NCBI GenBank assembly: GCA_950295325.1
Contig: OX485807.1
Coordinates: forward strand, 9,389,001 to 9,453,000
DNA from: Polytrichum commune
Taxonomy: Eukaryota; Streptophyta; Polytrichopsida; Polytrichales; Polytrichaceae
Direction: 5' to 3'
DNA: 64,000 nt
Part shown: positions 1 through 64,000 of the stretch, in pieces
Numbering within the stretch: the first letter of the stretch is position 1
Layout of the letters: the number at the start of each line of letters is the position of its first letter
Notes under the pieces: model-generated
What the model saw: only the letters and a program-made list of their open reading frames with translations
Told to the model about the DNA's origin: nothing
Databases searched by the model: none
Position numbers and translations under genes: made by a program

Positions 1-2
1 AT

Positions 3-2210
3 CCAGGAAATATCACCAAAATACCTACCCCAGCTGTAATTTCACCATACCTACAAATCATACAAATACAAAATGCACCACTACAACCATGGCTAATCCT
101 ACACATGTATATGCCTTCCCACTTAGAAGACATCTAACACATTACAACAATTCAACAACAAATAACACAACAAATCATGGCACACCCAAACCACTCTTAC
201 ATATTATGTGGTGACTTCAACAGAGACATAGCCCTTATAGGAAGACAAAACGAATCCAACGTAACACCCCCACAAATGGAAGACATAGAATGGCGTACAT
301 TCACAAACACTCTGAATTTAACTTACATCCCAACAAATAGCACATTTACCAGACAAGGTGGACAAAACTATACTCAAACAAGTTTAATTGACGGGTATTA
401 TATCCAAACGCCTAATAACACACTATATACTTCAACCACAAACCACGACTACAACCTAAATTCAGATCACTCACCAGTCACACTACAAATACCACCCAAC
501 ACACTCCTAGCCCGCCCCACACAACCAAAAATAAACAAACCACCAAGGATTCTAAACCCCATCCCACAAGACAACATTGAAAAACTCAAAATAATATTCT
601 TTGAAGAAAACTCCCTCCAAATAAACGAACTCGCCTCAATATTAATTAATGATCACTTAACAGACACCCAATGGCAAACATCTTGCACCAAATTAGACTA
701 CTTAATACAACAAATATCAGAAAAAACCCAAGAAACTTGTAGCGCCCCCCCTCTACCAGCACTAACACACCGCACAGCTCAACAAGGAGGATTCTTGCCA
801 AAAAAACTACAAAAACAATGGAAAAAACACTTATCAACATACCACCTAATAAGAAAAGCAATTCACATTATAAAAACCATACCACTATGGCAAAACCACC
901 CAGTAATAGAAGAACTAAAAAACCACAAACACACTACCATCCCCCCACCACCTCACCCAGATACAAACCCACAAGAATGGATTAAAACAGTAGCAGAACT
1001 AGCCAAAACTGCAAACAAACAAGCACGTAAAATTACAACTAAATACACCCAAGAATGTATAAAAAAAGCCATCGCGAAATACAAACAACTATATGAAAAA
1101 AACCCTAAAAAAATAAATAACAAAGTTTTCAAGAACCAAGACACACCGCCGTTAGACTGCATTAGAGATAGAAACAACAACATATTAACCAGCCCAGAAG
1201 ACATAGCAAACGAAATCCATATTCAACAATCAATTAGTAATAAACCTATAGTCCCAACATGCTATTACCAGCCAGAACACACAAATAATTGCACGTGTGG
1301 AGTTAAACAATACCCATGGCATGACCTTGATGGATTCATAATAGATAAAAGAGGAGATCCACAAATACCACTACATAAATACTTTGACCAAGAAACATAC
1401 GACCTATGCTTAAAACACCTATTCAATAATAAAACACCAGGCCCAGACAAAATCCCAAACTCAATACTAAAGAACATGCCTGATAGCTTCCATAAAATGC
1501 TACTCATTTTTTTCACACAGTGTTATAAGCAAAAAAAAATTCCAGCATCATGGAAAACAAGTTTAACCATACTTTTACACAAAAAAGGGGACCCATCATT
1601 ATTAACAAACCACAAGCCCATAGCACTGGCAAACATAATCTACAAATTATTCACTAGCACACTAACATTAATACTATCAGCATATGGTGAAAAACACCAA
1701 ATACTACACGACAGCCAAGAAGGATTCAGAGCAGAAAGAAACACATCTAGACAATTACAACTACTTATAGCAGCATTCGAAGATGCTAGATTTACAAACC
1801 AAAATATATACCTCTTATACATAGATTTTAAAAATGCATTCGGCTCCCTAGACCACGCTAGACTGTTAGCTGTAATGAAAGACCTTGGATATCCACTAGA
1901 TGTAGTAACACTAATTGGTAATATCTACGCACACTCTACCACCATATTCACCAGCGAACACTTCGGCAAAACAAAACCAATACCCATCCAAAGAGGCATC
2001 ATCCAAGGTGACACTCTAAGCCCATACTTATTTCTAATATTTCTTGAACCACCACTCAGATGGTTACAAAGGGGTAAAAACGGATATACATTTGGCACTT
2101 CGAAATTAACCATTAACTCTGCAGCCTACGCAGACGACCTTGCAGCTATAACAAACAACCCCCAATCACTGCAAATACAATTAAACAAACTAGACAAATT
2201 TTGCGAATAG
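3..2210 (+). pseudogene. LINE endonuclease + reverse transcriptase segment
   Basis: This segment would nick target DNA and copy the element RNA into it (target-primed reverse transcription). The endonuclease begins before the window: in-frame text upstream of the ATG at 177 already matches the fold (PWLILHMYMPSH) but is cut by a TAA at 135-137, so 177 is not a true start. GDFN lies at 210-221, TSLIDGYYI (the usual SRIDYI position) near 385, and NSDHSPV near 460-480. The reverse transcriptase shows motif A (YIDFKNAFGSLDH) near 1816-1860, the RGIIQGDTLSPYLF motif near 1990-2040, and the catalytic AAYADD near 2120-2137. A TAG at 2208 ends the frame, and the same frame resumes immediately after. 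Catalytic residues look intact, so decay is recent. Confidence 0.88.
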
Positions 2211-2216
2211 GCTGGA

Positions 2217-3341
2217 ATGGATTTAGGTGTACAAAAATGTGCCGTCACGGGTTGCCCCAACAAATCCAAACTTAACCCTGAAAAATTCAAAACCCTAATA
2301 CAAAACCACAACATATCTTACAGAAACCAACTTATTCCCGTTCTACACCAAAACGAACCATATGTATACCTAGGAATCCAACTCGTACCCTCACTAAAAT
2401 GGAAACTCCAAACACACATCACCACAAACAAAATAAACCATCAATGCAAGCAGCTAGCCAAATGCCCTGCTACAATTAAACAAAAAATCAATATGGTCGA
2501 CACCGTCATCAGAGCAGGCATAGCATACAGTTTCTACGCAGTCCCATACTCACTTCCGACCATCAAAAAACTAGATAAAAAAATTATAGGAATCCAAAAA
2601 ACAATATGCGGACTACCAAAATGCACAGCAAACGTAATAACCCAACTACCCCAAGAACTCTTTGGCCTTGAAGCCTTTTCATTAAAAAATGCATACTTAC
2701 GATGCATTGGTGAACAACTAAGAAATGCTCTCAATGACCAAGGAAGACTAGGTATAATATACAAAGGACTTATACAACATATATTAGCTAAATATGGCGG
2801 CACAGAAGAAATCCCAAGAATAACACAACTCAATTGCATTAGATCACCGACCATACGTACACTATTTCTCTTAAAAACCGCCGGAGGAATTCACCTTAAA
2901 AGCACGAATGAAAATTTCCAACTACATATGACAGAATTGGAACAAGAATGGCGTACACAAGCCACAAACAAACTCCCACACCTCAACCCCGATCTATCAC
3001 TCAAACTTCTACATAAATTACTAATCCATAACATCTACAAAATACAACACATCACCCTACCGAACGGTACAACCCTTATGACGCCAGACGACTTCAAAAC
3101 GTATCACAAAACACCAACCAAACTAGAAAAAAACGCACTCCAAATAGCCGAACAACTATTCTGCTACCCAAATTGCACACCAAACTGCCCAAATCCATGT
3201 ACAAGACACCCACCCGCCCGTACGCTTAAACCAAGATACATCTCAAACAATCAAAACCTAGTTCCAAGAGCACCAGATAACCCTCCCCAACCACCAATTC
3301 CACAACAACAGCTTCACCCGAACCCACCCCCAACGTCTTAA
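2217..3341 (+). pseudogene. LINE reverse transcriptase C-terminal (thumb) segment
   Basis: Continues the frame of the reverse transcriptase after the single TAG at 2208. It opens with the region that normally follows YADD, including QNEPYVYLGIQL near 2341-2376, which matches the [YF]LG motif of LINE reverse transcriptases. It then has a long helical region without a named domain. Near the end is a cysteine-rich stretch (CYPNCTPNCPNPC, about 3164-3202) followed by a proline-rich tail. The cysteine spacing (C-x3-C-x3-C-x3-C) is not a classical CCHC knuckle. Its role is unknown. Confidence 0.7.
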
Positions 3342-3342
3342 A

Positions 3343-4640
3343 CAACCCCATAAGATTCGCCATCGACGTAATATTAGAACATAAAACAAAAACCATAAAA
3401 GACAAATATAAAATAATAAAGAAATTCAACACATACTTATGTCAATGGACACTCTAAAACAATATTACATACAACAAATGGATGCCACAAAGAGAACTCT
3501 TCCCCCTCAACCATCCAACAGTCATCGCGCACAACATTTCACTACTAACAAAATATTATATAATACTACAACATAAGCAGTATAAAAAAATTCTTAACAC
3601 ACACTTTACCTCTGAACAAAACAGAGATACAAGGTTCATCCCCCCATCTACAAATCTCCCACTCACACAAATATTCATAACCGAATGTAATCCAGAAAAA
3701 GATATTCTTACCAATAAAGATACCATACTAATTCACAATGAGCAAACCCACATATATGAAGATACTGGGAAATACCTTATCACCATACCAACAACAAGAC
3801 TAAAATGGCTATGGCAACAATACAATAAAGCAAGATAGAACTCACAGGGACTAGTACCTCAAACACAAACATTTGAAAAGGAGATAGTATGGCTCTACCA
3901 GAGATACAAAAGTAGAATTCCCAAGAAAACCTCAACAAAAACAACACTACATACCCTACCCACAAACATAATAGACTCTCTCATTACCACCTTCAATATC
4001 TCACACTCCTACTTTTCCTCTCCAGTAACATGCTCAACAAAAATTTCAAAATTCTACTCCCCTTTCGTAAGAGACAAAGTCTTTGGAGCACTAGGAACCG
4101 CCTTCCAATATAAATGGGAAGGCATAGGTTACGCCCACCCACACAACGAAGAAACAGCCCAACAAGCAATCCATTGGGCGAGATTAGCAGCCAAAAACGA
4201 TCCAAAGACCATCACTATAGTAGTAATACCAAATACAAACTGGTACCACGACCCCTCTCCCTATATCGGACCATTTCCAGACACACACATCATCACCTAC
4301 TTCGCTGCAGACACAATTACATACGAAGAACCAACAATCCCCCAAGAAAGACAAATAACTAAAACAAAGCCACTTGCAATACAAATTCTATGTATACACC
4401 ATCGAAATCACAATATTGGCACATCCCATCAAATTAATACATTCAAAATAATACTTGACAACCTACAAATCCCACAATACTACCTCCATAGCGCTCCACC
4501 AACTCCGCACAACACACCAGTCAATAAAAATAAAAAATGGAATAAACTCATATACCCGCCTGTAACCCACCATACCACACTTAACACACCACCACTCCCA
4601 AACTTTGTAACAAACACCACACTCAAATTTTAACCACAAC
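3343..4640 (+). pseudogene. LINE middle region with methyltransferase-like module
   Basis: A second reading frame runs from just after the thumb segment to a TAA at 4630, broken by TAA near 3456 and TAG at 3836. The stretch 3848-4632 is open and has almost no methionine. Between about 4008 and 4350 it encodes SPVTCS, then FYSPFVRDKVFGALGTAF, then YKWEGIGYAHPHNEET, then AIHWARLAAKND and IVVIPNTNWY. The order SP...FG...AF...W.G...(N/H)P...AIHWA...P resembles uncharacterised modules found beside algal reverse transcriptases and recalls N6-adenine methyltransferase-like folds (NPP-type motif, here AHPHNE). The assignment as a methyltransferase is inference; the usual NPPY/NPPF motif is not intact. 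The same module can be read in the truncated copy at 34.7-34.95 kb, so it belongs to the family. Confidence 0.55.
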
Positions 4641-6078
4641 ATAGCTACTATACCGATGGATCCTTCATACCTCCCACAAAAAAGCCAATGGACACTGGAA
4701 AAAAGAAAAAGCTGGATACGGAATATACAACTCAACCAAGTTAGACATGCAAATCTCAAAAAGACTACCAGGGCTACAAACATGCTTTCGAGCAGAACTT
4801 ATGGCCATCCATAAAACACTCAAACTAATATCTACTAAATACCCAAATGAACCTGCACATATATTTACAGATTGTCTCAATTGCCTATACAATTTGAACA
4901 CACACATTAAACACCCCACCACACATAACAACCATGCAGATAAAACAATATTAACAAACATGGTAGAAATATTAAAAACGCGTACCCAACCCACCACATT
5001 TTACAAAGTCAAAGCACACATCAACATTGAAGGAAACGAACAAGCAGATAACCTTGCAAAAATAGGAGCCAGAAAAATATACGAGCATGCACATACCACA
5101 CCATTCTATTTTCAAAAAGACATATGGCCAGGTCCTATGAAAAGACCAGATAAAGGTCCTGTGAGATGCCTACAAACATATCTAACCAAACATGACCTAA
5201 AAAATAACATTGAAATCATGACAAACCAATTCCCTAACATTAGCAAATGGACCACGAACCCAAACATTGATAATGAACTATCCAATGTTTTTTGGCACAA
5301 CCCTAAGATTACAAATGCACAAAAAACTAATATATTAAAATTTCGCACCGGCCAGTATATGGGTAATGCAAGAAAACAACTATTTTTTGGAAGAGAAAGA
5401 TTTCCCTCAATAACATGCTCTATATGTAATTCCGAAGATGCAGACACTTGGCTACACGTATTACTGAAATGCAACCACCAACATATCCATGCCATAAGAG
5501 TTAAAAGACATAACAAAGCAGTATGGGAATTGAGAAAACTAATCCTATCATCACAAAAAGCAAGATGTTATATCCTTATGAACGCAGGAACATTTAATAA
5601 TAATCCCCAAGAAAACACAGTACCCACATGGCTATTAGCATGCTCATGTGAACAACAAAGATGTCACTGTAATGCCAGATTTAAACCAGACATTCTATGT
5701 GTAAAAGGTCACCAGTACAATAATAACCCACCATCCAACCCATCAGACAACCTCACAATACAATTCATTGAATTCACCTATTGCAACGATAGATTCCCAC
5801 AAGAAACAATTACAAATAAAATCCATAAATACCAACCTCTAATAAACGATATTACAGAACTAGGATGGAAGGTCGACCCACTCATAGTCATAACAGCAGG
5901 AGCTAGAGGCACAACCCACACCCCCTCCATTAAACTCCTTGAAACAAACTTCAAAATACCAGAAACCACCATTAAACACACATTCAAGGAAATCAACACC
6001 ATTGCCATACAACATGCCGGATCAATTATCCTACATAAAAGAAAAATAGAAAACAACCAACCCCTGCCCCTTGACTAA
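4641..6078 (+). pseudogene. LINE RNase H, zinc motifs and R2-type restriction-like endonuclease
   Basis: RNase H opens with YYTDGSF at 4646-4666 in one frame; a one-base shift in the A-rich run near 4700-4712 moves it to the next frame. AELMAI (about 4795), IFTDCLNCL (about 4862) and HINIEGNEQAD (about 5017-5049) follow. A CCHC motif (CSICNSEDADTWLHVLLKC) lies at about 5415-5473. A second cysteine pair set (CSCEQQRCHC) lies at about 5641-5670. The C-terminal domain reads KPDILC near 5683-5700, FIEFTYC near 5764-5784, NKIHKYQPL near 5815-5841 and GWKVDPLIVITAGARG after that. The pattern PD...(D/E)xT...KxxKY matches the endonuclease of R2-like elements, and a zinc motif just before it is also R2-like. 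The last codon is followed by TAA at 6076-6078. The nuclease role is inferred from motifs only. Confidence 0.72.
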
Positions 6079-6117
6079 TAAATAACACAAAACTAACAAA
6101 TCAAGAAGAAAAATAAC

Positions 6118-6350
6118 TTTATTTATAATACATGTCTAGCTCAAGGTAAACACTTGTCTCAGGAAGTAGGGATAGGGCTGGTTGGTTCTCAACAAACTTT
6201 CCTGCCTATGATAAGAATCACTAGCAGCACCAAGTCATTATACCATTACAACGCTCAAACGGACACAAAGGGAATCGAACCCGGACCGTTTAAATGGCAG
6301 CACAAACGTTCCAACCAACCTTGGAACCATGACTTGGCTTCCTCAATACA
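6118..6350 (-). repeat. tRNA-derived SINE candidate
   Basis: On the - strand the sequence from about 6345 down to 6270 has tRNA features. A D-arm pairs TTCC with GGAA around a GGTTGG loop. An anticodon-like stem (CGTTT/AAACG) has an oversized loop. There is a perfect polymerase III B box (GGTTCGATTCCC). The T stem is only partly paired and the acceptor does not pair, so it is not a working tRNA gene. A tRNA-unrelated body of about 150 bases follows and ends in an AT-rich tail near 6118, directly against the 3' end of the LINE. This is the usual layout of a SINE, but it could instead be part of the LINE 3' untranslated region read backwards. Confidence 0.4.
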
Positions 6351-7944
6351 AAAACCAATACCTATATACACCCATACGAATAATCAACATCACTAAGGTC
6401 ATTAATACCTATTCTTAGTTACTATAGTGTCTATTCCCGAAAGGGGTGAGTAGTCTTGATACAATGGCCCTCTGCCCTGTGGGCTTTGGCTCATTGTCGA
6501 GACGAACAAACACTTTATTCACGCCGGCCCTTTAAAAAAGGGCAGGTGTTCATATCTATCTTGGGTTCCATTCTTAGATCTAACCTAACCACACACTACT
6601 CAAATGTAGTTGTTCATTAAGATGAATAACCGAATAAGGGCCACACACCTTAACCTATGAGAGATGAATAAAGATGACGCCAAGTGTAGGTTGGTGTGAA
6701 CAAGGGACACTTCACCCTTGATCAAAGTTGCAATCTCAAATGTAAATCCAACGCGAGTTTATAGAACATGGCTGAGATGTACGTGCGATATGGGGTCATT
6801 TGTCTTGTGTACCTAGGTAGTTTTCAATATTGATTATAGTATAGTTGGCCATGTTCTGATTATGTGCATAAAGTCATGTCAAACATGCACATGTCATTCA
6901 AGAATACAATTTAGATCCTCTCCACCCCCTCTCCCCAAACAATTAATATGGCTCATGAAGCTTGAACAAGGCAATCGAAGATGCAGGAGCCATGTATTTG
7001 CAAACATGTGTGAAGGCATATTGTGTGTTGTTTGTATATTGGAACTCGTTTAAGACCACTTCTATGCATATTACAAGGGCTTCATAGGAAAAATTCAAAC
7101 ACCACACTTGAATGTTTGAATGTGATAGCTCTTTTTTTGACACCATGTGACACTTAAGATGGCTCACTTATATGCCATTTTGAGCACTTTTGAACCCCAA
7201 CTTGAGGTCCCCTACAAGACCACTTTATGAACCACAAATTTGAACGTTGACTAAAATTCAATAAGAATACAATCTCCAAGCACAAACTTGCCTCGATTCA
7301 TAAATATTGAACTAGTTCTTCAACTCGTTCATTTAGTGGCTAGATAGGTTTGTGGTACCCACAATAGGCACACAATTCCCAATCAAGCCTTTGGAATTTT
7401 GCATGTCACAACAACCGATACGGTTATTCGAGCCTTGAGTTGAAGTATTCAAATTATTTTTCTAGTATATCTTGAATGTGGATAATTGATGATGATCAAT
7501 TTGTGATTGGAGTTTGTATGCTTTAGGGATGCCAAATGCATATTCCATTTCGCATATAGGGAGTTAATTTCCAAGGATCACATGTGGTTAGTATGACACA
7601 TGTGCATGTTGACTTACTTGGGTGTCATGAGGTGCGTAAAGCATACCCACCCACATTCAAGCAAGCATGTCTTGTGCTTGAAACTTGAAGTATGATTCAT
7701 CCATGTTGGATATATGGAAGTAGTCCAATGGTGCTTGCAAAATGAGACTCATTTCTTTTTAAAATGGAAATAGTGCTAATGTGCTTATGCTCCTTCTTTG
7801 AATATTGAAATCGAGTTTCATGAATGAAAGTGATTGTTCTTTAAGGTTGTGCACCTAAATTATACGCGTAATGACTTTTATACTTTTGATATACCCATGA
7901 TTCAAATATGAGTACTCTATGTGTGCCTAATGTCCAATTACAAC
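6351..7944. other. Intergenic, no gene recognised
   Basis: AT-rich DNA with no reading frame I can support. A short GC-rich island at about 6430-6560 has two small self-complementary stretches (CCCGAAAGGGG and GGCCCTTTAAAAAAGGGC); it may be the remnant of a 3' untranslated region of an element. Confidence 0.5.
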
Positions 7945-8226
7945 CCGAAGTTCCTAGTTACATAGGACCCATGACTGCCATATAAGACACGTACATACTT
8001 TAATTTATGACTTAATGTCTAAAATATTGTCATGCATGGGTTGATATTTGGATGGAAAATCAACGAGTAAGTGATAATAAATATGCAACATTGTAAATCT
8101 ATAATGCCCATATTCTTCCTATAGGGAATGACAAATATTTGTAGGTTTACATTTAGTGTTAGCGACACCACATCCATGGTGGTTTATGATTAGTGTTGGT
8201 GGCACTAAATACAACATTTAGTGTAG
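7945..8226 (-). mobile_element. MITE of the CTACAC family, degraded
   Basis: This stretch ends in ATTTAGTGTAG at 8226. Its interior, including an AATGACAAATATT block and GTTTATGATTAGT, matches in reverse the element at 30952-31342. It has no coding capacity. The start near 7945 is poorly conserved and approximate. Confidence 0.5.
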
Positions 8227-8307
8227 TTTGTGCAGTTGGGTGGTGGCTATTGTATTTTGTATGCATTTTTTATATGATAACTTAATTGGTGGAGGGAGTA
8301 AGTTAGG

Positions 8308-9819
8308 TGATTGGGTGAAGTCGGTGATCTAACTGGCCCAGAGTAATAAGGGTGAGTTTTCATGTAGCATGCGTGTCTACTAGATTCTAGATAATAGTTG
8401 GTCAGGGGCGTTCACATGGCGTTAAGCACAAGCCACCATCTAAGCACATTATGGTGGTTTGCTAGAATGTGGAGGACCGTGGACATGGGCCGCTAGACTG
8501 CCATGCACTCACTAAAGAATCTTAACTATACTAGTGTCGGTCACTAAAGGATTAGAAGACCGTTTTTAGAAGGAGAAGGAGGTTTTAACTTGGAGGAGGT
8601 GGTTAGTAGGTGGGCCTGGATTTGAGAAGATGGGAGTAGCTAGTTGGCACATACGCACTCTACCCCATCAAATTCCCTCTACATTTGGGCAAATTTCTCC
8701 TTATTCACACTAGAATTTGGTGGGTAACCCTTAGGGTGAGTTTCCATGTAGGCCGCTCACCCACTAGATTCTTCATAATAATGGGGTTGGAGGTGTTTGT
8801 ATGTAGATAAGCACAAACGGCCAACCAACCACATGTTGGGGGACTACTAGAATGTGGGGGGTTGTGGACACAAGACGCTAGACTTCCATGTGCCCACTAA
8901 AGCACTTTTGAACTTACAAGTGCCGGTCACTGAAGGATTGAAGACCGGTTTGAGGAGGAGGAGGAGGAAGAGGAGATTAGTAGATGGGCGCAAATTTGAG
9001 AAGATGAGAGTAGCTAGTTGGCACACATCCTACCAAATTCCATCTACATTTGGACAAGTTTGTCATTGTTTCCGCTAGAATCTAGTGGATGAGCAACCTA
9101 CATGAAATTTGCTCGCCCACTAGATTTTGAATAATAGTGGGTTAGAGGTGTTCACATGTAAACAAGCACAAGCTGCCAACCAAGCACGTTTTGGTGGCCT
9201 ACTAGAGTAGGGAGGGCCATGAACACAAGTTGTTAGACTTTTGTGTGCCCACTAAAGCACTTTTTAACCCACAAGTGTAGATCACTAAAGGGATGAAGAC
9301 CGGTTTAGGACGAGGTGGAGGTTCTAACACGGAAGAGGATATTACTAGGTGGGTCCAGATTTGAGAAGATGAGAGTAGCTACACTAAATATGATATTTAG
9401 TATCACTTACTATTCCGGGTTACATATTCCAATATCATTTTACTACTAACGTAAAATTCTACCAAGTAAAGATGTTAATGTTCTATAATATCTAAACGAC
9501 CAATCCGACCTTTGTTGGTAAAAATATAAGATGTACAATAAAAAAAACTACAATATAGCGTTGTGTAATTCACATATAATAGTAGTTGGCACATACGAAC
9601 CCTACCCCACCATATTCCATCTATAATTGGGCAGGTGTGTCCTTGAGGTTAATTTTCATGTAGGCCGCTTGCCCACTAGATTCTACTAGAAATATAGATT
9701 CTACCAAGTAGAATATACGTTTCCACTAAAATTTGGTGGGCGAAATGGAAACTAGCCCTTCTTCCCACTAGAATCTGGTGGGCGAGCGGCCTACATTAAG
9801 TCATCTGATTGGGTGAAGT
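8308..9819. repeat. Palindrome-rich tandem array flanked by 14-base direct repeats
   Basis: Three tandem, diverged units of about 350-385 bases start near 8350, 8732 and 9086. Each begins with a TTTCATGTAG...CCCACTAGATT block. The unit junctions are palindromic (AGAATYTGGTGGG opposite CCCACTAGATTCT). The array ends at about 9768-9796 with the inverted form of that block. The exact 14-mer TGATTGGGTGAAGT occurs at 8308-8321 and again at 9806-9819, bracketing the array like a target duplication. The third unit is interrupted by a MITE at 9379-9583. No protein is encoded. Confidence 0.65.
9379..9583 (+). mobile_element. MITE of the CTACAC family inserted in the tandem array
   Basis: Starts CTACACTAAATATGATATT and interrupts a repeat unit: the unit reads GAGTAGCTAGTTGGCAC elsewhere but is split here. 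Its TATCACTTACTATTC subterminal block matches, in reverse, the end of the element at 56563-56783. The right end is degraded. Confidence 0.6.
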
Positions 9820-9829
9820 GAAGATTGGA

Positions 9830-10814
9830 ATGCATGGACTCAATGTAACTTGCTTTGTAACTTGCTGGGAGCGTCTGGGGAACTCGGGGAACTCGGGAAC
9901 GTAACTCGATTCAACAGGTGGCCATTGGTTCCTGCTCCCCAGGCCGGCTGACGAGTGTTAGTTTTTGACCCTGGTTAAGTTAAGGTAAGCCACCACCTAT
10001 CGTCTCTTCGCTCTGTCTCTCCCCCAACTCCAGCCTGCCTGCCTGACCTCAAGAAATCCTCCCCGCCTGCCGCGCATCACATCACAGACACAGACACCTT
10101 GCATCTCATCCCTCTTCCCAAATCTCGCATTCCTTTCTTCTCTCTCCTAATCTGCATCACAACGACAACAATAGCAATCTGGAGCTCCCACGGTGTTGGG
10201 TTCCGTGGATCTGAAGAGCTTGGGTGTGGAGTTGTGGCTCTGGAGGTTTTTTATTTGTGTGTTGGGTTTGGCGGCATTGGAGATTTTTCTGCAATCTGGG
10301 AATTGGGTTGCAATTGGTTGTCCCGCCCAGTGGATCAATTTTTGGGTTTTGTGATTGTTAAAAACAAAAAGAAGACACTCTCTGGATTTGGAGAGACCGT
10401 GTATGCCTTAACCCTTGCGGGCTTTGGAACGTGGACACTTTTTTTGTATTGGGGACAAAGCGAGCAAAGCAGCCATAACTAAATGTGGTGGAATCGGCCC
10501 CAAAGAGAGAGTGAGACAGAGAGAGTTCCTCTTTGTTGATGTGGTGGCTTAACTTGAGGTGGTTTCGCATTACCATTTCCAAGTTGAGGAGGGCGATGAT
10601 GATGATGAGGGGAATGTGGTGAGATATAATAGAATGGTGAAGCAGGACAGGGGAAGCTCCCACGATTCATGTGAAGCTCTGGATTGCGGATGTGAAGAAG
10701 AAGAAGCTCTGTTGGTGCAAGAGCTCCTCATGTGTGGTGGAAAGGCATAGGAGGCTAGGTGAAGGAGGCTAGGGACGGAAACCTGGCCAAAGTGAATAAA
10801 TCCACTGGCTGAAC
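9830..10814 (+). promoter_or_regulatory. Promoter and leader region of the C2-like gene
   Basis: Upstream of the C2-like gene the base composition changes at about 9980 from AT-rich to a C/T-rich stretch (CTCTTCGCTCTGTCTCTCC), typical of a plant transcription start region. The leader to the ATG at 10815 contains no convincing coding exon. Open frames here begin at non-ATG codons and have no recognisable domain. A 5' untranslated intron is possible but I cannot place it. Confidence 0.4.
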
Positions 10815-13800
10815 ATGCCTGGAAGTATACGAGTCTCAGGTATTTCACTTGCCCTCGCCCTTCGCCCAGTTTGTTGATCATTTGGATGTTTTTTTGGAAG
10901 TGTGTGAGCAAGTTCTGGATGGTTGGAGTGGCGTGGAGTGAAATGTCTTTGGGAAGTGAGGCAGGGATGGGTGTGAGCTAGGGCAGGTAATGTGTGAAGG
11001 TTTTATGCCATTTGAAGTGGAGCATTTCATTTTGAGCAGAAGCTATCACATCTGCACAATTTTTGCATTGAAGTTTGCTGATGATTTTGATTTATTTTTT
11101 GAGGGGAGGCGTGTAAGCAAGTTTTGGACGGGTAGAGTGGCGAGGAGTCAATGTCTCTGAGACATTTGACTCCTGGGAAGTGGGTGAGGCAGGGATGGGT
11201 GTGAGCTAGGGCAGGTAATGTGTGAAGGTTTTATGCATTTTGAAGTGGAGCATTCGCATTTGAGCATCTGGTTTCAAGTTACCAATACTGGGTTATCATG
11301 GCTGCACATTTTTTGTATTGCAGTTTGTTGACAGTTTCATGCTTTTTTGAATGGGTGGAGTGCTGAGGAGTGAAGTGTTCTTTGAGATCAAAAGAACGGA
11401 AGTGGGTGAGGCAGGAATGTTTGAGCTAGGGCAGGATACGTTTGAAGATTTTGTGCATTTTGGGGTTCAGCATTTCGAGTTGCCAATACTGGGTTATCAT
11501 GGCTGCACAATTTCTGCATTGCAGTTTGTTGACGATTTCATGTTTTTTTGGAGGTGTGAGAGCATGGGTGGAGTGTCAAGGAGTAAAATGTCTTTGTGAT
11601 CAAAAGTTGGGAAGTAGGTGATGGATTTGTGCATTTTGAACTCAAGCATTTGCATTCGATATCCTAGTTTCAAGCCTTTGCTAATACTGGGTTATTGCAA
11701 CTGTGTAAAATTTTAAGGCTACTCGGAGTTATGGCTTGGAATTCAGTGTTGTGGTATTAGATCAGTTCAAGAGGAGGCAAAAGCAGTAGATATCCCCTTG
11801 TGTATAATTTTGGACTCACACTTGGGGTTAATTTGATTCCTCACATGGAGGTTGAAATAATAACATCTGATTATTCACTGGAACTAATGTTGGTTTTTGT
11901 TTCAGTTCTGGAGGCTGTGGACCTGCCTGAAGCACTCAAAGGTGAGACAAAATTCAACTTTCCAAATGGCGATAGATTCTGAGTACAATGCTTCCTGTAG
12001 CTGTAGTGGCACCTTTGTATATTGGTGAATTTTGATTTATTGTAGACAACCTTTGGAAAACGTCAACCTGAGAGCCTCATTTTTATGCAGATGGGACAGC
12101 TGAGAAAGATGTGACTGTTAAAGGTACATCTAATCCCTAATACTCTGGCTAAATTCTTTGCAGTATTGGCATTTGAGAGCTGTTTAATGTATTTGACCTA
12201 GCATGGTCTAAATCTCAATGCTTGTGTTATGCCAACCATTTATTACCCAAGTAACTAGAATTGAGGTGAATGGCAAGCTCAGTTATGTTTAAGCTGTCAA
12301 ATAATGTTGATTTCTTTCCTCGGATAGTGGTAGTCTTTTTTTCACATGTTCTCTATTTTGTAATATCAAAGCAGAAGTTTAGAACTTGAACTTGCTCCCT
12401 ATGCAGTGGTGCTTGGGCAGAGGGAGTACAAGACAGAGCCAGCAATTGTAGATGGAGGAAAGACAGCACCATGGAACTCTGATTTTGCCTTGTATGGTCC
12501 CCCCTGCAACTATGAATTGAATTCTGGATTTTGGTTTTGTGTAGGTTTGCTTTTTGACATTGTTTAACTGTTGCCATGTCATGGGTTGAATTTAGCAGTC
12601 CCTTCATTTTTTATGATTGTTCTGAGTTTTTTCCAAGTTTCTGGCAGCCCTGTGACGAACTTGCGAGACAAGCTGATTGTTGCTGTTTGCAACAATGAGG
12701 ATCAGAATGTGACCCAAACCAGTAAGTTCAATCATTCTTTCTCCCTCTTTATCAGTATCTTATGCTACCAAATTGGGTTGCTGATGAGCATTGGGCAAAT
12801 GCAAAGAGAATGTCAGGTTTTGTCCTGGCATTTTACAGTGAGATTTCGTCCATCTTCTGCTGACTGAAAAACTGTGGTAACTGCATTGTGCATGGTTATT
12901 TTGTGCAGCTATTGAAATCCCTTCTATTATTGAGAAAGGCTTTCGAGATGAGTTTGTCTTGCTTAAAGGGGGTGGACAGATCCACTTGAAATTGAGCTTT
13001 GTGCTCACTGATGAAGAGCGGAAGAAAATTGAAATGATGGTAAGAGTCTCAGAGTTTTGGCCTAGATATATATGTTGTCCTGAGTACTGAAACTTGTTAA
13101 AGAATGCCCTGTAGGATAGCCATGGAAAGTATTTGTGAATGTTGTTGCACTTGGTAGGTTACTTTCAAGTCCCTTTTCTGAAAATCTTCCTTTTTTTTAT
13201 ATTTCAGAGAGTTGCTGCACTGAAAAGGCGTGAGGAAGCACTGAAAAAAAAGCGGGAGGAAGAGCGACTTAAGAAAACAGTTGTCTTCCAAACTTTGCAA
13301 CCAACTTCTATAGAGAACAATCCTAAACCTCCCTCACATGTGACCATTACTGAGATTGATGACACAACTACCGAGGGAAAGGAGCAAGCAAGCAAAGAAA
13401 ATGCAAGTGTTGCGCCATTAGGTTTTGGGCCGACTGCAAAACCTTTGAAGCCTAAACCATTGTTTGATTATGCAAAAGCTGTGGGGGTGAAACCTGGCCG
13501 AAACACGAAAAGGAAGACTGAACGGCCAATCACCACCAGGGCGTCAACACCTTCAACTAAGATAGTGAAGACAGATAATGTTAAAACTCACACAATGAAA
13601 CAAGCAAATGGGCAAAACTCTACCAGTACCTTAGGGACAGAACGCCAACCTGAAAGCAGAGCAGGCCAATCTCCTCCTGCCATGTCATCACATGAAAATG
13701 TTTCAACAAGAAGTGTATTTCCATCTCTGCAAGGCCCTTATGTTGGAAGAGTGCCACCTGGTATTGTCAAATCCCGCGTTACGGCCCTTGAGGGCACTTC

Positions 13801-16800
13801 GCCACAGGTAGTTTTTCATACTAACTGAAACTGAAGGTAGAACATGGTTTGCTTTATTTTTAATGATATCCATGTACAGAAGACCCTGAATATTTAGCGT
13901 AAGGTAAGCTGGCCTAATTCGGTCACTTTTCTCAAATGGACACCTATATGAGTGGTGTATGGTTAGGTGTGCATCTAAGAGTGGATGCCAAAAGGGTATC
14001 ATGTGTTTGAAAGAGACTGGATTACGTTCTTAAAATGTGTTCACTATTCTAGGTTCAATAGTCAGCTGAAACTGGGAAACGTACATGATTATTCAAGAAG
14101 TAAGAGAATCTTCGCTTGAATGATATATAAGATATTCATATGAGCTCCAAAAAATATGAGGGAAAGGGCTATGGCTTTGTTTTGGAATTGCTGTACATTT
14201 TGTACTAATTGTATGTCTAATATTATACAGGAGGTTGATGAGAACACATTGCCTGCCACCGAACTTCAGGAAGAAAAGTGGCAGGTTGAGGGTCAGAGAG
14301 CACGAGACATGTTGGAGGCGGAGGCGACTGCAATGGCGGACTCACTGAGAGAGAGAGAAGATGAGCCAAGGGGGAAGAGAAGAGTTAACCTGAACAATGT
14401 TAATTTGAAGCAGCACTTACAGAGATTGGAAGGGCAAGTTAGATCTCGCAGTAAGGCAGGAAATGGGCAACAAGAACTGGGAACCCCAGAGACTAGTAAT
14501 AAAACATGTAACCCCCAGAAGTCATACAAGAGAAGTCCGGGGCAGCCAATATCTGTGTCAGAGCTTCATCAGTTGGCGACTTCTGAGATTCAGGAAGAAG
14601 CCATGAAGCAGATGGAATCCCATAAAGATTTCCCAAGTAAAGTATGGCAAGCTCTCTCTGCAGTTGCAGATGAACAAAATTGCAGACCTGGCCAGATGTA
14701 TAGGTTGGAAAGTCGCTCGGTTGGCCCTGAGGCTAGGTGGGCCCATAAGACCAACCTTGAATCTAGATGGGCATCTCCTGAGAAGGTACAGAGTCGTTTT
14801 TTCCTTTTTTCTAAATTTATGTATTTGTTTTTCATTTTAACAGAGTTATCCATGAAGTCTCTTAAACTCCCTACCCAAAATGAGCGTCTGAGAGACTTTG
14901 AGGATAGCTATAATATAATGTTATACATACCACTTCTCAATTGAAAGACTGAAGAAGATCGTCAAAGCCAGCACAGGGTATTGCAATTTTTGATGTTTCT
15001 ACCTTGGAAAGAAAGCTGGGCACATAATTCTCCTAGATCCATGGAAGGTGCCTTAACAGTGTTTTGAGATTTTCAAGTTGATACTTCTAATCCTTGCCAC
15101 TAATTTTTTGACTGATCAAGGCTTTATTATATCTCCTCTATCATCCTGGATTTCTAGTGCCTGGATTTTACAATATTACAAGCAACATATATTTGTGGTA
15201 CTGTGGAACTCTCCAGTTGAGTGATGATGTGGTTTGTGTTAAATAATGTGATCTTCCTTTCAGGCGAGGCGAATGGTCAGAGATGAGTGGAGTGGTCAAG
15301 TTGCGGATCCTTTCAAAGCTCGAGCGAAGATTCTGGAGTTGTTCAAAGCTGCAGCAGGCTCAAATGAATCATTTGGCGATGATCAGAGTTTCCAACACCA
15401 CAGTTTGGCGGGCAGCATTGGGGTTGTAGTGAACAAGGTGCTGCGCCTACTCAGTAAGACATATAGAAATTGTGCACCTTTTTTAAAAGTATTAATGCAA
15501 TAAATGTATCAAATGTATCAAATGCCACCGTGCACCATTTGCAAACCTTGCACATGCAGAAAATTATTGAAGAAGTTATGCCGAGACAAAGGTGCTCATC
15601 ATTCATTTGCCATCAGGACTAAGTTGGAGCAGACGGTTTTGCACACATTTTCAATACATTGATCACTGACATCTCATTTTTGTCTTGGATGAAGGTTGTA
15701 GGGGGCGCTGCCATGCTGCTTGCAGCTCTGTTCATGTTGTGGCCCCTTGGAGAAGGTTCACCAGACAGGTATGCAACATGACATCTTCTGATTATATGAC
15801 TGATTAGGTACACATTTGTATGACATGGACTAACTCTTAAGAATTAAGTCTTACAGTTGAGTTATCCTTTGATCAAACCAACATTTTGTCTGGAGTTGGT
15901 TGTTTTGCACACAATACCTTCCAAGTTTGGTAAGTTTTTGGTGCATGCTTGGAGGCAGTGTAGATCTGAAAGAAGAATATTCTATATTGGTTCATTGGGG
16001 GTCAAACACATTTTGGCATGCCAAGAGGTCCTCAATGAATTGAATTAGGTTTCTCTTCATTTGAGTTCAAATGCTACCTCTGAGCATGCACGACAACTGG
16101 AAGATATCAATGATGTTCTATGCAGAACAAGTAGTAGAGTTTCGTAGGGGACCAACTCCTCATGAAAAGTGCTTCAAATGAAAGGATAATTCTAGTATTT
16201 TAACAAATATTGTATGGATTATTAGCTCAAATATAGAATCCAAGGCCTGAATATATGAAGATTTTGACACGTGTGCTGGGGTTTTGACAATGCTTCAAGG
16301 GGAGACGCACCATTCGGAGATGACAGGTGAAATGCCTAGGGCATTATGTACGTCCCTGTATCTATTCCTTTGGAAATATCAAGCGGTTTGCCAAATGTGG
16401 TGGTTCCTGGTTTGGAGGACGTGTAGAAACCAGCAGTATTTCCATACTTAGTTGGTGTGTCTGGCAGGCTTTTCCCAGCAAAGTTTGAAGAAATCGGGAG
16501 CAGAAGTGAACTGCATCAATCTCTTGACCACAACTTCATGACACTGAAGGGTGGCATACAAGTAAATGTTCTTATACAAGTGTCAAACTCAAAGAAATAA
16601 TATACAAATTACAGGCACAAATGCTTGCATGTTACAAACACTTAGTCCTGCTTGAAGAGCGTGCCAAGTCTATTCATCTCAACATGTCACCCAGGATGGC
16701 ATAGTTATAATCTTGTGGGAACTCTTACCATCACTGCTTTTCTGCATCGTTGGACTATTTTGATAATCCAAAACCATGTAACAGGAGTCTTTATTAGACC

Positions 16801-17137
16801 AAGTTTGTGTTAGTGTAAATTGTAGCTTTGTGCAAGCATACATCTTCAGAACATATTAGTCATATTCTTGACATTTAGTATTGTATCCCAGATTTCACTC
16901 TCATATTTTCTTCCTGTATGAAAGATAGCATAAACTGATGTTGTGTATTCTTGCAGGGCAATGATCCGAAACAGATTTATAATGGCCAGCGAATCAGCCT
17001 CTTCTAGGACAAAGCCAAGGTTATATAGAAGCCTCAAATCTCAAAGTGCCCTGACTTCTAACATTATCTTGCTACTGGAGGAGGCCACAATGCACAGGGA
17101 TTTGAGGCAGGCTCAATCCAGTCTAAAATGCTTGTGA
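10815..17137 (+). CDS. C2-like domain protein with C-terminal membrane segment
   Basis: Eleven exons with consistent phases: 10815-10839, 11906-11941, 12091-12123, 12407-12491, 12648-12721, 12909-13039, 13208-13807, 14231-14785, 15264-15437, 15695-15768 and 16957-17137, giving about 655 residues. The start MPGSIRVS followed by VLEAVDLPEALK matches the conserved opening (MPGTIQVSVL-type) of a plant family whose first ~120 residues form a C2-like fold. LRDKLIVAV and GGGQIHLKLSFVLTDEER belong to the same fold. Exons 7 and 8 encode a long charged, low-complexity region. Exon 10 encodes a hydrophobic segment (VVGGAAMLLAALFMLWPLG) that would be a single membrane span, then a basic tail. The exon 9 donor (GTGCTG) is weak; a stronger GTAAGA 16 bases on would change the phase and remove the membrane segment. 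Function unknown; membrane or lipid attachment is inferred. Confidence 0.72.
10867..11710 (+). repeat. Tandem repeat of about 200-250 bases in intron 1 of the C2-like gene
   Basis: Four diverged units begin with AGTTTGYTGA near 10867, 11071, 11321 and 11522. Shared blocks include GTGAGGCAGG, GAGCTAGGGCAGG, ACTGGGTTATCATGGCTGC and TTTTGTGCATTTTG. The array fills most of the first intron and is not coding: frames shift between copies. Confidence 0.75.
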
Positions 17138-20100
17138 AATCTCTTAGAAATAGGAAAATTAAAATATCTGTACAGCTGGTGCATAAGTTGTGCTTCCACG
17201 CAACATTTGTTGGATTTTTTGGATTTGAAACACTCTTGGACTATTTAAGCGGAGGGTTTTATGCCACTTCGAACATCTTGGAGCAGAAATACACCTCTCT
17301 ACCTTGTCTCTTTTAAAAAGAACAAATCTTTAATTGGAGCCTAGTGGTTATTAAGTGAAACTGTGGCTCCTCATTGCATATATGAAAACCTGAAATTGGA
17401 GATTGGTTATCCTAATCCCTGTATAGAAATGTCAAATTTATGTGGATTAGTATGATTTCTGGTCAAATGCAGGGCTTATTATGAATTCTTGTACAATTGA
17501 CTTAAAATAGGGGCGTTCTGCATATGGTCTTGCACTATTAGGGGTGAATATCATTAGGTCTGTACAATAAGGTCGTTGTAATTTGTGTTTGATTTGAGGG
17601 ACAGAGTATGTAATTTAATATTGTTCCTCATGAGAGGGCATGAAACTGCAATTTTTGTTGCAGTGCATTTCAGCTCTGATTGTATTTGTCCCATTTAGTA
17701 GCTCTTGGAATAGAATCCATATTTTCTTTACGTTTTATGTAAGTGTCCTACATTGGTGTTTTGGAAATCAGCATTAAGTACTTAATTCTCACAAAGGTCA
17801 AAAGTCCAATTTGACTCACCTCTAACCAAGCAGACCACATTGTCCATTCACATTTGAAACCTCCAATCAAACAAGCGATGTATCAAATATCACTTGACTG
17901 TGCATACCGTCTTTGAAGATTCTTGCTTCAACAACAATCTCAATCTCATGTCATGGCAACTTGCTCAAATCTTGCACACTTTCTTCTATGGAGGATACCT
18001 TTAAGTAGAATTTCTCAATCTTCATCGTACATGAGCGAAGCAAACCCCAATTTCAGAGCTCATCCCAAAAGCTGCACTCAAAGTTTTCTGGAAAGACAGG
18101 AATTAGAGGTGCTAGTGCAAGGCCCACCAGATTACCATGAATCGGGGTGCCAACATTTGAGCTTCCAGTTGTTGGACACCTCAAAAGCACCCCCAATTCT
18201 CGGCACATTCTACAAAAATTCCTGAGCTCAAAAATTTGGGAATGTGGAGTTTTGCCTAACCTTCACAATTACTCTCTGACACACAAGCCAATAGCTCTTC
18301 TATGTCATCAACCTTGAGAGAAAGCCTTTGTTTCCATAATCTACCGTTGGATATGTCTAGGATTCGACCATTGAAGGAACCAACCCATAGAGGTTTTAAG
18401 AGGGCAAGTGGAACTTGATAATAGCATTGCATGTTGGGATTCGGAAATCCTTGCGTTGTGTGTGATACAATTTGCTTTTTTGCTATGGAATGTGAAGTAG
18501 CAACAACAACTTAATTGATAGTGGGCAATGAAGGGGCAATGCCCATGTTATGATACGCCGCTTAGTCAATGGATTGAGGAAGGTCTTAAGGAATCACCCA
18601 CATCCTAAACTCAATTGATGAACTAAGAAACAGTAGATGGTTTTAATCTACCATGCATATCATGTTGAGGATTGAGCCCCTGCATATTGATGAAAACATG
18701 TATGTCCACGTAGTAATTAAATGTTGTATGTAGAGATCCAAGGTGGTAGTACATTGTGGGAGGGAGCATGTGTTGATGTGAGGAAAATATGTGCTCACTC
18801 CATCTCGCACTTATGTTTGCTTGAGCCATGAGTTCACAATAACATGTCCCACTGATTAGAGGATTTGCATATGCTAGAATCAAGGCCTGAGTGGAGTGGC
18901 TTTCAAATGTAAACCTTGGTAACATTTATTGATTCCATTTTAGGTTGTGACGTGTGGATCTTGTGGAGATGATAATGAAAATTTTCTTGGTGGCGTTGCA
19001 GCAAGTAAGTGATGTGGTGCTACAAAATTTGTTGCATGGTTTGGAACATGCAATAAGAGACTTAGAGCTAAGCTTACATGCTAAAGAGGATTTTGAACGT
19101 GCCTCAACAATGCTCAAAGTTGAAGAACATGGATCCATTTGGACACCTACCTTGGCCCCAACATAGTAACTCTAAAGGTTGAAGAGGAGAAGGTAGGAAG
19201 AGTAACTTTCAAGAGGTAGAGAAGTGACTCGGGGAATTGAGTGTCGTATGAAATTCTTTATTGATCCCCACGAATTGTGGGACAATAGATTTGACAAGCA
19301 CAATATACATCAAACTAATATATACTAATATAATTTCAATGCTTTCATCCGTGCATGTAGGATAGGGTTATGTACGAGATTGATACAACTTTGATTGTTA
19401 TGAAGGATATTTTGTTCCCCCCATATTGCAACTCTTGCAACAATCTTACCTTGAATCTTGAGTAATTTCTAGCAAAAGTTTTCTTTGGAGAGAGGAGATT
19501 ATCATATATGAGCACACCTCTCATCCATCCAACATAAAACTTAGTCCCTTATAGGTTTGTTTTTTATTCATCTCAAGTAAGTTCGTCTAGAGTAATTTAG
19601 GGTCTTTAAAGCTAATTATGGTGTCAAAAAAAAACTAACCTCTAGGATGCAAAATATTTTAAAATTTTATTTTGGATGAATGAAAGGTACTCACTTAAGT
19701 GATAATTTCCTATCTCCAATTTACTCTCTAAGTTACTCCTATGCTTTGGTTGTGGGGAATGATATTGTAAGTGGTCGTTTGTTGCTTCATTGACCGGGAA
19801 CTTCACCACATTTATATAGGATGTTGAATATTGGTCTTCAAGTATCTATTATACCGTAGGTGAAGGGCAAATTCAGAGGCGTTTTTTCAAATAAATTTTG
19901 AAGTTGAAAATAAAGCTTCAATACCTAGGATTGATTTTTCTAAAAGAATGGCAAAATCATTTTAAAAATTAATGTAATTCGGCATATTTTCTACTACCCG
20001 TTATGAAGAAGATAATTCATTGAAATTTTCATCATTCATGCATAGGTGCTAATACACCCTGAAACTGGAAGGTTAATCTTTCTTAGTTTGTTTATTTTGT

Positions 20101-21059
20101 TGCACTTTGTGTTGGGGTTTAGGATTTTGCAACAAACAAGATGGGATGAGACACGAAGATTAATTGATAATATGTTTTTTTTTTATTAACAAAGAGGAGA
20201 TGAACATTATTTTGGAGCATGATTTTGTCATGTTAAGGACAAGGATGGAGGGGGAGCCGATTTTGCTTCCACAAAAAAGAAGAAGAAGAAGAACCAAGCA
20301 ATAAATTAAAGGTTAGATGCTCTTACACAAGTTGGATAATTCCATCTTTTTGGGATCCAATTTTTGGTGGAGTTAAGTGACATAGAAATCTCACTGGTGC
20401 TCTTCATTATTTACAAGCATCACACAAGAAGTTAGGAGAAAACAAAATTATTTAAGATAAGTTTTCACAAGGTTCCTTATGTATATGGTTTGCAATGACA
20501 TGTTGCTTGAAGTTAACTACAAAAATTGTGTAAGTTTTGGCTTGTGTTTTACTCGAACTGCACAATATTGTACTATCATCTCCAACTACCCAACCCCAAG
20601 GAAGGTAATTATTTCCATTTAGAGGAAACAACAGGTGGTAGGGTAGCCTTTGTATGCTAATTGCACACAATCTTTGATTAAGGCATTCATTCAAAAGTGA
20701 GTCCCAATATTGTTACAAAATTCCCACCCTATTGCATTCAAGGTATCAATAAGGTGGACAAGATAATTTATCAAAAGAAAACTCAAGTGGAGTTACCAAG
20801 CTTCAAAACATCGACAAGAAAATTACCTACCTACTAGGAATTATAATGCAAGTAAAAGGCCCATTGAGTAGTGTACATAATCAAATTGTACAATGTTCTT
20901 GATGCCTTGGTCATTAATACATATCAGGACGGCATGCACCTAGTGCCAAAGGGAGGTGCAAGAACATGGGAGACGAGAGGTTCCAAGCCTGTGGCAATAT
21001 TTGGAACCAAAAATAAGTGACAAATCATTGTGACAATATTTTCAAATGCTACAAGTGGA
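17138..21059. other. Intergenic, no gene recognised
   Basis: AT-rich DNA without a recognisable gene or clear repeat. An open frame of 70 codons at 18954-19166 (+) has an amphipathic, leucine-rich look but no match I recognise and no visible exon partners, so I do not call it a gene. The 3' untranslated region of the C2-like gene probably occupies the first few hundred bases. Confidence 0.5.
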
Positions 21060-21067
21060 GTTTTGGC

Positions 21068-21774
21068 CTCGGTGGGGGGGGGGGGGTAGTCATTGGTTGG
21101 AGTAGCAATATACGTGCGAACAAATGATAGGGTATTTTAAAAACATGGGGGCTAAAAATTATAAATAGACTTAAGAGTAATATAGGGTATCAAAAATGGC
21201 ACTGGACATCTTTAAAGTACTATAGGGTATGGAATTAATAGGTAATTTGGAATTATAAGTAATGCAAGCCATTTTTCCTCGGGGGGGGGGGGGGCAGTGT
21301 GTTAAAAAGTTAAGGATATAGGTGCGAACAACCACTATTTTATAGGGGGGTATTACTTTCAATTCTCTTATTTTTTTCACATGCTATCATTATGTAAATT
21401 TCTACTTTGGGTTAATAGAAAAATGGCTTGCATTACTTATAATTTCAAATTACCTATTATTCCATACCTTATAGTATTTTAAAGATGTCCAGTGCCATTT
21501 TTGATACCCTATATTACTCTTAAGCCCAATTATAAATTTTTGCTCCCATGTTTTTAAAATACCCTATCATTTGTTCGCACGTATATTGCTACTCCAACCA
21601 ATGACTACCCCCCCCCCCGAGCATTTTTCTATTAACCCAAAGTAGAAAATCACATAATGATAGCATGTGAAAAAAAAAAAAAAAATTCAAGTAATACCCC
21701 CCTATAAAATAGTGGTCGTTCGCACCTATATCCTTAACTTTTTAACACACTGCCCCCCCCCCCCCCCCCCCGAG
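21068..21774 (+). mobile_element. hAT-like MITE (outer copy), split by a second copy
   Basis: Bounded by CTCGG plus a G run on the left and a C run plus CGAG on the right. It is flanked by the exact 8-base direct repeat GTTTTGGC (21060-21067 and 21775-21782). Both ends carry a subterminal GTGCGAACAA motif in opposite orientation. Eight-base target duplications are typical of hAT transposons. No protein is encoded. The element is interrupted by an inverted copy of itself at 21278-21621; without the insert it would be about 355 bases. Confidence 0.75.
21278..21621 (-). mobile_element. hAT-like MITE (inner copy), inserted in its own family member
   Basis: Starts CTCGGGGG and ends CCCCCGAG, flanked by the exact 8-base direct repeat CATTTTTC (21270-21277 and 21622-21629). 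Its left half is the reverse complement of the outer element's right half, and its right half is the reverse complement of the outer element's left half, so it is the same element in the opposite orientation. About 344 bases, non-coding. Confidence 0.78.
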
Positions 21775-22424
21775 GTTTTGGCTTTCCAAGTCATTTTTAC
21801 CGGATTGACCACAAGAAGTCTATCTCCATTGAACGACGGTCAAAGACAATGCATAAACTTTGGGTGGCATATCACTCACTCTTCCAACCATTGGTCTACA
21901 TTTACCACTTGCAAGGAGTTTGTTCAAGAAGTCTTGGAGCCTTATTGACACGGTCAAATAGAGAAATTACACTTCCTCACAAGATAAATTCCTCAAGTGA
22001 AGAATTTACATGTAGCTATATGATCTTAAATTTCCATGTATTAGTACACAAAGGCAAATGCATCAACATGATTGAGGTAGCCAACTCCATCTTGAGGGGC
22101 AATATCAAGTTTTCATGTATCTTGATACCAATTCTTCACCCATTTCTCAAGTAAGGAATTCATGTAACTCTCTCTCAAGTTGCACGTAGTACACAAGGCT
22201 AAGTACTCCAACAAACACGAGGCTAGGTGCATCAACCGAAGAAGACCAAGGGAGTCGCAATATTTGGGGGCCAAGCATTTTGTTGTAGCTTAAGACCAAT
22301 AGCACAAGGCTTGAGGCTAGTCAAAGCCAAGTTTCATGGTATGTGTACTTTGCTATAGGATTTCTTGATATGGAGCCTACAACTACCTTGCGGTGAACGC
22401 TTAATTACCATAGCATATCTCTCA

Positions 22425-22759
22425 CTACACTAAATATGATATTTAGTGTTTGATTATATTTAGTGTTGTTACCATCTTATCCTACTCAACACTAATTGTT
22501 AATTCTTTGATAATTAGTGTTAGACATAAATGCGCCGCCACCTTCCCTACTGCCACCTCCTTTCTCCTTTTATCATTGTCAAATTTTTTTGATATCCTTA
22601 CTAACACTAAATTTGTGCACATAACTTCCACATATTATCATAGTTGATCTTTAGTGTTTGAGTTTACATTTAATGTTACTTACTCTCATAGGGTTAGTGA
22701 TATTTAGTGTATGTGTTCGTATTAAGTGTATCAAACACTAAATATCCTATTTAGTATAG
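22425..22759 (+). mobile_element. MITE of the CTACAC family, complete
   Basis: Starts CTACACTAAATATGATATT and ends in the near-exact inverted form (ATATCCTATTTAGTATAG). The inverted ends extend about 28 bases and include TTTAGTGTTTGA/TCAAACACTAAA. The interior repeats TTAGTGTT several times and encodes nothing. Confidence 0.72.
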
Positions 22760-23110
22760 TGTATATCAAGTTGCAAATATATATCCTCAGGACATTAACC
22801 TCGAGTCTTTCATTCTTGGATGCCATGAGGTCAGCCATGAACATTTAGAACCAACAACAACTACAATTAACTTCAAAATCCCACAACCTTCAGCACTAAC
22901 GTCAAAGTCCCACAACCTTCAAAACTAACTCCAAAGTTCCACAACTCTCAAAACTTACAAAAATCTTCAAAGTCTCAATCAAGTATTCCTTATAACAACA
23001 AATGCATGTAAACGTTACATGTGCAGATAAGGCGATGATGAGATTCATAGGAAAACTTGCAGTTTGCACTAGAGGGATGGATCATGCAATTGCCTTAAGT
23101 AGAACAAGTG

Positions 23111-24314
23111 TATGGAATACTATATGCACGACAACCTGGCTATGGAGGCACACACCCCATTAGCGTCCTGGCTCGGTCGCAGTCGTTGCCGCACCGTCGC
23201 GCTCGCTGTTGCACCCTGGCGCTCACTGCTGCAGCCTGGCGCCCGCGGTTGGTGAGTAGGCCCGTCCTCGTTGACAGGTGGCTACTGGAGCAATCGGTTG
23301 TATTTGGGCGTCATTGACATCACTCGGGTAGCCAAGCCTGCTTGAGGAAAATATAGCAGGAGGTCCCTTAGCTGCGCCATAGACACAAGTTACACAACCA
23401 CCATAACCCGTCCCCTCCCCAAAGAGACGGGGAGGAACTCATGATGTGAGTGCCATTGTACATCACATCACACATACAAACTCATTGAGCTAATCAACCT
23501 CAAGGGCCCAAAACGTTTTAAACTTAGTAGTTGTACTGAAATGTGAAAACTCATACACCAAATATGAGCTAACTCATGATGTGAGTGCCATTTTACATCG
23601 CATCACACACACACAACACATCATTGCAGAATGAAAGTGGCGATTGGCCCAAAGCTTAATCATGGTGGTCCGCTCCCCCATTTTTTCAGCGGGTAGGCCC
23701 CCCAAGCCTGTCTGGCACGATGTCCCAGGTTCACCTGCAGTGACCGGTCTTGCCGATGCACTTCACCTGCAATGGCCGGTTACCGTCCGTCAAACCGTAC
23801 CTGGTCCTTTCTGGACGTTGCAGCAACGAACGTTAGGGTGCAACATCAAGAGCACCAAACTACGGCAACGACTGCAACCGAGCCAGGGCGCTAATGGTGT
23901 GTGTGCGGCCCTAACATTACCCAACCCAATACTCTTAACTCCGGCACGGAGTTCGATGCGGCTCCGGGGAGGTTCGGATGCCAGCTCCAGTGGGTCCATT
24001 TTTCTGGCCCCTCCCCGTTTTGGCCCCTTGATGATTTTTTTTTGTTTTTTTTTCTGCTAAATTTGGGTTCTACGGCCCCAAATTACCCAAGGAGGCCCCT
24101 TATGAGATCAAGTAAGGCCCCACCCAATCAAAAAAATAGGGGGCAATTTTTGCCCCAACCCACCCGAACCCACCGGAGCTGGCATCCGAACCTCCCCGGA
24201 GCCGCATCGGAGCCGCATCGAACTCCGCGCCGGAGTTAAGAGTATTGGGTTGGGTAATGTTATCCTGTGTGCGGGGCCTCCATAGCCAGGCTGCCGTGCA
24301 TATAGTATTCCATA
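23111..24314. mobile_element. Non-autonomous TIR transposon, 1.2 kb
   Basis: Inverted ends of about 39 bases start TATGGAATACTATATGCACG (23111-23149; inverse at 24276-24314). A direct repeat CAAGTG sits at 23105-23110 and again at 24315-24320, a likely 6-base target duplication. The interior is GC-rich compared with its surroundings and contains a second inverted-repeat element at 23912-24262. No transposase frame is visible. The right end is only about 350 bases upstream of the CPN60B start codon. Confidence 0.72.
23912..24262. mobile_element. Foldback element nested in the 1.2 kb transposon
   Basis: Long inverted arms of about 90 bases start TAACATTACCCAACCC at 23912 and end in the reverse complement at 24262. 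The arms continue through ACTCCGG, GAGTTCGATGCGG and CATCCGAACCTCCCC blocks. The centre has T-rich runs. One arm has a short internal duplication (GAGCCGCATCG twice). A bordering TA may be the target duplication. Confidence 0.6.
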
Positions 24315-24555
24315 CAAGTGATATATACTATTGATAATTCCCTCAAGCTAAAACCAAGAGTTAATCTACAAACCCTACCTAGCCCTGGCCCACATTCATT
24401 GTCATTTTCCAACTAGGTACAAATGGATGAAGCCGATAAGATGAATGAACAAGAGGATGTATGGATGAAAGCCAAACCCCTGCGGATAGGGTTTGGAGCT
24501 CCCTCTCCTAGGGTTTTGGTGCTTCCGCTCGCTCATTCTTTTCCTCCGCTTCGAT

Positions 24556-24556
<1 letters not shown>

Positions 24557-24583
<27 letters not shown>
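24557..24583 (+). repeat. CT microsatellite in the CPN60B leader
   Basis: An uninterrupted run of about 13 CT units about 80 bases before the CPN60B start codon. CT-rich stretches at this position are common in plant 5' leaders and can act as GAGA-type elements; any regulatory effect here is inferred. Confidence 0.6.
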
Positions 24584-24587
<4 letters not shown>

Positions 24588-24660
24588 CGTCACCGCATTC
24601 CGCAGGAGAAGGAATCGAAAGGGGAAGGACCTGAATCACAAGCCTCGCATCAGCAGCAAG

Positions 24661-27600
24661 ATGGCTACCAACGCCATGCTTGCACACGGAGCGCTCACCG
24701 CTTCTCCTGCCTCTGTAAGTCTCACCTTATCCTTAAAACCAAAAATTCGCCACAATGTCGCTCTACTCGCCATTCACAACCTCACCATCCACACATTCTG
24801 GTCCCATTTGCAAATTCATGGTTCGCATTTCGATTCTGCGGGAATTGGAGGAGCTCGTATGCTTTTGCATGAAGAATGTGTCTCTTATCCACATTGATGT
24901 CTCGCACCATCTGGGTTGCAAGTGTGTACCATCGGTTGTATTGTCTTCACCTCGGTTTCAGAGTTCTCTCGTGCTTAATTGTTACTATAATGTTCTGGTA
25001 TGATGTCACAATATTTGGCGCTTGGTCAGGCTTAATTGTTGAGCCGAAGGGCTGTTTGGATGAGGTTATTGTGTGTGTGGTTATGTTTGTCATTTTGCGA
25101 TGATGATGTTTACCTGATGTTTTCTGAACACGTCCTTGAATTGGAATTGCAGTTGAAAAGTAGCACCAGAGTGTCTGGATCCTTGAAGGGATGCAACAAC
25201 CTCCTTGCGAGCCGAGTGCATACTCAGGGTGCAGGGCAAAGGAGGAGAAATGGAAGACTAGTTGTGAAAGCTGCCTCAAAGGAAATTTTCTTTGATCAGA
25301 AGTCACGATCAGCCCTTCAAGCTGGAATTGACAAGTTAGCTGATGTTGTAGGCGTGACATTGGGTCCTCGAGGTAGAATATTCAGGACGCCAGCTCAATG
25401 TCCTTATGGTGTTGCATACATGTGGCTGATGTTACTGTATTCTTCCTTCCATTTCTCTTGTATTTGTCTTCAAGTTGGAGTGTGAACAGAATTATGGTTC
25501 ACCCTAGTTGCTTGTTTAGTCTTACTTTACTCTTGCAAACCTTTTCAGGTATCAACTATTTGTAAGCTCCGTTCCCTCGTAGAAATCTACTGCAGTCTTT
25601 GTAATATAAACCTAGAATCTACATGGAACCGTTATGTCTGTATGACAAGGTGCTGAAGTGGCAACGATTGTAGGGTTTTCACCACATGATTGTGGGTGCA
25701 GGCAGGAATGTGGTGCTTGATGAGTTTGGTGCTCCCAAGGTGATCAATGATGGTGTCACCATTGCCCGAGCTATTGAGCTCCCAGACGCAATGGAGAACG
25801 CAGGAGCAGCACTTATCAGAGAGGTGCAATTGTTATCTGAATTCCTGTATTTGAGTCTTGTTTGAAGAAGTGTTTAGGGGTATTTGATCAATCTTTCTAC
25901 TGTTGCGGGGGGGGGAGGGGGGGGGGGGGGTTGTATTTTTGGAAATCAGGAAAGTTAATAATCTTAATGATTCAGTAGCTCCAATAGAAACTCGTCGTCA
26001 AATACTTCTCAGTAAGTACAGATTTTGAAGCTACTTCTGTAGTTTGATTAGTTATATTCAGCCTTCTTACTGAACACCATGAGTCGATAATCCATCCTTC
26101 CTTGGAGTTTGTGACTTGGATATCTACGTACGAGGTCAGGAATGATGGTGTGCAGCAACAAAATGTATTCACTAAGGATTTTGATAAAATAAGAAGTTCA
26201 CTGTCAAATTTATATTTGTCATTGTAGATGTATTGTGTCTTTTGTTATCTGGTGTTAACTGGTTCCATTCTCACATCCAGGTGGCGAGCAAAACCAATGA
26301 CTCTGCCGGTGATGGTACCACCACTGCCTGTGTACTAGCCAGAGAGTTCATCAAGCTTGGGCTTTTGAATGTCACTTCAGGTGCCAATCCTATCAACATC
26401 AAAAAGGGGATTGACAAGACAGTCACTGCCCTTATTGAAGAGCTGAAGAACCAAGCTCGTGCAGTGAAAGGTCGTGAGGACATTAAAGGTACAGTGCTGA
26501 CTTCCATTTCAGTTGTTACTTTGGCAACATATGTTTATCTTTGCAATGTTTTATGTAGAGGAGGTTGAGTTGAAGCAAAAAAGTTCTAGTGGCTTTATAA
26601 CTTGTAACATGATTCCGGGACCAAATGTTGTATATTCTGCTGTATATTCTTGCAGTGTGCAATTTTTTAATGTGAGTCATTAAAGCATGTATAAGAAATA
26701 AGAGGGTGTAACAATCCTTCAGTGGGTGGTGTTGACACTATGTTAATGGAACTCTGGATTCTGCAGCTGTGGCCTCGATTTCGGCTGGAAATGATGAGTT
26801 TGTGGGAACCATGATTGCTGATGCCATTGACAAGGTCGGGCCTGATGGTGTATTGTCTATTGAATCGTCCTCTTCATTTGAGACAACGGTGGAAGTTGAG
26901 GAGGGTATGGAGGTAAGTAGTTGTTATTGCCATTTTGAAAGTCTGCTTGTGGTCGAGTGGCCAGATGATGCTGTACTAGGTAGATTAAGTAGCAACTGTG
27001 GGTTTTATTATGCTTTCACATCCTGAGCGGGAATTATGTGCTAATAAACTGTTTATGAGCTTCATTCTATCTAAAATTCACGTCTGCATGTGATCTGTGT
27101 GACGCAGGTTGACAGGGGTTACATCTCTCCCCAGTTTGTTACAAACCAAGAGAAACTCCTTGTGGAATTTGAAAATTGCAGGGTATTGGTTACTGATGCC
27201 AAGATTACAGGCATTAAAGAAATCATCCCAGTTTTGGAGAAAACTACTCAGTTGAGTGTGCCCCTTCTTGTTATTGCTGAGGATATTACTGGTGAAGCAC
27301 TAGCAACTCTAGTGGTCAACAAGTTGCGAGGAGTAGTGCAGGTGGCTGCCATCAAAGCCCCTGGATTTGGAGAACGCCGGAAAGCTCTCCTTCAGGATAT
27401 TGCCATCCTTACAGGTCCTCAAGTTGCTCTATCTCTTTATTCTTTCATGATGGTCTTAGTTCTCCTTTCCATGGTTATTCATATTTTAATAGCCCGTCCA
27501 ATGCTTGATCATAGATGCTTATTTTGAATCACAATTGATTTACAGGCTCTGAGTTCTTGGCCAGTGACTTGGGCTTGAAAGTTGAGAATGCCACCATCGA

Positions 27601-28673
27601 CCAGCTAGGAATGGCAAGAAAGGTCACCATTACCAACAACTCCACCACCATCATTGCTGACTATGCTTCAAAGGATGAGATTCAAGCGCGTATTGCCCAG
27701 ATCAAGAAGGAATTGGCTGAAACCGATTCTGTTTATGATACTGAAAAGCTCTCTGAGCGTATTGCAAAACTCTCTGGGGGTGTTGCTGTTATCAAGGTAT
27801 CATACATTACAGAGTGGGGTGTTTTTGGTGCTGCTCCCCTTGATGTCATGTTTTGAGTTCTCTTTCCTTGTTGGAACTGTAAACCAAGATTCTTTGATCC
27901 TATCTCCTGCTGTCTTTATGAAGCTGGACAATTGGATTTACCTCTTCTTTTTAATGTTCAGGTTGGAGCTGCAACAGAGACAGAACTGGAGGACCGGAAG
28001 TTGAGAATAGAGGATGCTAAGAATGCAACGTTTGCTGCCATTGAAGAAGGAATTGTTCCCGGTGGTGGTGCTGCATTAGTTCACTTGTCAGCTTTTGTGC
28101 CAGCGATCAAGGAAACATTGACAGACCCAGAAGAGAGGCTTGGAGCCGACATTGTGCAGAAGGTTAGTCATAATTTTGGGCCTTGTTGTCTACTGGGTTT
28201 TAATGTCTGGTCTCCCAAAACTTGATCGGGGTCATTTGCAGAATTGTGTTATTGAGCATGGAAGTGTTATTGAGCATGTAATGTGTATGTTGCTGGGTAT
28301 CAGAGCCCTGTGGTGATGCATAATGTGTAGCTGTGTTCCATCCTGAAATCTTCGCATATATCTCATCCAATTGTTTTGGATGCAGGCTTTGCTGGCACCA
28401 GCTGCTTTGATTGCAAACAATGCTGGAGTGGAAGGTGAGGTGGTGGTTGAGAAAATTTTGGAAAGAGAGTGGGCGATTGGATACAATGCAATGACAGACA
28501 AATATGAGAATCTTCTAGAGTCGGGTGTGATTGACCCTGCAAAGGTGACGAGATGTGCACTTCAAAATGCATCTTCTGTAGCTGGTATGGTGCTTAGCAC
28601 CCAGGCTATTGTAGTGGAGAAAGTTCAGAAGAAAGCCCCAAGAGTTCCTCAAGTGCCAGGCATGACCATGTGA
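24661..28673 (+). CDS. CPN60B: Chloroplast chaperonin 60 beta subunit (RuBisCO-binding protein beta)
   Basis: Group I chaperonin of the plastid stroma; it folds imported and plastid-made proteins, including the RuBisCO large subunit, in an ATP-driven double ring with the alpha subunit. Nine exons: 24661-24714, 25153-25372, 25702-25823, 26281-26488, 26767-26912, 27108-27414, 27546-27796, 27962-28162 and 28386-28673, all GT-AG, giving 598 residues, the normal family length. A Ser/Arg-rich transit peptide covers about residues 1-58; mature protein likely begins near [24 protein letters not shown] and GDGTTT (142-147) form the ATP site. [15 protein letters not shown] (about 461-475) is the family signature. 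The C-terminus ends GMTM rather than in the longer Gly/Tyr tail usual in flowering plants. The last bases (CCAT then GTGAGT) look like a splice donor, so an alternative 3' exon is possible, although I found none. Confidence 0.96.
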
Positions 28674-30951
28674 GTTTAGATATTATAGCTGAAGATTAGG
28701 ATGATTCTTGGAGTAGCTATAGAGCATCTAGGACTTTTCAAAACAACAATGAAAAAAAAGACAGACAACTAAAAGTGGCGCATGTGCCTGGTGATCTGAA
28801 ATAACATGTGCGGCGGGCTGCTCAGGGTTCACCTACATATTGTTATAGGTGGCGAGGATGTAGGTTGGACTAGCAATTTTGATGTACTAACATTTTCTCA
28901 TCAGACTACAAGAAGAGGTGGAAACACAGTTACTGGGATATTGCAAGGTTCTCTTTCTCTGATGTCATTTGTGCATATTTGTTTTGTCTGTCCTCATTTT
29001 GATTAGCATTGAGTAAGTTAATCTGGGGCTTATAGTTCAATACCAGGCATGAGTGGTTTGGTTGCACTTTTCTCATCTGCTGTACACATCAACAGGAACT
29101 CCTTAATCCAGTTGCATTTCCAGGCTACCAGGAATGGCTTTGTAATAATAATCTCAGAATTGCTAGAGGATTTTTACCTAAGAAGCATAGAATTTCAGTG
29201 ATGATGAACGGCGAATTTCCAAGAGAAATTCACCAACAAAACATGATATTTGAAAGAACTAGATGTCAAATTACAAATTTCAATCCATCATAGTGCTACA
29301 TCCAGCTTGTATAAATGAATCCCTGTGTAGGCAACACACAAAATTGTTTCTTAATTGCGCAGTGTGATAATTGCTCTGAATTTGTAGCAAGCCCATGAGG
29401 CTTGAGAATGACACAGGTATCCTAAACCGACAGTCAATGTATAACATTGTTAACTGCTGAGCGCCTAAGAGACCATTTTTGGTCTCTCCATCACCTTCGC
29501 AAACTGATTGGGGGTTCAAGGGTAGCTCCAATGTGGTTGACTCTTTTTTGTAGAGTGGGGTGAAGGCTTGAGGCTTAGTTAACCCTAACTTCCCAAGTCT
29601 ATGAAAGGGTTGTTTTGAGTGCATTTCACTCAATGTTGGTTGTGAAAATTTCATGAATAAATGTTGAGGTCAAAATGTGATTTATCTAGAGGATGTTTAA
29701 ACACTGTTTTGAGGGAAAAGAATGGGCATGAATATTCCTTTGCATTTCTAGATTATAACAATTGAAGGAAGTGGTGCAGAAGAAAATGCCATGTTTTATC
29801 CCCCCCGTAAAAAAAGACCTTTGACCAATCAAACTCACGTGGAAAACGATTGTAATTATTATGTGATCCATTAGATGGGAAAAACTCAAGTAGTTGAGCA
29901 CCTCCACGAATTCTCAAGCCAAAATGTGCAAACTATAATAGGCTAGCCACCTTGCATTTGGTGTGTGTAAATTGTCCCATATTTCTAACCACATACATGT
30001 GAAGAATTCCCAAAAAATAAGAGTGCCAAATGTTCAACTGAACGGTCGATGGAAGCGCAAAGGCTATTTTTGCATGAGCATTGAAAAAAAATCACCTTTA
30101 ACAAAATAAACATCTATTGATGTTCATGCAAAGTTGGCATTGAAGTGGCAATTATTCATTGGAGTCAACGCCCTCACATGAGCTCCCAACACAAGAAAAG
30201 CATGACTACTTCCCACTTGGACATTTTTTCCCACATTCTAATCATCTCCAAATTGCACAGCTCATATGTGTCTGGGTAGATATCTATGTTGGCTTGATGT
30301 AATATGTTTTTTGATTGCGAATGAATGAGTGAGGTGGGGATAATGTAGGGAACATATCATTCATCAATCCAAAATTGGTTGCTTGGGAAGTTAGGGGTTA
30401 AGCCCACCCCCACCACAATGAGGCCAATTGTTTATTTCCAATGCCTTGTCAAAGTTAGGTACACCATTTTTTCTGTAGTGTAGTGGGAATGTGGCCAACA
30501 ACAAAGGATTTTGACACAAATGACAGTTTGATGCATGTGATAATATATTTCCTTAACAACTTCTCATGACGTGTTATTCTTATGTATAAGGAAAATGACA
30601 TATATATTTACTAAAAACATCCAGATTATGTTCATGTGATATTTTCAAATAATAAGCCTTTTATGATGCCCATTTAAATATTGTAAGTTTCATTCTAAAC
30701 ACCATTTGTATAGATTTGTGTACCAATCTTTTATGAACAACTTTGTCTTAAGAAGTTCTCTTACATAGTGAGGAACACACTTTTTATGATAGATTTTGAA
30801 ATTGCTTAAAACCCTCAGGCATTGAGGGGTTAAGCTCCTTATGGGGCCATCCCTTGGATGAGGAGTCAAAAGCCATTTCACAAAAAAAAATGGCATAATG
30901 TCAAATATCTTGATGTTGAATTTACCTTGCTCTAGTTTTTGCCTATCTTAA
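28674..30951. other. CPN60B 3' region and intergenic DNA
   Basis: The first few hundred bases are probably the 3' untranslated region of CPN60B. Beyond that the DNA is AT-rich. Open frames on the - strand at 29280-29654 and 29686-29907 show no domain and I do not support them as genes. Confidence 0.45.
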
Positions 30952-31342
30952 CTACACTGAATATTTAGTGTCACCAATTCTAATTGTCTTGCTCAATACT
31001 AATCGTAAACCGCAGTGTAGTGTCACCGACACTAAATATTAACCAACAATATTTGTCATTCCTTGTAAATTTTTTTGGGCATTACATATTTAGAGTGTTG
31101 CAAGTGTTGTCACTTACTAAGTAAATTTTCATCCAAATTTCAGTCATCCATGACAATATTTCATCACAAATTTGTTAGGATGAAAATTATACCAAACTTT
31201 GTTCCATAATTGGCATTTGGATGAATTGAAAGTAAGTCGGGATGACAATATTTGTAAACTTATTCATAGAAAGTGTTACTAAAAAAGTTACTGCAGTGAC
31301 ATTAAATGCCATATACGACACTAAATTTCATATGTCATGTAG
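30952..31342 (+). mobile_element. MITE of the CTACAC family
   Basis: Starts CTACACTGAATATTTAGTG and ends in GACACTAAATTTCATATGTCATGTAG with partial inverted symmetry. The interior is shared, in reverse orientation, with the degraded copy at 7945-8226. Non-coding. Confidence 0.6.
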
Positions 31343-31726
31343 CTATCTTGCCTAGCAAGTTCATTTGGACAAAAAGGTTAGAATACCCAAGTCTTATTAA
31401 TGTTAGTATGTGTGATTAGAAGCCCACAAAAAGAGCTTAAACCTTTCAAGCCCCACTCAGATTGAAAAGTCAAACAATATTTTAATAGTGCGGGACTTGC
31501 TTATAGATTCAAAACCCAAAATCATGAAATTGGTGTCCTTCACATCATAAGAGTGAATACATCTTGTAATCCTATGGATGTAATCTTTCCGTCATTTCCA
31601 ATGGGATTCTAATGTTGAAGTCGTATCTTTGACAATAATTTATTCTTTCAATGTAGAACATTTTACTTTAAAGAAAAGGCGGTGAAAACTCAAGGGTTAA
31701 GTTAAGAGTTGAGTTAACTATTATTA

Positions 31727-32104
31727 GGGACGGTTCACATGGGTCCCAAGTCACATGAGGTCAATATATGCAATCTCAACTGTTGAGAGCATGGAAGTTG
31801 AGACTTACCACTTCACACAGGGTCCAAAGTCTTAAGTCCCAACTATGACATGGATGCTTACATGGCAATGCTTTTTGAAGGTGAGGCTTGGGACTTGTGT
31901 TGTGAGTTGAGTCGAGCAAAAGGCTAGAACCCAACTCTCAAACCCAAGTCCCGTGAACATTCATTCATAAAATAATCAACCTCCGTCTTTGAATGATATT
32001 TAACCATATTTTAGTGATTACTTGAGGCCCAGATGTTGGGACTTTGCCTCCATGTTGGGACTTGCTAACCTGTGTGGTACTTGGGACCCTGTGTGAACCG
32101 GCCC
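31727..32104. mobile_element. MITE with GGGACGGTTCACA ends
   Basis: Inverted ends of about 30 bases: GGGACGGTTCACATGGG with a CCCAAGT block on the left and the inverse (ACTTGGGACCC then TGTGAACCGGCCC) on the right. TA borders both ends, consistent with a TA or TWA target site as in Harbinger/Tourist-type or Stowaway-type elements. 378 bases, non-coding. Confidence 0.65.
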
Positions 32105-32112
32105 TAGTGCAG

Positions 32113-32797
32113 TCATGAAAGTGCTCCACTGGGTATTATTTGATGTGGAGTCGTAATTGATATGTGATGATAGCTAGAGTGGCTTCCATGATTTGTCCTA
32201 TAGTAGCAAATGTCCATGCCACCTTCTATAGTTGCGGCATGATGATTGCAAGATCGTTTACGAGGGTTGTGATGAACACCTAGTGTGGGCCACATCAAAT
32301 CAAATGTATGGTGTAGTTGAACATAGTTAAGGCAACATATCTCCCCAATACTTTTGCAGCAACAAGTGCCTCTACCACCTTCTTTGGTAACCACCTAGAT
32401 TGCAATATCATTTATGTGTGTCAATGATAGTGTGGTCTTGTAACATCAAGTGTCCCTACTATGTACCCCTTTGGTGACTACCTTTCCCCAACCTAGTGAA
32501 AGGAAGATCATTGGCGTGGGTCAATGAAGTGTGGGTCACACAAAATCCGAGATATATTGCAAGTGACTTTTGCTAACCCAACATACTACCTCCCTAGCTC
32601 TCTTTAATGTTATCTTATGGCCTCCATCACTTGTCATGAAGCAACATGTGTCCTTGCCACCTTTCTTGGGAACCACCCAATGATTGCAAGATTATTTGCA
32701 TGGGTAGATGACGACTAGTGTAGACCACACCAAAACCAGGCGTACACCATAGTCAAGATAACACATCTCCCTATCCCTCCTTTCAGGTTACCTTAGG
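32113..32797. repeat. Satellite-like repeat units, diverged
   Basis: Two to three diverged units of about 290 bases sharing TGTAGCAA...TGTCC...CACCTTCT...TTGCAAGAT...TGGGCCACAC. The same family is seen at 35576-36280, 36787-37140 and, more weakly, near 63520-63700. The truncated LINE begins at the right edge. Confidence 0.5.
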
Positions 32798-35575
32798 ATG
32801 AATAAATAAAAACAACATTGGTGCTTTTTATTTGCACTCACGTGAATGGGAGCATGTTCTTTCTTTCCCTAATCCCGTTTTACCAGCTGATAGGGTAGGC
32901 GTACTTCCTACCTTCCGGGAGGTGGGCTCCTTTAAATAATAGTTGCAGGGGTGTGTGGGGGGGGGGGGGGGCGTTTGTGAGTTTGGGTTCATGGGGGTAG
33001 GTTAGTTGGGGCTTGGTTGTTGTCAAACTTTCTTTTATTTAGGACAAGGTATGTGAGGTGTTTAATGGCTATTTGATGTATGTGTGTCATGAGTCTTTTG
33101 ACTTCTTGGCGCGGGGGGGGGGGGGGGGGTATTTTGAGTTTCTCTAGAGCTTCCAATGATTGTTTGTGTATGGCTCCTTGTACCCTTGCTATGACTGTAA
33201 TAAGGGGGTTAACATTCCATCCCGTACTTTTTAACGTTTGAATGAGGGGGTCGAATTTGTTTTTTTTGTTTCCTATGGCAATATTTGAGGATGTATCATG
33301 GTAGTAGGTGAATTCTATGAAATGTATGGTATTTGATGGGTTTGGGGGATGGATGTATGGCTATCTATGGGGGGCCCTAGTATACATAATATGTCGGATC
33401 TTAGCCAGGCCATGCATGTGCATGTGTTGGGGAGGCATGTGCATTGTATTAACCATTATGGGATTGTGATGTCTTGGGGTCGGTTGTGTTAGTTGCTGTC
33501 ATTTACTAGGGTATAGCACCTTGTGTGTTTGTCGGATTGGAGTGTGAGGGCCATTTGGGTACTACTTTGTTGTGTCGGGCTATGCGAAGGCCTTTTTATG
33601 TGTGGGTGGGTGCAAGTGGAGAGTAGGTGTGGCCATGTTTCAATAGTTTGGGCAAAGTGTACAATTGGGGTTGGGATATGTTAGTGGCCAGGAAGATGCT
33701 CTTTCGGTGGCTTCCCATGTATTGGGCATATCGGAATTTGAAGGTTTGTGTAATTTGTGCATCAGGTTTGCTTGAGTTCTTCCAGAAGTGGTTTGAGAGT
33801 TTGTGATTGATTTGCTCGTTAGACACCCATTTGTTTGATGAGTGTGAATTTGGATTTTGTAATTCATAGCTCTTGTTCACGGTGGTATTTATTTATATAT
33901 GTTTGGAGGTTGTGGATCTCTCTATGATGTACGCTTGTTAGGAGTCCGTTGAGCCATTAAGGTTTGGTGTGTGCGATGTGTATGTGGGGTGTGGGGGTTG
34001 GTTTGTTGCGGGTGGTTCCTTCGCTTGCTAGTTGGTTTGCAATTTTGTTGCCCAAGATTCCAATGTGTGCACTAAATTTTCGTATTGTTATGTTGTGTTT
34101 GGTCCATAGAATTTGGTGGCCTATGGCTGAGATAAGTAGTTTGTCGAGGTGGTTGTGTTGGGACGAGGGGTGGTGGTTGTGATTGTTAACGAGATATATT
34201 TTGTTAAGGTTGTCAGTACATATGTAAGTGTTTTGCGATTAATCTTTTGTGGCGGTGAGGGCAATGAGTAGAGCGTAGAGTTCCACATAGTATGTTTGGA
34301 AGTTCAAGGAGTCATTTTGCAATACAGAGGTCATTATTTGGACCATATATTCTTGAGCCAACAATGTTTCCTATGCCATGTTCGTCTGGTGGTTTGAAGG
34401 AACCATATGTGTATATGCATTGTTGTGGGTTGTATTTGGGGGGGGGGGGGGAGAGGATGTTGTATTGTTATGTAAGGTTTTGTGGATTTGACTATGTAAT
34501 CTATGGGTGTGGATTGTGTGGGGTTGGTTTTCACATGGGTGTTGTGAAGTTCCAAGATGTTAGCTGAAGGTTTCGAATTAGTTGTTGGTTTCCAAGAGGG
34601 GTTTTTGGGTTGTGGATGCATATTATTGAAGTGTATTGATTTTTGTGTTGGTGTAGGCATTGGGGCCATTCGGGTGTGGGGTTGTCATTCAAGGTGTTTG
34701 GGGGGATGGCGAGGATTGGGTGCATGGTGGTTGCATATGATTATGCTTGTGGTGGAAGGGTTTTTTTTTTGGTGGCCATTTTTACCCAGTGGATAGCTTC
34801 CATGGTGGATTTATGGTCTTGTGGGTGCGTTATTCCAGTACATATCCATTTCAAGGATTTGGTTAGTCTGGATAAGCCAAAGATTATGCCGCAATTGTGT
34901 GACAAGTTGTATTATGTGAGTTGTGTTGGGCATGTGAGTGGTGAGGAGTAGTACGATTGTGTGATTTGGTAGGCATGTATTAGTATGTTTAATGTAGATG
35001 GGTGGAGTATTTGGTGGTTGTTGTTGGGGTTGCGTTTTTTTAGTTTCTTCTTTGGTAAGACTTTGACGTATCTCTGAGTCAGCCAAAGTATTTTGGTCGC
35101 AAAGCCTTGTAGGGGTGGTTGAGGAAGCTATCCATATGATGTTTATTTTTTATTTTTTTGTATGAATCTCTCCCACAACCATGGGAGTCTTTTGAGTGGG
35201 ATGAAGATGATGTGTGCTCATGTGTGGTCAAACATATGTGCGTCGATCTTTGGATTTGGATAGTGAGGTTGAGATACATGGATGTCTTTATTTGGGTTGC
35301 ATTCTTCGATGTTCAAGGATAAGTGTTGGGGAATTTTATAGGAGGTATGAAGAATCTCTGAACTTTGGATTGGGAGAAATTGATACATGAGTCATAGGTA
35401 GTGCGTGTGTTTCTTATTGTATGTGCCTTGTGTAAATTTATGAAGTAGGAATAGTTTGTGGTCTAATAAGGTGATGTTGTCCGCGTGGAAAAGTTGGGAT
35501 TTTCCTAGCCATTTGGTGGTGATTGGGGTTGTGTTCCATTGGCAAATGTAGGGTTTCTTGATGGCTTGGACCATG
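32798..35575 (-). mobile_element. 5'-truncated copy of the dual-endonuclease LINE
   Basis: Reverse-strand copy matching about 3450-6100 of the LINE at the left edge, in many short frames. Readable parts, 5' to 3' on the - strand, are the pre-module region (DNITLLDHKLFLLHK, about 35.45 kb), the methyltransferase-like module (WICTGITHPQDHKSTMEAIHW, frames shifted, about 34.78-34.95 kb), RNase H with the first Asp replaced (YTYGSF, about 34.41 kb), HIGILGNKIANQLA (about 34.05 kb), the region before the zinc motif (33596-33880), the CxC-type motif with SDILCILG (about 33.4 kb), and the restriction-like endonuclease domain, unbroken for about 50 codons (33.19-33.34 kb). The 3' tail ends near 32798 in ATAAATAAAAAC-like sequence. 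G tracts on the + strand are C tracts of the element's sense strand. Confidence 0.75.
33190..33335 (-). pseudogene. Restriction-like endonuclease domain of the second LINE copy
   Basis: A continuous reading of about 48 codons. It begins TIHFIEFTYYHD, continues with a KKNKFDPLI helix, and ends TGWNVNPLITVIA. It aligns without gaps to FIEFTYC...NKIHKYQPLI...GWKVDPLIVITA in the main LINE. The acidic ExT and the K-x2-K-[YF] are kept in both, which supports them as functional positions. Confidence 0.7.
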
Positions 35576-36279
35576 CACATGGGGTCGATCTCAATTAGTG
35601 TGGGCCACACTAAACTAATTACATTAGGTAGTCTAATCAAACACAATTAAGTTGTTTCCCTAGCACTTCTTCAAGGTTACCTTGGGGATCTGGCTACATG
35701 CACATACAAAGTTCAGACACCAATTAGTTTGAGCCAACTATCAATGCAATCATGAAACTATAACACTAGAATGTGTATATATACAATTTATTATGACATT
35801 GAAGTTGAAGTGCCATGTTAAGTAGAGGGTCCTTCATAATTTATCATGTATTCACAAGTGTCTCATGTTACCTTCTATAGTAACCACCCAATGGTTGCAA
35901 GTTTATTACTTGGGTCGGTCTCAAATAATGTGGCCAACACCAAAACAAATGTATAGCTAAGCTAACATCCTCCTAGCACTCCTTTAAGATTACCTTGGGG
36001 ATTTGGTTACACACACATACAAACTTTAGACACCAATTATGTGGAGCCAATTGTCAATTCAACCATAGACCACTACATTAGAATGTATATATGATTTAGT
36101 GCGCCATGTTAATTAGAGTGGCCTTCACAACTTATCATGTAGCAACAAATGTCCCATGTCACCTTCTATGAATTGCCATGCAACAATTGCATAATCATTT
36201 ACTTGGGTCGATCTCAAATTAATGTGGGCGACACTAGAACCGATGTATAGGTGCAGTTAGCTATAATTAAGCTAACATA
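35576..36279. repeat. Satellite-like tandem units, two copies
   Basis: Two head-to-tail units of about 340-360 bases. Each runs from GGTCGATCTCAA, through GTGTGGGCC-type sequence, TAGCACTCCTTTAAG, TACCTTGGGGATTTGG, ACCAATTATGTGGAGCCAA and GTAGCAACAAATGTCCCATG, to TTGCA.GAT.ATTTACTTGG. They are non-coding. A third unit lies at 36787-37140 on the other side of a LINE insertion. Confidence 0.7.
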
Positions 36280-36786
36280 TAATAATAGCAAGGAACATCA
36301 ATACTTCTTACACCGGCGTGCTATGTCCATTCACCCTCTCTTAGTCATGTTCTCATGAACATGGTAGGTGGACTAAGGGTTAATTAATGTTAGTAGGTAT
36401 ATATAGGGTGTGCATGTTGTGTGGGGGATTTGGGATTAGTCTAGTGAGATTTGGGGTTGTTTCTTTTTTAGTTTTCTTTTGTTGAGGACAATGTGTGTTA
36501 AGTATATGGTGGAGGTTTGTGAGAGGGCATCCATGAGGTTGTGAGTTTTTTGGGTAGGGATTTTGAGGTCTGTGAGGCTTTTGGTGGTTGGGGTGTGAAA
36601 TGATGTCATAAATTCCAACTATTATGATTATGGGTGGGAGGACTTGTCATCCTTGTTGGGTGGGTAGTGGGAGGAGTACAATGTATTTGTTAAGTTTCCA
36701 TGTTGTGGCTTCCAAGGCGGATTTATCGGTGTAGTATGTGATTTCCAAGAGTCGGACTTTTAGGTTGGGGTTCGGTGAGAATGAGG
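36280..36786 (-). mobile_element. Short 5'-truncated LINE insertion with target duplication
   Basis: A - strand fragment holding only the last ~110 codons and the 3' untranslated region of the LINE family. LLEITYYTDKSALEATTW and KLNKY (about 36.69-36.76 kb) match the restriction-like endonuclease domain, and VLNKRKLKKKQPQISLD ends the protein near 36436. It is flanked by 12-13 base direct repeats, TTAAGCTAACATA on the left (about 36267-36280) and TTAAGCTAGCATA on the right (about 36787-36800). Severe 5' truncation plus a target duplication is the usual product of target-primed reverse transcription. The 3' end is a short ATTATTAT-like tail rather than poly-A. Confidence 0.75.
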
Positions 36787-37140
36787 TGTTAAGCTAGCAT
36801 ACCTCCCTACCACTCCTTTAAGGTTACCTTGGGATTTGGCTACACATGCATACAAACTTTAGACACCAACTATGTTGAGCCAACTATCAATGTTGCCATG
36901 AAACTACTAGATTAGAATGTACAGTATACCTATATGATTTAGTGTGCGATGCTAATCAAAGTGGCCTCTACGACTTATCATGTAGCAACAAATGTCCCAT
37001 CTCAACTTCTATGATTGCCACCCAACAATTGCAATATCATTTACGTGAGTGGATGTGGAATACTTAGTGTGGCCACACTAAATTAGAGGTATACATAGTG
37101 TACATACTTAGCCAGAGTTAACCATAGTTAGGCTCCCTAG
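36787..37140. repeat. Satellite-like unit next to the HAD gene
   Basis: Third unit of the array interrupted by the short LINE insertion, with the same order of blocks as 35576-36279 (CTCCTTTAAG, ACCTTGGGATTTGGC, ATGTTGAGCCAAC, GTAGCAACAAATGTCCC). It ends about 250 bases before the HAD start codon. Confidence 0.65.
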
Positions 37141-37387
37141 GGCTCTGGCTGTGCGCACAGACAAACTTGGGACGCCAATTCTGTAGGAGCGGAAGAAAAC
37201 GAGGCAGGGACGAAAGAAGATTGAGGATAGGAGGAAGAGTGTTGCATTCACTTAAGCATCCGTTGAAACATTTCCGGAATTGAATTGAAGAGAGTGTTAG
37301 GCAGGATTGAAGAATTTGTTGTTTGTTTGTGTGTGTGTGTGTGTTGAAGCTCGAGGAGCAGAGGATCAGCAAGAGCTTGAGCCGGAG

Positions 37388-40300
37388 ATGGCGTACAGAG
37401 TGTTAGTCACATTTGACGTAGATGGAACCTTAATGCAAAGCACAGGGCCGCAGGCCAACCTCCTGCACAAGAAAGCCTTCTCCCATGCATTTCTTCAAGT
37501 TTTTGGCGTCGAAGGCACCATTGATGCTATTAAGGTATGTTAGTTGATTCCATTTACAATTTGGATTGCAGACCTGCGGATGATGATGCATAATAAACAT
37601 CCAGCCGTTGTAGACCGAATCCTCGTAGTGGTTCTCTCTTGTGCCTCTGGTGTGTTGGGAGTGCATTGGAGAGAGTGTTTGTGCATTTTGGATTATTTGG
37701 ATGCAAGAAGGTTCTGGAATGGGTGCTCGTAAGATTACCTACAAAATGCTTTGCCACCTGCTTGCTTCACTTGACAGATTTTCAGGATCTAAGGTAGTCC
37801 AGGGCTGTCTCTATGACTTGAAAGTGTTCATTGGAGTGTAATTAGAGTTAATTAGGGTTAATTAGGGCTAATTAGTGAGTTTATTGAACGAGCATCATGA
37901 TGCATTTTGGATTTTTCTCGATGACAGAAGATTTCGACACTTGTGCTCTCAACATGTCCTACTAATGCATTGCCACCTGCTGGCTACAATCAACCAAAAT
38001 TCTGGATCTAAGGTAGTCCAGGGCTTTGTCTGTGACTTGAAGATGTTCATTGGACTTTAATTAGAGTTAGTTACGGTTTATTAGGGAGTTCATTGAAGGA
38101 GCATTATGATGTATTTTGGAGTTTTTGGATCTGAGAGGGAGATTCTGGCATTTGTGCTCCTTAAGATTCCTACAAATTCATCGCCACCTGCTGGCTAGAC
38201 TCAAACAAAAGTTTGCGGATCTAAGGTAGCCCGGGGCTTTCTCTGTGACCTGGAAGTGTTAACTGGAGGAAAATTAGAGTTAATTAGGTTAATCAGGGAG
38301 TTTATTGAAAGAACATGATGCATTGTGGATTTTCTGGATTTGTAAATTCTGGCATGTGTGCTCTTAACATATCCTACAAATGCATCGCCACCTGCTGGCT
38401 ACACTCAACCGAAATTCTGGATCCAAGGTATTCCAGGGACTTGAAAGTGTTCACCAGAGGAAAATTAGGGTTAATAAGGATTTTCACGTTATGCAGCACC
38501 ATGGGAGCACGGATCCGATGGTTATACTCAACACCTTGGAGTACTATGGGATCCCGCAAGAGGTAACCTCTTTCCCTCTACTCAGTGAACAGTATGTGCT
38601 GCTACAAGTTTATATGTGTGAAGTGAAGATTTGTTCTGCATGGATGTCTTTCGTCATCATTTGTGCAACAGTGATTGCCACCTTCTTGACTGGTGGTGAT
38701 GTTTGTTGCGTTTTATGGTAAGGTAAATGGGCCTAAGACGGACATTTTCAGCTCTGCACATACTTCTCCTAGGATATTAAATGCGCAGTTAAGACGAGAT
38801 AGTTAGCAAATCCAAATGAGGCCGTAGCCATTCTCCTCATAATTTTCACAGCTCATATGAAGGTCTCATTCATTATCTAAGTGAAGAATCTCTTTCTTAA
38901 CAAAGGATCACAGAAGTCCTCCCAAATATGTTGACTATTGAGCTTAAACACAATATGAGCATGTATTCCAATCCCCCTTCACACATGTCTCTTTGGTGGC
39001 TGTTCCGAGCTCCACACCTAAGCACACAACACTCAAAGCTAATAAGTAACCAAATTAGGTAGCCCCGCATACCTTAGAGGCATTTATGTTGGAAATATAT
39101 GTATGTGGTCTGACTAGTCTTAGTGTTGTGATTGATCTCAGTGCTTTTTTGACCACGGCAGACAGCGGCTCCCAAGCTGCCAGAGCTGAAGGCCAAGATG
39201 GTAGAGTATGCAATGCAGCATGCGAGTGAGGTCGGTGAGGGTCTGGAGGTTTTGGCAGGTGTTCGAGAGCTTCTGGAAGCGCTTGCTCGGCGAGACGAGG
39301 TTGTGGTTGGATTGGTATGCCTTGCCCTTCAATTCATGCCCCTTTGTGAGGCCCCAATAATATTTGCTCAATAACTCTTGAAAACAATGAAGAAGAGATG
39401 ACTCTGATGTTGCCACTGGCATGAATTCTGGTGTTGCTTCAACTTCGAGTTGGTCTAATTCTATATGTAATTGTGAAATGGGCATCACAAGAGTTAGAGG
39501 GCCCTCCAAGTCTACAACCTCCTTTCAAAAGTGAACACCTTGAACAGGCATGGAAAGCCAGCCTGCACCTATTTCGTAAAGGGCAAGCTGCTGGGTTCCC
39601 ACATGGTTGGTTGAAAATATCGAGTTCACCTGGAGGGTACACCTGAAAATCAAATGTTGGGAAGGTTACTCATCCGAGCACTATTCTGGCCTAAAACCTC
39701 GGTGTTCCCATGGGATCTGGGTTAAGGGCTTGGGTTTAAGCCACCCATAACTCTTGACATCCTTGAATGATCTGTGTTTTGGCTTAAAGTTTTAGGTGGG
39801 AAGTGTCTATTCTAATTATAGTGATTTAACAGAAGGAATGGCTCACCCTCGCTTCAAAGGATGCCGGACTTGCTCTCACTGTCTTAAGAGTAATGTAAAG
39901 GCAAGCATCAGTTTTTAAGCAATTTGTATGTCATTTGATCATGGGAGGAATATGTCGTTTTGTTTTGTTGAGACATTTTGGCTTTCTCAATTCATCATTA
40001 GGTCATGGTGGTTTGCAGGTCACTGGGAACTTGGAGGACATTGCCTGGCTTAAAATGGAAGGACTCGGTATTCGCCAGTACTTTTCAGTTCCTAATTTTG
40101 GAGGGTACTGCTCTTGATACCCTGTTCATTTTACTGTGCTGGAGCGTGTTGCAGTGATTTGCTGACTTATCTTTGGCTTTTAATTGCAACAATTTTGGGA
40201 CTCTTATTTTGTTGGACTCCTCCAGCTTTGGAAGTGACCACAGCGAGAGAGGAGAGTTGGTGAGAATCGCTGCAAATCGTGCTGAACAGCTATTTCCTGG

Positions 40301-41254
40301 AGGCTTTCGTCTGCGTGCCCATGTTGGAGATACAGTGCGTCCATTTCTCATATTTGAAATTTTATCTCTCTGTTGTTACCATTTTATGATTCAACAAGAA
40401 GTTCACGTGTGCTTAACATGCCACTAAGTAACCTCCCACTATTTTTATTTTTATTTTTGACTTGCCTCTTAAAAACATATTTTTGAATTTGTACACTGCA
40501 GTGAAATTACATTGTGATAGTTAAGTTGTGATTGACTGGAATGTCAATAACTTGGCATTATTCAGCTGTATGGTAGTGTTCCATTCTATATTTTTGTATC
40601 CGACATGGGCCTCTACTGTCTTACCTTCAGGGGGAAAACCTTAGATAACAGGAAGAAATTGACGCCTGTATGAATAGTGAATAGTGCCGTTATGAATAGT
40701 ATGAGTATTGTGAATAGTGCTACAGTGAATAGTATTTTCAATAAACAATGGCCGGATGAGAGTGCTTCATGTGAATAGTGCTGGGAGTAAAACTCCACCC
40801 AAATTCCCAAGTGTATGAATAGTAGAAGAAAATTACTATGTGGTTTGGGGGGCCTACAAAATATTGTTGACATATTCCAGGGTCAGTGGAACTGACCTAC
40901 ATGGCTGTATAATGTTATGATCAAGAAGTAACAAAAGTTGGGTTTTTTATTGCAATATGCCATGACTAACTTATAGCAGAAGTTGGGATTTGACCCCAAT
41001 ATACCATGACTATCTGCTCTCATTTTCTGTATCCTTTTCGTTGTAACACATTTCTGTTGGTTTTTGTGCAGCCAAATGACATTCGGGCTGCAGAGTATGG
41101 GGGGGCGCTGGCTATTGGAGTGTGCACTGGAATCTTTTCACAAAAGGAGTTGCGCGATGTCAGTCAAAGTGAGACACCTGCCATCATCCTTGACAATCTT
41201 CTCAACACCAATAGTTTTCTCAGCATCCTTGGTCTGCCCGCAAGGGACTTCTAG
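37388..41254 (+). CDS. HAD-superfamily phosphatase (phosphoglycolate phosphatase-like)
   Basis: Predicted Mg-dependent phosphohydrolase of the haloacid dehalogenase superfamily; the substrate cannot be told. Six exons: 37388-37534, 38497-38562, 39162-39314, 40019-40104, 40226-40334 and 41072-41254, all GT-AG with matching phases, giving 247 residues. Motif I is FDVDGTL (nucleophile Asp10, Asp12). A helical cap follows (residues about 18-120). Motif II is VTGN (Thr, start of exon 4). Motif III lies in the GSDHSERGELVRIA region, where the usual Lys is not obvious. Motif IV is GDTPNDIRAA, split across the last intron. The end, GGALAIGVCTGIFSQKEL, is typical of the phosphoglycolate phosphatase-like branch. 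No transit peptide is visible, so a cytosolic location is likely. The first intron holds a tandem repeat. The ATG at 37388 is the first ATG ahead of motif I in that frame. Confidence 0.9.
37683..38480 (+). repeat. Tandem repeat of about 205-220 bases in intron 1 of the HAD gene
   Basis: Four diverged units are marked by GCCACCTGCTGGCT at about 37751, 37970, 38181 and 38386. Each is followed by TTCTGGATCTAAGGTAGTCC, TGACTTGAAGTGTTCA-like sequence and TTAGAGTTAATTAGG. Not coding. Confidence 0.78.
40672..40785. repeat. GTGAATAGTG-rich cluster
   Basis: Within intron 5 of the HAD gene, irregularly spaced copies of TGAATAGTG (at least six). A looser cluster of the same motif occurs at 55527-55620. 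Confidence 0.55.
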
Positions 41255-44018
41255 TGTATTTGTGTGTCACGCCTATTGCACTACTTTGCGCAGTTTTTTG
41301 TCTCCACCACACCCAACGCACCCCACCTTGGAAACGTGTCGATCAATTTGTCAATTTCACGACTTCCTGAAACAATTGCAGCTCCAAATGTAGCAATCAA
41401 GCAGGTTCTATGGGCTAGGATAGGTCTGACGAATTACAACTCAAGTTTCCACAGCTTACTTAAGAGGCGGATCACCTGCGTCCAGGCTATATACCACATT
41501 AATTTCTTCTCTGAATCAATGAATGACAATGAGAGCCCGAAGGTAAGTCTTTCTAAATAATGAACTTTCACCAAGGCTTTTTACAAGTATTGTGACTTCA
41601 AGGCTGTTGGTTGTATGGTAGTTCGAAATGAAAAATGAGCCCCAAATGCTTTTGACACTAGGAACAACGATGCATTTGTGTGCTTTGTAACCACTATCAA
41701 ACGTGGGAAAAAAACTTGACTTCCACCCTTCATGTCTGACTCGCATGATATTGAATATCCATGAACTCAACTGCATTAACGCCCTTATGGGGTTGCTGGT
41801 GAAATTCTCTAAATTTTTTTTCTGCTAGTGAATGATTAATAGTGTGCCCTTTTCTACCTTGGGATCCAATCAAGGTGCATGCAACAGTATACAAGGCATC
41901 TGTAGTGTGATTGTTCTTAGAGTTCCCTAGATAACATTGACTACACTGTTATGGTAAATACTGTGTGCTCACTTATAGTGTGGCTCACAGAATACACTTG
42001 TACTTGAGGGACTTGTCTCTGCATCAACCTCTCTACAAGGAGAAATGAAGGGAAACACTATTTGTAATTTGGTTCACATCCACTTTTGAAAATAAGTTAG
42101 GTATTCTTTTTTTGGATTCAAAACCGTCTAGGTAACATAGGGTGAATTGGATCTTGCTTTGTTGGAAGTCTCTCAAATGCACACTATTTTCCATCCAATT
42201 GAAAGATGGCTACGTTCAACAGTGGCCTCCGATGTTATCTATGATGAGTTGGAATATAGTGGTGCACCCACAATATCATCCATGGGTTTTTGAAGTGTTT
42301 GTTTCCTCATGTAGAGTGTAGCCCACAATATTTATCATAAACAATGTACTCATATTATTGAAGGTAGAAAATGTGGGCCCATGCCGCGGGTGTTTCCCAA
42401 AGACTTTAGGGAGAATTCGGAATCACATTGCATATAACATAAAAGAGTCAACTCACTTACATGAAAACTAGCATTAAATAAAATAGTCATCCACATCAAT
42501 TTCCTAGAAATATAAGTAGGTTTGCCAACAATAATTTAAAACTAGAGATGGATGTGGGTTGGAAATTGACATGGTGTTTGGAACCTAAAGAATTATTGTA
42601 GCCCACATTAATAGGACTATTTAGTGTAGTGATATTGGATTGTCATAAGGTGCAAGGTGGAAATTTATGTCACCCTTACAAAAATGCTGCAATTTACCAC
42701 GTTGGATCCAATTTCGATACCATGTGGATATATATTCAATGAGGATTTTTTTTAAAAATATCAAATTTGGGGACATTTTTTGTCATTGATATTAGTGAGG
42801 TCTATATATCATACCACAACCTTGTTAGCTGGGTAAAATTAGGTCAGTATCAATATGATATTGATTTGGTATTGACCCAAATAATGGCTTGGGTACACAA
42901 ACTTGCCCAGTATCACAAAATTTGATACATGTCGGGTAGATTTTATTATACCAGTATTGATATTGAATATAGATACCATGCATTCACCTATGTACCGGTC
43001 CGACATTTGTTTGTGACCGGACTCCAAGATACAAGTGGGAAATAGAGTGCCGTTCATGATTTTTCAAGTGAATTGATTTTTAATCCTCACGGTTTCCATA
43101 AATTATTGACGAATTTTGTCTATGTCACAATCATCACGCATTGACCATCCAATTCGTCGCTTCTCAATGTCAAAGATGACCAAGTGACCTTGAAATGCCA
43201 AGCCTGCGACATGCAATGGGGGTACGAGTTCATCATGCATATTTCGGTCACCATTGCTTGCTCTATGACGCAAATGTTTTGGGTGAGTCTTGTCTTTAAA
43301 TTTCCTTACAAACGTCAAGGCTCGTTTCTTGAAGATGGAGATGACTCATTAAAATGAAAGACTGTCAATGTTCAAGTGTTGTTTACAGTATCATAAATTT
43401 CTCTTACAAATCGCAAAAGGATTACATCCACGCAGTTGAGAGTTGGAGTTCAAATCTTGATATGCCAAAATTCATGTTATGCAAATTTCATTTTGAAATT
43501 TCATAACGAATTCACAACAAAGCAAGGTAATGTTATGTGAAATTATGTCCCGAGGTTCAAAAACTAACTCATTTTGCAACATGGTTTGAATCATAGAGAA
43601 CATGGAATCTCATGTAAGAATAATGGCTTGAACACTAAATATTGGATGTCGAACTCCTTCACATAACTGTGTTTGCATCCTACCTTCAACTTGATTTCTT
43701 CAATTGGAGAACATCATTATTTCAAAAGATGACTAATGATGAAGTTTTCCGCACAAACGTGGTGGACGTTTAAGGGTCAAATTGACAGTAGTACCTCCAA
43801 GAATGTTAAACGGTTGTGTATCTTGCAAGTCGAATTCCAACAAGAGCGAGCATACGACGGCAACATCCGGGCTTGGCTGAAGAAACATGACTCTTAAGTG
43901 TGACTCAAACTACACTTGATCATGGGAATAACGAATTTTACTTTATCCATATATATATATAAAATCTAATTCATTAAGGTGATTTTGTGTTTCTCATTGT
44001 ATACCATTATTCAGATTT
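41255..44018. other. HAD gene 3' region and intergenic DNA
   Basis: The 3' untranslated region of the HAD gene occupies the first part. Beyond about 41.6 kb the DNA is AT-rich with no supported gene. The stretch 42.4-42.65 kb has weak similarity to 63.1-63.35 kb (both contain a GCCCACA.TAA.AGGACTA block), so a dispersed repeat probably lies there. Confidence 0.4.
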
Positions 44019-44127
44019 ATAACAATGTTCTATGGGACTGATAGTATTCCACATAATATTTTCCACATTCGGATTGAATGTGGAGAATATTCTATGGAAT
44101 ACTATCAATCCCATAGAACATTGTTAT
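44019..44127. mobile_element. Short foldback MITE, nearly perfect palindrome
   Basis: Two arms of about 52 bases, beginning ATAACAATGTTCTATGGGAC, pair with few mismatches around a four-base centre. A degraded copy of one arm is at 59697-59757. Non-coding. Confidence 0.75.
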
Positions 44128-44143
44128 GAGTTTGATTTGTTTG

Positions 44144-44175
<32 letters not shown>

Positions 44176-45330
44176 AAAACCTCACTTTGTACATAGTAAA
44201 CAAAAATCAAGCTTGAATCAAACATAATATTTCAACATTATTGGAGAACATAAGATCTTGGTATTGATTTTGAAAGGAATGACTTGTTGATTTTTTTGAC
44301 CATTTTTGGATTGATTAGCAACGGATAGCGTAGTAAACAAGAAGATTGTGCAACAATTGTCATGTATTGGCTTCCCGGACTCTAAACCCGATTTCAGTTC
44401 ATTGTAATTTGCAAAAACATGAAGTTTTGGAAATGTGTGATGATTCTATGAAGTAGAGTATGCTACAACCAACACCCCACTGAAAGCTAACAACTGGGAA
44501 CCTTGTATTATGAGTACATATTGGTTTTGAGGATGTCCCATGTGAACACAAGCTCATGTGTTTATTTTTGGGTCATGCACCTAGAATCATTTGAATACAT
44601 GACTCAAATAACACATGCTTTGGGTGCTAGAATCCCCTTTCAAACGCTAACAAAGATATTTGAGATATTTGTTGAATCTATTAATAAGTGATACACTCAA
44701 TCCTTAAAGTGCAAGTTCTAGCACCATCTACTTAGGGCACACTTTCCCCCATACAGCTTGAATCAACAACCTAGCCAGTTTTAGGAGAAATTTGAAGTTT
44801 GAGGAAGGGGACTAAGGTTGCCTCTCTATTTCAGAACTTGCAAATTAGCTTTCATTTGAGCAAGAAAAACTTAATCTTCATAAAATTTTTGTTGTGCACC
44901 CCATACTGTCAGATTTTATTCAAACCTTGCCCAAACTTTCTTATGACGTTTTTGAATTTTCTAAAATCACAAGGTACATAATTTACAAAATTTCATCATG
45001 AAATTTCCAAAAAAAAAAAATGCAAAGACAACCACATTCCAGCTTGCATGCTACATAACAAAGCAAATTTTTCTCTCTCATAGGTTGCCCCCCCCCCCCC
45101 TCTTCCCCCTCCCCTTAACTCCACATGTAAACACCAAGGAACAAGATCCTTGAAGATACTTGCAAAAGCATCGCCAATGTCAACGGAAAACTCTATTTTG
45201 CTTCGCATATCATGGAAGTACACCTTGAAACTCAAGGCAAGGTGATGTATTTAATAGCCTTATTTAGTTCTAAACTAAATAATTTCATGAGTGGAGTGCA
45301 ATTGGGTAATAGGTAGTACTTTCAAAATCA

Positions 45331-48300
45331 ATGAAATTAGCAAGTGTTTTGGCTTGCCTTATAAATGTTGAGGTATTGGATAGGCAATATCATGTAGTCG
45401 GCACTTCCCCCAATTTTATCTTGGAAAGTCAACGTGATGGTTTCAAAGTCATTATACCACAACACCTTCACCTCGCTGAGAGGTCTGTCAATGTATCAAA
45501 CGTATTCATATGCATTAGGTAGTTCCTTAAGGCTAGGGTTTTTGGATCTACGTATAAATAGTTATTTTGAGATGATTTGACTTCAAAAATTGCAATGGAC
45601 ATTCTAAAGTAGTCTGCTGAAGTCTAGTTGGAATGAATCGGTCCTCAATTTTATTGGTTACTAGTTTCCACAAACGTCACAAATCCCAAGTCACTCTTTA
45701 ATGGCATCATCTATCCTAATAATAATACTAAGTGGAAGGAAGTACAATCAAATTTTAAATGGTAAAGTAACATCAACGAAGGAAATTGGAGGGCAACTTA
45801 CTGGATTAATATTTTTGCAAATTTGCACAACGGAATATGACTTCTCAAATATTTAGCCATAAACTGTACAATGAAAAAACTAATTGAACTCTTTGCTAGA
45901 CAATTATCAAATTTGGTAGCATGTGTTGGTTGGTTACAATGCATAACTTTGATAGAAAGAACAAACCTATACCAACACATTTTATAATTGTCCATCAATT
46001 GTTTCATAGATGGACCGCCTTTTTGCGCAACAAACTCGCCCGTTACTTCCTTATAACCAAGAAGTTTAGCAATCATTTGAATCTGAAACCATAATAAAAA
46101 GTTATGCTTAGGGTCCGGCTGCATCAAGTGGTAAGTTAATGACAACACGATGTTCAAAAAATAACAACCATCCAACATTTCATTAGTCTTGGACTTACCA
46201 TTCATTCGTTGCCACATATGATGTGTCACTTTGCGTTAAACAAAGTGGTAAGATATCACTTAATAGGGCTAACTTATCACCAACTCATATTGTTATGTCT
46301 CAATTTTAGCTCAACATGAGGTGGTATTCTACATGTTCAACTGGGTGTTACATACTCAACATTATGGTCAATTAACGCTTGGTGTGGCTAGACCTTTAGA
46401 TTGATAGGAAATCCAAGTAAATCAAATATACAAAACACACAATCATTTGATACTAATGCTATTTGCACATGTGACCAACATGAGCGCCAAAAATGTCATA
46501 TTGGTGGTGTCATAAGTTGACACATAGTGTGTTACAGAACAAGGTATTATCTCCATATAATTCTTTAGCAAAATTCTCATCAAAATAATTATAATAATAA
46601 CAACAAGTTACGAACTTTCTACCAACTTTAACAACTAAAATTTGGTGTCTTTGCGCTTACATGTTTCTTGATTGGCTTGTACACTTCGGATACCAAGTAG
46701 TTCACGGTTGTTCCGGTATCAAAAATGATCCTTGCATCGGTGCACTTTTGTTGATGTGTAAATTGATGCTTGAATGTACAACCCATTCGAATTTCACTCA
46801 AACATCCACCTGCAAACCTGAAATAGCCAACACGTTTTTGATAGTTTTAAGATACCATTTTGGAACAAGTGGATTTTCCATTGCCAAAGGGTGATTCCTA
46901 ACACCTACCGAGGGGGTAATAGTACAAACCCGCCCCTATAGGTTTGTTGCTTATTCATAATTATTGAAGTTCACTTGAAAAATTTAGGGGGTCTATGATC
47001 TTGATATAGAGGTTAAGCCTCTGAAAATAGCAGCATCCGGGGTTCTATACTAATAATCAATGTTGTCACCTTCCCCTTCCCCTTCCCCAATTCAACCTCC
47101 CCCTCGGTAGGTGCTATGAACATCCACCCCCATTAGATGAAAAACTTGTCCGGTCCAACCATCTGCTGCAACTTGTCCGTTGCAATTCATGGAGAAGAAA
47201 AAAATGTTACAAGTAAATGTGGTTGCCAATTGGAGATTTCTATTTTCTATTTTTAGACAATGGGCAACCAAATACCTATAGTTGACAACCGAAGTGTTTT
47301 AGGTGTGCATTTTCTCACCATGAGGTGCGATGGACAAGTTCTAATTGATGGTTAAATTGGACTAGTTTTTTTCGAGTTGTTCATAACAATGGAAAAGAGA
47401 CATGCTCAGAGGGACCCAAGCTGGTGACCACACCAAGACACTAAAAAGGAAACACAGACAAGTAACCAAGTAACCAAGTAACCGAGAACACACACAAGGC
47501 TATATCTTGACATCAACTCAACATGAAACATTGGCATTTGCATTTCACAATGTCAAAAAAGAACATGAAATTCTTGCATCAAAGAACAAAGGCGAGTCGA
47601 GTATTGACACCTATCAAAGGAGATGGACTAAAGCTTCGTGACATCTATCAAAAAAGAATGGAAACCACAAATAAACATTACATGACCCACATGTTTCTTT
47701 CAAATCCGGTTAAACCCTAGATAAAGGTCATAATCCCCGTTATAGTATAGTGAAACCCAATTGAAATGCACCAACAATAATCTTGAGAGGGGCATGTCTT
47801 TACCACATCCCAATGGGAGTTTGTCATGAACCGAAACCCGTGAAGATGATGAAACAAACATATTGTATTGGGGTACAAAACGACTTCTTACCCGGTGGCC
47901 ATGTCGTCTTTAAGCATGTGTATCCACGTCCATTTGTGGTGAGCTTGAATCACATCGTCTCCAAAGGATAGGAACCCAATCTCTTTTGGGTCTTTGGGTT
48001 CATGCGAATATCTTGTAAGACAAAGCCCAATCACTTGGTGGATCAAACCTTTGATTGAAAGTTGGGAGGGCAAGGATACAAGAGTCGGCATCAACCCTAA
48101 AATCCCGTCGACTCCGTAACGTATGTTGTCAATGGGTCCATCGAATATATGTGCACACCTGGACCATGATATATACAACTAGACTGTAATCTGGAACATT
48201 CCAAAAAAAATTGAGTTGTTTTATTATCTGTATTTAAAGCCTCACAAAGTTGGTAATCATAATATTATAGATTTTCTTATAAGGTAAGTATACCTAAAAC

Positions 48301-51233
48301 CGACAAAGTACACCGTTGCAATAATTTTATTATTAGGTTTATCAAATTTATAATTTTCTATTTTCACAATATCAAGAGGATTCCAATGCACTAAAGAATG
48401 CATTGTTAGAACACATGGGCAAAAAATACAAGGGTTTGAAATTTCAAGCGACTTGAAGCCAACACCTATGTCAGATATACAAAATATGTAAATTCTCATA
48501 ATCTATTTGTGGGTACTTATTGTACAAGATTTTAAGGTATTAACGTTAGGTTAGGTGTTGGATTTGGGTGTACTTATCTTACATGGCATACAAAGCATGT
48601 GAAGATATATTGAAATTGCAACCACATTAAAATTGGGAATCATATTGAATCATCAACAATTTTATTGTTGTTGGAAGATGAGTCACGACAAGAATCATGG
48701 ATCGTTGCCACTCATTGTATGCCACTATGATGAATAACAAAATCTATTAGAATAACAAAATTGAATATCTAAAATCTACCTTGTAATGACACAAGACTCA
48801 TGGCAATGACCTGCGTTCTTTGTTGTGAACACTTGTTGGGTACATTTTAAACATTTCATGATATGGAGGGGTTTGATAGTAAAATAAATATTACATGAGC
48901 ACATTGAAAATTCTAAATAAAGAACATGATATTTTATTTTATTTTATTTAGAATCCATATTGATCCATGAATTCTTGAAGTGAAACTCATCAATAGCTTA
49001 CAATGGTCATCTCCTAAAACATGTACACTTACTACTTGAATATACATCTACACATTAGATCCCATTATAGGTCCTTGTCCATATTAGGTGTACCCATCTT
49101 ACACATGAAATCTTCGCTACCAAAGCACTTGAAGGAATATCCGACTACAATATAGCATTTTTTCGATTTTGATGATGTTCCAAACTTTCAACATCCTTGA
49201 AACACATGTACTAGTTGTCTTGATTGTATTTTTCTTTTAGTAGTTGATTTTAAGCATTGCTCAAGACGTCCATTATTGATTGTAGAGAATTGCAAACAAT
49301 GCATATGTGCAGTTTACAATTGGGTGAGCATGGGGATCACTTACCCAAATACGAGTGTAGTTGGTGAGGACAACATCATGTTATGTTCTCTCATCGTAAT
49401 TTGATCCACCACAAGTGTTACTTTGACTTTCAATCCCCCAAAGTATGTAATATTTTTACAAAGGAACTCATTCTTTGCGTAACAAGGCTCAAAACCCGTC
49501 AAACTCAGTTGTTTGGTCAAAATCATTGCCTCGGTTTTAGGTAGATAGAGTCCATGTGGACCCTGGCACACATAGTCTGTAAGACGGAGTTAGCAAATAA
49601 GAGTAAAATTTCTAGACATTAGAAATTTGATTAGGAATACTTATTATTGCTAGTTCTAAATCTCTTACACATTCTGCCATCATCAAGCAATAAACCCTCA
49701 TGGAATCTCTTCAAAATACTGCTATGAAAACATCTTGTTTTACTTACTTTTGACAACATATTCTTTTGTCTCTCTGAACTGTTAAGTGGACCCTAATTTG
49801 GTGGAAATGTTCTCAAACATTGAACTTGGGGTGCAAATTTTGTTTTCTTAAATCTAAATTTGAACGTGTTTGAGTATGTTAGCCGCTTGTATATTTATGA
49901 TTGAGCCTAACATCCCACCATTTGTCTATCCGTACGTCTAACACAACTGCAACTTATAGAGTTCCCAATGTGTGTTCACAACCTAGGCTAGACAACAATA
50001 GAAATATATTGCAAACTTGACATGGGCAATGCAATATGTTATGAAACTAGTGTAAACTGAAGAGGAACACAATCAAGTTCACTCAATTGGTTCCTCTCCC
50101 CCCCCCCCCCTTCTTTTGGGCTTAGTAAAACTCCTTGGCAAAAGGGTTTTAGACACATGCCCTAACCGAGTTGTTGGCGAATGGGCTAATGAATAGAGAC
50201 ATTTATTAGTGGCCTTTTTGCTCTCTTAAAATATTAGGAAAACCTACTATCAACATTATTTTGTTTCAAAAGAAAAATTATTTGAAGTAAGGAAAAATAT
50301 AGATTATGACATAAATGTTACAAAGAGGCTTACAGCCAAGTCCGATGCACCGGAGGGGAATGGAGGATTACAAAAAATCCATGTGACTTCGCTACCCGTG
50401 TCTATCAATAAGTTATATGATAAATCATGAATTTTCATCTCTGCAAAAAATGCACTATTCACAACATACTTGGTAAGGGTAATATATATAATTATAAATA
50501 TATTGTGGCTCCACTTTGTAAACAAAACGCAAACAAGAACTAAACTTTATAGTTTTGGACTTCAAACTACGTAATATATTTTGCTACATACACTTATGAT
50601 AGGGGCTCACTCCCTTGTAGAGAAATAAACCACCTGAGAAAAAGGATATTTTCAAGAGGGAAGCTATTAGATAATATGTGAATTCATTGAATATTCCACA
50701 TACATCTATAATATACTCAAAAAATCCAATTCCCAATTTTTGTAAGATAATACAGTTATTGCTTTTATTTATTTATAGAGGGTTCCTATCTTCAATTGCA
50801 CTGCATTTTTTAGAAAACACCGTAACACTTCCCCCCTCCCCTTCCCCCCAAATGCCCAATACATAACCTTTCTAGCTTACACTAGGTAACTTATCCAAAG
50901 ACATTGAAGTAAATACATGTTTGCGAGTGGTCCAACGCTTCCGTAATAAGTTGTTTTGACTTTCTCTTGTTGCAAATTCCTCAAACCACGATGACCAAGA
51001 TTCGTTTCGAATGTGCTCCATGAACCGTTTTCCAATATCCTCAATTCGTGTACCGGAAAATAAAATGTGTTGACTAGTTGCGGTTTTGTAACATAGTATG
51101 GCCGCAACATCTCAATCCACAAAAACGCAAGTGATATCATTAAAAACAACAAGATACACCTATATACAAACTTCTTGATTGTGTTCACGTGCCGTTGTCT
51201 TTGTTGAGCAATGAAGTTTGTGTTCTCTTGCAT
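45331..51233 (-). pseudogene. Plant A1-type aspartic protease gene, decayed
   Basis: Pepsin-family protease gene on the - strand. Exons, 5' to 3': 51233-50895 (membrane-anchor-like helix FVYRCILLFLMISLAFLW, then YYGSVGPLAN), 50440-50334 (first catalytic motif LLIDTGSEVTW), 49562-49345 (GPHGLYLPK...TTLVFG), 48158-47892 (GCAH...DGILGL, SLPSQL, GFLSFGDD), about 46870-46661 (second catalytic motif IIFDTGTTVNYL), 46082-45970 (DNYKMCW) and about 45500-45331 (TLTFQDKIGG...ILPIQYL). Damage: one base is missing in exon 1 where MYFTSMSLG is expected, the exon 1 donor reads ATAAGT instead of GTAAGT, and a frameshift precedes the second catalytic motif. Exons 2-4 join in phase. Introns are AT-rich. If the lesions were sequencing errors, this would be a working gene; I think decay is more likely. 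Confidence 0.65.
48200..48640 (-). repeat. Segment duplicated at 61190-61560
   Basis: About 400 bases alignable with 61190-61560, with shared blocks such as AAAATCTTG(T/C)AC, GAAA.TTCAAAC, TTGG.TTTAGGTATAC and TGGATTTGGGT on one strand or the other. On the - strand both copies can be read as HW/RW-(N/S)-P-(L/F)-D-(V/I), followed by a GTATAC-type donor. It lies in an intron of the protease remnant. Identity unknown. Confidence 0.45.
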
Positions 51234-54200
51234 GGATTGTAAAGAAACCTATTTGAATGTAAACATTGTTGTCAACTTTTGGGAGGAACATCATGTCGAA
51301 TCATGACCAAAGTAACTTATACTTTATTCACATGCATTGTGCGCCACAAAGCCTAAGCAAGTGACGTAGCTTGTAGACCGAGTCCCACAACAAACCTTTA
51401 TGTTTTTTTTTGGTTCAACCACTTGGAATATTGTTCAAGTTTATAATATCACAAAACATGTATAGATGTCATTGAAATATGATAATCGATGTTTCTCACC
51501 AAAAATAGACACATTTTGCAATTTGCTTTCTTTGCATTTTGATTGTGCTCGAAAAAAATATGTGTTTCCAAGAAAATATTCTCACCTGTTCAACATTTGG
51601 ACCTTCATTTAGGTGATGTGATTCATTTGTTGATCTCCTAAATAAGCGCCTCATCCTATAAGTATGTTCTTACTCAACTCGATGGCAATGCATTGATAAT
51701 CTCGTCTCCGCATTAGATATATATATGTATGATTCCAACTCACATTTGGAAACCCTCGTGCTCTTCCCACGCTCTTCTCTTACTTAGCATTTTGGGACCT
51801 TCATAAGGCATAGTCTTTCCATTTGTTTCGCAGGAATCCACTCTTCATCAATGTTGCGCACCATTTGCGACTACTTGGTTGCTGAAAATCCTAGTTATAT
51901 AGTTTGGGCCAGTTGCATCCAACACATGAAGTAATGTCCAAGCCATCCCTCATCATCCGCTGAACATGACATCATTGATGACTAGTCGATTTTGGAACAT
52001 CAATTGTTTGATTACCTTGGTCATCACCGTTACACATTGTATGTTAGATATGAAAACTTATTTTGCTTAAATATTTACTCCTTATGAATGTAAAATTTGT
52101 TCCTTATAATTTATATTTAGAAGCTTGTAGTAAAACCGTTTATGTTTGTTTGTATGAATGGATGAATATTCGCAATTAAACCCTAGGTTTTTGAAATCTC
52201 AATGTGAACGCATGTAATAGGTGCTCCTTCAATTGGGAATGGTTACAATGGATGTGAAAGGATATGGCGTTTCCACCCATATAGTGTATGCTTTTGAACA
52301 TTTGATATCTTTGATTTACGAATAGTTACAATGGATGTGAGAGGGTTGTCAAAGTTAAACGGTTGCATTTGGATGGGAACCGTCTTACTTGTTCATATTT
52401 GGATTAGGGTTTTAGAACTAGTATAGAGACTCAAGAGTCTCTTTTTAGTTGAAATTTTGCAACTAGGGTCATTTGAATCATATATAAATAAAATATAAAT
52501 CCAGATCTACTGACCAAAACAATGATCTATTTTACTACAAGAGATAGTTGGAATACAATGAGAATCTTAGAGAAAGATTCTCCTCCCAACTATAGAAGCA
52601 CATCAATCTTCAAGAACCAAATGAATGTCTTCACCCTCCGAGGGAAAATTCATCCTTAGGAGTCCACTCACTTCTTCACCCTTCGGTGAAAACACTAATT
52701 TTGAGAGATAAAATGGATACTTGTTGAGTATGGTATTATCACATTAATTAAGGTTTGTGTTTGTTCATGTGCCTCACATACGAGACTCATGTATACATTC
52801 ATGTATTGAGGTTTGTGTTTGTTCATGGGTCTTGTATGTTAGGTTGATTAATGAGGACCTCAAGGAATGTAGGCTTAAATGAGACTTTAATCATTCACAT
52901 AGGGAGAGGTAGCTTACCCCTTTAAAGTATGTGGGTGTTTTAAATGTTTACCAACTTCTACCAATTAGATTCACATAACAAAATTCATTTTGCATTAGTA
53001 AAATCCACGATGAAACACCTACAAAAATAAGATTGAGAGTCGGACCTAGCATGACTTAGTCAAGGAGAAGGAAAAGGAACGTCAATGTTTGTTGGCATTG
53101 ACATGCGATGTCCGTTGACCACCTCTTTCCCCAAGTCGTATGGTCTTGAAAACATAAAGGTGGCTTAATGCCTGTGTAATACATGGACTTATGAGGCTTG
53201 GTTTAGTTATGGTTATTTTGGAAGTGCATGTTTGTTGATTTTTTGATTGTATACATAGATCCTCCCAATTGTGTTCATTATTGAGTGTAAAGTAGTTATT
53301 GATACTTGAAGACGTAGTCCAATCTCTTTTAGAAATGTGTCTTTATGATGTTTGCTCTTTGATCCTCATCGAACCACATACCAATCAAACATAAGGGTCC
53401 AATTGAGAAAACGAGCCACTGAAGTCCCATCTACCTAATTGCCACCTAAGGACCAAAGGGCTCTTTCCCAAAAAGAAATGTCACCATGGAACTTTAGGGC
53501 AACAATCAATCGTTCCTCATTTTTTGTAGTTCTAATTGTTGCTATTGTCCATTGACTAGTGGGAAACAAGAGGAGTCCCTCTTGATAGGGAAAGTTCATC
53601 TCTTTCCGAAATTTACTCCTGTGAGTAAGGATTTTTCACCCTACTTAGAATATCCTTAGTGGAGTAATCTACTGCAACTCCATCCGTTCACTTCACTACA
53701 TACAAGACATAAACTCTTATCAAGATGGGAACCCTCCTGCTTTTGTGAGTTGGTCGTTGGTCCTAATGTGGCCATGCTATGCATTGTCGCCCACTATGAA
53801 GCTCTCCCACAATCTGATCAAAGATCAACCTTCGACAATACGTATCATGATATTTTGATGCATTTTGAGCATAAGTTTACGAGCTCCCAAAGCTCTTTTG
53901 CATCTTCCTACCTAGAGCACTACAGTGTATGTGCCCGTTGGCAACCTCTATCATATATAATCTATTCATTCATAATTCCATGAGTGGGCACTTAGTGGGG
54001 CGACCCCAAATGTGTTGACATGAAATGTCCTTGTGAAGAAGTTCCCAACATAGGATGGAGCCACAACTGGTCAATGGACTTTGACCATGGTTGTGAAGTC
54101 CAAATTCAAAATCTCAAGATATTGAGTTTTTGAGGGAGAACATTAGTCTACAAAACTTAAAGGGTCCAAACCCAACATGTTCAGAACTAGAGAAATATCA

Positions 54201-56562
54201 AGTTGTGAGGACTGGCCCTACTTGGGAATTTGATATTTGGCACCATTGGATCTTCTCATATTCTAATGGAATGTAGATATGGTTTTATTAATATTAACTA
54301 CATCTTGAAGTTAATCAGAACATGTAATTGGTGGATCATCAAAAACATTTTGTAGAAAACTTATCAATAGATAAACATTGAGAGTGGTATGAAATTCTAA
54401 GTTAGGATGGACCTTGAGAAAACACAATGGTTAACTTCAAGCTTCGATGTTCAGACCACCAAAAAAAGAATGAGGTTAATTTAGCTCCAAAATGTTTCCT
54501 TGAAGATTAATAATTTTATTGCCTAGGGGGTGTTGATGAGACCAGATTACTATATGTATGAAAAAACAAAGAGCATTTTACTATATACCTGTAACTTGAC
54601 ATTCTTGACATTCATTTACTAATTCACTTCCAATAAATTAAACTTTCCACATTGCCTTCCAAAAAGAAGTGCCTTCCACATTACTTCCCACCTTATATGA
54701 TATGGTCAATAGATGGACCTCGATGTCATTAGCTATTTAGGTGTCTTTACATCTCATCCAATTGGAATTCATTGGTTATGTCGAGGGAGAGAGGGACATT
54801 GACAAATATTCTCGAATGCTACACATTCACTTACAATTTTGAAATGCACAACAATGACCAATATGTACGGTGGAAGAATCTTATAGTGTAAGGTAACCTT
54901 TTGTGAAGGTTGAAGCACAATGGTGGATATCTCTTTGGTTGTGTTCCCATGATGTTCTTTTTTAGGGCTTTAATAGAGGTTGCAAACTTGTGTGTAAAAG
55001 TAGCACTTGTTGACAAATAATACACTATGGACATTGGATAACTTTCGTGAGTTATAGCTTGTGTAATAAATATAGCTTGTACGAATATGTTTGGAGACCG
55101 AAGAGTGTCCTTAAAAGTCTTGGATAGATTCATGATAGATAGGTAATGAGATCGATCATCATCTCCATCATAATTAACCCATATCATTTCTTTGGAGTGA
55201 AAAAAGTGTTCAATTATGTTTGTGTATTTATCTTTTCGTGGCTTTATCATCTCTTGCATTAATTATGTTGGAAGGACTCATCCCAACGTGTCTTTGGTTG
55301 GGATTGATATTCATTCTACATTGATTATCCCAATTAGTGTGTGCTAATTCCCAAAAACACATACTATTTTGCCAAATCTCAAAATTAGTGAGGGTTGAAA
55401 TGTTCACTGATTGATACTAAATGCATGACTACATGCTCATTTATCATACATTTCAAGAAAATTAGAATGTGCTCCAAGGTGCTCGTAGAGTGATTGAACA
55501 AATTATATGCAAACACATGCTTGTCAGTGAATAGTGCGAGGATGAATAATGTTGGTACTTTCAATGAATAATGCTGACATGAATAGTATTTTCAGTTAAT
55601 AATATTGGTACGAACAATGCTTTCTAGATCTTTTCCTAGCACTAATTTCATAACGTAAAGAAATTCAGTATCACCTTCATTAATTTCCCACACGCACTAT
55701 TAGCCCTCCCTCACTAATTGGGATAATCAATGTAGTTTCAAGAAGTGGATTATCTTCTATCTTGTAGCAATATTGTGAGTGACAATATTATTGAGGTTAG
55801 TGGAGAAGTACATTGATTATGGTATTGTGTGTCAATCACTATTTGAAGTTATACAATTTACTCATTACATGGAAAGTAGAATTTATCCAGGTTGAGTCTT
55901 TTGTGTTCTACAATGTCAACTTTGTAAGGGACTTGTTTTTATTACAAACCCTTCATCTATGATAGATGAGTTTACATAGATGCCACAAATCCCCCCAGGT
56001 GGACTCTTTATACCACATACGAACTAACGTGAGTGCAAAAAGGGGTATTATTTAAGGCATTAACATACATATCTATTATACATAGAGGGGTGGTGCTTTC
56101 CATCTGCGACTAGAAAATAGTTATAGCCGAGGAAAAACATCCACCCTTCCCATGCATGTGGGCAATGAACGGGAAGAATCAACCTGTAGTTGACGATGAA
56201 GCGGTTGAATTTGAGAAATAACTTTTTGAAGTTCAAGACTTTCACGGAAATTACCGATCCTTTCAGAGGACTCTATGGAATATATCTCAAATTAATGAAT
56301 GAGAATTGGAAGATCACAACATGTAACTGGTTGGCCTTGGAAACACCACTAGGATCTCAACCGATTATGCATGCCCAAAAATTTCCTTGGACACTAGATG
56401 CGGATCATGCAGATAGCTTATAGGCATGAAAGCTTCTACATTGATTGACACTTAACTAGATAAATTGAAATTAAACTGGATAAACTAAGACATGCCTGGA
56501 ATTACTACCGAAAGCTACAATGTTTTGAAACTTAGTGTTGAGTTACACTCAAAATCTTACCC
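51234..56562. other. Intergenic, no gene recognised
   Basis: AT-rich DNA. An open frame of 142 codons on the - strand at 54831-55259 has no recognisable domain and unbiased codon use, so I do not call it. GAATAGTG/GAATAATG motifs cluster at 55527-55620. No clear element boundaries seen elsewhere. Confidence 0.45.
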
Positions 56563-56783
56563 CTACACCAGGTTTGGTATTTAGTGTCACTTTGTATTTG
56601 GAATTACGTAATGTTACTATTTCTTATGAAAGATTTCATAGTGTATCTGCAAAGATTAAAAAGGTCGTATGGACATTATATGACAAAAATGACTTCTACT
56701 TGGTAAAACTACCTTCTTAGTAGAAAATTGTAGTGTTGTGTAACTTGAATAGTAAGTGACACTCAATACCATGATCGGTGTAG
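56563..56783 (+). mobile_element. MITE of the CTACAC family
   Basis: Starts CTACACCAGGTTTGG and ends CATGATCGGTGTAG. The inverted ends include TATTTAGTGTCACTT opposite AAGTGACACTCAATA. The right part matches, in reverse, the element at 9379-9583. Non-coding. Confidence 0.65.
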
Positions 56784-57016
56784 TCTAATAGCATTCAGCC
56801 ACATTAGAAATTTTTAGGGGGTAAGGGTTCACAACACATAAGGTAGAAGCATCTACTTCCAACACCAACTTTTCTCCAATGTGGGAAACTATGTACTTCA
56901 ACAAGAACACTATTGTATTATTCTAAGGACTGCAAATGCATCTCATAGGTTACTGAAGTCAAAATGTCAATGATCACCACTGTCAATTTTGAGGGGCCCT
57001 ACATCACTTGGAAGGG

Positions 57017-57430
57017 TCCACGGGTAGATCACTCCATTGTCAAGTTGAACACCACGTGCGACTAAAAAAAATCTTCTTTTGGTAAGTTGCACCACCAAAA
57101 TGGGTCAAAATTTTATCAATTTTTTTTCATGAGTAGATATACACAGTACCTATGACATAGTCAAAAGTGGTAACTAAATTTGATGATTTGTTTTTTTCAT
57201 AAAACATATTGTTTCTAACTAGAATGACACAGAATTGAACTAAAAAATTTACTAAAAAAAATAAAGATGACAAAAAATTTCAAAAAAGTATAAAAAAGAT
57301 ACTATCAATGGTTATGTATATGTAGAAAAAATATCATAAATTTTAAAATTATATATGGCATGGAATATAGGGGTAGCAAACTTTGTCCGCACGTGGTGTC
57401 AACTTGACAATGAAGTGACCTCCCCGTGGA
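57017..57430. mobile_element. MITE with TCCACGGG ends
   Basis: Inverted ends of about 45 bases: TCCACGGGTAGATCAC then TTGTCAAGTTGA and CACCACGTGCG on the left, with the reverse complement on the right ending CTCCCCGTGGA. AGGG borders both sides. 414 bases; AT-rich interior with no reading frame. Confidence 0.7.
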
Positions 57431-59694
57431 AGGGTCAAGTGAGGTTCATAAGGTTCGTGGATTAACCTAACAAAGTCAATACCGAGAATAGCAAGATTGG
57501 AGTGCTTTTAGAATTGTCTTCACAAGAGCTTTATTCTCAAGAAGAGATACAAAACATAGGATTCGTGAAAATGTTACATTCACATATCACGTTTTTTCTT
57601 TTCTTTTCAATACCAACTTTAGTTTCTAGTATTGTCGAGTGCACTACAACTATGGAACAATTTGCATTTTGAAACTAATTTTGTATGGGCACCTAATATA
57701 GTACACGTTCATAGAATAAAGAAGAAGTATTTTTATATCATGAATATTATGTTTTAATTGTTATCAAGATTCAAGAGTGTTTGAAGTAGCAATGAAGAAC
57801 ATAACATTCATGATTATTAAAAAATACATCATCCCTCCTTATCACTTGCACATGCTACTAGCATTTTGTAAATACACCCAAATTTAGTCAGCAAAGGTTG
57901 CTTCCAAAGACCATTCAAACCGGCCTTTTTTGTATTCGAGAAAATAACATTTGTGACATTTTTGCGTGCCATGTGATGTTTTTACAAATACCATGTTTTA
58001 AGAGTATCATTGACCAACATTGATGGAAAATGGAAAATCCATTGTTTTCTTTTAATAGTTTTTTGATATATGATATAGTCACCAAGCCAGTGTCTGGCAC
58101 GGGTCATCACTAGTAATACACATGAGGAGGAGGTATTACTTTTCTCTAATCCATACACTTAGAAAGACACTAAGAAGATTGAAGTAAAGGTATGTGTACA
58201 AAAAGGGGACCTTGAGCTTTAGAGAAAATTTTGATAAATAAATGTGTTAGTTTCAATCAATACACATGTTCATCGATTGTTATCATATGTTTGTAGTCCT
58301 CAATGACTGCCCTACTCACTCTTCTTAGGGTTTGCATTTGGGTTCTAGGTTGATACTAAGAGGCTTTTGATGTGTTCTCTTGAGATTTCCACTACATATT
58401 AAGACCAAGTTATTGGGTCTCTTGTCTTTGTTTGCTTCATGCGATCTTGGAGTACATGTATGGATGAAAAGAATGCTCAGTGACTTTCTCATTGCAAAGT
58501 GGAGAGTAGATTTTAAATATAATAAATGCCTACTTAAGTCATGATTCATATTTTGAAAACTCAGTGGATTCATTTATCATAGTAACTTAAATAACTTAGC
58601 ATAAATACATGTGTCCATTTTCAAGCATGTTGTTAGTATGTATAGATTTTCTTTTCTATACAAACCTCTCATATATAGGGAACTGAATTTCATAGTAGAC
58701 AATGCACGTGATTCACGCCTCCAATGAAGAGTCCACCCCCGAGGACAAATCCCAAGCCACAATGGACATAAGAGTACATTCATAGAATTTTAGCATCAAT
58801 GGATGAATCTATGACGTACATTATGTGGTGAAATTTGAGTTGATCTAAACATACATTTCATTTAAGACTATTAGGATAACATATTGGATCAACCAAAGAA
58901 CAATCTTCTCTAAAGTACTCTTGAATATGTTCTTGATATTTTTGTAAAGGTCACCTATTCTTGGCTTGAAAACCAACGAGATGTCAATGTGGACTCACAA
59001 AGTGTTGTAATTCTTTAATTGGATGTCCTCTAGTTTACTAAATTTCTAGACTCTAGTTAGAATTCTAGATATATATATATATATATATATATATGGATTG
59101 TGGTACCCAAATGAACCAATATGAAATGTCCTTCATTCAAATCTTCACATTGACTCCAAGCATGCACCCAAAACTTACCGAACATGGAAAGTTATGCATG
59201 CAAAACAACCAACTCCTTACTAAAACTCCGGTTGAATTAATGGATAACTCTATTATTCCTCAAAAGTTGTATTCTTGAGTCCTCCTAACTTCTATTACAT
59301 GGTCTCATGTGCCATCATAGAGTCTGAATATTTATTTTGTACTAAAGCATCATATCATTATCTTCACTCAGACTCATAACATTATTAAGCAATGTGTGTT
59401 CATTCATGTGGGCCCTGAGAATATAACCATGGGATGTTGCAGCTAGTGTAGATTCAATTTGAATGTGCACTAGCCTAATGAAGGCTATGCTCCTCTCCTT
59501 ACTTCAAAAAAGTTTAATAACAAAAGAAAGCACCTACCATGCTACAAGCTTGCTAATAGCAACCTATCTTCTCAAACAATGTCCTTAAATCGAATGAGGT
59601 ATAAATGATTTGGGTTTTTTTTAGTAGGGTGTTGTGGTAGAATCTTTGGAAGTGATATTTCAAGTTTTAAGGAGATCATAACATTATTCATATC
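57431..59694. other. Intergenic, AT-rich
   Basis: No supported gene. A perfect TA microsatellite of about 13 units lies at 59068-59094. Confidence 0.45.
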
Positions 59695-59696
59695 CA

Positions 59697-59757
59697 TAGC
59701 AATGTTATGTGGGACTAATAGTATTCCAAGAATATTCCCATATATTTCCCACATTCA
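59697..59757. repeat. Degraded arm of the 44.0 kb foldback MITE
   Basis: Shares AATGTTATGTGGGACTAATA, AGTATTCCA, AATATT and CCCACATTCAG blocks with the left arm of 44019-44127. The other arm is absent. Confidence 0.55.
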
Positions 59758-59994
59758 GTCTCCTATTCCGGTGCCATTGAAGAGTTCTCCTGCTCTCTTT
59801 AAGACCTTGCTCTCCTCCTTGTCCGATTTTGAAATTATTTGTATGTAAACAAGTTAGGGTTTCATTTCAATGTCTGCCAATCTTGTGATTGATTGGGAAT
59901 TTGAGAATGATTTTGATGCTAAAGGATGGATGAGTTTGAAATGACTTTTTCTTCAATTTGATTTGACTATGATTTGACAGGTTGTTTGTTGATT

Positions 59995-60149
59995 CATAAC
60001 ATCACTCGGCATGCAACTCTTGTTTTGTGGACCCTCAAAATATAATAGTGAGATGCTCGAAAAGCCGCGTTGGGAGACTCAGATGCAGATTGAACTCCCA
60101 ACATCTTACTATTATAATTTGAGGGCCCACGTTGCTAAGTGATGTTATG
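59995..60149. mobile_element. Short foldback MITE
   Basis: Inverted arms start CATAACATCACTCGGCA and end TGCTAAGTGATGTTATG. The arms continue with GTGG(A/G)CCCTCAAA and TATAATAGT(G/A)AGATG and close on TTGGGAG/CTCCCAA. The left arm has about 13 extra bases. A weaker relative appears near 59375-59440. Non-coding. Confidence 0.68.
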
Positions 60150-60484
60150 TTGTGGCTGACATTTGTAACATGTATAAGTTGATATATACTAAAAGGTGGT
60201 TTCAAGCTCCCATTTCATAGCTAAGCTTCGTATTATTTTTCTCTCTAATTTGCAGAACACAACACATGAAAATACTTCAAATTCATCTTAGATATCTCTT
60301 GACATATGGAAACGCTAGGCGTTGGGTAATACCAGTCATGACACATTTTGAGATGCAAAATGTAACCAAGGCATATACGGCCTAAATTTTGAGACCCAAA
60401 AAACAGCCTTTGAATTCCAACAACAGGTTCACAACAACATCATCAAGACATTCAATAGTGTAATACATGCAATAATTGAACTTA

Positions 60485-60665
60485 ACCACGAGCACGAGAA
60501 TTTGCATTCATTTTTTGTCGAATGTTTGAGTCGTAATGAAGGACTCGTGCTCGATCATTTCTTCGTCTGCCAAACAACATTCATACACTATTGAACTCAA
60601 CTTTCGCTGGATGTGGCTCGCATCCCCAACTTCTCAATTGCTGATCTTGCGCATGCAAATCTTTG
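60485..60665 (-). pseudogene. Degenerate tandem copy of the coiled-coil C-terminal region
   Basis: Base-level similarity to 60745-60930 (ATCATYTCTT.GTC.GC.AA.YAA.ATTCATACA, then CATCCCCA.CTTCTC, then TGC.CATGCAAAT) without an open frame. It appears to be an older duplicate of the end of the neighbouring coiled-coil frame. Confidence 0.5.
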
Positions 60666-60742
60666 AATTTTTTCTTTCTTTCTTTTTAACCTGCGTCCTC
60701 TTAGTGCCTCTCGCATGGATGCTTGCCTGTCGAACTTCAACC

Positions 60743-61177
60743 TCAACCACCACCACCACGAGCATGGGAGTTTCGCAGTTTCCTATGTTTGAGCAGCACG
60801 GAGTGCCTGATCATCTCTTTGTCGGCTAAGTAATATTCATACAGTATTCTACTCAACGTGCTCGACGTCGCCTGCATCCCCAGCTTCTCGATCGTCGACT
60901 GTGCGTGCAAATGCTTCACCTTCGCTCGCAACTTCTTCATGTCTTGGATGCACGCTTCGCGCATCCCGTCTCCTCGTGCGTTGAGCATCTCCGCACGGAC
61001 CTCGTCGAGGCGCTCCTTCAAGCACATGATCTGGTCGCGGATGCGTTCGATGCAACCCTCCTTCTCGAGCATCGAAGCGCTGCAATTCTTGATGCGAGCC
61101 GAAAACGTGAGTTTCTCCTCCTTGCATCGTTGCATGTTCTTTCGAGCATTCGTCATGGATGCTCTCCTACAGGGCAT
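60743..61177 (-). CDS. Coiled-coil protein fragment, GC-rich, unknown
   Basis: An open frame of 144 codons on the - strand, starting at an ATG (61177), with far higher GC than its surroundings. The protein is basic and helical with long heptad-like stretches (MLEKEGCIERIRDQIMCLKE, RLDEVRAEML, MKKLRAKVKHL) and ends in a run of glycines. It has no domain I recognise. An upstream segment (61190-61560) that is duplicated at 48.2 kb may hold earlier exons, since a GTATAC donor-like site sits just before this frame. It could be the last exon of a host gene, part of an element, or a captured fragment. A degenerate tandem copy lies at 60485-60665. I am confident that it is or was coding, not about function. 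Confidence 0.5.
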   Translation of the reverse strand: MPCRRASMTNARKNMQRCKEEKLTFSARIKNCSASMLEKEGCIERIRDQIMCLKERLDEVRAEMLNARGDGMREACIQDMKKLRAKVKHLHAQSTIEKLGMQATSSTLSRILYEYYLADKEMIRHSVLLKHRKLRNSHARGGGG

Positions 61178-61189
61178 TGTAAGGTGAAG

Positions 61190-61560
61190 TTAGTGTATAC
61201 CTAAAACAGACAGAGAAAGCTCTGAGCGCAGTTTCTCTTTATTACGATTTCCAAGTTCACGATTACCAAGTCTTCATATGCGACGTCAAAAGGAGACCAA
61301 CGCCTCAAAGAGCGCATCGTTTGGACACTGTACACAAAAGTTATGAGAGTTTGAAGTTTCATTTGTTGGCAACCTAAAACCAACACGAATACTAGATGTT
61401 CACGTGGTGTACATCTTTGATAGTCACTATGTCCCTACCGTGCAAGATTTTCTAGGTGAGCTTGGATTTGGGTCAAGGGATGGTTTTGGGTATACTTACC
61501 TTCCAAAATAGAGTTGTTTGTAACGTAAAGCAGATGACACCATGGGTTTGGTCCCAAACC
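61190..61560 (-). repeat. Segment duplicated at 48200-48640
   Basis: Partner of the 48.2 kb segment. On the - strand one frame (61386-61201) reads MRSLRRWSPFDVAYEDL before a GTATAC donor-like site, and another stretch ends TLFWK before GTAAGTATACC. The paired donor-like sites in both copies suggest a duplicated exon-intron unit, but no protein family is recognised. Confidence 0.45.
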
Positions 61561-64000
61561 TTGAGTTTATGACAAAGCCACCCAAGTTTTCTAAATGCTT
61601 AAACTACCATACATCAAGAGCGGTGTCTGACTATTAGAATTAGTTTTCTAGCTTGTCCAACGAGGATGGGGAGGGCCGAGCTACCCTTCCATAGGATGAT
61701 ATGGGATTCATGACAACCACGTGCATGCCCTATTTTAGATCCTACACTTCTCTTAAAGTTTGAGAAGTACATGAGACCTCTTGTTCAAAATGGAATTTGT
61801 CCTTGGAAAGATAAGCCGGCCAGATTTACCTAAGGTGAGGCGAGTAGGTCCCAAGTGTTTCACCCAAGTTTCAAAATAAGCTTTGAAACACAACGAGCTA
61901 ACGAGCTCTTAATAGAAAGTTTTCATTAAGGAGGATCAAACCCAAAGCTCCTTTTTGCACTTGTCACAAGCAAAAGAAAGGCATATAAAGTTTGAAAATA
62001 ATCTTGCCCGTTGAAAGAAAAGCAAAAATGAAAGATGCTTGTCACATGGATAAGCCAAAAAAATAATGAATAAATAAATAAAACAATCCATCAAAAGAAA
62101 GAATCCAAAATGTCCAACTTGAAGGAAGCTCGCAAGTGGCTCTTGATAGCATTTAGTTTTGAAAATCCCCTTTAGCAATTTCCAATGCTCGAGGGAATGA
62201 CAAGTACTTTTTTGCCAAAGTTTCATGAGATGTAGTCAATTGGTATATGACTTGTTAATGCCCCCACAAAATTGCCATGCCTCATACAATGATTTGCTTT
62301 CACATTCATGTCTCAAAGTTTCTAGAAACTCAAGCAACTTGTGATGAAAAACTCTCTATGTTGTTTCATTAAGGGCCAAATTCATTTTGTCAAGTTAAGA
62401 AGTGCTAAATTGAGTTTGACCCCCAATGAAATAATACAAAATGTTATTTTGTTCAAACCTCTCTGCACGGACTCCAAGCATGCACCCAAATTTGGTACGC
62501 AAATCAACCAATTGCTAACCCAAACTCCAGTTGACTTTAAGGACAATTCTAATGCCTAGGAATTGTGGCACTCTATCATCATCAATGCCTTAAAAAATGT
62601 GGCAAGCCATTGCTATTGCAACTACAAAACTTGGTTCATATGACCCCAACAAAAATGAATTATAAGGTTGATCGGGTGCCAAAATTGCAGAGAGATAGCT
62701 TAGATTTCAAAACTAGAGAGTTTCATTGAGCTTGTAGTAACATTATGATACTCCAATGACCTCTCTTAGGGTTGGGGTTCATGGCATCTACATAAACTCA
62801 TTCATCGTGAATGAAGGGCTTCTAGTAAAACAAAACCCCTACAAGGTTGAGGGCCGATTCATTTCAATTGAAGTTCGCTAGATTAATTCGGGGTCTCAAA
62901 TGCCATTTCCAAAGTCAAATTATCTTAAACTAGTTATTTTTGGACTATAAAATAGTTTGTTGCATTTTCACCTTGCTAATGGATGAGTTTATGTAGACAC
63001 CATGAATCCCTAGCCCCTATCTTAGGACATATACTACATATATTGTATCCGTAGCTCATTCCATTTGTTTTGGTGCAAACATATCATACTTTAGAACTAG
63101 GCACTACATTAAGTACTCATGTTAGTGTGGGTGGAAAAAAATTAACATAGGCCACATGAGTTGTCTAGTCGGAGTGGAAATAACAAGGGTCCAAGGCCCT
63201 AGGTAGCATAAACTTAGAAAAAATATTTAACATGGTCCACACTAATTTTAAACTTGGCATGGATGGAAATGAATGTGACATTAGAGAATCATTGTGGCCC
63301 ACACTAAGAGGACTACTTCATGTAGCACCCAAAAGCACAACAACAATTCGAATCATGTTGCAGTAGCTTAACTACTTCAATCAATAGGTAAGAGTGATAA
63401 TCTCCCACAACCAAATCCTATGCCAAACAACTTAACAAAAGAAAACAAGATGACAACTTTCAGTTACATTCATGTCGCGGATGTCGTGCACTAAACCTCT
63501 GATTTAGTGTGGTGTTAGAATTGATGTACCAAGTTACAAATTAAAGTGGTTTTCGTGATTTGTCATGTAGCATCCAGTGACATGCGACTCCCTCTCTAGT
63601 TGCAGCCCAATGATTGCAAGACAGTCAATGTGGTCGATGATGATGAACAACATAGGTCACAACGAATCAAAAATTTAGTCTAGTTCACGCACCTACTATG
63701 CATTTTGGGAGGGGCGATCGACAAGGGAACATAAGCATTGACGCAATTCACTTGCAACCACATGAGCTCAATAACAACATGTTCAACATACAATTCACAG
63801 ACTATTTCATGTGTATGGGTACAACGGGTCAAAATACGACATACTCAAACTATTAAAAAGCAACAAAAAAATATTTACTTAGTAGAATGAAATCGCTAAG
63901 TTATAACATCCCATAAACATTAAACTGCTAACCTACATTAATTATCATATTCATTGTAGTTCTACTCAACTTATATGGTTACATGAATTAAGTAGATTCT
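61561..64000. other. Intergenic, no gene recognised
   Basis: AT-rich DNA. The stretch 63520-63700 resembles the satellite-like unit at 32113-32400 (GTGGTTTTCGTGATTTGTCATGT-type block, then CAATGATTGCAAGA). No supported coding region. Confidence 0.4.

Follow-up and report, generated by a model that had tools for sequence, protein, structure and literature searches.

LINEs that carry two different endonucleases, an APE and a restriction-like endonuclease (REL), are regarded as bridging the REL-type and the APE-type elements (PMC4640811) and have been reported from Chlamydomonas and its relatives (PMC8226300). Among these elements, RandI has also been reported to combine RNase H with 3' repeats other than poly(A) (PMC4640811, PMC3747384), short non-(A)n repeats ending eight of the eight families tabulated (PMC3747384). 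A review of land-plant elements names no LINEs other than L1 and RTE (PMC9033089).

The 64,000 nucleotide stretch analysed here (the window) holds a broken-down copy of a non-LTR retrotransposon. The element is probably a large one of about 12 kb that was mobile until recently, has a Dualen-like organisation in a plant host and moves by a mechanism of the kind set out below. APE, reverse transcriptase (RT), RNase H, CCHC motif and R2-type REL are all recognisable in this copy from motifs, Pfam matches and fold (Table 1). The organisation matches that of the Dualen/RandI elements of green algae, which we compared by description only: a single element with both an APE and a REL, RNase H, short 3' repeats that are not poly(A) and an RT that, in a small tree, falls neither in L1 nor in R2. 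It differs in that the host is probably a streptophyte rather than a green alga, and in the presence of a PCIF1-like pseudo-methyltransferase and a 2A-like motif, neither of which, to our knowledge, is known from Dualen. The original description of Dualen is said to include a cysteine protease part; Pfam scans of pieces of ORF1 and ORF2 found none, though a divergent one could be missed. That the host is plant-like, as the first-pass annotation of this DNA had it, is upheld by a plastid chaperonin exon in the window and by three LEAFY-type loci in the genome.

Table 1. Features of the LINE copy in the window (window coordinates).
Feature	Position	Strand	Landmarks and basis
APE, roughly C-terminal two thirds	3..519	+	interrupted by TAA 135-137; Pfam Exo_endo_phos_2 1.5e-6; end approximate, set by aligning intact copies; the N-terminal part, QETK included, precedes the window
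Reverse transcriptase	1371..2207	+	YADD 2127-2138; TAG 2208-2210 follows; Pfam RVT_1 6.3e-22
PCIF1-like region, N-terminal part	3458..3835	+	followed by TAG 3836-3838; region aligned in intact copies
Putative PCIF1-like pseudo-methyltransferase core	3839..4630	+	HPHN at NPPF position (4136-4147); Pfam PF12237 1.2e-11 over 3854-4234; fold of a relative
RNase H	4696..5070	+	Pfam RNase_H 4.7e-13
CCHC motif	5416..5472	+	C-x2-C..H-x4-C; sequence
CCHC and R2-type REL (predicted fold)	5392..6075	+	PD 5686-5691, E 5770, K..KY 5818-5832; AF2 model, Foldseek, VIA-align
3' UTR, upstream part	6079..6421	+	resembles other copies by eye
Conserved 3' RNA structure	6422..6550	+	three-way junction and terminal hairpin; covariation
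Short ATCT-type tail	6551..6562	+	3' end of the copy, approximate; tails of other copies

The motifs on which the first reading relied are all in frame at the places given for them, with GDFN at 210-221 and SDHSPV from 462 preceding YADD, and KPDILC (from 5683) and IEFTY (containing the glutamate of the REL) following the CCHC motif. Both endonucleases, RT, RNase H and CCHC had thus been rightly named, whilst the PCIF1-like domain and the 2A-like motif had been missed. The limits of the element need redrawing: it had been taken to start at position 1 and end at 6110, but the copy begins upstream of the window and runs to about 6550 plus a short tail. Upstream, 3.4 kb can be aligned with copy c14 and, weakly, 3.7 kb with c11, and in this extension lie the 2A-like motif and QETK, the glutamate motif of the APE (window coordinate -171). 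The APE, RT and RNase H parts had been thought recently active; five stops terminating frames (135-137, 2208-2210, 3339-3341, 3836-3838 and 4631-4633) and two frame changes (one between 3341 and 3458, one between 4630 and 4645) speak against this for the window copy. The copy is dead and its relatives have been copied recently, two of them (L009 and L013) being 99.66 % alike over 12.8 kb. A tRNA scan and an Rfam scan of the window at gathering thresholds found nothing.

In several other copies from this genome, ORF2 is a single open frame of 2,123-2,924 codons with APE, RT, RNase H and REL. Recovery of full-length copies, proposed as a check on the first reading, yielded eight with one unbroken frame from APE to REL that includes the PCIF1-like domain (L009-L013, and L017-L019 of family 2), although L017, which has lost a short stretch after YADD relative to L019, is open but may not be intact. 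Between the diverged copies L009 and L011 (dS 0.54), dN/dS is 0.075 for APE, 0.059 for RT, 0.058 for RNase H, 0.097 for CCHC plus REL and, in the PCIF1-like part, 0.065 for the N-terminal portion and 0.166 for the core. On these ratios, every ORF2 domain is under purifying selection, both endonucleases and the PCIF1-like part included.

The best match of the APE profile in the PDB is exonuclease III (E 0.004). The REL has no match in Pfam; a profile of four sequences retrieved nothing from the PDB at E<=10 and one of nine sequences only R2Bm (E 2.8), over the CCHC and the RHN stretch that follows. Because sequence profiles alone did not settle its identity, the fold was needed. In a Foldseek search with an AF2 model of the REL, all six PDB matches at E<=0.001 were R2 proteins (E<=3.9e-5), and VIA-align comparison of the model with six R2 chains gave Z scores of 13.5-15.5. 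The fold thus confirms the C-terminal domain, as first proposed, as an R2-type restriction-like endonuclease. This fold match, along with the low dN/dS of both enzymes, bears out the central claim of two different endonucleases in one element. As a single endonuclease is usual in most known elements (PMC4640811), one of the two might be a relic and only the other cut; this is improbable, since dN/dS is low for either enzyme when diverged intact copies are compared, and the motifs of both are kept in both families.

The relationship of the element to R2 and L1 was approached through the RT. Against the PDB, the best matches of the RT family profile were R2 (128 and 113 bits), followed by L1 (77-80) and R2Bm (71-75). 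In a 12-row tree with R2 and L1 rows but none of Dualen, CR1, RTE or Jockey, and in which two long terminal branches were flagged, the L1 rows form a side of their own (support 99/97), with R2 and the LINE family, distinct from each other, on the opposite side. Three of the L1 rows are from the same genome and were taken from longer stretches, the zf-RVT loci being without RT by pattern. The RT thus lies outside L1, as the assignment to the Dualen/RandI group implied. The LINE family further resembles the R2 clade in its C-terminus of CCHC plus REL, which has the same fold, but has an APE, RNase H and two ORFs and, to judge by eye from the differing 3' flanks of the copies inspected, does not sit at one rDNA site. 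The RT scores and the position of R2 in this small tree would also suit descent from an R2-like element with independent capture of an APE, the likeness to Dualen being convergent. We consider this unlikely: the RT has almost the same identity to R2 as to L1 (0.25-0.28), which a deep intermediate lineage would be expected to show, R2Bm scores below L1, and RandI likewise has RNase H and 3' repeats other than poly(A) (PMC4640811, PMC3747384). With plant L1 elements, some of which have RNase H (PMC5348765), the family shares ORF1 plus ORF2 with APE and RT, but its RT lies outside L1, a REL is present and the copies read have no poly(A) tail. L1-type elements with zf-RVT do occur in the genome (141 matches), but the idea that a plant L1 merely happens to resemble a REL at its C-terminus, or that two neighbouring elements have been taken for one, deserves almost no credence, barring misassembly of the open frames, given the R2 fold match, the single unbroken frame in eight copies and an RT excluded from an L1 group with three members from this very genome.

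Between RT and RNase H of this Dualen-like element sits a domain of the PCIF1 family of cap-adenosine methyltransferases. Both families match PF12237 (E 2.9e-12 to 6.7e-6), family 1 above the Pfam cut-off and family 2 (E 2e-7 to 7e-6) around it, with L017, L018 and L022 below and L019 just above; one reversed and four shuffled versions of the core gave no Pfam match. PCIF1 was the only PDB match of the domain profile at E<=10 (E 0.78, and E 0.1 in a second search). In VIA, PCIF1 occupies the top four rows for a low-confidence model of the core (pLDDT 44.8) with Z 8.4-8.8, RlmJ following at 7.8; a Z near 8 can reflect a common arrangement and the best is only about 1 above RlmJ. The likeness to PCIF1, a cap-specific m6Am methyltransferase, thus lies in sequence family and, tentatively, in the modelled core. 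The LINE domain differs in being part of a retrotransposon polyprotein and in its catalytic NPPF motif, which is replaced in 42 of the 42 loci read: by HPHN in the window copy, with an AHP motif kept in family 1, and by AFPTD or AFPKD in family 2. No WW domain was found by Pfam in the PCIF1-like LINE proteins scanned. Purifying selection on the core and the kept AHP motif might be taken to indicate that the domain still methylates by way of an unusual motif, with the RNA of the element itself as substrate, but the absence of NPPF from every locus read and the quite different motif of family 2 make this very doubtful, as does the suggestion that one F to H change in NPPF may be why m6Am is missing in Drosophila (PMC9479742).

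Among the literature matches listed, none reports a LINE with a PCIF1-like domain. Algal elements with such domains may figure in surveys of N6-adenine methyltransferases. When viral contigs were searched for relatives, 25 stretches fitted the pattern of the PCIF1-like alignment and 135 that of the RT alignment, none confirmed. In a search for a host PCIF1 with a stretch of the human protein as query, 58 of 62 candidates matched (best E 0.003); the two loci opened were a LINE copy (L059) and a degraded LINE copy (L060), neither with NPPF, and an intron-split host gene may be missed by this search.

The motif D(V/I)ExNPGP marks 2A-type translational cleavage. Of the 14 ten-kb loci (L009-L022), 13 have a 2A-like GDIExNPGP motif upstream of the APE, nine in full and four with the usual glutamate replaced.

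At the other end, copies finish in (TATC)n, (TTTC)n or (CTT)n tails following a covarying 3' RNA structure. Changes on both sides of a pair occur in 12 of 40 pairs among seven sequences, the window copy included, and in 10 of 37 among four sequences of the second family, the structures having been derived from the same alignments as the counts. In four of the five measures, covariation exceeds that of all 500 shuffles, and it exceeds slid versions also; the fifth, which scores further pair types, does not rise over the shuffled background (99 and 104 of 500). Target duplications were sought in the 12 copies with a recognised terminal hairpin (L015, L016 and L021, whose hairpin the pattern missed, were left out). 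Two are convincing: 12 bp in c11, exactly at the 5' limit of homology, and 14 bp in c18. Candidates in c12 (12 bp) and c20 (10 bp) are weaker by the control that follows, and c12 also because the stretch between the repeat and the c11-like start has no similarity to c11. Among 132 control pairings with mismatched right flanks, 10 bp was reached in six, 11 in two, 12 in one and 14 in none. No duplication was found at the tail end of c09, c10, c13, c14, c17, c19, c22 or the window copy, for some of which the 5' end lies outside the piece.

ORF2 encodes, in this order, a leader, the 2A-like motif, APE, RT, PCIF1-like pseudo-methyltransferase, RNase H, CCHC and REL, and we propose that the 2A-like motif separates the leader during translation. 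The RT would bind the 3' RNA structure and copy the RNA at the nicked target by target-primed reverse transcription. The two endonucleases would share the work; in the simplest case the priming strand would be nicked by one of them and, about 12-14 bp away, the second strand by the other. The PCIF1-like domain, no longer methylating, may serve as an RNA-binding module, perhaps for the cap or 5' end, within the polyprotein. A more specific and decidedly speculative version, which we would not expect to hold, has a dead cap or 5'-end reader, derived from a cap methyltransferase fold, in a LINE replicase whose polyprotein holds both RNA ends, the 3' structure by the RT and the capped 5' end by the PCIF1-like domain, whilst the two endonucleases make one nick each. 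If true, such a replicase with two nickases would account for the making of 12-kb full-length copies. For mobile elements in general, a selectively maintained pseudo-PCIF1 domain within a retrotransposon would represent a new route to the recruitment of RNA-cap biology. Many members of the family, several with open frames and recent copies, are found in one chromosome-scale plant genome, and the division of labour between the nucleases is therefore testable. The ORF1 product, for its part, looks like an RNA-binding, coiled-coil protein.

The first-pass annotation claimed that this window holds a LINE with two different endonucleases, and this is confirmed: an AP-type endonuclease (APE) and an R2-type restriction-like endonuclease (REL) lie in single open frames, the latter matched to R2 by fold. 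The window copy itself is broken by stops and frame changes. Its first limits (1 to 6110) were too narrow, as the copy begins upstream of the window, where it aligns to other copies for 3.4 kb (copy c14) and weakly to 3.7 kb (copy c11), and ends near 6550. Open frames of 2,924 (L009), 2,919 (L010), 2,625 (L011), 2,625 (L012) and 2,663 (L013) codons are found at other loci of the same family (family 1) and of 2,422 (L017), 2,305 (L018) and 2,123 (L019) codons in a second, diverged family (family 2, whose C-terminal region is 42–44% identical to that of the window copy). The long frames in both families show that the APE, reverse transcriptase (RT), PCIF1-like, RNase H and REL regions are parts of one protein. 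The full-length copies that the annotation proposed to recover were found, with L009 and L013 99.66% alike over 12.8 kb and L011 and L012 99.1% alike over 12.0 kb. The coding strand of window 1–6000 is strongly A + C rich (GC skew about −0.4), a bias through which non-coding stretches may stay open with few stops.

Features of the window copy and neighbouring or related sequences (window coordinates unless a locus is named)
Feature	Position	Strand	Basis or remark
LINE ORF2	1–6078		reads as one ORF2, with stops and frame changes
RVT_1, Exo_endo_phos_2, RNase_H	within ORF2		Pfam
PCIF1_WW (PF12237)	between RT and RNase H		Pfam, E 1.2e-11; unexpected
REL model	5077–6075		AlphaFold
APE glutamate motif	−171		upstream of window
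2A-like motif	−918		upstream of window
B-box- or T-loop-like stretch	6271–6281	+	GGAATCGAACC; minus strand GGTTCGATTCC, resembling a pol III B-box or tRNA T-loop
Chaperonin-like open stretches	25036–28225	+	by appearance
Stretch compared with PDB	27105–27473	+	
Second, more decayed copy, related family	32989–35149	−	IEFTYYHD motif
ORF1	L009 12–776; L017 183–1970		RRM-like and coiled-coil look, by eye
Tandem repeats, ~56 bp	L043 1864–2041		5′ end of a family 1 copy

In the 408 Mb genome, all 89 scored candidates for the C-terminal ORF matched (6,436 first-look candidates) and all 150 scored for PF12237 exceeded the Pfam cut-off (697 candidates), both counts being lower bounds. A fragment of the second copy in the window has at least 150 scored matches.

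The C-terminal part of the window ORF2 gave no significant Pfam match. A REL profile search of the PDB matched R2Bm alone (E 2.8). The AlphaFold model of the window sequence was built with eight relatives and is confident for most of REL; Foldseek returned six PDB hits for it with E ≤ 0.001, every one an R2 protein (best E 2.6e-7). VIA-align placed R2 chains first (Z 13.5–15.5), followed by viral cap-snatching endonucleases (Z 8.4). All nine aligned sequences keep the REL residues PD, E and K..KY unchanged.

Against the PDB, the family RT profile scored 128 and 113 bits with R2, 77–80 with L1 and 71–75 with R2Bm. A 12-row tree, in which L1 (three elements of this genome and the human one) and R2 (two elements) were the reference groups, places the family relative to these two: the L1 rows stand apart (support 99/97) and the LINE family forms one group (100/99). 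Long branches were flagged by the program for the human L1 and for one of the R2s. L055–L057 are ordinary plant L1 elements of this genome with long open frames. Compared by description rather than by sequence, the LINE works like Dualen, and on the same comparison it is likely a member of that group. Judged by the literature matches listed, three things are new: its host, a probably dead PCIF1-like domain and a 2A-like motif.

Pfam found nothing in the PF12237-bearing window ORF when it was reversed or in four shuffled versions. In family 2, L019 lies just over the PF12237 cut-off (E 2.1e-7), with L018 (8e-7), L017 (4.7e-6) and L022 (6.7e-6) below it. A profile search of the PDB with the PCIF1-like region returned only PCIF1 at E ≤ 10 (E 0.78 and 0.1). 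The structure model is poor (pLDDT 44.8); its top four VIA-align rows are PCIF1 (Z 8.4–8.8), then RlmJ (Z 7.8) and other adenine methyltransferases, a predicted fold match that agrees with the sequence and would be weak alone. The ANPPF of PCIF1 aligns with AHPHN in the element, and NPPF is absent from all 42 loci readable by pattern (AHPHN 23, AHPHT 11, AHPPN 3, AFPTD 3, AHPQN 1, AFPKD 1; L001 and L003 excluded as duplicates, and degraded L060 having no pattern match). According to PMC9479742, a Phe to His change in NPPF could account for absent m6Am in Drosophila, and PMC9916840 describes Drosophila PCIF1 as catalytically dead but still binding the polymerase CTD, with the PCIF1 cap site between the helical and methyltransferase domains. 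Drosophila thus offers a precedent for a retained, dead PCIF1; the PCIF1-like domain of the LINE may bind caps.

Selection was estimated as pairwise dN/dS (Nei–Gojobori, own script), chiefly between L009 and L011 (90% amino-acid identity, dS 0.54). Ratios were 0.129 for the N-part, 0.075 for APE, 0.059 for RT, 0.065 and 0.166 for the N-part and core of the PCIF1-like region, 0.058 for RNase H and 0.097 for CCHC plus REL. Comparisons with L010, where synonymous sites were saturated or undefined, point in the same direction. The near-identical pairs L009/L013 and L011/L012 gave about 0.6 overall, as expected for young copies.

2A motifs separate nascent chains. Of the 14 ten-kb loci L009–L022, all but decayed L016 have the sequence GD(I/V)xxNPGP upstream of APE, and the usual glutamate is kept in nine of these 13. 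ORF1 of L009 and L017 had no significant Pfam match.

In c11 (L043 plus L011), an element of 12.0 kb is flanked by TCCATTCTTAAC at both ends, and the left-hand repeat stops at precisely the point where c11 starts to resemble c12. A 14-bp repeat flanking about 12.3 kb in c18 exceeds all repeats in 132 mismatched pairings; the lengths in c12 (12 bp) and c20 (10 bp) were reached in one and six of these, respectively, so that these two duplications carry less weight. The copies carry (TATC)n, (TTTC)n or (CTT)n as tails; PMC3747384 tabulates non-A repeats for all eight of its RandI families, which are entered under green algae.

The last 110–130 bases form a three-way junction and terminal hairpin in both families, with both-side changes at 12 of 40 pairs (seven sequences) and 10 of 37 (four sequences). 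The structures derive from the same alignments as those tested for covariation, in which none of 500 shuffles came up to the observed values for four of the five measures. The fifth, the number of further pair types, was reached by 99 and 104 of 500, and slid versions scored far lower than observed. Inspection by eye suggests that the 3′ UTR of several further family 1 copies has stretches resembling the B-box-like sequence; ARAGORN found no tRNA in the window, this stretch included.

Among host genes, the open stretches on the plus strand look like plastid chaperonin 60 exons, and the one compared is closest in the PDB to plastid RuBisCO-binding protein alpha. LEAFY, a marker of streptophytes, is represented in the genome by three LEAFY-type loci.
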